Below are positions 1 through 44,725 of a stretch of 44,725 nucleotides of DNA, one piece after another. The stretch's first letter is position 1; each line of letters starts with the position of its first letter. The stretch is from Pseudobutyrivibrio sp. (GTDB taxonomy: Bacteria; Bacillota; Clostridia; Lachnospirales; Lachnospiraceae). A program made the translations under genes and the position numbers. The notes beneath the pieces are model-generated. The model was given only the letters and a program-made list of their open reading frames with translations, did not search any database and had not been told where the DNA came from. The stretch is taken from the NCBI RefSeq assembly GCF_017471675.1, contig NZ_JAFUSK010000019.1:1-44725 (forward strand). The letters are read 5' to 3'.

Positions 1-1
1 G

Positions 2-280
2 GCAGGTACCATCCAGCATGTTGATTTAGCTATAAAAGGCAAAGAAAATGAATTGTTGACAGTAGAAGAACAAATGGAACAGGTCCTGGATAACATAAAA
101 TCTAATCAGAGCCGAAGCAGGAGAAATAATAATAATGCTCAAAGAGAGGCAAAAGCAAGAGCTCAGAAGGCTGCAAAAAGGAAAGCGGATTTAAAGAAGC
201 ATTATGAAAAACAAGAGGAATATCGAAAAATGGTGAAGGAATGGCACGAGAGCAAACCTAATCAAAATTTACTTAACTAG
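2..280 (+). CDS. C-terminal part of an unknown basic protein (5' end outside window)
   Basis: The frame is open from the first bases of the window to the stop at 278-280, so this is the tail of a longer gene. A TTG at 53 is a possible start but has no convincing ribosome site, and the frame continues upstream of it. The last 60 residues are very rich in Lys, Arg, Gln and Asn and read as a charged helix or coiled coil (for example RRNNNNAQREAKARAQK). That fits a nucleic-acid-binding tail but does not identify a family. A long terminator hairpin follows directly, so this is the last gene of its transcript. The function is not recognised. Confidence 0.55.
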   Translation, partial: AGTIQHVDLAIKGKENELLTVEEQMEQVLDNIKSNQSRSRRNNNNAQREAKARAQKAAKRKADLKKHYEKQEEYRKMVKEWHESKPNQNLLN

Positions 281-287
281 GATTAAC

Positions 288-311
288 TTTGGTACTGTTT
301 TGGTACCAAAA
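288..311. repeat. Overlapping inverted repeat TTTGGTAC / GTACCAAA
   Basis: TTTGGTAC at 288-295 is complementary to GTACCAAA at 303-310, and the right half is itself a perfect 14-bp palindrome (298-311). It lies between the stop of the first gene and its terminator. It could be a protein-binding site or extra mRNA structure; nothing else in the window matches it. Confidence 0.35.
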
Positions 312-315
312 ATTC

Positions 316-350
316 AAGCCCTTCGAGGATTTTCTTCGGAGGGCTTTTCT
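316..350 (+). terminator. Intrinsic terminator
   Basis: A 14-bp stem with three G-T wobbles pairs 316-329 with 333-346 around a TTT loop, followed by a T-rich tail. It ends the first gene's transcript. The TTCGAGGA core of the 5' arm recurs in the terminators at 1068 and 7075. Confidence 0.85.
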
Positions 351-397
351 TATAATCAAGGATTAGCTATTATATTAGAGAAAGGAGAGGGCTTATT

Positions 398-1027
398 ATG
401 AATGAAAATATTATAAAACGAAACCAACTGCTGGCACAGAAGGTTATTAAGGGACTTGAGTCAAGAAACATGAAGGGCTATTATGCTGCCGATAAGGAAG
501 AGGCATTACAGATTGCCCTCGAGCTCATCCCTGAAAAATCATCAATCAGTATGGGTGGGGCTATGTCTGCCCATGAAATCGGGTTGGTAGATGCTTTAAA
601 AAGTGGTAACTATAATTTTATTGATAGAGATGCAACAGAAGATAAAAGGGCAGCAATGCTTGCCGCTTATGATGCGGACTATTTCCTGACAAGTGCAAAT
701 GCTATGACTGAAGATGGTGTAATGGTAAACATCGATGGTAATTCAAACCGTGTATCGGCAATAGCTCAGGGCCCAAAGCATGTTCTAGTTATTGTCGGAA
801 TGAATAAAATCTGCGATGATGTGGATGGAGCTATGAAGCGAGCAAGAAATGTGGCAGCACCAATTAATGCTCAGCGCTTTGATTTAAATACACCTTGCGC
901 AAAAACAGGTTCATGCATGAATTGTAAGTCCCCTGACACTATTTGCTGTCAGTTTTTAATAACACGCTATTCTCGCCATACTGATAGAATTCATGTAATT
1001 TTGGTTAATGATAATTTGGGATTTTAG
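398..1027 (+). CDS. LUD domain protein (lactate utilization LutC/YkgG-like)
   Basis: A 209-residue protein that reads as an LUD domain (formerly DUF162), the fold of LutC and the C-terminal part of LutB in lactate oxidation complexes. Visible hallmarks are the N-terminal helix with RNQLLAQKVIKGLESR, the glycine-rich SMGGAMSAHEIG segment around residues 50-60, and the ITEDG-like AMTEDGVMVNIDGNSNRVSA block. A Cys-rich tail (CAKTGSCMNCKSPDTICC) near residue 170 is typical of the stand-alone anaerobe version. The start has a good AGGAGAGG site just upstream. No lutA or lutB lies beside it, so a role in lactate oxidation is not shown; these single-domain genes are usually annotated only as LUD proteins. 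It is flanked by terminators and is therefore monocistronic. Confidence 0.88.
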   Translation: MNENIIKRNQLLAQKVIKGLESRNMKGYYAADKEEALQIALELIPEKSSISMGGAMSAHEIGLVDALKSGNYNFIDRDATEDKRAAMLAAYDADYFLTSANAMTEDGVMVNIDGNSNRVSAIAQGPKHVLVIVGMNKICDDVDGAMKRARNVAAPINAQRFDLNTPCAKTGSCMNCKSPDTICCQFLITRYSRHTDRIHVILVNDNLGF

Positions 1028-1067
1028 ATAATTCTATATAAATGATATAAGTACATATATCACATAC

Positions 1068-1100
1068 AAGGCCTTCGAGGATTTCTTCGGAGGTCTTTCT
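1068..1100 (+). terminator. Intrinsic terminator
   Basis: A 13-bp stem (1068-1080 with 85-97 of the same hundred, ending at 1097) closes an ATTT loop and is followed by TCTTAAATT. It is the same sequence type as the terminator at 316 and ends the LUD transcript. Confidence 0.75.
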
Positions 1101-1121
1101 TAAATTGACAATAAATAGTAC

Positions 1122-1226
1122 GTGTGGTATATTCCAGAGGTCAAACCAGAAGATTTTGATGACTCTGTATTCAATGAATATGAGAAGGCTAATTTACAAA
1201 TATTATCTGGATTGGATAACATTTAA
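1122..1226 (+). pseudogene. Possible gene remnant (34-codon open frame)
   Basis: A short frame opening with GTG encodes WYIPEVKPEDFDDSV followed by an acidic helix-like stretch and a stop at 1224. It has no ribosome site and sits straight after a terminator. The composition looks protein-like, so it may be the leftover C-terminus of a lost gene, but chance cannot be excluded. The next gene follows 20 bp later with its own ribosome site. Confidence 0.22.
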
Positions 1227-1246
1227 ATAATTGCGTAGGGGGAAAT

Positions 1247-1519
1247 ATGATAACAATATTTAATAGAAAAAAGCTGTTAGAAGACACATCTCCATTAGAG
1301 CTGGCAAGAGTAACTGAGGAATTGAAAAAGAATAAAATAAAATACGAAGTAATCACAAAACGCAACCAGTCTAGCATGGGTATGGCATTGCATACTTCAA
1401 TGGTATCCAGTGCTGCCAATGGTGGATTTTCTTCACATGAAGCATTAGAAAATATGGTGTATATATACAAAGTTTATGTTAATAAGAAAGATTACGAGAA
1501 GGCGAAGTCTATTATATAG
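1247..1519 (+). CDS. Small DUF2007-like protein
   Basis: A 90-residue soluble protein. The layout is an N-terminal strand, a helix containing ARVTEELKKNKIKYEVITKR, then a variable loop, and a C-terminal YKVYVNKKDYEKAKSII. This beta-alpha-beta pattern with a closing V-x-K-x-D-Y-E-x-A segment is typical of the DUF2007 (putative signal-transducing) family, which resembles a PII-like ferredoxin fold. The start follows an AGGGGGAA site. It lies 72 bp upstream of the anchored metallopeptidase gene and may be co-transcribed with it. The molecular role is unknown. Confidence 0.6.
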   Translation: MITIFNRKKLLEDTSPLELARVTEELKKNKIKYEVITKRNQSSMGMALHTSMVSSAANGGFSSHEALENMVYIYKVYVNKKDYEKAKSII

Positions 1520-1591
1520 GCATCTTTAAGACTAAAATATTCATATAAGGACTTTCTCGCATATTTGTTTGAGAGGAAGGAGAGTAGATTC

Positions 1592-2944
1592 TTGGGTAGA
1601 AAAAATACTATCATTATCATAATAGCATTTGCTATATTAGCCTGTTTGATTGGAATACTTATTTATTCAAAAACTAAAATAAAGTTTTATGATGATTCAT
1701 ACAAAAGAGAATATACATATTCAGGTGTATTTAAAACCTTTGCTACCGAATATAATGGAGGAAACTATATATTTGAAAGTACTATATTAGATAAAAAAGA
1801 AGCCACATCCCTAGTAAAAGCTTTTGATGAATCTCGTAAGCAGATTATTAAATCATCTAATAAAGTAACGCAAGAAAAAATAAATGTATATGTAGTGCAT
1901 GATAACAGATTAGTGGGACCAGTCATAGAAAATGATGCATTATTTCTTCCTCAAAAGTATTTAGATGAATACGACTACAGATACTGGCTTGTTCAATTGA
2001 TGCTTTCAAAAGGGCATTGTAGAGCTACATTCGATGAATATAAGACTATTTTCAATCTGAAAGACATAGATTACCCAAGACAATTTTCAACTGAGGGGTT
2101 AAGCAAGGAACAGCTGAAAATTCTAGATGAAACTGAGCTATTTGTTGATGGTAATAATAATTATATATTCAAAGGTGATGGGACAAAATTTATTATAAAT
2201 AGAAGCAAGTTAGATGATGATACTTGTGGAAAGATGATGGATTTAATCCAAGCTGAAGCTACTACAAAGAAGAATTTGAAGAAACTATTAGAAGAAGTAA
2301 GTATAGAAAAATCAATGTATGGAGGAGATGTTGACGACATTACCTATCACATCGAAAATAAAGGAGGAAGAAGCTACGCAAGCACAAATGATGCTGGAAA
2401 AATAGAAATCACATTAAATGATTTGACTGTTCGTACTCTTGAACATGAATTGATGCATGGCTTTTTTGCTGAGTATTCAGATCCTAATAAGTATTGGATT
2501 GAAGAGGGATTTTGCGAGTATGTTGGTTATATACTATACCCAGAAGAGCAGATGGTAGAGTACATAAAGCAATTTGCAGTTGATGATTCATACGACCAGG
2601 GAGATTTTAAACATTATTTACAGTCAAAAAAATATGATGATAATGGTATCGTAAAATTATATTATGATTACGTTGTAAATCGATTGTATCAAAGGAAAGA
2701 TGTTTCCGATTATCCAAAGCTAAAAGAAAAGCTGTCAATCAACTTTGGAGCTAATGAACAATCAAATTATTATGGCATAGATTTATCATACACAGAAGCC
2801 ATGAGCTTTACAGCTTATCTACTAGATTTGAAAGACCTTGAAGGACTATTTGATTTTATATATTCTGATAAGTCTTATGAAGAATTTTTCGGAAAGTCCT
2901 ATGTTGAATTGGAAAATAGCTGGAAGCAGAGCGTAAGTGAGTAG
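1592..2944 (+). CDS. Membrane-anchored zinc metallopeptidase (HExxH, gluzincin-like)
   Basis: The chosen start is the TTG at 1592, nine bases after a GGAAGGAG ribosome site; the longer in-frame start at 1565 has none. From there the protein has 450 residues with a single N-terminal membrane anchor (about residues 5-25) and a long extracellular domain. The catalytic motif HELMH lies at residues 285-289 and is followed by WIEEGFCEYVGY, where Glu304 or Glu305 is the likely third zinc ligand. That spacing is typical of gluzincins of the MA clan such as peptidase-MA-like proteins. The enzyme probably acts on peptides or cell-surface proteins outside the membrane. The subfamily and substrate are not known. 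Confidence 0.72.
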   Translation: MGRKNTIIIIIAFAILACLIGILIYSKTKIKFYDDSYKREYTYSGVFKTFATEYNGGNYIFESTILDKKEATSLVKAFDESRKQIIKSSNKVTQEKINVYVVHDNRLVGPVIENDALFLPQKYLDEYDYRYWLVQLMLSKGHCRATFDEYKTIFNLKDIDYPRQFSTEGLSKEQLKILDETELFVDGNNNYIFKGDGTKFIINRSKLDDDTCGKMMDLIQAEATTKKNLKKLLEEVSIEKSMYGGDVDDITYHIENKGGRSYASTNDAGKIEITLNDLTVRTLEHELMHGFFAEYSDPNKYWIEEGFCEYVGYILYPEEQMVEYIKQFAVDDSYDQGDFKHYLQSKKYDDNGIVKLYYDYVVNRLYQRKDVSDYPKLKEKLSINFGANEQSNYYGIDLSYTEAMSFTAYLLDLKDLEGLFDFIYSDKSYEEFFGKSYVELENSWKQSVSE

Positions 2945-2985
2945 ATAAAAAGATCAAGTATACTTGTAGATGAGGAGAATATATC

Positions 2986-3351
2986 ATGAAGCTTAGAAAC
3001 ATTCTTATAGTTGTAAAAGATATAGAAAAATCAAAGCAGTTTTATCACGATCTTTTCGGTTTGGATATGCTGCTAGACAACGACGGTAACATGATATTAA
3101 CAGAGGGGCTTGTTTTACAGGATGAGGCTATTTGGAGAAAGTTTCTTGATAGAGATATCATTCACGAGAACAATGCTACTGAACTGTATTTTGAAGAGCG
3201 AAATATAGAAGAATTTGTAGAAAAGCTTGAGAGACTTTATCCGGATATTAAGTATGTAAATAGATTGATGACTCATTCCTGGGGGCAAAAGGTTGTACGT
3301 TTTTACGATTTAGATGGTAATTTAATTGAAGTTGGGACACCTATGAGCTAG
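2986..3351 (+). CDS. VOC family protein (glyoxalase/bleomycin-resistance fold)
   Basis: A 121-residue single VOC domain with two beta-alpha-beta-beta-beta modules. The first begins with LRNILIVVKDIEKSKQFYHDLFG, and the second ends in the classic VVRFYDLDGNLIEVGTPM. The terminal Glu of NLIEVG is the usual metal ligand. A strong GAGGAGA site precedes the ATG. Members act as glyoxalases, dioxygenases, epimerases or antibiotic-binding proteins, and the substrate cannot be read from sequence. Confidence 0.85.
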   Translation: MKLRNILIVVKDIEKSKQFYHDLFGLDMLLDNDGNMILTEGLVLQDEAIWRKFLDRDIIHENNATELYFEERNIEEFVEKLERLYPDIKYVNRLMTHSWGQKVVRFYDLDGNLIEVGTPMS

Positions 3352-3391
3352 AATACTTTTATGGATTCAATAGATTATTAAAGGTGAAGCA

Positions 3392-3784
3392 ATGAAAAAG
3401 ACTATGATTAGAAAGTTAATATACGTTATCACATGTCTTTTTTTGTTGTGCAATTTTTTCTGTTTAAGTAATGGTGAGCAGAGTGCATCAAACGCATTTA
3501 GCTATGATGATAGACCTTCAATCACTATCAATGTGCCTAATGGGGCGCAGATGGAGATTAAGAATGAAAAAAGCGCCAGCACTGATGTCACCTATGCCGC
3601 GACAAAAACAAGCCAGATAAAAACAATCTCTAATGTAAGATTCATCTTGCTGGCATTCTTTTTATTAATAGCAGGATGTTTGTATTCTCTTAGAAATTCT
3701 AATATATCAATATCTGAATTGATGTATTCTAGAACTTTCATTATCAAATTTATCCACGATAAGGATGGGCCAAAGCGCCGCTAA
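3392..3784 (+). CDS. Small membrane protein of unknown function
   Basis: A 130-residue protein with a signal peptide or first membrane helix at residues 8-28 and a second helix around residues 83-103. About 55 polar residues between them would face the outside, and the C-terminal tail is basic (HDKDGPKRR). An AAAGGTGA site lies upstream of the ATG. It is co-directional with the VOC gene 40 bp upstream and the 38-residue gene downstream. No family was recognised. Confidence 0.5.
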   Translation: MKKTMIRKLIYVITCLFLLCNFFCLSNGEQSASNAFSYDDRPSITINVPNGAQMEIKNEKSASTDVTYAATKTSQIKTISNVRFILLAFFLLIAGCLYSLRNSNISISELMYSRTFIIKFIHDKDGPKRR

Positions 3785-3854
3785 ATTCAATTACTATATT
3801 TCAGCTTATGCAAAATCTGCATAGGTTTATTTTGCGTGGAAAGGATTTTATAAA

Positions 3855-3971
3855 ATGATTGAAAATATATTAATTGGAGTTTTTGCTGTAATTATCTTAG
3901 GAGGCGCAGTTGCAGCCTGGTGGATTGAAAATGGTCCAGAGAAAAAGGATAAGAATGAGGGGGATAAGTAA
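3855..3971 (+). CDS. 38-residue single-pass membrane protein
   Basis: A small gene starting at ATG 3855 behind a GGAAAGGA site. It encodes an N-terminal hydrophobic helix (ILIGVFAVIILGGAVAAWW) and a short charged tail rich in Lys, Asp and Glu. The clear split between a membrane helix and a charged tail supports a real small protein. It lies 50 bp upstream of the Ca2+/Na+ antiporter gene, so it could be an accessory subunit, but that is only inferred from position. Confidence 0.5.
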   Translation: MIENILIGVFAVIILGGAVAAWWIENGPEKKDKNEGDK

Positions 3972-4021
3972 ATATTAGATGAATTTTACCTACATAAAGT
4001 AATATTTGAAAAAAAGGAGGT

Positions 4022-5011
4022 ATGTACAGATTGTTATTCAACATATTAATTTTGATACTTGGATTTATCGCACTTGTTAAGGGTGCAGATTGGTTTGTAC
4101 TGGGAAGCTCGGATGTTGCAAAAAATCTAAAAGTGCCTTCTCTTATCATCGGACTTACAATAGTGGCCTTTGGAACCAGTGCACCTGAGCTTGCAGTAAG
4201 CTTGACAGCAGCTATAGAAGGCGCAAATGAAATATCAGTTAGTAATGTGGTAGGTTCCAATATATTTAATATATTAATTGTTTTGGGAGTATGTTCCACA
4301 ATTAAACCACTGACTGTAGATAAAAAGATACTAAAGCGAGATATGCCAATATCTTTAGTAATCACAGTATTTACCTTATTTGCATGCATCAATTACGCTG
4401 TCCTTGGTAAAATAGATTTTCAAGGCTTTGATGTAAATGAAAATGTGGGCATGGTACATAGATGGATAGGCATAGTGCTTTTACTTGGATTTTCGGCTTA
4501 CATATATTTGCTTGTAAGAGCTGGAAAAAATGGCAATGCTGACGATGAAAACACAGATAGCCTGCCTATGATAAAATGTATCGGACTTATAATAATAGGA
4601 TTAGCACTGATTATTGCCGGAGGAAAATTTGTAGTAGAAAGTGCTAAAGAATTGGCAAGAATGGCAGGAATGACTGAGACACTAATAGGTGTGACCATAG
4701 TAGCCGCTGGTACTTCACTGCCGGAATTAGTTACATCTATTGTTGCAGCCAGAAAAGGAGAAACAGGTCTTGCCATAGGAAATGTGGTTGGCTCAAACAT
4801 CTTTAACCTGCTATTTATCCTAGGCATATCAGGAACAATTAGCCCAATGGCTGTGAACCTTGCAACCATAACTGATTTTGTAATATTTATATTGTGCAGC
4901 ATCCTAACATACATATTCTCAAGAACATCTGAAAAAATCGTTAGATGGGAAGGGTTAACAATGGTGATGCTTTACATAGCTTACGTAGGATATGCAATAT
5001 TAAGGCACTAA
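4022..5011 (+). CDS. Calcium/sodium antiporter, CaCA family (YrbG-like)
   Basis: A membrane protein of about 329 residues and ten helices that exchanges Ca2+ for Na+ across the cell membrane. The two inverted alpha repeats that define the CaCA family are both visible. The first is GTSAPELAVS with GSNIFNILIVLG (about residues 47-90), and the second is GTSLPELVTS with GSNIFNLLFILG (about residues 229-265). The GGAGG site is only one base from the ATG at 4022, which is too close. A TTG at 4031 would have a ten-base gap and give a start of LLFNILILILG, so the true start may be nine bases downstream. A LysR gene follows. Confidence 0.92.
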   Translation: MYRLLFNILILILGFIALVKGADWFVLGSSDVAKNLKVPSLIIGLTIVAFGTSAPELAVSLTAAIEGANEISVSNVVGSNIFNILIVLGVCSTIKPLTVDKKILKRDMPISLVITVFTLFACINYAVLGKIDFQGFDVNENVGMVHRWIGIVLLLGFSAYIYLLVRAGKNGNADDENTDSLPMIKCIGLIIIGLALIIAGGKFVVESAKELARMAGMTETLIGVTIVAAGTSLPELVTSIVAARKGETGLAIGNVVGSNIFNLLFILGISGTISPMAVNLATITDFVIFILCSILTYIFSRTSEKIVRWEGLTMVMLYIAYVGYAILRH

Positions 5012-5086
5012 CAGGATATTTCTTAACTTACTGAATTTATGTTAAAATCGATTTAGGTAAGCGTGTTGATAAATGAGGAAAAGAAT

Positions 5087-5965
5087 ATGCATATAGAAAA
5101 ACTGAAATGCTACATAGATTTATATGAATGTCGAAATTTCACGGAAACTGCAAAGAAGAATTTTATTTCTCAGGCTGCCTTGAGTCAGTTTATAAGCTCC
5201 CTGGAGAAGCAGTTTGGGCTACAGTTTTTTGATAGAAATGTTACGCCCATTCAGCCAACATCGGCGGGGACCACATTCTATGAGGAAAGCAAAATCCTTT
5301 ATCAGCAGTATCTTATAGCAGTAGAGAGGATGGCTCGTGAAAAAGAGGATTCCATGCCACCTCTAAGAATTGCATATTCTTCTCCTGTAGATATACAGAC
5401 CTTAATTACAATCATCCCAACCTTTAAGGAGAAATATCCTGATGTGGAGCTGCAGCTTAACAAGATTAATCTAGGTGAGGCGGCAGATTACATTAATAAG
5501 AGCTTATGTGATGTTGTAGTTTCTTTTTCTACAGAATTTATCGAAGAGGAAAACATCAAATACAAAATATTAAAAGAAGGCGAGTATTTAGCGATTGTTG
5601 GAAAAGGCCATGATTTATTTGATAAAGATGCAATTGCGATCAAGGAGCTTTACCAATATCCGCTTATAATGCTTAGCAAAGAAGTAATTGGTAGCATGTA
5701 CGATAAAATGATAGAGAGAGCTAGAAGTGAGGGGTGCGAGCCGATTATAGAAAAGACTGTAGATAACGTGGAAACAGAGATGTTTTCTATAATTACAGAA
5801 GGCTTCATTGGGTTTTGCCCAGAAAGCCAAAGCCTAGCAGAATATGGAGATGACATCAGGCTAATAGAGCTGGAAGATAGCCCTCATAGATATATCGTGG
5901 CTGCTGGCTATTCAAAAACGAATACTAACAGGACACTGAAGGAATTCTTGAAGTTTATTTCTTAA
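5087..5965 (+). CDS. LysR family transcriptional regulator
   Basis: A 292-residue LysR-type regulator. The N-terminal winged helix-turn-helix is at residues 1-60 (FTETAKKNFISQAALSQFIS is the recognition region), and the effector-binding domain starts near residue 88 with PLRIAYSSPVDIQTL. The ATG at 5087 is preferred because GAGGAAAAG sits just before it; a GTG 24 bases upstream has no site. The oxidoreductase gene lies 143 bp downstream in the same direction and carries an inverted repeat in its promoter, so it is a plausible target. The effector is unknown. Confidence 0.9.
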   Translation: MHIEKLKCYIDLYECRNFTETAKKNFISQAALSQFISSLEKQFGLQFFDRNVTPIQPTSAGTTFYEESKILYQQYLIAVERMAREKEDSMPPLRIAYSSPVDIQTLITIIPTFKEKYPDVELQLNKINLGEAADYINKSLCDVVVSFSTEFIEEENIKYKILKEGEYLAIVGKGHDLFDKDAIAIKELYQYPLIMLSKEVIGSMYDKMIERARSEGCEPIIEKTVDNVETEMFSIITEGFIGFCPESQSLAEYGDDIRLIELEDSPHRYIVAAGYSKTNTNRTLKEFLKFIS

Positions 5966-6037
5966 TAGCAACCAATGGCGGACACACTAGTTAGGATAAG
6001 TTTTTGTTATAACCTATTGTTTTTTTGAATTGGACGT

Positions 6038-6072
6038 TTGATAAAAATTTAACTATCATGGATATAGTTAAA
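6038..6072 (+). promoter_or_regulatory. Putative promoter and 9-bp inverted-repeat operator of the NmrA-like gene
   Basis: TTTAACTAT (6048-6056) and ATAGTTAAA (6064-6072) form a perfect inverted repeat with a 7-bp spacer. A TTGATA at 6038-6043 and a GATATA at 6061-6066 are 17 bp apart and could be -35 and -10 boxes, which would place the repeat across the promoter. QOR2-type genes are often controlled by redox-sensing regulators. Either such a protein or the upstream LysR protein could bind here. Confidence 0.45.
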
Positions 6073-6108
6073 AGATTAACAATTGGTTTAATCAAAAAGG
6101 AGGAAAAC

Positions 6109-7053
6109 ATGGGAAAATTATTATTAACAGGTGTTGACGGAAATTTAGGTTCAGAGGCAGCAAGAGTTCTCTTAACTCTTGCAAACAAGGAAGATCTTAT
6201 TTTTGTGGGTTATAGTAAAGAGGCTCTTGATAAGTTTGCTGCACAGGGTGTTGAGACACGCCAGGCTAACTTCAACGAATACGAAGGTTTGGAGGAAGCT
6301 TTCGCAGGAGCAGAAAGATTAGCACTTATCTCTATGCCATTCGTAGGTGCAAAGAGACAGAACGCTCAGAAGAATGTTGTTGATGCAGCAAAGGCTGCAG
6401 GCGTTAAGCAGATTATTTACACATCACTTGTAAACGCTGGTGATGAGACAAACCCTTCAGTAGAGAAGAAGGACCACATCTATACAGAGAACTATATCAA
6501 GGAAGTTGGACTTGATCATATCTTCCTTCGCAATTCACAGTATGCAGAAGCTATGATTACAAACTACTTCACATACGTAAAGGGTGATGGAGTTTTAAAG
6601 AACAGCCAGGGCGATGGTAAGATGGCTTACATCTCTAGAAAGGATTGCGCTAAGGCAGTTGCTTACGCTCTTTACAGAGGTGCTGAATACGACCACGCAA
6701 CACTTGATATTAACGGACCAGAGCTTATGACAATTACAGAGTTTATCGAGATTGGAAACAAGGCTACTGGAAACCATGTTACATACAAGGAGCTCACAGA
6801 CGAGGAGAACTACCAGGTATTTGATGCTATGGGTGTTCCAAGAACAACTGATGGTGTATTCAAGAAGGGTTCTGAGGCACCATTCTCATCAGATGGTATG
6901 GTTACATTTGCTCAGGCTATCCGAGAGGGTAAGATGGATACATTCACAGATGATTTCAAGAAGCTTACAGGTTCTGACCCAATGACAGTTCAGTACATGT
7001 TTGAACACAGCGATGACTTCCAGATTGGTGAACGTCACTCTAAGGATGCATAA
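6109..7053 (+). CDS. NAD(P)-dependent oxidoreductase, NmrA/QOR2-like atypical SDR
   Basis: A 314-residue Rossmann-fold protein. The nucleotide-binding motif LLLTGVDGNLGSEAA (GxxGxxG type) is at residues 4-18. It is followed by ALISMPFVGAKRQNAQKNVVDAAKAAGVKQIIYTS, shown here only as the family-typical region around residues 80-115, and by a LRNSQYAEAM segment near residue 145. This arrangement matches NmrA-like atypical short-chain dehydrogenases such as quinone reductase QOR2, which use NAD(P)H. The start at 6109 follows a perfect AAGGAGG site; an upstream in-frame TTG at 6025 has none. A terminator follows, so it is monocistronic. Third-position C and favoured codons suggest high expression compared with its neighbours. 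Confidence 0.83.
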   Translation: MGKLLLTGVDGNLGSEAARVLLTLANKEDLIFVGYSKEALDKFAAQGVETRQANFNEYEGLEEAFAGAERLALISMPFVGAKRQNAQKNVVDAAKAAGVKQIIYTSLVNAGDETNPSVEKKDHIYTENYIKEVGLDHIFLRNSQYAEAMITNYFTYVKGDGVLKNSQGDGKMAYISRKDCAKAVAYALYRGAEYDHATLDINGPELMTITEFIEIGNKATGNHVTYKELTDEENYQVFDAMGVPRTTDGVFKKGSEAPFSSDGMVTFAQAIREGKMDTFTDDFKKLTGSDPMTVQYMFEHSDDFQIGERHSKDA

Positions 7054-7074
7054 ATTTATATTTAAACTATTTAC

Positions 7075-7110
7075 AAGCTCTTCGAGGATTCCCTCGAAGG
7101 GCTTTTTTTT
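7075..7110 (+). terminator. Strong intrinsic terminator
   Basis: A 13-bp stem with one G-T pair (7075-7087 with 7092-7104) around ATTC, followed by eight T residues, ends the oxidoreductase transcript. It is the third member of the TTCGAGGA terminator type in this window. Confidence 0.92.
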
Positions 7111-7216
7111 ATAGTGAAGATTAGATATGATATAAAGAAATAAGCGTTTCTCATTTTGTGTCCTGTCCCTAAAAGCACAATAATGATAGACTCCAAAGAA
7201 AAAAGGGAGAGAAAAA

Positions 7217-8383
7217 ATGGACCAAATAAAGATTGGAAAGTTCCTTAGGGAGCTAAGAAATGAAAAGGGAATAACTCAGGAAAAGCTTGGTGAGATTTTA
7301 GGAGTAGCAGGAAGAACTGTTTCTAGATGGGAGACTGGATTTAATCTTCCAGATATATCGCTGCTTGTAATGCTTGCGGATTTTTATGATGTTGATGTCA
7401 GAGAGATAATAGATGGTGAGCGTAAAAAAGAGCTTTCAGATAATGAAAAGACAGTGACAGAAGCAATGGCAGATTACGCTAATAATGAAAAAAGCAAAAC
7501 GCTTAGCATTGTCCGCTTGGTAGGAATAATAGGTACGATTTTAATGCTGATAGAGTTTATCATGCAGTGCAAAACCTATGAAGTAACAGTTTTTAATACT
7601 GTTTCACTTGTAGTATCATTGGCTGCTTTCTTGTCGATGTTTCATTTGACTCTTTATGTAAACGGCCTGTTAGAGCAAATAGTTAAAAATAAAACTGTCA
7701 CAAACACAATTAAGATAGGGGCGCTGATTATTGTTTTTATATTTATCCGATATGCAGTTATGATCTTTCTGATGCTTATATATATTGTCATCAGCATATT
7801 TGATGAAGCATACAAGCCAGTTAGTGGAATAGAAAATTATGATAAAACAGAGCTTGTCAGTGAAAATCATAGTGATTTGGATTCATATTTCAAGGTATTT
7901 CCAGATGATACAGCTAACATGGTAGAAGCAACTTATGTTTCAAAGCTTCCTTCCAATTTAGTTGGGACTACTGGGTATACAATTTTGGAGGCGACATATT
8001 CTAAAGATGATTATGATGAGGAGCTTGCGCGTCTTTCAAATATATCTCTTACTATAGAAAATGGTCGTGTAGATAGCGATGAAAAGATAACTCAGGATAT
8101 CATGTATGATGAAAGTATGTACGCATATCCTGCTTATATTGCAGTAGATGGTAATTGTGGGACCTACGAATATGCACTTTTGGATGAAAGTGAGTGCAAG
8201 ATTATTTATGTACTTGTTAAATACATTTCTGAAACAGATATAGAAGAAATAAATGCAATGGGGAATTATCTTAAAGCGGATACATCGGAATACGAAGAAT
8301 CAGGTATTGAGACTTGGAAAAAGTTTTCAATTTATTCATATCAATTTCCGGGTGCTAAGGAATTGAGTGAATATGAAGAATAG
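7217..8383 (+). CDS. XRE-type regulator fused to a membrane domain
   Basis: A 388-residue protein. Residues 5-60 are a Cro/C1 helix-turn-helix (ITQEKLGEILGVAGRTVSRW). A short linker leads to about four membrane helices between residues 95 and 200, and a roughly 190-residue C-terminal domain follows that is probably outside the cytoplasm. Such DNA-binding proteins anchored in the membrane are common in Lachnospiraceae and presumably sense envelope signals. A GGGAGAG site precedes the ATG. fumC begins 39 bp downstream and could be read through from this gene. Targets and signal are unknown. Confidence 0.82.
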   Translation: MDQIKIGKFLRELRNEKGITQEKLGEILGVAGRTVSRWETGFNLPDISLLVMLADFYDVDVREIIDGERKKELSDNEKTVTEAMADYANNEKSKTLSIVRLVGIIGTILMLIEFIMQCKTYEVTVFNTVSLVVSLAAFLSMFHLTLYVNGLLEQIVKNKTVTNTIKIGALIIVFIFIRYAVMIFLMLIYIVISIFDEAYKPVSGIENYDKTELVSENHSDLDSYFKVFPDDTANMVEATYVSKLPSNLVGTTGYTILEATYSKDDYDEELARLSNISLTIENGRVDSDEKITQDIMYDESMYAYPAYIAVDGNCGTYEYALLDESECKIIYVLVKYISETDIEEINAMGNYLKADTSEYEESGIETWKKFSIYSYQFPGAKELSEYEE

Positions 8384-8422
8384 TTTTGTAGGTAGTTAAT
8401 TGGCTTAAACAAAGGGGGAACT

Positions 8423-9787
8423 ATGGGATTTAGAATTGAGCATGATTCAATGGGAGAAATCAAAGTCGCAGATGAGCATTTGTGGGGAGCGCAGACACAG
8501 CGTTCCCTAGAAAATTTTGCCATAGGAACGGAAACTATTCCGACGGAAGTGATTAATGCTTTTGCAGCGCTAAAATCGGCAGCAGCGAAAGCTAACGAGA
8601 AACTGGGAAAGCTTGATGATGAGAGAGCCAGCGCAATAGCAAAAGCTTGTGAAGCTATTCTACAAGGCAAATACAATGATGAATTTCCGCTAAAGGTGTG
8701 GCAAACCGGCTCTGGCACACAGTCCAACATGAATGTGAATGAGGTGATTGCTCATATCGTAAAAGCCAATCAGCCTGAAATTACAATTCATCCTAACGAC
8801 CATGTGAACATGTCGCAGTCTTCTAATGATACATTTCCTACGGCTATGAATATGGCAGCGGTAATAATGATTCAAGAGAAGCTGATACCAGCGATAGATG
8901 AGTTAATCAAGACCATGAAGCGCCTTGAGGATGAGAACTATGATGTTATTAAAATCGGCCGCACCCATCTGCAGGATGCAGTGCCACTTAGATTCAGCCA
9001 GGAAATATCAGGCTGGCGTGGAATGCTAGAGGAATCAAGGACACAGATTATCGAAGCATCAAACCATCTACGCAAAATCGCCATAGGCGGAACAGCTGTA
9101 GGAACTGGACTTAACTGTCCAAAAGGATTTGATAAGATGTGCTGCGAAGAAATAACAAGGCTTACAAACCAAACCTTTGAGCCAAGCACTAACAAATTCC
9201 ACGCCCTCACATCAAAGGATGGATATGTGTACACCAGTGGTGCTCTGAAAGGGCTGGCTGCAAATCTTATGAAGATTGCAAACGATATTAGATGGCTTGC
9301 AAATGGTCCACGTTGTGGCTTAGGGGAAATCACTATTCCAGAAAATGAGCCGGGAAGTTCTATCATGCCAGGCAAGGTTAATCCTACGCAGTGCGAGGCT
9401 ATTACCATGATAGCAATTCAGATTATGGGAAATGACACCACAATAGGTATCGGCGCATCCCAGGGAAATTTTGAGCTGAATGTATTCATGCCAGTACTTG
9501 CCTACAACATGATTCAGTCAATCAGACTGCTTGCAGATGGCATCAATTCCTTCAACAAAAACTGTGTATCGGGCATTAAGGCAAAAAGGGAAAAGATGGA
9601 GAGCAACTTGAATAATTCACTCATGCTTGTCACTTGCCTGAGCCCAGTTATCGGTTATGAAAATGCAGCAGCATGTGCCCACAAGGCATACGTGGAGGGC
9701 AAGACATTAAAAGAGGCAGTTCTTGAGCTGGGATTTTTGTCTGAGAAGGAGTATGATGAGACAGTAAGACCAGAGAAGATGATTTAG
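8423..9787 (+). CDS. fumC: Class II fumarate hydratase
   Basis: A 454-residue cytosolic enzyme that interconverts fumarate and L-malate. The family signature GSSIMPGKVNP is at residues 311-321. Other conserved stretches are TGSGTQSNMNVNEV near residue 96, HVNMSQSSNDTFPTAM near residue 127, and KIGRTHLQDAVP near residue 175. The length matches iron-independent tetrameric fumarases of the aspartase/fumarase superfamily. The start follows AGGGGGAAC. Aspartase is the main alternative, but the overall match is to fumC. Malic enzyme lies 87 bp downstream, so the pair would convert fumarate to pyruvate. Confidence 0.94.
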   Translation: MGFRIEHDSMGEIKVADEHLWGAQTQRSLENFAIGTETIPTEVINAFAALKSAAAKANEKLGKLDDERASAIAKACEAILQGKYNDEFPLKVWQTGSGTQSNMNVNEVIAHIVKANQPEITIHPNDHVNMSQSSNDTFPTAMNMAAVIMIQEKLIPAIDELIKTMKRLEDENYDVIKIGRTHLQDAVPLRFSQEISGWRGMLEESRTQIIEASNHLRKIAIGGTAVGTGLNCPKGFDKMCCEEITRLTNQTFEPSTNKFHALTSKDGYVYTSGALKGLAANLMKIANDIRWLANGPRCGLGEITIPENEPGSSIMPGKVNPTQCEAITMIAIQIMGNDTTIGIGASQGNFELNVFMPVLAYNMIQSIRLLADGINSFNKNCVSGIKAKREKMESNLNNSLMLVTCLSPVIGYENAAACAHKAYVEGKTLKEAVLELGFLSEKEYDETVRPEKMI

Positions 9788-9790
9788 AAT

Positions 9791-9830
9791 GTTGGCGAGC
9801 AGATTTACGAAAGTAAATCTCGCAGTCAAC
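9791..9830 (+). other. Intercistronic stem-loop between fumC and malic enzyme
   Basis: AGATTTAC and GTAAATCT (9801-9808 and 9813-9820) form a perfect 8-bp stem closed by a GNRA-type GAAA loop. Outer GTTG/CAAC and GCG/CGC pairs extend it with small bulges. No T-tract follows, so it is more likely an mRNA processing or stability element than a terminator. Confidence 0.6.
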
Positions 9831-9874
9831 TAAAGAATAGTAAAGAATAATTAACATATATTAGGAGAATAATC

Positions 9875-11047
9875 ATGGCAGATGTATCAAAGGAATCAAT
9901 GAAACTTCATTATGATTTAAAGGGAAAGCTAGAGATTAAATCAAGAGCCAAGGTAGATAGCTCAGAAGCCTTAGCCCTTGCATATACACCAGGTGTTGCA
10001 GAGGCCTGCAAGGAGATTCAAAAGGACCCTGAAAAGGGCTGGGAGCTGACACGTCGCTGGAACACAGTAGCTGTTGTTACTGATGGAACAGCTATACTGG
10101 GACTTGGCGATATTGGCCCAGAGGCAGGAATGCCTGTAATGGAAGGCAAATGCGTCCTCTTCAAAGAGTTTGGAGATGTTGATGCAATCCCACTTTGCAT
10201 TCGTTCTAAAGATGTGGATACTATCGTAAATACGATATCACTTTTGGCAGGTTCTTTTGGTGGAATTAACTTAGAGGATATTGCAGCGCCACGTTGCTTT
10301 GAAATAGAAAAGAGGCTAAAGGAAAAGTGCGATATCCTTGTATTTCATGATGATCAGCATGGTACAGCTGTTGTAGTTGCGGCAGCCTTAATTAACGCAC
10401 TTAAGGTAACCGGCAAGAAGATGGGACAGGTTAAGATAGTCATCAACGGCGCAGGTGCAGCAGGCTGTGCCATCGGAAAGCTTCTTGTCACAATGGGCTT
10501 TGGAAATGTTGTGCTTTGCGACATCAATGGAATCATCTGTGAGGGTGATGAAGGATTGAACCCAGGACAGGAAGAAATGTCTCACATCACAAATAACAAT
10601 CGTGAGCACGGAAATTTAGCAGATGCTATGAAGGGCGCAGATGTATTTATTGGTGTATCCAGAGCTGGCCTTGTTTCTAAGGAAATGGTTGCCAGCATGA
10701 ATAACGGAATCGTTTTTGCTATGGCAAACCCAGTGCCTGAGATTATGCCAGAGGACAGCAAGGCTGCAGGTGCAGCAGTAGTAGGCTCAGGTCGTTCCGA
10801 TTTTCCAAATCAGATTAATAATGTGCTGGTATTCCCTGGAATCTTCCGCGGAGCATTAGATGTTAGAGCAACAGATATTAATGATGCCATGAAGGAGGCT
10901 GCGGCTTATGCTATTGCAGGTCTTGTTTCTGACGATGAGCTTAGCCCTGAGTACGTTATTCCAAAGGCGTTCGACCCTAGGGTAAAGGATGCGGTAGCAA
11001 ACGCTACAGCCGAAGCTGCAAGACGCACAGGAGTAGCAAGAATATAA
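9875..11047 (+). CDS. NAD(P)-dependent malic enzyme (oxaloacetate-decarboxylating)
   Basis: A 390-residue enzyme that converts malate to pyruvate and CO2 with reduction of NAD(P)+. The catalytic domain contains YTPGVAEACKEI near residue 37, TDGTAILGLGDIGPEAG near residue 70, and the metal-site FHDDQHGTA near residue 160. The Rossmann motif VINGAGAAGCAIG follows at about residue 189. The length fits the short bacterial form without a phosphotransacetylase domain. An AGGAGAA site precedes the ATG. It is the second gene after fumC. Its stop codon is one base from the stop of the convergent AraC gene, with no terminator between them. Confidence 0.94.
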   Translation: MADVSKESMKLHYDLKGKLEIKSRAKVDSSEALALAYTPGVAEACKEIQKDPEKGWELTRRWNTVAVVTDGTAILGLGDIGPEAGMPVMEGKCVLFKEFGDVDAIPLCIRSKDVDTIVNTISLLAGSFGGINLEDIAAPRCFEIEKRLKEKCDILVFHDDQHGTAVVVAAALINALKVTGKKMGQVKIVINGAGAAGCAIGKLLVTMGFGNVVLCDINGIICEGDEGLNPGQEEMSHITNNNREHGNLADAMKGADVFIGVSRAGLVSKEMVASMNNGIVFAMANPVPEIMPEDSKAAGAAVVGSGRSDFPNQINNVLVFPGIFRGALDVRATDINDAMKEAAAYAIAGLVSDDELSPEYVIPKAFDPRVKDAVANATAEAARRTGVARI

Positions 11048-11048
11048 A

Positions 11049-11894
11049 CTATCTGTACAGCTTTCGATAATCCCTTGGTGAATAACCTGTTATTTCATGG
11101 AAGGCCTTGTTGAAAGCTGTGGTTGATTGAAAGCCTGCAAGAAATGCGCAGTCAGTTATAGATATAGATTTGTCCATAAGAAGCTTTGCAGCAGCCTGCA
11201 CTCTGATGTTTGATAGATATGCAGGAAAGGACATATTCATGTATCTTTTAAAAAGCTTAGACAGATAAAAGGTGCTTAAGCCCACATGGTCAGCAACATC
11301 CTTTTGGCTGATATCATCGGCGGAATTTTCGATGATATAGGTGCAGGCAGCCTGAATATAGTTCCAGCCTGCGTCAGGGGCACTTTCATCATTTAAGTTG
11401 TAATTAATATTGGCAAGAACATGCTCGCTTATCTTAATAAGAATATTGTAGATACATAGCTTACATCTGGTTTCGGCAAGGGAATCAGAGGAGCTATGTA
11501 TTTTTTTAATTTCAAATATAGAATCTGAAATATAGCTGGTAAGCTCAGGATAATCCTTAGCAGAGATATGCTTGCAGTTGTGCAAAAACCTGGAAAGGGA
11601 TACCAAATCCAGATTGTTTTCTATAATAACAGCTGAAAACTGTATAAACATTGCCCCATTTTTGAGCATAGAAACAGTCTCATGGATTTGTTGAGGCCAT
11701 GCCAATAGCACATCTCCTTTTTCTAATTCAAAAACTTCATCGTTAATTTTGTAGACGCACCCATCCTTAAGAGCCACAGTAAACTCAGCAGCATTGTGCC
11801 AATGGGCATGATAAGTGCCTGGGGCAGTGACATCTGTAACATTAACAGAGGATACTGTATCAAATTTGATAAATTCTTTTCCAAAGCTTTCCAT
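11049..11894 (-). CDS. AraC family transcriptional regulator
   Basis: A 281-residue regulator with an N-terminal cupin domain (HAHWHNAAEFTVAL, then KGDVLLAWPQQIHE) and a C-terminal double helix-turn-helix (about residues 185-281, with VADHVGLSTFYLSKLFKRY and GFQSTTAFNKAFHEITGYSP). The ATG at 11894 is chosen; a TTG nine codons upstream is possible, and neither has a clear ribosome site. It is transcribed away from the MATE exporter gene with about 110 bp between them, so it probably controls that exporter. The ligand is unknown. Confidence 0.88.
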   Translation of the reverse strand: MESFGKEFIKFDTVSSVNVTDVTAPGTYHAHWHNAAEFTVALKDGCVYKINDEVFELEKGDVLLAWPQQIHETVSMLKNGAMFIQFSAVIIENNLDLVSLSRFLHNCKHISAKDYPELTSYISDSIFEIKKIHSSSDSLAETRCKLCIYNILIKISEHVLANINYNLNDESAPDAGWNYIQAACTYIIENSADDISQKDVADHVGLSTFYLSKLFKRYMNMSFPAYLSNIRVQAAAKLLMDKSISITDCAFLAGFQSTTAFNKAFHEITGYSPRDYRKLYR

Positions 11895-12004
11895 AGATTT
11901 ATGATAACAAAAAATGGGCAAAACACAACAAATATGAAATTCTATTTATAAAAAACAGGGCGTAAAATGACAATTGCTTAGAAATAAAAGTTAGAGGTGT
12001 GGAT

Positions 12005-13381
12005 ATGAGCGCAAAGACAAATGCAAAAAGTGGACAAAGAGATTTTACAAAGGGCAGTCCAGTGAAGCTGATATTGGCTTTCTACTGGCCACTACTGCTT
12101 ACAAGTATGCTGCAGCAGGTCTATAATTTCGTAGACACCTTAATAGTAGGTAAGGGCCTTGGTGATAATGCCCTTGCAGCAGTTGGTAATATGGGCTCAT
12201 TATTCTTTTTGATAGTAGGATTTTCATTTGGATTAGCTAATGGATTCGCCGTGCTTGTAGCCCAAAGCTACGGGGCAAAGAATATCGAGCAGCTTCGTCA
12301 TCGCCTTGCAGCTACAATAGTTTTAGGCTTTATCCTGGCACTTAGTCTGTCTGTTATCAGTGTAGTATTTCTGCCAACATTGCTTGAATTTATGCAGACA
12401 GACACACTTATCATGGGCGATAGTTTGACATACGGTTATATATTATTTGGTGGTTTATCAGTAGGTATCTGTTACAATATCGCGGGCTCAATCCTGAGAG
12501 CATTCGGAGATAGCCAGACACCACTCAGGGCAATCATCGTATCTTCAATTGTTAATTTGGCTTTGGATAGCCTATTTATCCTTGTACTTAAAACAGGTGT
12601 TGAGGGAGCAGCCATTGCAACACTCATTGCCCAGGTGATTTCGGTGTTAATTTGCATTAATCGTCTTAGGGCAATACCAGAAATCAAAATGCAAAGAGAG
12701 CATTTTAAAAATACAATGGGTGTATATTTAGAACTACTGAAGAATGGCCTTCCAATGGCATTTATGAATTCTATCACCGCAGTAGGATGCATGGTTGTTC
12801 AAGGCTTTGTTAATAGCTATGGTGTGGTTTACACAGCAGCTTATGCAGCATGTGGCAAATACAATAATCTGTTTATGAATCCAGCTGCCACAGCAGGAAG
12901 CGCAATGACATCCTACACCAGCCAAAACTACGGCGCAGGTGAATACGGAAGAATCAAGGAAGGCCTTAAGGTGTGCATGGGAATATCTGTTGTATCCTAT
13001 ATCCTTCTAGGCTCACTTATGGTGTTCTTTCCTGCACAGCTGGGCGGATTCCTGCTGTCAGGAAAGGACCAGATAGATTTGGTGTGCCAGTACCTACCTA
13101 GATGCGGCGTGATGATTATAGCTGTAGATGTACTTTTTGTAGTAAGAGCTACTGTACAAGGTATGGGAAAGCCTATGCTTCCAATGATTTCTGGTATTTT
13201 GGAAATGGTTTTACGAACCTTTACTGTATCGTTCTTCATAGGAAGGATTGGCTTCCCTGCCACAGCCTACGCTGAAATAAGCGCTTGGGTTGGAGCGTTG
13301 ATTGTAAATGTGGTAGCACTTTATTTAGCGTTATATCCTTTGTTATATGGGAAAAGGAAAATTGTGATTACTAGATGCTAG
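12005..13381 (+). CDS. MATE family efflux transporter
   Basis: A 458-residue protein with about twelve membrane helices. It begins with the usual MATE N-terminus (FTKGSPVKLILAFYWPLLLTS) followed by QQVYNFVDTLIVGKGLGDNALAAVG, quoted here in two parts, and carries a second pseudo-repeat from about residue 235. MATE proteins expel cationic drugs or metabolites using Na+ or H+. The ATG at 12005 sits seven bases after AGAGG, whereas the upstream GTG at 11999 is too close to it. The divergent AraC gene is a likely regulator. A long gene-free region with a repeat array follows. Confidence 0.92.
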   Translation: MSAKTNAKSGQRDFTKGSPVKLILAFYWPLLLTSMLQQVYNFVDTLIVGKGLGDNALAAVGNMGSLFFLIVGFSFGLANGFAVLVAQSYGAKNIEQLRHRLAATIVLGFILALSLSVISVVFLPTLLEFMQTDTLIMGDSLTYGYILFGGLSVGICYNIAGSILRAFGDSQTPLRAIIVSSIVNLALDSLFILVLKTGVEGAAIATLIAQVISVLICINRLRAIPEIKMQREHFKNTMGVYLELLKNGLPMAFMNSITAVGCMVVQGFVNSYGVVYTAAYAACGKYNNLFMNPAATAGSAMTSYTSQNYGAGEYGRIKEGLKVCMGISVVSYILLGSLMVFFPAQLGGFLLSGKDQIDLVCQYLPRCGVMIIAVDVLFVVRATVQGMGKPMLPMISGILEMVLRTFTVSFFIGRIGFPATAYAEISAWVGALIVNVVALYLALYPLLYGKRKIVITRC

Positions 13382-13468
13382 AGAATTGTTTTGCTCTGTA
13401 TGCACCAGAGAATTGTGGCGTTAAAACATCTGCAACTAGTAAGCTTGCAATAGTATCAGATGGAAAAT

Positions 13469-13763
13469 TACTTCCTAGGATAATTTATTAGAACTAGGTA
13501 GTAGTGTTTTTGAAAGAATTTACTATCTATGGGAGATTCCATGTTGTAGATAGTAGTGATTCCAGAGTAAACTACTACCTAGGGATTATTATCAGCTATA
13601 GATAGTAATGAGCCAGTATGAGATTACTATCTGTAGTTTATTTGATGCTGTAGATAGTAATTAGCCTAAAAAAGTATACTACCTAAGGCTTATTTTTGTT
13701 GTAAGATAGTAGTTAATTGATTTTTCACTACTACCTATGATGAAATTATAATTGTAGATAGTA
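13469..13763. repeat. Array of twelve 9-bp cores, alternating in orientation, exactly 26 bp apart
   Basis: The core TAGATAGTA, or its G variant TAGGTAGTA, lies on the + strand at 13495, 13547, 13599, 13651, 13703 and 13755. The reverse core TACTAYCTA starts at 13469, 13521, 13573, 13625, 13677 and 13729. Every step is exactly 26 bp, so cores are separated by 17-bp spacers that do not resemble each other. Four cores differ from the consensus at one position (13469, 13625 and 13703 at the ends or middle, plus the A/G variant). Each neighbouring pair is an inverted repeat and could form an RNA hairpin. TAG/CTA in every core gives many stop codons, so the DNA is non-coding. Confidence 0.85.
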
Positions 13764-13772
13764 AAGTATGAC

Positions 13773-13935
13773 TTCTTGTGGGCTACTTAAGGAAAAAGCC
13801 CACAAGAACTTGGCTTCGCCAAGCAATATTTTCTTTCAGAAAATATTGGTCTATGTCCGGTTCTTGTTTTTCTGATGAAAAACAAAAACCTATCCCAACT
13901 GCATTGTCAGTCTAAGTGATATTCACACTGAAATG
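13773..13935 (+). other. Five consecutive hairpins, candidate structured RNA or leader
   Basis: Hairpin 1 has a 12-bp perfect stem (13773-13784 with 13797-13808). Hairpin 2 is CTTGGC-TTC-GCCAAG (13809-13823). Hairpin 3 has a 10-bp stem (13824-13833 with 13839-13848). Hairpin 4 has a 9-bp stem (13864-13872 with 13877-13885). Hairpin 5 is bulged (13902-13935). CAAGAAC at 13803-13809 can instead pair with GTTCTTG at 13860-13866, enclosing hairpins 2 and 3 as a three-way junction and excluding hairpin 1. The block ends 27 bp before the next start codon. It could be a 5' leader, an independent small RNA or a palindromic mobile fragment. Confidence 0.6.
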
Positions 13936-13962
13936 GAATAGATTAGTTAGGCAGGAGGAGGA

Positions 13963-14856
13963 ATGAAAGCATACTATCATTTACCAGGCTTGTTTGAGTT
14001 TTACGAATTTTATAAGATGCTGTTACCGCTATTTAGGAATCATCGTGAGTATTTTTACGACTGGTGCGAGATTGGCTCCATCTACGGTGCACCGGCAGAT
14101 TGTCTGTGGGGCGGAGGCCGTGTAGGCTTTGGCGATGAGCAGGCTACTGATGTAATAAGGCTGATGAAGGAATATGATATTTCGGCCAGACTTACCTTTA
14201 GCAATTCATTAATCAGAGAAGAACATTTGACAGATAAAAAATGTAATCGATTGTGTGAGTTGTTTGAAAAGACAGGAGGGGGCAAAAATGGAGTGATAAT
14301 CCATTCTGATCTTCTCTTAGATTATATTAAGAAAAATTATCCCGAGTTCTATTTTGTATCTTCTACTACAAAGGTGCTTACAGATTTTGATGATTTAAAG
14401 GCAGAGCTTGATAGGGATGATTTTGAATATGTTGTACCGGATTTTCGACTGAACAAAAAGCTAGAGCAATTGAATGAACTGCCCCAGTCAAAAAAGGATA
14501 AGGTGGAATTCTTATGTAACGAGTGCTGCTCATTTGGTTGCACTGACAGAAAAGAATGCTATGAGAATGTTAGCAGAAAGAGCCTTGGAGAAGATTGTAA
14601 GGATCACATCTGCACATCCCCACAGGCATCTAGAGGCTATCGATTTTCAGATGCCATGAATAATCCAGGGTTTATCAGTGTGGATGACATACAAAACATC
14701 TATATGCCTGCAGGATTTTCTAATTTCAAAATAGAGGGCAGAAGCTTGGGAAGTGCAATAGTACTGGAATTTATCCTATATTATATGGTAAAGTCAGAGT
14801 ATCAGCTTAGAGTTAGAGAAGAAATCTACTTAGATAGTTCATTAGATTTATTCTAA
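13963..14856 (+). CDS. U32-peptidase-like protein
   Basis: A 297-residue protein that resembles the U32 'collagenase-like' family, a TIM-barrel group now linked mostly to tRNA and ubiquinone hydroxylation or to surface protein processing. The clearest hallmark is FKIEGRSLGSA near residue 255, the same as the LKIEGR of U32 proteins. A Cys cluster follows residue 183 (CNECCSFGCTDRKEC, then C and HIC), consistent with an Fe-S or metal site. The protein is shorter than YhbU/YegQ, and the usual C-terminal domain is missing. The ATG follows AGGAGGAGG very closely. It stands alone between the hairpin block and a terminator. Confidence 0.55.
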   Translation: MKAYYHLPGLFEFYEFYKMLLPLFRNHREYFYDWCEIGSIYGAPADCLWGGGRVGFGDEQATDVIRLMKEYDISARLTFSNSLIREEHLTDKKCNRLCELFEKTGGGKNGVIIHSDLLLDYIKKNYPEFYFVSSTTKVLTDFDDLKAELDRDDFEYVVPDFRLNKKLEQLNELPQSKKDKVEFLCNECCSFGCTDRKECYENVSRKSLGEDCKDHICTSPQASRGYRFSDAMNNPGFISVDDIQNIYMPAGFSNFKIEGRSLGSAIVLEFILYYMVKSEYQLRVREEIYLDSSLDLF

Positions 14857-14874
14857 TTATAATTCCAAGAGACT

Positions 14875-14910
14875 AAAGGCCTAGTGCGTTATTGCATTAG
14901 GTCTTTTTTA
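14875..14910 (+). terminator. Intrinsic terminator
   Basis: A stem of about 13 bp (14875-14887 with 14894-14906) around GTTATT is followed by a T-run. It ends the U32-like transcript. Confidence 0.88.
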
Positions 14911-14917
14911 GTACTTA

Positions 14918-14969
14918 TTGTTCACTTTGAGTTTGTTCACTTTGATTTATTAGTCTTTGATTTATTAGT
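14918..14969 (+). repeat. 15-bp period tandem direct repeats
   Basis: TTGTTCACTTTGA occurs at 14918 and 14933, and CTTTGATTTATTAGT occurs perfectly at 14940 and 14955. CTTTGA is therefore repeated three times at exactly 15-bp steps (14925, 14940, 14955). It lies upstream of the DUF2975 operon. It may be a simple slippage product or a set of regulator sites. Confidence 0.6.
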
Positions 14970-15012
14970 TTGCTTACCTCATAGAGTTGAGATTTTGAGA
15001 AACGAAAATAAA

Positions 15013-15029
15013 TTATCGTTTTACGATAA
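15013..15029. promoter_or_regulatory. Palindromic candidate operator TTATCG-TTTTA-CGATAA
   Basis: A perfect 6-bp dyad with a 5-bp centre lies inside a longer imperfect AT-rich dyad. It is 74 bp upstream of the first gene of an operon that encodes a small HTH protein of the YozG type. Autoregulation through this site is likely by position but unproven. Confidence 0.5.
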
Positions 15030-15102
15030 ATTATTGTTGTAAAACATAAATAAAAGTGTTATAACAATATCAGATATATAAAGAATGATTTTGGAGGCTG
15101 AA

Positions 15103-15579
15103 ATGAACAATAAATTAAATCTATTTGTAAATGGGATATTAGATATTTGTTTTTTAATAGGAGTTGCACTGGAATTGGCTACACCATTTGGTCTTAAATA
15201 TGCAGTTAATATTGTGATTAAGTTCTTAGGTGAGACCACGGAATATGCCAGAATATTGGATCATTATGCATACGCAGTTGTTTCAATAATGCTTGTGGGT
15301 GGTTCAGCACTTCTTATTTTGTATGAGCTTAGAAAAATGATGAAGACAGTTATAAATGATGACTGCTTTGTTCAAGCAAATGTTACAAGTCTTGTACGCA
15401 TGTCCATATATGCTTTTGTTATTACAGGGCTTAAGCTTTTAAGATGCTTTGTATATTTTACCCCAGCAGCATTGATAGTTGCAGGAGTATTCTTTTTCGC
15501 AGGGCTATTTAGTAAGGTGCTGTCATTAGTATTTGATAGAGCCGTTCAGTATAAATTGGAAAACGATTTAACCATATAG
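15103..15579 (+). CDS. DUF2975 membrane protein
   Basis: A 158-residue protein with about four membrane helices (near residues 8-30, 55-80, 100-125 and 130-150). Between helices 2 and 3 is the family-typical ELRKMMKTVINDDCFVQANVTSLVRM stretch, described here by its LRKM and F-x-x-x-N residues. The start at 15103 has GGAGG five bases upstream; the longer 15085 start does not. DUF2975 proteins almost always sit beside a YozG-like HTH gene, as here. The pair may be a membrane sensor with its regulator. Its biochemical role is unknown. Confidence 0.82.
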   Translation: MNNKLNLFVNGILDICFLIGVALELATPFGLKYAVNIVIKFLGETTEYARILDHYAYAVVSIMLVGGSALLILYELRKMMKTVINDDCFVQANVTSLVRMSIYAFVITGLKLLRCFVYFTPAALIVAGVFFFAGLFSKVLSLVFDRAVQYKLENDLTI

Positions 15580-15596
15580 AAAGCTCAGGTGAAAAT

Positions 15597-15812
15597 ATGA
15601 TTGTAATAAATTTGGATGTAATGATGGCAAAAAGAAAGGTGGGCTTGGCGGAGCTGGCAGGCAAGGTAGGAATCACAAATGCTAATCTTTCAATTCTAAA
15701 AAACAATAAGGCAAAGGCTGTAAGGCTTGAAACCTTAGATGCAATCTGCAAGGCACTTCAGTGTCAGCCAGGAGATATATTAGAATATGTAGATAATACG
15801 GAGGAAGAATAG
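15597..15812 (+). CDS. Small XRE/YozG-like helix-turn-helix regulator
   Basis: A 71-residue protein that is essentially one Cro/C1-type HTH. The recognition region reads LAELAGKVGITNANLSILKN, and the C-terminal LDAICKALQCQPGDILEY is the hallmark of this compact subfamily. An AGGTGA site precedes the ATG. It lies 17 bp after the DUF2975 gene and 2 bp before the DUF4173 gene, so all three are one operon. It probably controls its own operon through the palindrome at 15013. Confidence 0.87.
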   Translation: MIVINLDVMMAKRKVGLAELAGKVGITNANLSILKNNKAKAVRLETLDAICKALQCQPGDILEYVDNTEEE

Positions 15813-15814
15813 TT

Positions 15815-17404
15815 ATGGACAATGCAGTTAAAGAGAACATAGTTAATGAGAATGTAGCTGTTGAAAGTACAATGACTGCAAACAGGTTAACAGAGGCACA
15901 GATTGATGCAATAGTAAAAGGTAAATCTGTAGAAGAAGTGCAGATGGCAAAGGGAGATGGGAAAGCCTTCGCAAAATATGGTTTATTATCTTTGATTTTT
16001 ACTATCGTATATACGATATGTTTATACAGAAATAGGATGAGCATTACTTATCCAATATTCATGGCTATCGCTATGGGGTTGATTGCACTAGTTAGAAAGA
16101 GTGATAATCTGCCATTTATCAGGGATAGAAATGGCAAGCTTGGTATGAATCTGTTTTACGTGGTATCACTTATGCTACTTGCTATTTCCAAGTGTATGTT
16201 CACAAGCCATAGTCTTCAGAACCTTAGTGGCCTTGCCATTTTCTTGCTTTTCATGTCGTTTATCATGCAGCTTTATGTGGATACAACTGGCTGGGATATA
16301 GCAGGGTGGATTGGAGGAATCTTTTTTACAATAGTTCGCCCAATAGAATATCTTCCATGGCCTTTTAAGGATTTTGCCGCATGGGTTAAGGATAAAGGCA
16401 GCGAAACAAGCAAAGAAAAGAAAAGCGCATTTATGGCTGTGGGACTTGGTATAGTTATTGCTATTCCACTGCTTGCAGTAGTAATAAGCTTGCTTATTTC
16501 AGCAGATGCAGTGTTTAGCCGCGTCCTTGAAAGAGCATTCAGTGAGATTCATCTTCCTGATAATATTTGGGATATTGTTGGTGTTGCTTTCACTCTGTTC
16601 TATGGATTTGTATGTGCATATATAATTCCTAATTCCTTGAGCAAGAAGAAGCTTAGCGTCAGTCCAGCAAAGCAAGGAAACAACAATCCACTTATTGCAA
16701 TTACATTTACAACCTTACTTGGAATAGTTTATCTGTTCTTCTGTCTGATTCAGGTACTTTTCCTGTTTACAGACAGCATGAAGCTTCCAACTGGCTACAC
16801 ATACGCCGAGTACGCACACGAAGGTTTCTATCAGCTACTTGCAGTATGTTTGATAAATGTGGCACTTGTGCTGGTTTGCTCTAGATTGTTTACAAAAAAC
16901 ACAGTGCTTACAATCATCCTAACAGTGATTGGTGCTTGCACATACATAATGATTGCATCATCTGCTTTGAGAATGGTTCTCTACATCGGCGTGTACCAGC
17001 TCACATTCCTAAGATTGTTTGTGCTTTGGTTTCTGTGTGTACTTAGCCTCTGGCTTGCATTTTTGATTGTATCTTTGTACAAATCAAATTTCCCAGTATT
17101 CAAGGCAGCCATGGTTACAATTACAGTTGCCTACCTTGTTTTTGCATTTGCCAACCCGGATTACCAGATTGCTAAATATGATTTAGCCCATACGGATTCT
17201 AGCGTCAGTGAATATGAATCTGTTGCAGAATATATAACAGACCACCTGTCTCCAGACGCAGCTCCAGCCTTAACAGGCGACAAAAAGCTTCTTAAGGATT
17301 TAGAAAATGAAGTGCGATACACCTATCCAAAGGAACACTATGAAGGAATAAGAAAGTTCAACATTTCTTATGCCCGCGCCAAGGCAATGTTTGAGGAAAA
17401 CTAG
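15815..17404 (+). CDS. DUF4173 (DUF4153-related) polytopic membrane protein
   Basis: A 529-residue protein. About 60 soluble N-terminal residues are followed by ten or more membrane helices, with a conserved TGYTYAEYAHEGFYQLLAV segment near residue 325 that is characteristic of DUF4173. A C-terminal soluble tail of about 60 residues ends in ARAKAMFEEN. It starts two bases after the HTH gene and ends two bases before the next, which shows tight co-transcription. No enzymatic motif was seen. The family is common in Firmicutes together with DUF2975 and small HTH genes, and its function is unknown. Confidence 0.83.
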   Translation: MDNAVKENIVNENVAVESTMTANRLTEAQIDAIVKGKSVEEVQMAKGDGKAFAKYGLLSLIFTIVYTICLYRNRMSITYPIFMAIAMGLIALVRKSDNLPFIRDRNGKLGMNLFYVVSLMLLAISKCMFTSHSLQNLSGLAIFLLFMSFIMQLYVDTTGWDIAGWIGGIFFTIVRPIEYLPWPFKDFAAWVKDKGSETSKEKKSAFMAVGLGIVIAIPLLAVVISLLISADAVFSRVLERAFSEIHLPDNIWDIVGVAFTLFYGFVCAYIIPNSLSKKKLSVSPAKQGNNNPLIAITFTTLLGIVYLFFCLIQVLFLFTDSMKLPTGYTYAEYAHEGFYQLLAVCLINVALVLVCSRLFTKNTVLTIILTVIGACTYIMIASSALRMVLYIGVYQLTFLRLFVLWFLCVLSLWLAFLIVSLYKSNFPVFKAAMVTITVAYLVFAFANPDYQIAKYDLAHTDSSVSEYESVAEYITDHLSPDAAPALTGDKKLLKDLENEVRYTYPKEHYEGIRKFNISYARAKAMFEEN

Positions 17405-17406
17405 GT

Positions 17407-18219
17407 ATGGAAGATAATTCAAGTAAAAACCTATTGTGGTGGAAAAAAGCTTTTAAAATCTTTTTATTAGGCTTATTGGGGCTAGCTTGGATATCAACAA
17501 TTTATGTTAGGAGACATATTTTTGCAGTATTTGAATCCTATGAAGCTGGTAGAATCAGGCTTCGCCCATTTTATGAAAGTTGCCTTTTCAATTATGTGTA
17601 TATAGTATGGCTGCTAATTGCAATTGTTATAATCAGAGCATTTTATAAAGCTGTCGCCGATAAGACAAGAACATTTATAATTTTTTTTGCAGTGTGTACA
17701 TTTTTAATCGTAGGCGGCTTTTGGTTCCTTGAGGGATTTGGAATAGATGTATCTCAAGACAAAGAAATAGTTGAAGTGGCAACAATAGATAATTCTGGGA
17801 CTACAAATTATTCTGCAATCTATGCTAATGGAAAATTGGAACAAACAGAATCATTTACAGCAGATAAGGTAAAGATTTATGATGCTACAAATGATTTTGA
17901 GAATAAAATAGTTGGAAATAGGATAGTTGTTACCCTTAAGTCAACTTATTTAATTGATGAGGATGGAAATGAATCTCATGCGGGTGATGATTTAAAACAA
18001 TTTATGCAATCTCTTGCTAATTTATCACATAATTCATTATGGAATGTGCAGATAATTGAAGATGGCGATAGGTATTTGGCATTTGTAAAGCTTAATGTAA
18101 ACTGGTGGACACCATGTATACTATATAAATATGATGCTGAGAATAATAAAGCGGTAAAGCTTTATGAATGGGATGATGAAGATTTACAGGGCATCAAGCT
18201 TGTAGATATAGATAATTAG
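17407..18219 (+). CDS. Hypothetical membrane protein, last gene of the DUF4173 operon
   Basis: A 270-residue protein with three membrane helices in the first 115 residues (about 17-35, 60-80 and 92-112). A soluble, probably external, domain of about 155 residues follows, rich in beta strands and acidic residues (NWWTPCILYKYDAENNKA). It begins two bases after the DUF4173 stop codon, without a clear ribosome site, so translation is probably coupled. No family was recognised. Confidence 0.6.
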   Translation: MEDNSSKNLLWWKKAFKIFLLGLLGLAWISTIYVRRHIFAVFESYEAGRIRLRPFYESCLFNYVYIVWLLIAIVIIRAFYKAVADKTRTFIIFFAVCTFLIVGGFWFLEGFGIDVSQDKEIVEVATIDNSGTTNYSAIYANGKLEQTESFTADKVKIYDATNDFENKIVGNRIVVTLKSTYLIDEDGNESHAGDDLKQFMQSLANLSHNSLWNVQIIEDGDRYLAFVKLNVNWWTPCILYKYDAENNKAVKLYEWDDEDLQGIKLVDIDN

Positions 18220-18231
18220 CGAATAGGGCAG

Positions 18232-18291
18232 TGCAAAAGGAGCATCTATGTCGGCCCCTCTAGAGAGTTGTAGATTAGCTAAGCTTTTGCA
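18232..18291. terminator. Possible bidirectional terminator between convergent genes
   Basis: TGCAAAAG (18232-18239) pairs with CTTTTGCA (18284-18291). Inside it ATCTA (18244-18248) pairs with TAGAT (18271-18275), and the palindrome CTCTAGAG lies at 18258-18265. It overlaps the 3' end of the nucleotidyltransferase gene. The long interior makes termination uncertain. Confidence 0.35.
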
Positions 18292-18598
18292 TAGACTTTG
18301 GTAAATATAAAAATATTTGTTTTCCATATTTGTTCATATCCTCTCTGAGTAAATCACTACAAACTTCATCGTAGTTAAAAATGTCTATTCTGCGTAGGGT
18401 GGGGATTTCATCAATTTCTTCAATGAATGAATTGAAGTCTTCACATCCACGTATAATGAAGTCAATATCGCTTCGTTCAGAAGCATTTCCATATGCAAAT
18501 GAGCCAAATAAATCCAATCGCCTTACATCATACTTTCGAGTGATAGTTGTGACTCTATCAATTATTTCTGATATTGGCATAGTTTTGTGTTGAATCAT
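18275..18598 (-). CDS. MNT-type nucleotidyltransferase (MntA-like), orphan
   Basis: A 107-residue minimal nucleotidyltransferase. The active-site signature GSFAYGNASERSDIDFII is at about residues 33-50, with the two catalytic Asp residues of SDID, and a third acidic residue occurs in RRIDIF near residue 76. Such proteins are usually the antitoxin half of HEPN/MNT pairs and inactivate the HEPN toxin by AMPylation. The ATG at 18598 follows GGAGGG. A start seven codons further upstream is less likely because GGAGGG would lie inside the coding region. No HEPN gene is next to it, so the partner is missing or elsewhere. Confidence 0.82.
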   Translation of the reverse strand: MIQHKTMPISEIIDRVTTITRKYDVRRLDLFGSFAYGNASERSDIDFIIRGCEDFNSFIEEIDEIPTLRRIDIFNYDEVCSDLLREDMNKYGKQIFLYLPKSMQKLS

Positions 18599-18716
18599 TA
18601 CAAATCCCTCCACAAGCATTATAGCAAGAATTTAGATAAGCGTAAGCTGTCTCGTATTTTTTTATTTACACATTTTCAACATACAAATTTTATACACTAT
18701 AGTATGTAACTGCAGA

Positions 18717-19232
18717 ATGGGGGGCATGAATGTTATAAAGCTGTTGTTGCTGTTCATCGCTGTTTTTATACAGTCTTCAGCTGAAGAAATGGTTTGCAGA
18801 GGATTCATATTTCAGCGATTAAGAAGAGGATATCGACATCCGGCAGTTGCGATTATCTTAAATTCGCTACTTTTTACGTCTATGCATCTATTTAATCAGG
18901 GAGCTAGTGTTATTTCGATGACAGCGGTATTGGTGGCAGGTCTATTATTCTCACTAATGGTTTATTACATGGATAGTATTTGGTGTGCGATGGCTGCACA
19001 TACAGCATGGAATTTCACTCAAAATCTGATACTAGGACTACCAAACAGTGGGATGGTTTCTCCGGTCTCAGTTTTTAAATTGGATGCTGCAACTGCTAAA
19101 AGCAGCTTTGCATATAGCGTTGAATTTGGCCTAGAGGGATCAATCACGGGGATAACAGTTATGATTATTACGGGAATAGTTATTATTGTCTTATATCACA
19201 AAAAGGAGATACCAAATGGAAAAAAGTATTAG
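18717..19232 (+). CDS. CPBP family intramembrane metalloprotease, N-terminally short
   Basis: A protein of about 170 residues that keeps the catalytic core of the CPBP (CaaX protease and bacteriocin-processing) family. The motifs are SAEEMVCRGF (EExxxR), LLFTSMHLF (FxxxH) and AAHTAWNF (HxxxN). It lacks the three or four N-terminal helices that normally precede the first motif, so it may be 5'-truncated or a minimal form. ATGs at 18717 and 18726 are both in frame, and the G-run between them makes either ribosome site odd. Its last 17 bases overlap the next CPBP gene. Such proteins process prenylated or secreted peptides or give immunity to bacteriocins. Confidence 0.72.
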   Translation: MGGMNVIKLLLLFIAVFIQSSAEEMVCRGFIFQRLRRGYRHPAVAIILNSLLFTSMHLFNQGASVISMTAVLVAGLLFSLMVYYMDSIWCAMAAHTAWNFTQNLILGLPNSGMVSPVSVFKLDAATAKSSFAYSVEFGLEGSITGITVMIITGIVIIVLYHKKEIPNGKKY

Positions 19233-20043
19233 AAGTCATTCAGTTTGTGAAAAAAAGCCATTATTAGCAATTGTGATGGCAATGATTATCCCAGCAGTTA
19301 TTGTAGGAGCAGGTGCACTTATAGGTGGATTGATTTCAAGTGAAGCTGGAAATATAGGTACTTGCATCGCTGCAGTAATAATGATGTTTATTTTTAAAGC
19401 ATGGTTTTCTCCAAATTTTAAAGGCTTTGTAAAGCCGGAAAACTCTGCAAAGAATATATGTATATTAATGATTCCTTTTATTCTTTTGATTCTATATACG
19501 TTAGCTGAACCATTGTATTTGAAGAGGCCTTTTTATTTCAATCCTACTTTTTCTGCGTTAACCATGGGCCTATCAGCTGGATTTGGAGAAGAGTCAATGT
19601 TTAGATTATTCTCTATAGCAATCGTTATGAGATATGTTAAAAAGGAAAAAAGAATCCTTTCAGTGATTTTACTAGCTGTATTCTTTGGCTTTATGCATAT
19701 GGGAAATATTCAACAAGGCGCAGATATGGTCATGACTGTTGTGCAGGCATTTTCTTCAGTATTTTTAGCATTAATGTTTAGCGCATTATACTTAAAAACA
19801 GGTAGTGTGATATTACCAATATTTGCACATGCTTTTTATGATTATATTTGTTTTACCACAGATCCTTCGCTTTCTTCAGAAGGAATAATTGTACAGCAAT
19901 ACACTCCAATAGCAATGGTGCTGGCTATTGTATCGTCTGTAATGGTTGGTACAGTATCATTTTACATGGCTATTAATAATGATTTATCCATTGCCAATAA
20001 GATATGGGATAAAAAATGGAACACTAAGCAAATGGAAGAGTAA
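19216..20043 (+). CDS. CPBP family intramembrane metalloprotease
   Basis: A 275-residue membrane protein with about eight helices. The CPBP motifs are complete: GFGEESMFRLF (EExxxR), VFFGFMHMGN (FxxxH) and FAHAFYDYI (HxxxD). The ATG at 19216 follows AAAAGGAGA; earlier in-frame codons lie inside the upstream gene. It overlaps the preceding CPBP gene by 17 bp and is followed 17 bp later by a membrane protein gene, so it belongs to one operon. The substrate is unknown. The family includes eukaryotic Rce1-like enzymes and bacterial bacteriocin-immunity proteins. Confidence 0.85.
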   Translation: MEKSIRSHSVCEKKPLLAIVMAMIIPAVIVGAGALIGGLISSEAGNIGTCIAAVIMMFIFKAWFSPNFKGFVKPENSAKNICILMIPFILLILYTLAEPLYLKRPFYFNPTFSALTMGLSAGFGEESMFRLFSIAIVMRYVKKEKRILSVILLAVFFGFMHMGNIQQGADMVMTVVQAFSSVFLALMFSALYLKTGSVILPIFAHAFYDYICFTTDPSLSSEGIIVQQYTPIAMVLAIVSSVMVGTVSFYMAINNDLSIANKIWDKKWNTKQMEE

Positions 20044-20059
20044 GCGATAAGGAATATTT

Positions 20060-20632
20060 ATGGATTCTACATTATATAATCCTAAGAACCAAGGAATACA
20101 GATTCAGCTCAGGTATTATCGAGATAGCCTGGCCATAAGCGGCGGTATGGTAATTGTTATGTCTATATGGGATATCATCAAACTTTTTATTGGATTTTTC
20201 CTAGGGGAAGACACAATAGAGGAGCTTGTTGAAGCAGTCATAAATGATAGCGGTAGCCCAGTTATCGGCGATGAATATGAGAGTGTAGTGAGAATTGTGC
20301 TGTGGGTAACAATATTGCTAATACTTTTATTATTCAGTGCTGTTATTTTTTTGTACCATCTTTACATTGGTTTAAATGCTTATAGAGTGGGCAGGCAGAC
20401 GGCAAAAAAACGCAAACGGCTTTATATTTTGCTTACCTTTCTGAGCACAATATTTGCAGGATTATTAATAATGTCGAATATTTTAATCCTCATTAATGCA
20501 ACGGATGCTAGTGGCAATGTTGATTTTGCCTTTTTAATAATGGAGGTTACCGCTTTTATTAACTACATTTTCATTTTGTATTCAGTATATAAAATCAGAA
20601 TACTTGAAAAAGCAGAGGGGGGAATGGCATGA
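20060..20632 (+). CDS. Hypothetical four-helix membrane protein
   Basis: A 190-residue protein with membrane helices near residues 28-48, 78-105, 120-145 and 155-178. An acidic external loop (IEELVEAVINDSGSPVIGDE) lies after the first. Between helices 2 and 3 is a basic cytoplasmic patch (RQTAKKRKR). Its last four bases (ATGA) overlap the next gene, which indicates translational coupling. No family was recognised. Confidence 0.6.
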   Translation: MDSTLYNPKNQGIQIQLRYYRDSLAISGGMVIVMSIWDIIKLFIGFFLGEDTIEELVEAVINDSGSPVIGDEYESVVRIVLWVTILLILLLFSAVIFLYHLYIGLNAYRVGRQTAKKRKRLYILLTFLSTIFAGLLIMSNILILINATDASGNVDFAFLIMEVTAFINYIFILYSVYKIRILEKAEGGMA

Positions 20633-21159
20633 CGATATGGCAGAAAGTAAAAAACGTGCTGTTGGCTGTTTCCATGATTGCAATAGGCGTAGCCATGATA
20701 TTCTACGGGGAAAAAGCGTACTTTGTTATAATCGCTCTGTTTTCAATTGCATTAGAGATTATGGGACTTAGGAAGCTTATTTTCTATTTTAGTATGGCTC
20801 GTCACATGGTAGGGGGACGGAATATCCTGTTTCGTGGAATCCTGTTCTTTGATTTTGGAATATTTACTGGTTCTCTTGTGTGGGTACCAAAGGGATATAT
20901 TCTGGTTTATTTGGCAGGAACACTTGCATTTTCAGGTGTAGTAAATATTATTGGTGCAAGTGAAGCAAAACGAATTGAAAGCTCATGGAAGTTTAAGACC
21001 TTTCAGGGAATTGTTAAGATTTTATTCGCTATTATCTGCTTGATTTTCATGCGTAGTGAAGTGAGAGTAGTAGACATTTGTGCAATAGGCTTTATTTTAT
21101 CGGCGGTCATGAGTATAGCTAATACATTCCGCCGTCAGCAGGTTATTACCATCGATTAA
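20629..21159 (+). CDS. Small polytopic membrane protein, DUF308/HdeD-like
   Basis: A 176-residue protein with six short membrane helices arranged as repeated hairpins. Recurring small-residue motifs (AVSMIAIGVAMIFYG, FDFGIFTGSLVW, FAIICLIFMRSEV) are typical of DUF308/HdeD proteins. It overlaps the preceding gene by 4 bp and is 13 bp ahead of the DUF6765 gene. HdeD-type proteins are linked to acid or envelope stress in other bacteria. The assignment here rests on the repeat pattern only. Confidence 0.5.
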   Translation: MTIWQKVKNVLLAVSMIAIGVAMIFYGEKAYFVIIALFSIALEIMGLRKLIFYFSMARHMVGGRNILFRGILFFDFGIFTGSLVWVPKGYILVYLAGTLAFSGVVNIIGASEAKRIESSWKFKTFQGIVKILFAIICLIFMRSEVRVVDICAIGFILSAVMSIANTFRRQQVITID

Positions 21160-21172
21160 ACAGGAGAAAAAG

Positions 21173-22252
21173 ATGCAGGAAGATTTTCATTATTATGCAA
21201 CCTACTGTGCTGCATTATTGGCAGGATATGAACATAGTGATTGTCTTGAGATTTGTTATGCCGCCCAGCTAGTGGACCACTGTTCTGTGACTTGGTTGAA
21301 AAAATCTGGTGGTCCTTCCAGTGCGGCTACCACTCAGTTGCAGGCAGAGCTTTTGCAAGCTAGGACTGACCCAATTGGTATTTGCGATATAACTAGAATC
21401 TGGGCGGCTTTTCATTTTTTGCCTAGGGATTTGTATGCAAATGTGGATAAGGGGTGGAAGAGCTACAGAGATAAATATCGCCTAATATGTGGTCCCAATG
21501 GAGAACTGCTAGTAGATACAGTGAAGCTTGCAAAGGGCCAGGGAACAGAAGCAGCAGGTATCGCTATGCATGTGCTTGCAGATACTTGGGCACACACATA
21601 TTTTGCGGGGACACCTTCCCTTGTAATTAACAATACAAATTGGTATTTTTATGAATTGTTTCCTGTTGATGGCGCAGAACCTGAGCGAAAACAGATTGTC
21701 TTTTCTCATAATCCATCTGCATCGGAGGATGTGGATAAGCCGGTATATGTTGGCAGTGTTTATCAGTCAAATGAGCATTCTATCATGAACCTTGGACATG
21801 GCCGTGCAGGCCATCTTCCAGATTACAGTTACATCAGATATGTTTATCTGCCTGCATGGGGAGATTATAAGGAGATTATTAAAGATAATCCCCATGATTA
21901 TGAATATGCCTTTGCGCAGATGGTTTATGCTCTCAGTTATCTCAAGGGAGATATAGATGTGTTTGAAAAAGATACCTATGAATTTGATAAAATCCAACCA
22001 CATCTTGAAAAAATCCGGCGGATAATTTCAAAAAGACAGGTTGATGCATCTGAAGATTGGAAGACTTTTGGGGAAAGCCTATCAGGGGAAGAGATTCCGG
22101 ATTTTGATATGGATAAGTATATTTCACAATATGTGCATAGCCAGGATAAATCAGATACATATCTTGGAAGATTTTTTAATGGGGCGCTATCACAGAAAAA
22201 GATGGTTGCTGAAAAAATAAAGGAATCAGGAAATAAGTTGGCGGGAATGTGA
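21173..22252 (+). CDS. DUF6765 family protein
   Basis: A 359-residue soluble protein without a signal peptide. It begins with QEDFHYYATYCAALLAGY and contains YAAQLVDHCS near residue 28, HVLADTWAHTYFAG near residue 128, and LGHGRAGHLPDYSYIRYVY near residue 210. These His/Asp-rich motifs match DUF6765 and are reminiscent of the all-helical zinc-binding fold of phospholipase C/S1 nuclease, though the latter is only an impression. It is preceded by ACAGGAGAAA. It sits among CPBP and PrsW membrane proteases in the same operon, so it may be a hydrolase or partner in the same process. Confidence 0.65.
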   Translation: MQEDFHYYATYCAALLAGYEHSDCLEICYAAQLVDHCSVTWLKKSGGPSSAATTQLQAELLQARTDPIGICDITRIWAAFHFLPRDLYANVDKGWKSYRDKYRLICGPNGELLVDTVKLAKGQGTEAAGIAMHVLADTWAHTYFAGTPSLVINNTNWYFYELFPVDGAEPERKQIVFSHNPSASEDVDKPVYVGSVYQSNEHSIMNLGHGRAGHLPDYSYIRYVYLPAWGDYKEIIKDNPHDYEYAFAQMVYALSYLKGDIDVFEKDTYEFDKIQPHLEKIRRIISKRQVDASEDWKTFGESLSGEEIPDFDMDKYISQYVHSQDKSDTYLGRFFNGALSQKKMVAEKIKESGNKLAGM

Positions 22253-22274
22253 GTAAATTTGAGGAGGTATAAGA

Positions 22275-23060
22275 ATGATCACTATTATTCAACAAGTAAT
22301 TGCAGGGTTAATTACTACGGGAATTTTGGGAGTTCTCTATATGAGAATGATAAAAAGGGAAAAAAGTGGGCAAATTGGTATGCCTCAAGCGTTGTTACCA
22401 ATCATTCTTGGCATTGTATCTGAAGTAGTTGGGTCAAGATTAGTTGTTTATATGATGATTGGAGTGTTGCATAGTGGTGCTACAAAATTTAATGAATTGC
22501 CAGTAGTTGCAAGACAGTTTCTGTCACCATTTTTATTTGCAGCGTTTCCAGAAGAGCTCTTTAAGTTAATAATGATAATCATAACTTTGTGCGTATTTAG
22601 AAAAAAAGTAAAGAATGTTTATGAATACATATTGATAGGCGCAGCGGTAGGTATAGGTTTTTCTATAGCAGAAGATTATAGTTATGCATCTGAATTAGCA
22701 AGTATTTTCATTAGATTACCAATGCTTCCAGGTCACATGGCAATGGATATGTTAATGGGCGAATTCTTAGGTATAGCTATGTACAACAAGAAAAATAATG
22801 CTGGACCTGTAGCGATATTTAATATATTGGCATTTGCTGTTCCGGTTATTTTGCATACATTATATGATGCTGGCTCAACTGCTAATTACATGGTATTTGA
22901 AGGAGCAGCAAACGGAAATAATGTGATGCTTACAATTGGTAGTGTGTATGCATTGGTTGTAATAGTCGGATTTATTGTTTTTTCATTCCGTATGATAATC
23001 AGATTTAAAAAGAATGGTGATAAATTTGACAATATGATGATTAACAAAGTGGAACAATAG
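22275..23060 (+). CDS. PrsW family intramembrane metalloprotease
   Basis: A 261-residue membrane protein with about seven helices. The PrsW signature motifs are all visible: FPEELFKL (EExxK) near residue 93, GFSIAEDYSYA near residue 127, LPGHMAMDMLMG near residue 148 and ILHTLYDAG (HxxxD) near residue 194. B. subtilis PrsW cleaves an anti-sigma factor at site 1, but the family is broad. A GAGGAGG site precedes the ATG. It lies 22 bp after the DUF6765 gene and continues the operon. No sigma or anti-sigma gene is in this window. Confidence 0.85.
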   Translation: MITIIQQVIAGLITTGILGVLYMRMIKREKSGQIGMPQALLPIILGIVSEVVGSRLVVYMMIGVLHSGATKFNELPVVARQFLSPFLFAAFPEELFKLIMIIITLCVFRKKVKNVYEYILIGAAVGIGFSIAEDYSYASELASIFIRLPMLPGHMAMDMLMGEFLGIAMYNKKNNAGPVAIFNILAFAVPVILHTLYDAGSTANYMVFEGAANGNNVMLTIGSVYALVVIVGFIVFSFRMIIRFKKNGDKFDNMMINKVEQ

Positions 23061-23122
23061 GATTGCTAATAGTAGGAGACTATTTATGGGCAGAGTCTTT
23101 ATTAATTCTTAGGAGAAAGTAT

Positions 23123-23953
23123 ATGTTAAAGCGATATATTGATTTTCTGAAGAGGTCACCAATTATTACTGCGGCTATCTGTATTATTTATGTGGTTATT
23201 TGTTTTAAATCCATTAAAACAGACACAAATTTCCAGTTTTTTATTGTAAGAACTATGCTTTGTGGTGCAGTGTGCTTCTTCTTATACCATATATCCGGAG
23301 ATAAGGCTCTTACTAATTGTGATAACTCCACAGGCTATGTGCTTAAGTATAGCCTGGGATTCCTTATTTTATCTGCATTATTTGGAAGCATTTTAATTAT
23401 TGCGCATATAGAGGAAAAGACAGCATTTGTAGCCAATCCTTTAAAGGAGATAATCATAGTATTTCTCATGTACATGTCGGTTGGTTTATTTGAAGAACTG
23501 GCTTTCAGAGCAGTTATAAATGATGCTATTATTTATAAATTTCGAAATTGGAAATATGTTTTTGTGCTCAGCGCAGTTGTGTCTTCCGTGGTCTTTGGCG
23601 CTGTGCATATTATTGGTTTTGATATGTCGTCACCAACAGCTTGGGGCCAGGCCATCGGCAAAACAACTGAAGCAGGTCTGTTTGGATTTGCACTTCTTAT
23701 ACTGTATTGGAAGACCAGAAATATTTGGGCCTGTGGTATTGCTCACGGCTTAAATGATTTCCTTATTGATTTTCAATCTGGATTATTTGTGTATGAGGAA
23801 GCATCCCACGGTTACATTAATGAAGGCGAAACAGCTATAAGATCAATTATCATGTATTGCATTCTAGCTGTAATATATATAGTTTTTCTTTTTATTATTT
23901 GGAAAAAAGTGGGTAAGACAATTGATTTCAATAAGATAAGAGAAGAATGGTAA
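23123..23953 (+). CDS. CPBP family intramembrane metalloprotease
   Basis: A 276-residue membrane protein with eight helices and complete CPBP motifs: LFEELAFRAVI (EExxxR) near residue 121, VFGAVHIIGF (FxxxH) near residue 156, and IAHGLNDFLID (HxxxN/D) near residue 207. The ATG at 23123 follows AGGAGAAA. An in-frame TTG 20 codons upstream has no ribosome site. It is the last gene of the protease run that starts at 18717 and is followed by a 169-bp regulatory gap. Confidence 0.85.
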   Translation: MLKRYIDFLKRSPIITAAICIIYVVICFKSIKTDTNFQFFIVRTMLCGAVCFFLYHISGDKALTNCDNSTGYVLKYSLGFLILSALFGSILIIAHIEEKTAFVANPLKEIIIVFLMYMSVGLFEELAFRAVINDAIIYKFRNWKYVFVLSAVVSSVVFGAVHIIGFDMSSPTAWGQAIGKTTEAGLFGFALLILYWKTRNIWACGIAHGLNDFLIDFQSGLFVYEEASHGYINEGETAIRSIIMYCILAVIYIVFLFIIWKKVGKTIDFNKIREEW

Positions 23954-24037
23954 TATATTGTGCTTATAAGCAAAGTAAATGAGCAGTGTTAATTATCCTA
24001 AAATAAAAATAGAACTTAAGTTGTAAAGCGAGACCTC

Positions 24038-24071
24038 TGTGACAATTGTGTGACAAAGCGTGTGATATTCT
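24038..24071 (+). promoter_or_regulatory. TGTGACA direct repeats and -10 box upstream of the PepSY-like gene
   Basis: TGTGACA occurs at 24038-24044 and 24049-24055, exactly 11 bp apart, and a degenerate TGTGATA follows at 24061. A TATTCT at 24066-24071 is a fair -10 box, while no consensus -35 is present. The 11-bp step is typical of OmpR/PhoB-family response-regulator sites. The same motif and the same distance to the -10 recur at 27415. Confidence 0.5.
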
Positions 24072-24122
24072 TTTTTCATCGAAAATGAACAATTGATTGG
24101 ATTTAGATGAGGAGGAATAATC

Positions 24123-24398
24123 GTGAAGGAAAACCGTTTCACTAATACTTTGACACCATTTAAAACAATATTTACAAATATAGCAAATAGAATCACTGAG
24201 GAAAAAGCACTTAGAATGGTGTTGGATAGCCTTGGCTATACAGAAGGTGAAATCCAATATTCTAGTGTAAGTAAAACATCGGTGGCTAAAGTGTATGATG
24301 TGAAGGTTATAGCCGACAGAGAAGTTTTTTACTATACAACTGATATGGCAAAAGGCTTGTGTTCCCTCAAAAACATTGCCTTTACATGGCCTTATTGA
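24123..24398 (+). CDS. Small PepSY-like protein
   Basis: A 91-residue protein starting at GTG behind GAGGAGGAA. The segment ITEEKALRMVLDSLGYTEGE, then VYDVKVIADREVFYYTTD, has the helix-then-two-strands pattern of a PepSY domain. PepSY domains usually inhibit peptidases or occur in secreted proteins, but no signal peptide is visible here, which is unusual. A terminator follows, so it is monocistronic. Its promoter carries the 11-bp spaced TGTGACA repeats. The family call is an inference from pattern only. Confidence 0.45.
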   Translation: MKENRFTNTLTPFKTIFTNIANRITEEKALRMVLDSLGYTEGEIQYSSVSKTSVAKVYDVKVIADREVFYYTTDMAKGLCSLKNIAFTWPY

Positions 24399-24422
24399 TA
24401 TTATAACTGATTGTGAAAAAAG

Positions 24423-24452
24423 ACCTCTTTAAATTGTTTAAAGAGGTTTTTT
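24423..24452 (+). terminator. Intrinsic terminator
   Basis: A perfect 11-bp stem (24423-24433 with 24437-24447) around TTG is followed by a T-run. It ends the PepSY-like transcript. Confidence 0.92.
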
Positions 24453-24534
24453 GTTGTTCTATTTACAAAAGTCATACTTTTCAAAGCCCATTCAAGCTCC
24501 ATATACTCCCAGGAGTCTTCTTATCACCCACTAA

Positions 24535-24563
24535 TTGTCTACATATTTATAATAATGTATAAT
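24535..24563 (+). promoter_or_regulatory. Sigma-A type promoter of the S41 peptidase gene
   Basis: TTGTCT at 24535-24540 and a consensus TATAAT at 24558-24563 are separated by 17 bp. Transcription would start about 30 bp before the AGGGAG ribosome site of the S41 gene. Confidence 0.7.
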
Positions 24564-24601
24564 AAACCCTGACTAACCATTCATAAAAAAGGGAGAATAC
24601 A

Positions 24602-25930
24602 ATGCTAAACAAACCAACGAGATTACCAAACATGCATAAGTACAAGAAACTACTAATAATCCCAATAATAGTCGCAGCAATACTAATCCTATGGTTCCTA
24701 ATATACCAACTGGTATTCAATCCTTATAGAGGAACAACGGATAAACATGTGGAGCCGCTGCCATTAGATGCTACACTTACAGAAAAGCAGGTGCTCAAAG
24801 ACATGGATTATACTATTAAGACTATCCGTAGCCATCATCCAGCCTGGCTTGAGAAAGATAATGCAAAAGTACAGGCTGTGGAAGAGGCCTATAAGAATGA
24901 ACGCCAGAAGCTGCAGGAGGATGGCACTGATAGCTACACAACACTGGATGAATGGTACATTTTGTCAGGGATTATTAATAAGCTACATGATGGCCATACA
25001 GGGGTGCTGTATAAATCAGATAGCAATTGTTACATAGATGATGTGACCCAGGTAGAGAAGTACGGAGTTCCAGTAGAGATAAATGGCAACCCGTCAGACC
25101 AGCTGTTAAAGGATTTTATGGGATTGTTTTCCTACGAGGGTGATGAGTATGCTAGAGGGATTTTTATAGATATTATCCAAAATGAAGCGTATCTTAAGCT
25201 GCTGGGAGTAGATACAACAGATGGGGTTACATTTACCTTTGCTACCGAGGAAGGCAACAAGGATTATCACTACAGTATGGTGCCCTATGAGCAAGTCAAG
25301 GGAATCTCACAGGAAAGAGATGAACAATGGGTAGATTACGAAATTGATAAAGACAACAGCTTAGCCATATTCACTCTAAAAGAGTGTAATTATGATGACT
25401 ATTATATAAGTACGGTAAACCAGTTTTTTAAAGAGGTGAAAGAAAACAAGATAGAAAACATTATTGTGGACTTACGAAATAACGGTGGTGGACATTCTTA
25501 TGTGGCAGATGAATTTTTAAGCCATCTTGATATTGACGGATATAACACCTGGGCATGTGCTATTAGATATGGAATCTATTTAAAGAAGTATGATGCAAGC
25601 TATAACCCAGTGGACAAAAGGCCAGATGCATTCAGTGGCAATCTGTATGTGCTGACAGATGTTAATACCTACAGCGCTGCTATGGATTTTGCAATGTATG
25701 TGGCAGACAATGACCTGGGAACTATAGTGGGAGAAGCTTCGGGAAATATGCCTGACAGTTATGGCGATGTGCTTACATTTGTAACTCCAAATTCAAGCCT
25801 TAATCTTAGAGTTTCTTTTAAGAGATGGTATAGAATAGATGAGACAAAATCAGGTCAGCCTATTGAACCAGATGTGCCATGCGACCCAAGGGATGCCCTA
25901 ACAGTTACTAAGGATATGATTTGTAACTAG
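24602..25930 (+). CDS. S41 family serine peptidase, membrane anchored
   Basis: A 442-residue protein with one N-terminal membrane anchor (about residues 16-37) and an extracellular S41 (tail-specific protease/tricorn core-like) domain. LHDGHTGVLY near residue 128 and IIVDLRNNGGGHSYVAD near residue 287 are the S41 landmarks. The nucleophile is probably Ser358 in NTYSAAMDFA. No PDZ domain is evident, so it is a non-CtpA type. The first 40 codons are almost free of G and rich in ATA and CTA codons, unlike the remainder. A good promoter and an AGGGAG site precede it. The substrate is unknown. Confidence 0.83.
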   Translation: MLNKPTRLPNMHKYKKLLIIPIIVAAILILWFLIYQLVFNPYRGTTDKHVEPLPLDATLTEKQVLKDMDYTIKTIRSHHPAWLEKDNAKVQAVEEAYKNERQKLQEDGTDSYTTLDEWYILSGIINKLHDGHTGVLYKSDSNCYIDDVTQVEKYGVPVEINGNPSDQLLKDFMGLFSYEGDEYARGIFIDIIQNEAYLKLLGVDTTDGVTFTFATEEGNKDYHYSMVPYEQVKGISQERDEQWVDYEIDKDNSLAIFTLKECNYDDYYISTVNQFFKEVKENKIENIIVDLRNNGGGHSYVADEFLSHLDIDGYNTWACAIRYGIYLKKYDASYNPVDKRPDAFSGNLYVLTDVNTYSAAMDFAMYVADNDLGTIVGEASGNMPDSYGDVLTFVTPNSSLNLRVSFKRWYRIDETKSGQPIEPDVPCDPRDALTVTKDMICN

Positions 25931-25989
25931 CTGATAGATTGTATATAATATGACCGCAACATTAATAAAAGACAACATGGAGGAATACA

Positions 25990-26412
25990 ATGGAAAAGAA
26001 TAATTCAAAGAAGATAATAATAGGTGGAGTGATTTTAGCTGTATTAATTGCAGCATTTGCAATTTGCTATAATGTGTTTGTGGCAAAGCCAACAGCAGGA
26101 AGCAAGAGTGTAGTTATTGAAGTGGTAGATAGCACAGGCACTACTACATCTTACGATGTTGATACAGATGCTGAGTATTTAAAGGATGCCATGGATGAGC
26201 TTGCCGAAAGTGATGATAGCTTCTCTTACAGCGGAACAGACGGTGATTATGGTATCATGGTAGAGGTTGTTAACGGTGAGCAGGCAATCTATGCAGAGGA
26301 TAATGCTTACTGGGCACTTTATGTAAATGGCGAATATGGTCAGTACAGTGCTAACCAGCAGCCTGTAACAGATGGTGACACATACACATGGACTTATGAG
26401 AAGGCAAACTAG
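25990..26412 (+). CDS. DUF4430 domain surface protein
   Basis: A 140-residue protein with one N-terminal membrane anchor or uncleaved signal (residues 9-31) and one DUF4430 domain, the fold seen in the C-terminal part of transcobalamin-like proteins. The closing motif AYWALYVNGEYGQYSANQQPV, given here without its full context, followed by DGDTYTWTY is diagnostic. An ATGGAGGAA site precedes the ATG. The ECF transporter S component starts four bases after its stop, so the two form a unit in which the DUF4430 protein may capture or present the substrate. Confidence 0.85.
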   Translation: MEKNNSKKIIIGGVILAVLIAAFAICYNVFVAKPTAGSKSVVIEVVDSTGTTTSYDVDTDAEYLKDAMDELAESDDSFSYSGTDGDYGIMVEVVNGEQAIYAEDNAYWALYVNGEYGQYSANQQPVTDGDTYTWTYEKAN

Positions 26413-26416
26413 TTAG

Positions 26417-26938
26417 ATGCAAAAAAGAATTACTACAAAGGATATAGCAGTCATTGGGTTGATGGTAGCTATAATCGAGGCCTGCAAGGTGGCACTTAGC
26501 TTTGCGCCTAATATTGAGCTGACAACCTTTTGGCTGATTATGTTTACAAGGCAGTTTGGCAGGAAGGTAGCAGTGATTGTGCCGGTGCTGATTCTTGTAG
26601 AGGGCATGATGTACGGCGTAAACACCTGGTGGGTGATGTATCTTTACATCTGGCCGCTGCTAGTGCTTTTAGCATATCTTTTCAGAAAGGTAGATTCAGC
26701 GCTGTTTTGGGCAATCTTTGCAGGAATATTCGGGCTATGCTTTGGGCTACTGTGTTCCATTACATATTTTTTCATAGGTATGAGAGATGGTGGCATCATA
26801 GGCGGATTTAACACAGCCTTCCCATGGTGGATTTCCGGAATCATGTGGGATATGGTTCACTGTGGAGGCAATTTTGCGTTGATGCTGGTTCTTTATTACC
26901 CTATAGGTAACGTGATGAAGAGAAATTGTAAAGGATGA
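26417..26938 (+). CDS. ECF transporter S component
   Basis: A 173-residue protein with six membrane helices, typical of the substrate-binding S component of energy-coupling factor vitamin transporters. It starts with KDIAVIGLMVAIIEACKVAL, and WWISGIMWDMVHCGGNFAL occurs near the end. The A and T components are not in the window and are presumably the shared chromosomal set. DUF4430 partners suggest a corrinoid or a similar cofactor as substrate, but that is inferred. It starts 4 bp after the DUF4430 gene, and its stop is 9 bp before ybaK. Confidence 0.8.
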   Translation: MQKRITTKDIAVIGLMVAIIEACKVALSFAPNIELTTFWLIMFTRQFGRKVAVIVPVLILVEGMMYGVNTWWVMYLYIWPLLVLLAYLFRKVDSALFWAIFAGIFGLCFGLLCSITYFFIGMRDGGIIGGFNTAFPWWISGIMWDMVHCGGNFALMLVLYYPIGNVMKRNCKG

Positions 26939-26947
26939 TAGATTGAT

Positions 26948-27421
26948 ATGAAGAACAATGATAAAACAAATGTAATGCGTGTCCTTGACGCAAAAAAGAT
27001 TTCATACGAGAGCCATTCATACGAGCCTGATGCAACTATGACTGGTGAAGAGATTGCAGGAGTGCTTGGGGAACCGGCAGAGAAGGTTTTCAAGACACTT
27101 GTTACCCAGGGAAAGACTGGAGCCTACTATGTATTTGTAGTGCCAGTGGTAGAGGAGCTTGATCTTAAGAAGGCTGCAAAGGCCGCTGGTGAAAAATCCA
27201 TTGCCATGATTAAGCAGAAGGATTTGCTTGGACTTACAGGCTATGTTCATGGTGGTTGCTCGCCAATAGGAATGAAGAAGCAGTTTCCAACATTTATTCA
27301 TGAGACAGCAACAGGCTATGATAAAGTGTTTGTAAGCGCTGGCAAGGTGGGCTTTCAGATAGAGTTATCCCCTGCAGATTTAATAAAAGTAGCAAATATT
27401 AAACCAGCTGATTTAGTGTGA
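26948..27421 (+). CDS. ybaK: YbaK/EbsC family Cys-tRNA(Pro) deacylase
   Basis: A 157-residue cytosolic enzyme that hydrolyses Cys-tRNA(Pro) mischarged by prolyl-tRNA synthetase. The conserved sequence includes KTLVTQGKTGAYYVFVVPV, with the catalytic Lys of VFKTLV near residue 41, and GYVHGGCSPIGMKKQFPTF near residue 98. The C-terminal VSAGKVGFQIELSPADL is also typical. The length matches E. coli YbaK. It is the third gene after the DUF4430/ECF pair and may be read from the same transcript. Its last bases contain the first copy of an AGTGTG repeat that belongs to the next promoter. Confidence 0.92.
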   Translation: MKNNDKTNVMRVLDAKKISYESHSYEPDATMTGEEIAGVLGEPAEKVFKTLVTQGKTGAYYVFVVPVVEELDLKKAAKAAGEKSIAMIKQKDLLGLTGYVHGGCSPIGMKKQFPTFIHETATGYDKVFVSAGKVGFQIELSPADLIKVANIKPADLV

Positions 27422-27472
27422 CACAAGTGTGCTACTAGTGTGCCTGTAGTGTGACATACCATCCTTTATACT
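27415..27472 (+). promoter_or_regulatory. Four AGTGTG direct repeats at 11-bp steps plus -10 box
   Basis: Perfect AGTGTG hexamers start at 27415, 27426, 27437 and 27448, exactly 11 bp apart, and the first and last are followed by ACA. TATACT at 27467-27472 is a good -10 box, but the -35 position falls within the repeats and does not match consensus. This is how activator-dependent promoters of OmpR/PhoB-type response regulators look. The same motif is found upstream of the gene at 24123. Confidence 0.6.
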
Positions 27473-27517
27473 GTACTCAACAGTTAAACAAATACAGTTC
27501 ATAGGAGGTATGAAAAA

Positions 27518-27724
27518 ATGGCAGTTGTAGTTGTAGCAGCAATCGTATTATATGGAATCGAATTTATCAGCTTAATACAGTTAAGAAGAGAAGCTAAGGA
27601 ATTACAGAATGAAGATTTAGCATACCTCGAGGATGCTTTTAGATATACTTATATTGAAGAGGATTTCGAGCAGGTTGAGGCAGAATTCCTTAAGCTTAAG
27701 GATGATTTAAAATATGCAATCTAA
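27518..27724 (+). CDS. Small single-pass membrane protein with acidic tail
   Basis: A 68-residue protein. Its N-terminal hydrophobic segment (AVVVVAAIVLYGIEFISLI) is a membrane helix, and it is followed by an amphipathic, strongly acidic region (EDLAYLEDAFRYTYIEEDFEQ) that is probably cytoplasmic and helical. An AGGAGGT site is ten bases upstream of the ATG. A terminator follows, so it is monocistronic. The promoter carries the AGTGTG array, which suggests regulated expression. The function is unknown. Confidence 0.65.
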   Translation: MAVVVVAAIVLYGIEFISLIQLRREAKELQNEDLAYLEDAFRYTYIEEDFEQVEAEFLKLKDDLKYAI

Positions 27725-27761
27725 ATCAATTGCAAATAGAATAATAGAAATGTAAAATCTT

Positions 27762-27789
27762 ATGGAGCAGGTTATCTGCTCCATTTTTA
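27762..27789 (+). terminator. Intrinsic terminator
   Basis: A perfect 9-bp stem ATGGAGCAG/CTGCTCCAT (27762-27770 and 27776-27784) around GTTAT is followed by TTTTAA. It ends the transcript of the 68-residue protein gene. Confidence 0.88.
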
Positions 27790-27836
27790 ACCTGTAACAG
27801 CAAAATAATTACCTCTTATCCCAAAATCTTGCGCAC

Positions 27837-27855
27837 TGTAGAAAGTTATGTAGAA
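27837..27855 (+). promoter_or_regulatory. TGTAGAA direct repeat upstream of the LytTR gene
   Basis: TGTAGAA occurs at 27837-27843 and 27849-27855, 12 bp apart. LytTR proteins bind pairs of direct repeats with about one helical turn between them, so this may be an autoregulatory site. The sequence does not match the published LytTR consensus closely. Confidence 0.3.
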
Positions 27856-27881
27856 TATAATCATAGGAGGCGCCAATAGTT

Positions 27882-28343
27882 ATGAAGATAAATATTGACG
27901 TAGATGATTCTTTACAGCAGGATGAAATTACTATCCACTGCCGGGAGTTAACAGATGAGATACTAGAGCTGCAGCGTCTGTTAAGTAAGCGGCAAGCGGG
28001 GCCACAAAGGATTTCAGCATACATAGATGATACAGAGTATTACGTGGATGTGAAATCAATTGTTTTCTTAGAAAGCGATGGTAATTACATAGCCATTCAT
28101 ACTGCTAAATCAATCTACAGGATTAGACAAAAACTATATGAGCTTGAAGAAATACTCCCAAGAGATTTTATTAGGGTATCCAAATCCACTATCGTAAATA
28201 CGGATTTGATATCTTCCATCAAAAAGAACATTACGGGAGCTAGTGAGATTTCCTTTAGGAATTGCACTAAGCAGGCTTATGCATCAAGGAACTATATTAA
28301 AGCGTTGATAGAGATCATGGATGAAAAGAGGTTGAAAAAATGA
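27882..28343 (+). CDS. LytTR DNA-binding domain regulator
   Basis: A 153-residue protein with a short N-terminal region and a LytTR domain from about residue 45 to 148. Landmarks are DDTEYYVDVKSIVFLESDGNY, in which the conserved I-x-x-L/F-E-S/A-x-G-N-Y is visible, and FIRVSKSTIVNTDLI, the usual R-x-H/S-x-S-x-x-V/I-N. There is no receiver domain, so it is not a classical response regulator. AGGAGG is eleven bases upstream. Its stop codon overlaps the start of the LiaF-like gene (ATGA), as expected for LytTR genes paired with a membrane protein that controls them. Confidence 0.88.
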   Translation: MKINIDVDDSLQQDEITIHCRELTDEILELQRLLSKRQAGPQRISAYIDDTEYYVDVKSIVFLESDGNYIAIHTAKSIYRIRQKLYELEEILPRDFIRVSKSTIVNTDLISSIKKNITGASEISFRNCTKQAYASRNYIKALIEIMDEKRLKK

Positions 28344-29059
28344 AGGATTATAAGATTAAATCAATATTAAGAGGTTTGGCTATTATTGCATTTGGGGTAT
28401 GTTGTTTGATTGGAAACAGCGATAGATTCGCCGATATGCCACTTGCTAGAATAGCTGTAAGCTTGTTATTATTGGTGGTTTTAGTAGAAACAATCATCGA
28501 GAGAAATATTATTAGCATATTTTTCGTATTAGGCTGTGGCGCCTGTGTTTACCAAAATGAACTTGGTCTTAAGGATGTTAATTTTCTATTAATTATAGGC
28601 TCATTCTTATTGATTGGAATTGGTTTAAATCTAATAATTGGCAAGAAGCCAAAGATTACCGTAATCAATAATGGTCACAAGGCTTCAGTGGAAGGCGTTG
28701 GTAATGCAGAATACTGGGAAGAAGACGGCAATTTTAGTGTAGACAACAACTTAGGACAACGTACTCAGTATGTTAAGATACAGAACCTGAAAAAGGGCGA
28801 CATCGACAATGCCTTGGGTTCTCTCACTGTATATCTTTCAGGCAGTACTGTAGATGCATCTGGTGCACAGCTTGATATAGATAATGGTATGGGAAGCCTT
28901 TCAGTATATTTTCCAAAGGAGTTTAGAGTCCGTTTTAACTGTGACAACGGAATGGGCAAAATCAATATGCATGGTGAATGCAACCAGGATGAGACCCAGC
29001 CACTTGTGATAGCTAATGTAGATAACGGAATGGGACAGATAGATTTTTATTTTGAGTAA
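28340..29059 (+). CDS. LiaF-like membrane protein
   Basis: A 239-residue protein with four membrane helices in the first 110 residues and a C-terminal beta-rich domain. That domain carries three copies of DNGMG (with the related DNALGSL), each at a beta-strand turn, as in the LiaF/DUF2154 adhesin-like domain. It overlaps the LytTR gene by 4 bp. LiaF proteins restrain cell-envelope stress systems, and paired LytTR regulators are often inhibited by their membrane partner. A similar sensor role is inferred here. Confidence 0.72.
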   Translation: MKDYKIKSILRGLAIIAFGVCCLIGNSDRFADMPLARIAVSLLLLVVLVETIIERNIISIFFVLGCGACVYQNELGLKDVNFLLIIGSFLLIGIGLNLIIGKKPKITVINNGHKASVEGVGNAEYWEEDGNFSVDNNLGQRTQYVKIQNLKKGDIDNALGSLTVYLSGSTVDASGAQLDIDNGMGSLSVYFPKEFRVRFNCDNGMGKINMHGECNQDETQPLVIANVDNGMGQIDFYFE

Positions 29060-29060
29060 T

Positions 29061-31013
29061 ATGACAGAATTAGAGTTTTTAGATAGATATACCAAACAAT
29101 TAAATGAGCAACAATTAGAAGCAGTACAGACAGTAGCAGGGCCTGTGCTGCTTCTTGCTGTGCCGGGAAGTGGTAAAACCACAGTGCTGGTAAACAGGCT
29201 AGGCTACATGATTTACTGCAAGGGCATTGCCCCTGAAAACATCCTTACCCTTACATACACAGTGGCAGCCACCAAGGATATGGCAGCCAGGTTTACACAC
29301 ATCTTTGGGGAGGAGCTTTCAGGCAGACTGGAATTTAGAACCATCAATGGAATCTGCGCCAAGATAATCGCCTACTACGGTAGGATGATTGGCAAGACTT
29401 CCTTCGAATTGTGTAGCGACGATAAATATACAGGACAGCTTCTTACAAACATCTACCTGAATGTAGAAAAGGATTATCCAACAGAAAGCGATATCAAAGG
29501 GCTTCGCACTCTGATTACCTATTGCAAAAACATGTATCTTACACCTGACGAGATTAAAAAGATTGGGAAGGATAATGATATAGATTTATATCGTATATAC
29601 GAATTGTATAATGCCAAGCTAAAAGAGCAAAGCATGATGGATTATGATGACCAGATGATATATGCCTACAAAATCCTTAAGGGTTCCCAGGTTACACTAA
29701 AGCATTTTCAGGAAATTTACAGATATATTTGCGTAGATGAAGCCCAGGATACATCGAAGATTCAGCATATGATAATCTCCTTGCTTGCAGGGGCAAAGGG
29801 TAATCTTTTCATGGTAGGCGATGAGGACCAAAGTATTTACGGCTTTAGAGCAGCCTACCCAGATGCCCTTCTAAATTTTGAGAAGGAGCATACAGGAGCA
29901 AAGGTGTTGGTGATGGACAAAAACTATCGCTCCAATGCAAGGATAGTAGAGGCTGCAGATATTTTTATCCAGCACAATAAGGAGCGTCATGCAAAGCATA
30001 TCTGTGCCACCAAATCAGCTGAAAGCGAGATTAATTTCGTATCAATAGCAAGGGAGAATCAGTACAGCTATCTTATGAAGGTGGCTGAAAATCCGGCTAC
30101 AAGGACAGCGGTGTTATATAGAGATAACGAAAGCGTACTTCCACTGGTGGATTTGTTAGAGCGAAACAATGTCCCTTACAACATTAAAAGCGCTGACCTG
30201 ACCTTTTTCAGCAATCGCGTGGTATTAGATATAGTAAATATGTTGAGATTTGCCTTCGTTCCAATGGATGCTGAACTTTTTATGAAGATATATTTCAAAT
30301 TTCAGGCTTATATCAAAAAGACAGATGCAATCGAAATGTGTGAGCTGGCGGAAGCAAATCACAGCGGAATATTGGATGCAGCAGAGCTTGTGGATATGAA
30401 CCCGCACGTGCTGGGAAACTGCCGCTCATTAAGAACTCATTTCAAAAACATGGCAAATGAGAATCCATACAAAGCCATTAATCGAATTGAAAACTTTATG
30501 GGGTACGGCGATTACCTTGGGGCCAACAACATCGATACCAACAAAATCTTCATATTAAAGCAGCTTGCAAAGCAGGAAAAGGATATTCCATCCTTCCTTA
30601 ATCGCCTGTCCGTATTAAGACAGCTGCTTATGGAAAAGAAGAATGACCCAGGCACTAAATTCATCCTATCTACCATCCATTCCAGCAAGGGATTGGAGTA
30701 CGATTCAGTAATGCTTATAGATGTATTAAACGGCGTGTTCCCTAACAAGGTTTTACGTCAGCACACCAAGGCAACTCCTCAGGAGAAGAAGGATTACGAG
30801 GAGGAGCGCAGAATCTTTTACGTAGGAATGACCAGAGCCAAGGAACATCTGACAATATTTAAATACAAGGACAGACCATCAGCCTTTTTAAAGGAGCTGT
30901 CAAATAAACAAGCTATTCTAGAAGAAATGCTAGAAAGCAAGCCGGCCAATACCTACTCGGCCACCCAGGCTACCTCTTATCTACAAAGAATGATGAGAAA
31001 TTCACAGAAATAA
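29061..31013 (+). CDS. UvrD/PcrA-like superfamily 1 DNA helicase
   Basis: A 650-residue ATP-dependent 3'-5' helicase of the UvrD/Rep family. Walker A is AVPGSGKTT at residues 32-40, motif II is VDEAQD near residue 226, motif III/IV is GDEDQSIYGFRAA near residue 252, motif V is TIHSSKGLEYDSV near residue 537, and motif VI is IFYVGMTRAKE near residue 584. It is about 80 residues shorter than PcrA because the 1B/2B domains are smaller. The ATG at 29061 begins two bases after the LiaF-like stop without a good ribosome site, so coupling is likely. A second housekeeping UvrD/PcrA is expected elsewhere. Confidence 0.92.
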   Translation: MTELEFLDRYTKQLNEQQLEAVQTVAGPVLLLAVPGSGKTTVLVNRLGYMIYCKGIAPENILTLTYTVAATKDMAARFTHIFGEELSGRLEFRTINGICAKIIAYYGRMIGKTSFELCSDDKYTGQLLTNIYLNVEKDYPTESDIKGLRTLITYCKNMYLTPDEIKKIGKDNDIDLYRIYELYNAKLKEQSMMDYDDQMIYAYKILKGSQVTLKHFQEIYRYICVDEAQDTSKIQHMIISLLAGAKGNLFMVGDEDQSIYGFRAAYPDALLNFEKEHTGAKVLVMDKNYRSNARIVEAADIFIQHNKERHAKHICATKSAESEINFVSIARENQYSYLMKVAENPATRTAVLYRDNESVLPLVDLLERNNVPYNIKSADLTFFSNRVVLDIVNMLRFAFVPMDAELFMKIYFKFQAYIKKTDAIEMCELAEANHSGILDAAELVDMNPHVLGNCRSLRTHFKNMANENPYKAINRIENFMGYGDYLGANNIDTNKIFILKQLAKQEKDIPSFLNRLSVLRQLLMEKKNDPGTKFILSTIHSSKGLEYDSVMLIDVLNGVFPNKVLRQHTKATPQEKKDYEEERRIFYVGMTRAKEHLTIFKYKDRPSAFLKELSNKQAILEEMLESKPANTYSATQATSYLQRMMRNSQK

Positions 31014-31071
31014 TACTCATAATATGTTATTATGATGTTAACTGGCAATGTATTGTAGAAGGAGGATTATT

Positions 31072-31614
31072 ATGGCAGAAAACAAGTATGCAGGAACCAA
31101 GACAGAAAAGAATCTTTGGGAGGCTTTCGCCGGCGAGTCAATGGCAAGAAATAAGTACACTTATTTCGCCTCTGTAGCTAAGAAAGCAGGCTATGAGCAG
31201 ATTGCAGCCTTATTCCTTAAGACAGCTGACAATGAAAAAGAGCATGCTAAGCTATGGTTCAAGGCTTTAGGAGAAGTTGGCGATACTCCTGCTAATCTTT
31301 TGCATGCAGCAGAAGGCGAGAATGCAGAGTGGACTGATATGTATGATAGAATGGCTAAGGAAGCAGAGGAAGAAGGCTTTCCAGAATTAGCAGCACAGTT
31401 TAGAGGTGTTGCAGCCATCGAAAAGGCTCATGAAGAAAGATACCGTAAGCTTTTGCAGAATGTGGAAGCCATGGAAGTATTCAAAAAGAGTGGTGTAACA
31501 ATGTGGGAGTGCCGCAACTGTGGTCATATAGTAGTGGGAGTAGAAGCTCCAGCAGTATGCCCGGTTTGTAAACATCCTCAGTCTTACTTTGAGGTAAGAG
31601 AAGAAAATTATTAA
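31072..31614 (+). CDS. rbr: Rubrerythrin
   Basis: A 180-residue non-haem iron protein that reduces hydrogen peroxide in anaerobes. The diiron four-helix bundle comprises the first 135 residues ([26 protein letters not shown] and [13 protein letters not shown] carry Glu/His ligands). The C-terminal rubredoxin domain has CRNCGH and CPVCKH, which bind one iron. The ATG at 31072 follows AAGGAGG. A longer frame from 31048 has no ribosome site. It is monocistronic and ends at a strong hairpin shared with the convergent PHP gene. Confidence 0.95.
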
Positions 31615-31629
31615 TACAAGAATTAACAA

Positions 31630-31659
31630 AGAGCTAAGGCCTATACAGGTCTTAGCTCT
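31630..31659. terminator. Bidirectional terminator between rbr and the PHP gene
   Basis: A 13-bp stem with one G-T pair (31630-31642 with 31647-31659) around ATAC. It overlaps the last codons of the PHP gene on the minus strand. T-rich sequence follows on the minus-strand side; on the plus side the T-tract is weak. Confidence 0.75.
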
Positions 31660-32411
31660 ATTACGTTATCGCCATATTCAATATTGTTTCTATTGAGGAA
31701 GTCTACAAATCCAGGTAGGCTTTCAGGCTGCATTACATCCTTTGGAGCGTGGGCGTCACAGCCGATTACAAATTTTGCACCCATCTTTGAAGCCAGGCTA
31801 AAGAATCTGTCGCAAGGATAGTTTCTGCCTGTGGCAAAGCCTAACATATTTACTTCCAGAGGAATGTTCATATCGATGGCGGTCTGGATTACAGGGCGCA
31901 TGTGCATCTGGAATACATTATCGTCACCTACATAGTTAATTAAATCCGGGTGAGCCAGATATGAGAAGTAGCCTGTCTGCATGCCTTCTATGGTAAGGGC
32001 AGCGTAATCGATGAGATGCTGCTCCTCATCTGTCATGGCACCTGAGTAAAAGCCTGTTATTTCATCTGGGGCGAAATGCTGTCCCTGAATGATGTAATCA
32101 AGTGGGAACTGGCGCAGATGCTTAAGAAGCTTGTCGAAATATTTGTGAGTATATTCTACCTCGTATCCAATCAAAATCTGAATATCATCCTTATATTCGT
32201 CCCTAAGCTTTACCAATGTGGAAGTGTAGTTTTCAACTTCAGACATTTTCATACGAATGTGAGATTCATAATCATCAGGATATGGCTGAGGCACATGGTC
32301 TGAAACTCCGTAGATTTTAAAGCCTGCGGTGATTGCTGCTTCTATATACTCTCGTTCTGTGCCGCTGGCGTGATTGCACCTAACTGTGTGTGAATGGTAA
32401 TTAGCTAACAT
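31641..32411 (-). CDS. hisK: PHP-domain histidinol-phosphatase
   Basis: A 256-residue metal-dependent phosphatase of the PHP family that releases phosphate from L-histidinol phosphate in histidine synthesis. Motifs are NYHSHTVRCNHASG at the N-terminus, SDHVP near residue 36, GYEVEY near residue 85, GQHF near residue 109, SYLAHPDL near residue 153 and GCDAHAP near residue 215; these supply the metal ligands. The ATG at 32411 follows GGAGG, while the upstream in-frame start has none. No other his genes are here. Other PHP phosphoesterases are the main alternative. Confidence 0.84.
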   Translation of the reverse strand: MLANYHSHTVRCNHASGTEREYIEAAITAGFKIYGVSDHVPQPYPDDYESHIRMKMSEVENYTSTLVKLRDEYKDDIQILIGYEVEYTHKYFDKLLKHLRQFPLDYIIQGQHFAPDEITGFYSGAMTDEEQHLIDYAALTIEGMQTGYFSYLAHPDLINYVGDDNVFQMHMRPVIQTAIDMNIPLEVNMLGFATGRNYPCDRFFSLASKMGAKFVIGCDAHAPKDVMQPESLPGFVDFLNRNNIEYGDNVIELRPV

Positions 32412-32505
32412 TATGAAATCCTCCAAATATCCTAAATAATAGCACAATAATGAAAAGTTTGCATTTGCTCAGAGAAAAGTGGATAAAAAAAGACAGCAGA
32501 CAGAA

Positions 32506-32531
32506 AAAATATTTAATGTTCAGAATATTTT
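32506..32531. promoter_or_regulatory. 8-bp inverted repeat in the divergent promoter region
   Basis: AAAATATT (32506-32513) and AATATTTT (32524-32531) form a perfect inverted repeat with a 10-bp spacer, ten bases upstream of the -35 box of the permease promoter. It may be an operator, but the A/T content makes chance matches common. Confidence 0.3.
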
Positions 32532-32540
32532 ATTTTCGAT

Positions 32541-32569
32541 TTAACTTTTAGAGAAAAATGTAGTATAAT
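32541..32569 (+). promoter_or_regulatory. Promoter of the APC permease gene
   Basis: TTAACT (32541-32546) and a consensus TATAAT (32564-32569) are separated by 17 bp. Transcription would begin near 32575, giving a leader of about 98 nucleotides. Confidence 0.65.
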
Positions 32570-32573
32570 AGCC

Positions 32574-32665
32574 TTCGTCACTGTACGGTGTAAAAGTTTA
32601 CAGTGCTAAAGTCTAGTAGGCAAAGCCTATAAATTAGACGACCGATACGAAAAATAGAGGGAGGA
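32574..32665 (+). promoter_or_regulatory. Structured 5' leader, possible riboswitch-like three-way junction
   Basis: TTCGT (32574-32578) can pair with ACGAA (32647-32651). Inside are hairpin A (CACTGTA 32579-32585 with TACAGTG 32599-32605) and hairpin B (GTCTA-G-TAGGC 32611-32621 with GCCTA 32625-32629 and TAGAC 32635-32639). The joining strands are CTAAA and GACCGAT. The closing helix ends seven bases before the GAGGGAGG ribosome site, so folding could control translation. The first two bases of the closing helix may lie upstream of the transcription start. It does not match any riboswitch class recalled here. Confidence 0.45.
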
Positions 32666-32673
32666 AGTATAAA

Positions 32674-34092
32674 ATGGATTCTAAACGTATCAAATGGTCC
32701 ACACTTGCCTTTATGGCATTTTCTACCGTTTGGGGCTTTGGTAATGTCTTAAATGGTTTTATTTACTTTAACGGTATCCAGAGTATTTTCAGCTGGATTC
32801 TCATGTTTGCACTTTACTTTGTTCCATACGCACTTATGGTAGGTGAGCTTGGTTCAGCATTCAAGACATCAGGTGGTGGTGTCAGCTCATGGATTTTTGG
32901 AACAACAGGAGCAAAGGCAGCTTATTATGCAGGATGGACATACTGGGCATGCCACATCACTTATATCGCTTCTAAGTCATCAGGTGGCTTAAAGGCTCTT
33001 AGCTGGGCAGTATTCAGAAATGGTGAAACATACGATAGCTTCCCAACACTTGCAGTTCAGCTTGTAACATTTATCATTTTACTTGTATTCTGCTATGTTG
33101 CTTCACGTGGTCTTAACCCACTTAAGAAGCTTGCAACTATCGCTGGTACATCTATGTTTGTAATGTCTATTCTTTACATCCTTATGATGTTTGCAGCACC
33201 TGCAATCAATCCACATGCAGATTATGTGTCAATGGAATTTACAAGACAGACACTTATTCCATCATTCAATGTTAAGTACTTTACATCACTTTCAATCCTT
33301 GTATTCGCAGTAGGTGGATGTGAGAAGATTTCTCCATACGTTAACAAGGTAGAGAACCCTTCAAAGGGATTCCCTAAGGCAATGATTTCACTTGCAGTTA
33401 TGGTTATGGTTTGTGCTATCCTTGGTACAATCGCTATGGGTATGATGTTTGATCCAGCTGATGTTAATGCAAACTTTGATGCTTACAATTCAAATGGTTC
33501 ATACTGGGCATTCCAGAAGCTTGGTGAGTACTATCATGTTGGTAACGCTATCATGATTATCTATGCACTTTGCAATGCAATCGGTCAGCTTTCAACACTT
33601 GTTATTTCAATCGATGCACCACTTCGTATGCTTCTTGATAACGAGGATGCTAGAGAGTTCATCCCTTCTAAGCTTCTTAAGAAGAACGATGCAGGCGCTT
33701 ATGTAAATGGTATCAAGATGGTAGCAGTTCTTTCAGGTGCAATCATCCTTATCCAGTCATTCGTTCCTGGTGCAGCAGTAGTTCTTAAGCAGCTTACAAA
33801 GCTTAACTCAGTATGTATGCCACTTCGTTACCTTTGGGTATTCTTCGCATACATCATGCTTCGTAAGGCTGGTGAGAAGTTCAATCCTGAGTACAAGTTC
33901 GTTAAGAATCAGGCTGTAGCAATCTTCGCAGGTTGCTGGTGCTTCTTCGTAACAGCAGCTAGCTGCTTACTTGGTATGTATGTAGAGGGCGATTTATTCA
34001 ACACATTCCTCAACATCCTTACACCAATCGTACTTGCAGCACTTGGCGTAATCTTACCTATGATTGCTAAGAGAGAGAAGTCTGGTAAGTAA
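32674..34092 (+). CDS. APC superfamily amino acid permease
   Basis: A 472-residue transporter with about twelve membrane helices. The N-terminal FMAFSTVWGFGNVLNGFIYF and the GGGVSSWIFG segment near residue 69 match amino acid-polyamine-organocation permeases, close to glutamate/GABA antiporter-like members. A conserved FAVGGCEKISPYVNKVENP region, described by its GCEKISP core, is near residue 210 and is typical of the family's glutamate-type branch. Codon use is strongly biased toward C-ending codons, which suggests high expression. It has its own promoter and leader and ends at a long terminator hairpin. The substrate is not certain. Confidence 0.85.
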   Translation: MDSKRIKWSTLAFMAFSTVWGFGNVLNGFIYFNGIQSIFSWILMFALYFVPYALMVGELGSAFKTSGGGVSSWIFGTTGAKAAYYAGWTYWACHITYIASKSSGGLKALSWAVFRNGETYDSFPTLAVQLVTFIILLVFCYVASRGLNPLKKLATIAGTSMFVMSILYILMMFAAPAINPHADYVSMEFTRQTLIPSFNVKYFTSLSILVFAVGGCEKISPYVNKVENPSKGFPKAMISLAVMVMVCAILGTIAMGMMFDPADVNANFDAYNSNGSYWAFQKLGEYYHVGNAIMIIYALCNAIGQLSTLVISIDAPLRMLLDNEDAREFIPSKLLKKNDAGAYVNGIKMVAVLSGAIILIQSFVPGAAVVLKQLTKLNSVCMPLRYLWVFFAYIMLRKAGEKFNPEYKFVKNQAVAIFAGCWCFFVTAASCLLGMYVEGDLFNTFLNILTPIVLAALGVILPMIAKREKSGK

Positions 34093-34121
34093 ACAATATT
34101 AATATTGTGAGATAATAATTA

Positions 34122-34217
34122 AACCTCTAGTAGCTAACAAGCTATTATAATTCTTAAGCGTAGCTTTCCATGCGAAGCGTAGAATTCATAATGCTTGTTA
34201 GTGTAACTAGAGGTTTT
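34122..34217 (+). terminator. Long hairpin terminator with conserved core
   Basis: The base is a 10-bp stem AACCTCTAGT/ACTAGAGGTT (34122-34131 with 34206-34215), followed by TTTTTTG. Above it, an asymmetric internal loop (A against GTA) leads to GCTAACAAGC paired with GCTTGTTAGT, and further imperfect pairing continues to about 34167. The core recurs in the hairpin at 38841. A separate 16-bp palindrome, ACAATATT/AATATTGT, lies at 34093-34108 just after the stop codon. Confidence 0.85.
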
Positions 34218-34227
34218 TTGTTAACTA

Positions 34228-35061
34228 CTAAACAGAACCATGCTGCTTTCTATATTCACTTGGTGACATATCCTTATATCTTTTAAAGGCCTTGGAAAAT
34301 GTAAATGCATCGCAGTATCCAACCATAATAGCAATATTATTGATGGATTCAGATGTATTACATAACAATTCCGAGGCTTTTTTTATTCTGTAGGTGGCAA
34401 GATATAGCTGCGGGGTGTATCCCGTGGCGTGCTTGAAAACACGTGTAAGGTAACTGCGGTTCAGCCCGCAGGCTCTTGCAATATCTTCTACATTAATAGG
34501 CTCTGAATATTTCAGCTGAATATATCTAATTGCACTTTTAACATAATTAAGTCTTGGGTCAATCTCTACTTCAGGTTGTTTATTAACGGATTTAGTGTTT
34601 AAGCAATTGAAGAATTCATAAACCTTACTATAGCAGTAACATTCCTTGTCAGAGTTATCATAAATATCAGAAATGAATACTTCAATCTCACTGGCATCCC
34701 CATCTGGGGTAAACACAGGATTTTCTGCGGTAATACCTGCGCTGGCAAAAAGCTCGGTGCTTCTAGGACCATCCACATGAATCCAAGCATATGACCATGG
34801 GTCATCTTTATCGGCTTCGTAATAAGCGGTACATTTGGCAGGAATCAGAAATCCCTGGTTAGCATGGATATCATATCTTTTCCCATCTAGAATCAAATAA
34901 CCTTTTCCAGACATAACATAATGAAAGATAGTGCGTGTTCTGATGATTGGGCCATAGCTATAGGAAGGCTCACATTTGTACCAACCTACCTCAAATAAAT
35001 AGAAATCATTAGAACTGGTCATATCGACGAATCGAACTTTATCTACCCCGTTTACATTCAT
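34228..35061 (-). CDS. AraC family regulator of the alpha-galactosidase locus
   Basis: A 277-residue regulator of the MsmR/RafR type. The N-terminal cupin domain includes YVMSGKGYLILDGKRYDIHANQG, whose GKGYLIL core is typical of sugar-sensing AraC proteins. The C-terminal double helix-turn-helix covers about residues 180-275 (DIARACGLNRSYLTRVFKHATGYTP and IAIMVGYCDAFTFSKAFKRY, quoted in part). AGGAGAA precedes the ATG. It is divergent from the alpha-galactosidase gene across a 115-bp region that carries two dyad operators. It most likely activates that operon in response to a galactoside. Confidence 0.9.
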   Translation of the reverse strand: MNVNGVDKVRFVDMTSSNDFYLFEVGWYKCEPSYSYGPIIRTRTIFHYVMSGKGYLILDGKRYDIHANQGFLIPAKCTAYYEADKDDPWSYAWIHVDGPRSTELFASAGITAENPVFTPDGDASEIEVFISDIYDNSDKECYCYSKVYEFFNCLNTKSVNKQPEVEIDPRLNYVKSAIRYIQLKYSEPINVEDIARACGLNRSYLTRVFKHATGYTPQLYLATYRIKKASELLCNTSESINNIAIMVGYCDAFTFSKAFKRYKDMSPSEYRKQHGSV

Positions 35062-35075
35062 AACATTCTCCTACA

Positions 35076-35092
35076 ATGTCACAAAGTGACAT
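35076..35092. promoter_or_regulatory. 17-bp palindromic operator ATGTCAC-AAA-GTGACAT
   Basis: A perfect 7-bp dyad with AAA at the centre in the divergent region of the AraC regulator and aga, 14 bp from the AraC start codon. A copy with 15 of 17 identical bases occurs at 37377 before the binding-protein gene. Confidence 0.65.
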
Positions 35093-35108
35093 GAATATAT
35101 AAAATTAC

Positions 35109-35141
35109 GACATCAACATAAAAAGGTGATGTCAATATAAT
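35109..35141 (+). promoter_or_regulatory. Dyad operator overlapping the aga promoter
   Basis: GACATCA (35109-35115) and TGATGTC (35127-35133) form a perfect dyad with an 11-bp spacer. TATAAT at 35136-35141 is a consensus -10, and TCAACA at 35113-35118 is a weak -35 at 17 bp. The dyad lies across the -35/-10 spacer. Its halves resemble the GACAT half of the palindrome at 35076. Confidence 0.6.
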
Positions 35142-35176
35142 GATTATAGCAAAAATGAAAGAAGCGAGGAGACAAA

Positions 35177-37378
35177 ATGGGCATAAAATTTAATGAAAAG
35201 GAAAAACAGTTTCATCTATTTAATTCAAAGATAAGCTATGTAATCGGAATATGCTTAGATGGTGAGATTGGACAACTTTATTTTGGAAAAAGAATAAATG
35301 AAAATCAGGTAGTTCTTGATTATCAATCAGCTGGCCTTAGACCACTTTGCTGCAATGTTAAGGAAGAAGAAAACTACACTAAGGAGTTGGCTCTGCTAGA
35401 ATATCCAGCCTTTGGCAATGGGGATTTTAGAGACCCTGCATACGAGGTGTTACAGGAAAATGGTTCCAGAGTTACAAATCTTGTTTACGACAATTATCGT
35501 ATATACGATAGCAAAGAGGGAATACCAGGCCTGCCAGCTACATATACAAATATAGATGATGAGGCGCAGACTCTTGAAATTATAGCAAAGGATGAAGTGG
35601 CAGGAATTGAAGCTACATTGTACTACACCATTTTCCGGGATTATCCTGTTATCTGCCGACACACCAGAATCAAGAATATTGGCTCTAAAGAGTTCAAGCT
35701 TGAAAGAGCTCTAAGTTGCAACTTGGATATTCCAGATATTGATTATGAGTGGATGCATTTTGAGGGAGCATGGGGCAGGGAGCGAAGTCCAATCACAAGA
35801 GACATTTCCCATGGAATAACAGAGATAGAAAGCATGAGAGGTCATTCTAGTGCTAACTATAATCCTTTCATAACACTTAAGAAGAAAAACACAGATGAGT
35901 TTAAGGGAGAGGCAATGGGATTTAGCCTTGTGTACAGCGGCAATTTTGTGGCAAGGGCTCAGGCTGATACCTTTGGAAAAATCAGATTTAGTATGGGAAT
36001 CAATCCTAAGTGGTTTAGCTGGCCATTGGCTCCACAGGAGTGCTTTGATACACCAGAAGTAATTATCACATACACAAAGGATGGATTAAATGATTTAAGC
36101 CAGAATCTTCACAAGCTGATGAACAATAATCTGGTTAGAAGCTGTTATAAGAACAAGCCAAGACCAATCCTTCTTAACAATTGGGAAGCAACTGAGATGG
36201 ATTTTACTGAGGAGAAAATTCTTAACATTGCAAGAAAGGGCAAGGAGGCTGGAGTAGAACTTTTCGTCCTTGATGATGGCTGGTTCGGTGCCAGAAATGA
36301 TGACCACGCAGGACTTGGAGACTGGGTAGTAAATACGGATAAGCTGCCAGAGGGAATCACAGGATTGTCTAAGAAGATTAATGATATGGGTCTAAAGTTT
36401 GGTCTTTGGATTGAGCCAGAAATGACAAATGAGGATTCTGATATGTACAGGGCACATCCGGATTGGGTACTGGCTGCTCCAAATAGAAAGAGAACCTTAG
36501 GCCGTCACCAGATGGTGCTGGATTATTCAAAGCCAGAGGTAGTGGACAATCTTTACGATCAGCTATATAAGGTCATATCTACAGCAAGTATCGATTATAT
36601 CAAATGGGATATGAACCGCTCTATTACAGAATGCTTTAGCCAAAATCATGATGCTAAGGAGCAGGGAACAATCTATCACAAATACATCTTAGGAGTATAC
36701 AGCCTTTACGAAAGATTAAAGGAAGCATTCCCTAATATTCTGTTTGAATCATGTGCAAGTGGTGGCGCTAGATTTGATGCAGGTATGCTTTACTATGCAC
36801 CTCAGGCATGGACATCAGATGATACAGATGGATACGAGCGTGTAAAGATTCAGTATGGCACAAGCTTTGGCTATCCAATTGCATCTATGGGTTCTCACGT
36901 ATCTGCATCACCTAACCTACAGACAGGCAGAAGTATGAAGATTAATGACAGAGCCAACATCGCTTACTTTGGAACCTTTGGTTACGAATTAGATTTGAAC
37001 GAAATCAGTGATGAAGATTTTGAAGAAGTAAAGAAGCAGATTGAGTTTATGAAGGAGAACCGTGAGCTTTTCCAGTATGGAACAGTATACAGATTGCAGT
37101 CTCCATTTGACCATAACATCGCATCATGGATGGTTGTATCTGATGATAAGAAAAAGGCAATCCTTACCACATATAAGAAGGAAAATGTGCCTAATATGGG
37201 TATCGAAAAGGTGAAGCTTGCAGGCCTTAATCCTGATTACCAGTATACAATCAATGGCAAAGCTCAGATGTATGGTGACTATTTAATGGAAGCTGGAATT
37301 TCCATGAGTGAGAAGAACAAATTCTGGTTTGAAAGCGATGGAGATCATTCTTCAAGAATATATGTGTTAGAAGCATAA
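35177..37378 (+). CDS. aga: GH36 alpha-galactosidase
   Basis: A 733-residue cytosolic enzyme that removes terminal alpha-1,6-galactose from melibiose, raffinose and galactomannan fragments. An N-terminal beta-sandwich precedes the TIM barrel. Catalytic residues are Asp478 (YIKWDMNR, nucleophile) and Asp548 (TSDDTDGYERV, acid/base), which are the positions remembered for Geobacillus GH36 enzymes. FVLDDGWFGARNDD near residue 365 and FESCASGGARFDAG near residue 522 are also family-specific. AGCGAGGAGA precedes the ATG. It is divergent from an AraC regulator and heads an operon with an ABC importer. No signal peptide is present. Confidence 0.96.
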   Translation: MGIKFNEKEKQFHLFNSKISYVIGICLDGEIGQLYFGKRINENQVVLDYQSAGLRPLCCNVKEEENYTKELALLEYPAFGNGDFRDPAYEVLQENGSRVTNLVYDNYRIYDSKEGIPGLPATYTNIDDEAQTLEIIAKDEVAGIEATLYYTIFRDYPVICRHTRIKNIGSKEFKLERALSCNLDIPDIDYEWMHFEGAWGRERSPITRDISHGITEIESMRGHSSANYNPFITLKKKNTDEFKGEAMGFSLVYSGNFVARAQADTFGKIRFSMGINPKWFSWPLAPQECFDTPEVIITYTKDGLNDLSQNLHKLMNNNLVRSCYKNKPRPILLNNWEATEMDFTEEKILNIARKGKEAGVELFVLDDGWFGARNDDHAGLGDWVVNTDKLPEGITGLSKKINDMGLKFGLWIEPEMTNEDSDMYRAHPDWVLAAPNRKRTLGRHQMVLDYSKPEVVDNLYDQLYKVISTASIDYIKWDMNRSITECFSQNHDAKEQGTIYHKYILGVYSLYERLKEAFPNILFESCASGGARFDAGMLYYAPQAWTSDDTDGYERVKIQYGTSFGYPIASMGSHVSASPNLQTGRSMKINDRANIAYFGTFGYELDLNEISDEDFEEVKKQIEFMKENRELFQYGTVYRLQSPFDHNIASWMVVSDDKKKAILTTYKKENVPNMGIEKVKLAGLNPDYQYTINGKAQMYGDYLMEAGISMSEKNKFWFESDGDHSSRIYVLEA

Positions 37379-37393
37379 GTCACAAATTGACAT
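37377..37393. promoter_or_regulatory. Second copy of the galactoside operator
   Basis: The sequence AAGTCACAAATTGACAT matches the palindrome at 35076 at 15 of 17 positions. It contains a consensus -35 (TTGACA, 37387-37392), although no good -10 follows at the right distance. It could allow the binding-protein gene to be controlled separately from aga. Confidence 0.55.
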
Positions 37394-37488
37394 CTTTAGG
37401 AAAAAGAAATCCATACAAACACATCCTAAAGGACGTTAAGATGAAATTATCTTCAGAGAGGCTAATAAAAATAGAGGGAGGTTTTAGC

Positions 37489-38808
37489 ATGAAGGCAAAG
37501 AAATTAACAAGCTTATTACTGAGTTCAGTAATGGCACTTTCGATGGTAGCTTGCGGCGGTGCTGCAGATAGCACATCGACAGAGGAGACAGCGGATTCTA
37601 CTGCTACAGAAACAGAGGCAATGAAGGGAAGCGTTGAAGGAGAGCTTACTGTTTCAATCTGGGACGAAAACCAGAGAAAGGGATTACAGGAAATCATTGA
37701 TGAGTGGTCAGCTCAGTCTGGGGTAAAAGCTACTATCCAGGTAGTTGGCTGGGATGATTATTGGACACTTCTAGAGGCAGGTGCTTCTGGTGGAGAATTA
37801 CCTGATGTATTCTGGATGCATTCAAATCAGGCACAGAAATACATGGAAAACGATATGCTCATGGATTTAACAGATAAGATTGCAGGTAGCGATAAGATTG
37901 ACATGGGCAACTACTATGAAGGTATCGTAAATCTGTACCAGTCAAACGGTAAGCAGTACGCAGTTCCAAAGGATATTGATACAATCGCACTTTGGTACAA
38001 CAAGACAATCTTTGATGAGATGGGTGTTGCTTATCCAGACGACACATGGACATGGGATGATTTTGTAGATGCAGCAGCAAAGCTTACAAATGATGATCAT
38101 TGGGGATATGCAATTGCTCCATCTAACAACCAGGATTCATTCTACAATGCAGTATATTCTATGGGCGGAGAAATCATCAGCGATGATAAGAAGTCATCAG
38201 GCTATGACAATCCAAACACAGTTAAGGCAATCAAGATGTTTGTAGATATGGTTCAGGATGGCTCTTGTCCAGATCTTAACACAATCTCTGAATCAGGTGC
38301 AGATGTACTCTTCGAGTCAGGCAAGGTTGCTATGGTAACTCAGGGCTCATGGATGGTAGCAGCATTCAAGGATAACGAATACACAGCAGCAAACTGTGAT
38401 GTTGCAGTTCTTCCTAAGGATGCAAAGACAGGCAAGAGAGTATCTATCTACAATGGTTTAGGTTGGGCTGCTTCAGCAAGCACAAAGAATCCAGATGCTG
38501 CATGGTCACTTATCGAATGGCTTGGTAGCAAGGAGATGCAGGAAAAGCAGGCAGAGCTTGGCGTTACAATGTCAGCTTATGAAGGCTGCTCAGACCTTTG
38601 GGTAAACTGCACAGACGTATTTGATCTTAACGGTCACATGAAGATGCTTGATGCAGATTTAGTATTCAGACCATATTCTAAGTACACAACAGTTTGGGAG
38701 GATATGCAGACAGAGAAGCTTAAGGAAGCCTGGACAGGTGACAAGGATGTTGAAACTGTTTGCAAAGAAATCTGCGACAGCATGAATCAGACTCTCAGCG
38801 AGGAGTAA
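37489..38808 (+). CDS. ABC sugar transporter solute-binding lipoprotein
   Basis: A 439-residue family 1 solute-binding protein. A lipoprotein signal peptide ends in ALSMVAC, with Cys22 as the lipidated residue. A Ser/Thr/Glu-rich linker follows (residues 26-48), then the binding domain starting ELTVSIWDENQRKGLQEI, with GLGWAASASTKNPDAAWSLIEW near residue 322. The ATG at 37489 follows AGGGAGG. It would bind alpha-galactosides or related oligosaccharides released outside the cell and pass them to the two permeases downstream. An unusually structured 150-bp gap separates it from the first permease. Confidence 0.92.
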   Translation: MKAKKLTSLLLSSVMALSMVACGGAADSTSTEETADSTATETEAMKGSVEGELTVSIWDENQRKGLQEIIDEWSAQSGVKATIQVVGWDDYWTLLEAGASGGELPDVFWMHSNQAQKYMENDMLMDLTDKIAGSDKIDMGNYYEGIVNLYQSNGKQYAVPKDIDTIALWYNKTIFDEMGVAYPDDTWTWDDFVDAAAKLTNDDHWGYAIAPSNNQDSFYNAVYSMGGEIISDDKKSSGYDNPNTVKAIKMFVDMVQDGSCPDLNTISESGADVLFESGKVAMVTQGSWMVAAFKDNEYTAANCDVAVLPKDAKTGKRVSIYNGLGWAASASTKNPDAAWSLIEWLGSKEMQEKQAELGVTMSAYEGCSDLWVNCTDVFDLNGHMKMLDADLVFRPYSKYTTVWEDMQTEKLKEAWTGDKDVETVCKEICDSMNQTLSEE

Positions 38809-38840
38809 CTTTTTTCTTCTTCTTCATATCAAATATAGGT

Positions 38841-38938
38841 TCATCCTGTAGGTAACAAGCTGTGATATTTCTTGGGCGAAAAATCACTTGAGCCTAAGAA
38901 TATCATGCTTGTGACCGTAACAGGATGATTATTTTTCT
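38841..38938 (+). terminator. Long intercistronic hairpin (attenuator) after the binding-protein gene
   Basis: TCATCCTGT/ACAGGATGA (38841-38849 with 38920-38928) forms the base, then an A/GTA internal loop, GGT/ACC, ACAAGC/GCTTGT, TGATATT/AATATCA, CTT/AAG and GGC/GCC. The tail is TTATTTTTCT. Partial termination here would make the binding protein more abundant than the permeases, as is usual in such operons. The core is shared with the terminator at 34122. Confidence 0.8.
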
Positions 38939-38958
38939 ACAGCAGGAGACATAATGTT

Positions 38959-39852
38959 ATGGGAAACAAAAAGAAAATAACAAATCGCCAGAAAAGTGAA
39001 TTCATCTGGGGATGGCTTTTTATACTGCCAACTATGGTAGGTCTAATCGTTCTTAACATCATTCCGATTTTTCAAACAATATATCAGAGCTTTTTCAAAA
39101 CAGGAGATTTTGGAAAAGGAAATATCTTTGTAGGCGGAGCCAACTATGCAAAGGTTTTTGCAGACACAGAGGTTTGGCAGGCATTGTGGAACACTCTTAA
39201 ATACGCAGTAGTAGAGGTTCCAATTTCTATAATCATATCACTTGTATTAGCAGTATTTTTAAATGGAAAAATAAAGTGTAAGATTACATTCAGAACTATC
39301 TTTTTCCTTCCTATGGTAGCAGCACCAGCAGCTATCGCAATGGTTTGGAGATGGCTATATAATTCTGAGTTTGGCCTTTTGAATCATATATTACCAGGCA
39401 AGACAAACTGGATTTCAAATCCTAAAATCGCAATCTATTCAATTGCAATCATCGGTATCTGGTCAATCATCGGTTACAACATGGTTCTGTTTTTAGCAGG
39501 ACTTCAGGAGGTACCAAGGGATTACTACGAGGCGGCAGCAATTGACGGGGCAACAGGTGTACAGCAGTTTTTCAGCCTTACAATTCCTCTTATATCACCA
39601 ACCATCTTTTTCGTGCTGGTTACAAGAGTAATTGCAGCAATGCAGGTATTCGATGTTATCTACATGGTTATTGACAACAACAATCCAGCCCTGATGAAGA
39701 CTCAGTCACTGGTTTGCTTGTTCTACAAATATTCATTCACACAGAGCAATAAGGGCTATGGCGCCACAGTAGTTGTGGTACTTCTTGTAGTAATAATGTT
39801 CTTTACAGTACTACAGATGATAGGCCAAAAGAAGTGGGTTCATTATAACTAA
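38959..39852 (+). CDS. ABC sugar transporter permease, MalF/MsmF type
   Basis: A 297-residue inner-membrane protein with six helices. The EAA loop that contacts the ATPase is visible as DYYEAAAIDGATGVQQFFSLTIPL near residue 190, shown in part. The start at 38959 follows CAGGAGAC; an ATG five bases upstream is in another frame and closes quickly. It forms a heterodimer with the next permease. No ATPase gene is present, so a shared MsmK/MsiK-type ATPase elsewhere must energise it. Confidence 0.94.
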   Translation: MGNKKKITNRQKSEFIWGWLFILPTMVGLIVLNIIPIFQTIYQSFFKTGDFGKGNIFVGGANYAKVFADTEVWQALWNTLKYAVVEVPISIIISLVLAVFLNGKIKCKITFRTIFFLPMVAAPAAIAMVWRWLYNSEFGLLNHILPGKTNWISNPKIAIYSIAIIGIWSIIGYNMVLFLAGLQEVPRDYYEAAAIDGATGVQQFFSLTIPLISPTIFFVLVTRVIAAMQVFDVIYMVIDNNNPALMKTQSLVCLFYKYSFTQSNKGYGATVVVVLLVVIMFFTVLQMIGQKKWVHYN

Positions 39853-39866
39853 AAGGGGTGAATGAA

Positions 39867-40688
39867 ATGAGAAATAAAAACAAAGTAATCATATATATAG
39901 TTCTTGTAATAATGTCGTTTATTATGCTGGTTCCATTTGCATGGATGGTGCTTACAGCATTTAAGACTGTGGGTGAATCAACTCAGATGGACCCATTCGT
40001 AATCTTCCCATCACATTGGAGGGTAGACAACTTTGTTAAGGTAGTCCACAACGTCAATTTTGGAAGATTGTACTTTAACACAATTGCAATGATAGCCTTG
40101 CGCGTGCTTTGCGCTGTTCTTACATCTACAATCGCAGGCTATGCATTTGCAAGACTTCAGTTCAAAGGCAGAGATTTGATGTTTGCGTTGGTATTGTTTC
40201 AGATGATGATACCATCACAGATTTTCATTATTCCACAGTATGTAATGGTAAGTAAGCTGGGCTGGACCAATTCGCTACTGGGCCTTCTGTTCCCTGGTAT
40301 GGTATCAGCTTTTGGAACATTCTTGCTTAGACAGGCTTACTTGGGATTACCTAAGGAGCTGGAGGAGGCTGCCAGATTAGACGGCTGCAACATCGGCCAG
40401 ACATTCTTATTTATCATGGCGCCTCTTACAAAATCATCAATGGTTGCCCTGGGAATTTTCACAGCGGTATTTGCATATAAGGATTTGATGTGGCCAATGA
40501 TTGTATGCCCTGATACAAACAAGACCACACTGGCAAGCGCACTATCAAAGATGCAGGGACAGTTCTCATCCAACTACCCTGAGCTAATGGCAGCAGCTCT
40601 CATCGCCTGCCTGCCAATGATAGTAATCTATGTGATTTTCCAGAAGCAATTCATAGAAGGTATAGCCACATCTGGAGGAAAATTATAA
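39867..40688 (+). CDS. ABC sugar transporter permease, MalG/MsmG type
   Basis: A 273-residue permease with six helices and the EAA loop ELEEAARLDGCNIGQTF near residue 165. The ATG at 39867 is eight bases after AAGGGG; a GTG nine bases earlier overlaps this site and is less likely. It lies 14 bp after the first permease and completes the importer. The secreted glycosidase gene begins 37 bp downstream. Confidence 0.94.
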   Translation: MRNKNKVIIYIVLVIMSFIMLVPFAWMVLTAFKTVGESTQMDPFVIFPSHWRVDNFVKVVHNVNFGRLYFNTIAMIALRVLCAVLTSTIAGYAFARLQFKGRDLMFALVLFQMMIPSQIFIIPQYVMVSKLGWTNSLLGLLFPGMVSAFGTFLLRQAYLGLPKELEEAARLDGCNIGQTFLFIMAPLTKSSMVALGIFTAVFAYKDLMWPMIVCPDTNKTTLASALSKMQGQFSSNYPELMAAALIACLPMIVIYVIFQKQFIEGIATSGGKL

Positions 40689-40725
40689 AAGATTATTTAG
40701 GAGAATAATAATTGAGGAGGTTGTG

Positions 40726-43700
40726 ATGAAAAACAAGTGGGTTAAAAGGACTCTTGCTCTTGCGCTTGCGACGCAGGTAGTGGCAACAGGGGTGCCAGTA
40801 CAAGCAGCGGCTGTGGATGATGTGAAGGAAGCCAAAGAGCAGACAATTGAGGGTGAAGAAGTAGCGAAGGGGGCTACTGGAGAAGAAGTTAAAGAGGCAC
40901 CAGAAGAAAAGTCAGAAGAAAAAACCGAGGAAAAATCTGAGGAAAAGACTGAGGAGGCATCTAAAAAAGAAGAAAAGAAGGATGAGTCTAAAGTAGACGA
41001 GTCAAAGGAAGCTAAAGAAGACACCGAAGAATCTGATGAAGATTTAGATGAGGAATCTGAAGATGAAGATTCTGAGGAAGATGAAGATAAAGAGGACAAA
41101 GACAAAAAGAAAAAGAAGAAGCTAAAAGAGGAGAAAGACGAAACCCCAAGTCCAGTATACTCATACAATTTTGAAGATGAGGATTCAGTAAAGGACAAGC
41201 TTCGTGATGATGCAAAGATTGTAAAGGATGAGCAAAAGGACAGCAGTGTTTTATATCTTCCTGGAAAAGGCTCGATGGATTTGCCAGAGGATTTATTTGC
41301 AAAGATTGCTGAAAGTGAAAATGGGGAATTCACCATGTCCCTTTGGGTAAATCCAACATCTGATGCGCAGAACTATTCTAAGCTATTTGACGCAAGCAAC
41401 GCTCCAATCGGCGCAACCAATTCAGGTGCAAACTGGTGGAATGATCCTGATTTTGCATTTGCAGCAGGTGGCGGCGCTTACGATATGACATTATATGTAG
41501 GCAAGCCAAACGAAAGCACAGATGTAAAGACAAAGGTTAAATTTGATAAGCAGCTTACAAGAGATGCTTGGCAGTATCTTACAGTTACATTTAAAGAGGA
41601 TGAATACAAGGTTTATTTAAACGGTAAGAGCTTAGGTTTCACAGATGGCGCTGATAACACTAAAAAGGTGGTGGATGTGCTACCAAAGCTACTTGATTCA
41701 GAATATCTTAAGACTTTAAAATACGCATCTCTTGGTAAATCATATTACACATCAGATAATGATTTTAAGGGCTACATGGATGATGTAGAGTTTTATGATG
41801 TGGCATTAACAGAAGACCAAGTTAAGGAATTGTACAGCTCATTCCCAGAAATGAAAAAGCCTGTATCACGTGGCACACTTGATATCGATATGAGTGCAAA
41901 GACAGGCCCTGTAAAGCACGGTGCAACAGGATATCTTTATGGAGTAGGCGAGGATAACGTTCCTAGCGTAAATCTCCAGACTGCTATCAAGCCATACATG
42001 TGCGAGCAGAAGCCAGCAGAGGGCTTACAGCATCCAAACGGTGATGTGCTTATCATGGCAGACACCTTCTTAGAGGCAGGTGGTGATTCCATCCAGATCG
42101 CATGCCCAGATATCTATGCAAACTGGCCATACGAATATGAAGGAATGGATGAATATTGCGAAAAGCTTCAGACTATGGTTAAGCAGACAAAGGAAGTTGG
42201 CCTTAGCGATGTGGCAGTATACGTACTTTTCAACGAGCCAGAAGGAAACTGGTTCAATGAAATCTGGAGCAATGATATGTCAAAATTTGACGCAGCTTGG
42301 CTCAAGGCTTATAAGGCTGTAAAGGAAATCGACAAGGATGCCAAGGTGGCAGGTCCAAACTTCTGCTGTTATCAGGCTAGACAGCTAGAAACCTACATGC
42401 AGTTCTGCGCTGAGAATGATTGCATACCTTATCAGATTTCATGGCATGTACTTAACAACGATTTGTACAATAACTTCCATAATAATGTAGTTCACTATAG
42501 AGACCTTGAAAAGAAATACTGGCTTGAACCAGGGCTTATCACAGAGCCAAGAGAAATTGTTATCAACGAGTATGCAGATTTCACACATCTTGGAGTACCA
42601 GGTGCTCTTGCAAGATGGATTGGTCTTTTCGAGGATGAAAAGGTTACAGCTTGTCTTGCATACTGGCACATCTCTAACAACCTTAGCGATTTAGCAGCAG
42701 ACAACAACGAGCCAAATGGTGCATGGTGGTTGTACAAATGGTATGGTGAGCTTTCAGGTGAGACAGTAAACATCGATGTATCTGGCCTTCCACAGACACA
42801 GTTCTATGGGGTTGCATCAGTAGACAGCAACAAGAAATCTTCAAACGTAATCTTCGGTGGCGCAGAGAATGCTGTATTGAATCTTAACAATATCGATAAG
42901 AGCATTTTCGGTGACAAGATTGAAGTTAAATTTGAATGTACTGATTGGACAGGTATTAACGGTGCAGCAGTAGCTCCTACATATATGAAGAAGGAAGTGT
43001 TTGAAGTAGGTGAGGACGGAAGCTGCCAGATTAAGATGGACGAATTAGTTGCGGCAGCAGCTTACAATCTTACAATCACACCAGCTGATGCTGATGCCGA
43101 AGTTGGTGTTGTAGAAAACGGACCTTGGAAGAAGACCTACGAAGGCGAGGAAGCAGAGCTTACAGGCGGCGCAAGAGAAGCTGGAAAGAATCAAAGCTTT
43201 GCATGCTCAGGCATTGGTCAGGCACAGGGACTTGATAGCGAAAGCGCAAAGGCTACATTTAAGGTAGATGTTCCAGAGGATGGCTATTATAGATTTGACA
43301 TGGTTTATGGTGCTGGTACAGGCAACAACACCTACAACACAGCAGCAAATGACCCAAAGAATGCTATTCAGAAGCTATTTGTAGATGGTGAGTACAAGAC
43401 AGATATGTATCTTCAGAATACTCTTACCTTCTACATGTCAGGCTTGCACACAGAATATGTATATCTTACAAAGGGCGCACATGATATTTCTGTAAGCGGT
43501 ACAGATAGCGAAGGCAAAGCATCAATCGACTGCGTATATCTTACATTTATTGGTGATGAAAACGCACTTTACAATGACAAGAATGTAAAGACTTACGAAG
43601 CAGAGCTTAGCGATTACAACATCCTTGGCAGCCAGACAGCAACAACAGTACGTACAGCAAATGATGTAAATGGCTATACAGGTGCAGGCTATGCAGTAGG

Positions 43701-44725
43701 ACTTGATACATCAGTGAAGGATGGTGGTGGAATCCGCTTTATCACATTTGCAAAGGAAAACGGAACCTACAAGCTTTCAGTTAAATACAATGGAAGCGAC
43801 GCTGCAGAAATCGGCGTATATGTAAACAACTCTAACAAGACATTAGATAGAAAGGTTGATACTCTTAAGGCTGGAGCAACTGGTAGCGAATGGAATACAG
43901 TTACTACAGATGTATTCCTTGAGAGAGGTATTAACATCATCGACCTTGATTCAACTAGTGCAGCACTTGCTGTAGATAACCTTACAATCGAAAAGGTTGA
44001 TAACAAAAATATTACAGCTATTGAAGCTGAGGATTGCAAGCTTATTGGTGATGTAACAGTAGCAGAAAATCCAGCAGCTTCAGGAGGAAAATTCGTAAAT
44101 GAAATCCTTGCATCAAAGGATGGCAAGAACGCACTTGAGATTGAGTACAATGCTCCAAGTGCTGGCAAGTATGAGCTTGTTGTATATCAGTCAAACAAAG
44201 AGCTATTCGGAAGCCACGCTTACAATGCTCAGATGATTGATAGATTCATCACATTAGATGTAAATGGTAAGGATGAAAAGACAGTATACTTTAGAAATAC
44301 ATATAGTGTGGATTCATTTAGAAGTCAGTGTGTAGCTCTTGACCTAAAGGCTGGCAAGAACGTAATCAAGATTTACAACAATGATTATCGTCATCACAAG
44401 AATGGTGTAAATGGTGTAAACACTTGTGTTAACTACACACCAAATCTGGATAAGTTTGAGTTTGTTCAGGTATCTAAGACAGCAGAGCCTGAGGAACCTA
44501 AGCCTGAGAATCCACAGCCATCTAAGCCAAGCAACCCATCACAGCCAAGCCAGCCATCTGGCGGAAATGGTGGAAGCAGCTCTTCATCTAATGGAAGCAG
44601 TCAGGCAAGCAGTGGCACAAAGACAATCGACGAAGCCAGCGTTCCAGCAGCAGGCCCAGCAGTATCAGGTTCTACATCAGCTCAAGCAGGCAAGAATAAT
44701 GCCACAGCTTCTGTAGCTCCTAAGA
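40726..44725 (+). CDS. Large multidomain secreted glycoside hydrolase (clan GH-A, GH39-like), 3' end outside window
   Basis: The frame is open from ATG 40726 (after GAGGAGG) to the end, giving at least 1333 residues. The order is a signal peptide (residues 1-27), a Glu/Lys/Asp-rich linker (30-135) with repeated SEEKTEE units, a LamG-like concanavalin domain (about 140-372), a TIM-barrel catalytic domain (about 380-690), a small beta domain, and three CBM6/35-like modules (about 805-945, 950-1095 and 1100-1245). A Pro/Ser-rich linker follows, probably leading to a cell-wall anchor. Likely catalytic residues are Glu504 in LFNEPEGNW and Glu615 in VINEYADF. It is the last visible gene of the alpha-galactosidase operon and would trim a galactose-containing polysaccharide outside the cell. 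Confidence 0.8.
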   Translation, partial: MKNKWVKRTLALALATQVVATGVPVQAAAVDDVKEAKEQTIEGEEVAKGATGEEVKEAPEEKSEEKTEEKSEEKTEEASKKEEKKDESKVDESKEAKEDTEESDEDLDEESEDEDSEEDEDKEDKDKKKKKKLKEEKDETPSPVYSYNFEDEDSVKDKLRDDAKIVKDEQKDSSVLYLPGKGSMDLPEDLFAKIAESENGEFTMSLWVNPTSDAQNYSKLFDASNAPIGATNSGANWWNDPDFAFAAGGGAYDMTLYVGKPNESTDVKTKVKFDKQLTRDAWQYLTVTFKEDEYKVYLNGKSLGFTDGADNTKKVVDVLPKLLDSEYLKTLKYASLGKSYYTSDNDFKGYMDDVEFYDVALTEDQVKELYSSFPEMKKPVSRGTLDIDMSAKTGPVKHGATGYLYGVGEDNVPSVNLQTAIKPYMCEQKPAEGLQHPNGDVLIMADTFLEAGGDSIQIACPDIYANWPYEYEGMDEYCEKLQTMVKQTKEVGLSDVAVYVLFNEPEGNWFNEIWSNDMSKFDAAWLKAYKAVKEIDKDAKVAGPNFCCYQARQLETYMQFCAENDCIPYQISWHVLNNDLYNNFHNNVVHYRDLEKKYWLEPGLITEPREIVINEYADFTHLGVPGALARWIGLFEDEKVTACLAYWHISNNLSDLAADNNEPNGAWWLYKWYGELSGETVNIDVSGLPQTQFYGVASVDSNKKSSNVIFGGAENAVLNLNNIDKSIFGDKIEVKFECTDWTGINGAAVAPTYMKKEVFEVGEDGSCQIKMDELVAAAAYNLTITPADADAEVGVVENGPWKKTYEGEEAELTGGAREAGKNQSFACSGIGQAQGLDSESAKATFKVDVPEDGYYRFDMVYGAGTGNNTYNTAANDPKNAIQKLFVDGEYKTDMYLQNTLTFYMSGLHTEYVYLTKGAHDISVSGTDSEGKASIDCVYLTFIGDENALYNDKNVKTYEAELSDYNILGSQTATTVRTANDVNGYTGAGYAVGLDTSVKDGGGIRFITFAKENGTYKLSVKYNGSDAAEIGVYVNNSNKTLDRKVDTLKAGATGSEWNTVTTDVFLERGINIIDLDSTSAALAVDNLTIEKVDNKNITAIEAEDCKLIGDVTVAENPAASGGKFVNEILASKDGKNALEIEYNAPSAGKYELVVYQSNKELFGSHAYNAQMIDRFITLDVNGKDEKTVYFRNTYSVDSFRSQCVALDLKAGKNVIKIYNNDYRHHKNGVNGVNTCVNYTPNLDKFEFVQVSKTAEPEEPKPENPQPSKPSNPSQPSQPSGGNGGSSSSSNGSSQASSGTKTIDEASVPAAGPAVSGSTSAQAGKNNATASVAPK

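Follow-up and report, generated by a model that had tools for sequence, protein, structure and literature searches.

Phased arrays of alternating short cores in Pseudobutyrivibrio and their association with a PD-(D/E)XK-like protein family

What holds twelve short cores in exact register on alternating strands while the DNA between them changes? The question is raised by positions 13469-13763 of the window, the whole 44,725-nucleotide stretch analyzed here, which comes from a Pseudobutyrivibrio sp. genome. Twelve 9-base cores, minus then plus in strict alternation, were found at a step of 26 bp throughout. An earlier note made from the sequence alone had described this spacing, and it held from 13469 to 13755 with no deviation. 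The consensus proposed there (TAGRTAGTA/TACTAYCTA) was matched exactly by nine of the twelve cores and missed by one base in each of the other three, at 13469 (TACTTCCTA), 13625 (TACTATCTG) and 13703 (AAGATAGTA). Mean likeness within the window array was 89% for the oriented cores, 40% for the inner spacers and 38% for the linker spacers. A de-novo finder was used which sought 8-base words with at most one mismatch on both strands, at a constant same-strand pitch and a consistent offset, with a score of at least 4. The window array scored 10 while Markov shuffles of the same 1500 bp scored 0 in 300 of 300 cases. No further arrays were found by the finder on 1500-bp tiles across the window.

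The core is better written YAGRTAGTAR. Written this way it gives two kinds of spacer, of 19 and 17 bp between 8-base cores, and the array is most naturally divided into inverted pairs, TACTAYCT..AGRTAGTA. The window array (13469..13763) comprises twelve such half-sites, or six inverted pairs, with a pitch of 52 bp. The first unit, TACTTCCTA-N17-TAGGTAGTA, lies at 13469..13503 and has one mismatch in the minus half-site. The last, TACTACCTA-N17-TAGATAGTA, lies at 13729..13763. The analysis drew on 57 stretches around arrays in addition to eight others. A minus core came first and a plus core last in 48 of 60 arrays under a chaining that favors the usual spacings. Inner distances between exact 8-base cores were 27 (209 distinct sequences), 28 (41) and 25 (1). 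Linker distances were 25 (190), 24 (11), 14 (3), 15 (3), 17 (1) and 22 (1); a linker of 15 or 14 is shorter than one of 25 by about one helical turn. Linkers of 24 bp accounted for 19/19 in three arrays of genome G020 and 8/9 in G028, with mostly 25 in the other eleven genomes. The inner spacer often contained an A-rich run.

Nine arrays were located by a pattern search of the own genome (G000), two on contig C7 and one each on C11, C19, C28, C29, C45, C79 (the window) and C86. C88 carried one isolated unit and C1 a decayed array stretch. Arrays or units were present in 13 of 29 Pseudobutyrivibrio genomes, the own genome counted. In a Lachnospiraceae sample of 299 genomes the two positives were the own genome and a genus-mate, and no array was found among the 297 from other genera. 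A scan of named genome contigs gave at least 112 stretches, and among the 80 listed all with two or more units were Pseudobutyrivibrio. The remainder of those listed were single units, two in Pseudobutyrivibrio and the others in scattered taxa, as might be expected by chance. A second core, AGTGGTAA, had dispersed matches in 15 of the 29 genus genomes; among the matches listed, G004, G006 and G008 each had it at more than one separate place. At locus L012 a tyrosine recombinase gene (Pfam Phage_integrase, 4239-5306) adjoins a decayed array (5488-5590) at the contig end.

Cores were conserved and spacers were not, as the earlier note had stated, which supports selection acting on the cores and not on the spacers. 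In homologous arrays 175 of 4808 core positions differed (3.6%) compared to 1977 of 9658 spacer positions (20.5%), counted pairwise within 13 hand-made array groups in which the pairs are not independent; three short or low-identity pairs were dropped from this count, and among those retained the spacer alignment is poor for some. Homologous arrays kept their spacing except where it had shifted by 1-2 bp, by roughly one helical turn or by whole units. The variable spacing, missing repeat or conserved spacers at homologous loci which had been named beforehand as contrary outcomes did not occur, the spacers having diverged.

The window array lies between a MatE-family gene (11999..13381, plus strand) and a gene encoding 297 amino acids (13963..14856, plus strand) for which no Pfam match was found. 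The same two genes are adjacent without an array in G004, G006, G013 and G023. Positions 13458..13767 are 85% identical to the C29 array of the own genome, located upstream of a cbiL-like gene (L009), a name taken from the translation alone. The 33 bp leading up to the ribosome-binding site (13927..13959, plus strand) are 97% identical to the equivalent position before that gene, and homologues of the C29 array adjoin the same gene in G006, G013 and G023. Based on the C29 likeness, the shared leader and the array-less neighbors elsewhere, the window copy looks young and is suggested to have arrived together with part of the cbiL-like gene leader. The intergenic DNA appears to have been replaced rather than simply invaded. 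No clean insertion footprint or target duplication was seen at the window locus in comparison with the array-less loci. A role of the arrays as cobalamin-gene markers was considered and dropped because the array neighbors differ.

A hairpin block of 127 bp (13767..13893) begins where the array ends at 13763, which agrees with the earlier note, and is a separate dispersed element adjoining the array. Copies were identical over 127 bp at L006 and L134, 94-96% identical at L007 and L186, 90% at L162, 83% at L005 and 70% at L215. Six of eight copies lay less than 150 bp from an array of the YAGRTAGTAR family in a sampling that was centred on arrays.

Clustering of the genes flanking arrays yielded one recurrent protein, at nine loci in nine genomes. 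A ComEC-like gene was on the other side of the array at all nine (the L005 copy matched Pfam Competence), and arrays stood on both sides of the recurrent gene at four, L005, L141, L167 and L186, the second array of L186 being decayed. The own-genome gene (G000:C7:39603-40391) encodes 263 amino acids and is located between two arrays of the same core, on a different contig from the window. The C-terminal half of its product, in which VRSKSE, YPDF and WEH occur, resembles PD-(D/E)XK-type profiles. The family matched PDC-S68 and HEAT_CxxC_PDDEXK and, more weakly, families of phage endonucleases and Holliday junction resolvases; on our own reading PDC-S68 belongs to the PD-(D/E)XK superfamily. VRSKSE, PDF and WEH were invariant in 22 aligned paralogues, and the lysine of (D/E)XK was not evident (WEHxG). 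No significant Pfam or NCBIfam match was obtained for the protein and the scanned relatives. A PDB sequence search with P0001 gave no match, and the family profile matched MJ0754 only (E 0.006 and 0.011). Structure models of the whole protein (4 sequences) had a mean pLDDT of 56, in which about the first 100 residues were usable and the nuclease half, with a pLDDT below 50, was not; the nuclease half modeled alone gave 44. The best Foldseek match of the whole-protein model was prefoldin (E 0.16, not significant), and an arm-binding (AP2-like) N-terminus found no support there. Nuclease activity of the array-linked family appears uncertain due to the poorly modeled domain, the lack of a significant PDB match and the lysine that is not evident.

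Matches to the nuclease-like protein were found in 28 of the 29 genus genomes, with 1-11 per genome, fragments counted. In a Lachnospiraceae sample 57 of 150 genomes had a match, near full length in 46 and as fragments or a domain within longer proteins only in the remaining 11. A phylum sample of 299 gave ten matching genomes outside the family; all of their matches were partial, and most covered the nuclease domain within a longer protein. Among 72,556 plasmid records there were three matches, each covering part of the protein. Among 50,697 phage records there was one relative (MT839528.1, 380-1117; 29% identity, 94% covered), in an unannotated 4.2-kb "Bacteriophage sp." record from human faeces.

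Arrays adjoined relatives of the nuclease gene at 75 of 119 loci, mostly with other cores, many of the loci being orthologous between related species. For this count, which leaves 44 loci without arrays, six findings of self-overlapping words were dropped and three others of this type stayed in by manual choice, CTGTGACA (L283, L284), ATGCATGC (L306) and CTTAGCTA (L319). Under the strictest rule, without these, 72 of the 119 loci had arrays and 47 did not. Some of the relatives' arrays were called from just 4-5 repeated copies. The finder scored in none of 238 shuffled flanks, four of which were too short and were counted as 0, and found no arrays in 119 control stretches of genus DNA away from arrays. 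Seven of nine further full-length loci had arrays, with pitches of 52, 53, 64, 74, 64, 75 and 53 bp, or six of nine by a stricter rule which leaves out L356 (self-overlapping word). Other proteins sharing the nuclease domain had arrays at none of nine loci; L352 gave no frame and was outside this count.

Relative to the nuclease gene 69 arrays were 5' and 14 were 3'. The last core was 60-195 bp from the matched protein start at 55 of 59 loci with the array 5' of the gene. Cores varied between nuclease subfamilies, examples being AGGCAGTA, GACACGAA, ACTACGTG, CCCTACTA, TGACTGCA and CTTTGCCC. The eight relatives of the own genome included five with arrays (C7, C15, C18, C24 and C52), one with a weak array (C51), one with an array by self-overlapping word only (C21) and one without (C74). 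The nuclease-linked array at L225 has several words per 75-bp unit, near-palindromic cores TGTNACA stand at 41/33 bp beside the nuclease gene at L283 and L284, and long arrays flank the gene on both sides at L338.

The pitch of the nuclease-linked arrays was close to a multiple of 10.5 bp, in line with the helical phasing proposed in the earlier note. Among 39 core families (score of at least 6) the pitch fell into classes of 50.6-54, 62-64, 72.9-75, 84.6-85.2 and 93.7-96.3 bp, clustering at 52, 63, 74, 85 and 95 bp, or 5 to 9 turns of 10.5 bp; few copies stand behind each of the readings of 94 and 96 bp. The best period was 10.6 bp with a resultant length of 0.90, a strength reached by none of 2000 uniform random sets. 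With a score of at least 4 there were 46 families, with outliers at 61.2, 71.4 and 81.5 and a resultant length of 0.83. One locus per 40%-identity protein cluster gave 10 clusters and again 0.90 at 10.5 bp, and none of 2000 random sets was as strong. Where N-terminal identity was 40-50%, 97% of 35 pairs fell into the same pitch class. Because pitch and protein are inherited together, it is the steps from class to class, each of about one turn, that count as independent evidence.

Gene and array tended to occur together. An orthologue of the nuclease gene (at least 46% identity) and the array were both present in 10 of the 29 genus genomes, the gene alone in three, the array alone in three and neither in 13, an agreement in 23 of 29 (Fisher p 0.003). 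Of the gene-only genomes, G022 and G025 had a variant core beside the gene (AGGCAGTA and ACTACCAC, respectively) and G017 had none. The array-only genomes were G006, G013 and G024, which are drafts scored with the same 46% identity threshold for the nuclease. Core likeness tracked protein likeness over 61 loci (Mantel rho 0.22, 0 of 500 permutations), and the correlation was stronger for the N-terminal half (partial 0.19 vs 0.07). Part of this co-variation is common descent, the nuclease gene being physically linked to its home array. At the ComEC locus the order was array-nuclease-array in G000, G004 and G023, with a single array in G024 (L174, G024:C18, 5009-5307). The G024 array matched the left array of G023 and G004 at 90-100% in six of seven 60-bp windows, and its flanks matched at 92% over 140 bp on the left and 92.5% over 53 aligned bp on the right. 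G024 seems to have lost the nuclease gene; the single array looks like either gene loss by recombination between arrays or an empty site before the arrival of the gene.

The window array is probably, in our judgment, a non-autonomous element bound by a PD-(D/E)XK-like nuclease of the same genome as stacked dimers, with spread driven by the nuclease. The row of half-sites would be occupied on alternating helix faces by a sequence-specific protein, most likely the 263-aa protein of contig C7. Each subunit would read one half-site, probably via the variable N-terminal half, and a dimer would sit on each inverted pair. With a whole-turn pitch, dimers would be able to stack into a filament or wrap along a single face of the DNA, and the A-rich run of the inner spacer may aid bending. 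The home array, usually just 5' of the nuclease gene, may restrain that gene, and its position suits autoregulation. The other arrays are dispersed intergenic copies, which would be kept or spread by recombination which the nuclease starts. RAYT proteins are thought to keep or spread REP elements, and the dispersal of the arrays suits a RAYT-like role. We infer the binding, the dimers and their stacking, the autoregulation, the cleavage and the nuclease-driven spread or mobility from these patterns. The idea of a protein-bound DNA array, already present in the earlier note, is retained here; the partition, condensation or silencing site suggested with it found no specific support.

The same note had offered RNA hairpins formed by half-site pairs as an alternative, and this was rejected because the pairs hardly covary. 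Right halves were reshuffled within each of 32 representative arrays with 227 inner and 201 linker units. The largest excess of complementary pairs over 14 positions tested in inner units was 199 vs 192.4 expected (6.6 of 227), and 8.7 of 201 in linkers. The joint changes of the base after the core, seen in three window pairs, had no general support across the 32 arrays (Watson-Crick pairs 69 vs 73.2 expected), although G.U (84) exceeded A.C (33) there when arrays were oriented by the A-rich inner spacer. At the variable core position A.C (36) was as common as G.U (29) and complementary pairs in inner units were 160 vs 154.6 expected. A transcribed system of tandem hairpins or guide RNAs, TIGR- or CRISPR-like, is highly improbable on this evidence. 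It would account for alternating short repeats with variable spacers beside a nuclease-like gene, and for repeats uniform within a locus and different between loci, both as in TIGR according to the available part of PMC12045711. However, at orthologous places the spacers have diverged through point changes, the pitch tracks the DNA helix and a Nop domain Pfam match was found in none of nine proteins scanned. The window also had no Rfam match at gathering score, and positions 13380-13970 gave two weak, unlikely matches only (E 0.5-0.8). Plain tandem duplication or slippage is scarcely credible and is contradicted as the sole cause. Near-identical units within some arrays, such as on C28, and homologous arrays which differ by a whole unit (a gap of 52, L143 vs L166) speak for it, but spacers diverged five to six times faster than cores with the spacing kept, so the earlier judgment that simple duplication is insufficient stands.

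Three other readings accept a protein on the DNA and differ in its role. The nuclease-like protein could be a domesticated DNA-binding regulator, with the arrays as operators of its own gene and of neighboring genes, spread passively. This is unlikely, although the bias of home arrays to the 5' side of the gene (69 vs 14) suits it, as does an (D/E)XK lysine that is not evident in a family whose catalysis is putative. Against it, of the 53 array flanks that could be classified (16 of 69 could not, and orthologous arrays are counted separately) nine have convergent and just three divergent genes, and the invariance of the expected active-site residues RSKSE, PDF and WEH in 22 paralogues would be odd in a dead enzyme. 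Homing, in which the array would be a target site, the nuclease would cut array-only alleles and the array-flanked gene would be copied in by repair, is quite unlikely. The array-gene-array order at L005, L141, L167 and L186 is what it predicts and the G024 locus, where a single array stands without the nuclease gene at the place matched in G023 and G004, fits as well; gene loss by recombination between flanking arrays predicts the same picture and most solo arrays, which are in unrelated places, are left unexplained. A very unlikely reading makes the arrays chromosome-organizing or partition sites of an unrelated nucleoid protein, with the nuclease link incidental. Such sites would fit the roughly nine phased arrays of the own genome and the several arrays whose location is shared between species, but each nuclease subfamily has its own cores and pitch, several genus genomes without this core carry nucleases beside other arrays and the patchy presence (13/29) is unlike a centromere.

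The reading of nuclease-bound, stacked dimers extends beyond the window. It is an evenly balanced question whether the small, diversified PD-(D/E)XK-like nucleases of Lachnospiraceae, with several paralogues per genome of which many have their own integer-turn array (5 to 9 turns) and dispersed copies of it, form a new class of bacterial genome system, in which a helically phased filament would maintain or spread the arrays. The analysis ties an odd intergenic repeat to a widespread, unnamed nuclease-like family and offers a testable role for both. The quantized pitch is a genomic signature of helix geometry acting on repeat spacing which can be read without experiment. If the binding is true, each paralogue would be naturally matched with its array as DNA-binding protein and operator, with several such pairs per cell. 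The genus would then also be a case of many coexisting repeat-maintaining systems per genome, which would allow the persistence of intragenomic elements to be tested.

Several known systems share parts of this arrangement. A CRISPR array has near-identical direct repeats, acquired spacers and cas genes, whereas here the cores are alternating and inverted and the spacers drift at orthologous places. The C-terminal part of PDC-S68, a candidate defense family of PADLOC, matches the nuclease domain of four proteins (best E 1.5e-23 to 8.6e-29), but PDC-S68 profiles have about 1200-1270 positions, and most array-linked proteins have 250-290 aa and their own N-terminal half. TIGR arrays, as described in the available part of PMC12045711, have alternating 8-12-nt repeats, variable spacers, an adjacent protein gene and locus-specific repeats, and the arrays here resemble TIGR-Tas in all of these. 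They differ from the TIGR-Tas of that text in spacer length (about 9 nt, compared to mostly 17-20 bp here and 6-7 in some linkers), in two cores that are reverse complements, in arrays also dispersed without a gene, in a pitch that varies in DNA-turn steps without clear RNA covariation and in the absence of a Nop domain Pfam match in P0001 and the scanned relatives. The Odn nuclease, with DNA-binding and nuclease parts, targets phage-satellite iterons (PMC8263062, available part). Both have semi-palindromic sites in a row and a two-domain protein to read them, a reading that is putative here; unlike plasmid iterons and Odn, in so far as that part covers them, the present arrays are chromosomal and in many copies, and the nuclease is of a different type. 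No replication gene was found among the scanned array-flanking proteins.

The closest likeness in genome organization is to REP/RAYT. The available part of PMC2817692 describes dispersed intergenic short elements in alternation and a protein gene flanked by cognate repeats, with RAYT subfamilies which each have their own repeat and repeats which track the gene. Alternating inverted repeats dispersed in intergenic DNA were found here too, and the gene is flanked by cognate repeats (on both sides at 4/9 loci, on at least one side at 75/119). Unlike REP/BIME-RAYT, the protein is PD-(D/E)XK-like and not an IS200/IS605-like tyrosine transposase, and the palindrome shows no sign of hairpin selection, with no clear half-site covariation. 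The pitch is locked to whole turns here, whereas inter-REP lengths vary in the Stenotrophomonas clusters covered by that part of PMC2817692. A limited search by title and abstract, with little reach into subscription papers and preprints, found no nuclease-linked arrays in Lachnospiraceae. Within that search the system was rated as possibly new in kind while working like REP/RAYT in its genome organization, because the protein and hairpin features of REP/RAYT were not found and the protein, spacer length and helix quantization set it apart from TIGR. On our own reading, a putative sequence-specific nuclease with a phased array has a REP/RAYT-like organization built from other parts. If true, it would be a double-stranded-DNA counterpart to REP/RAYT, with several lineages within one genome.
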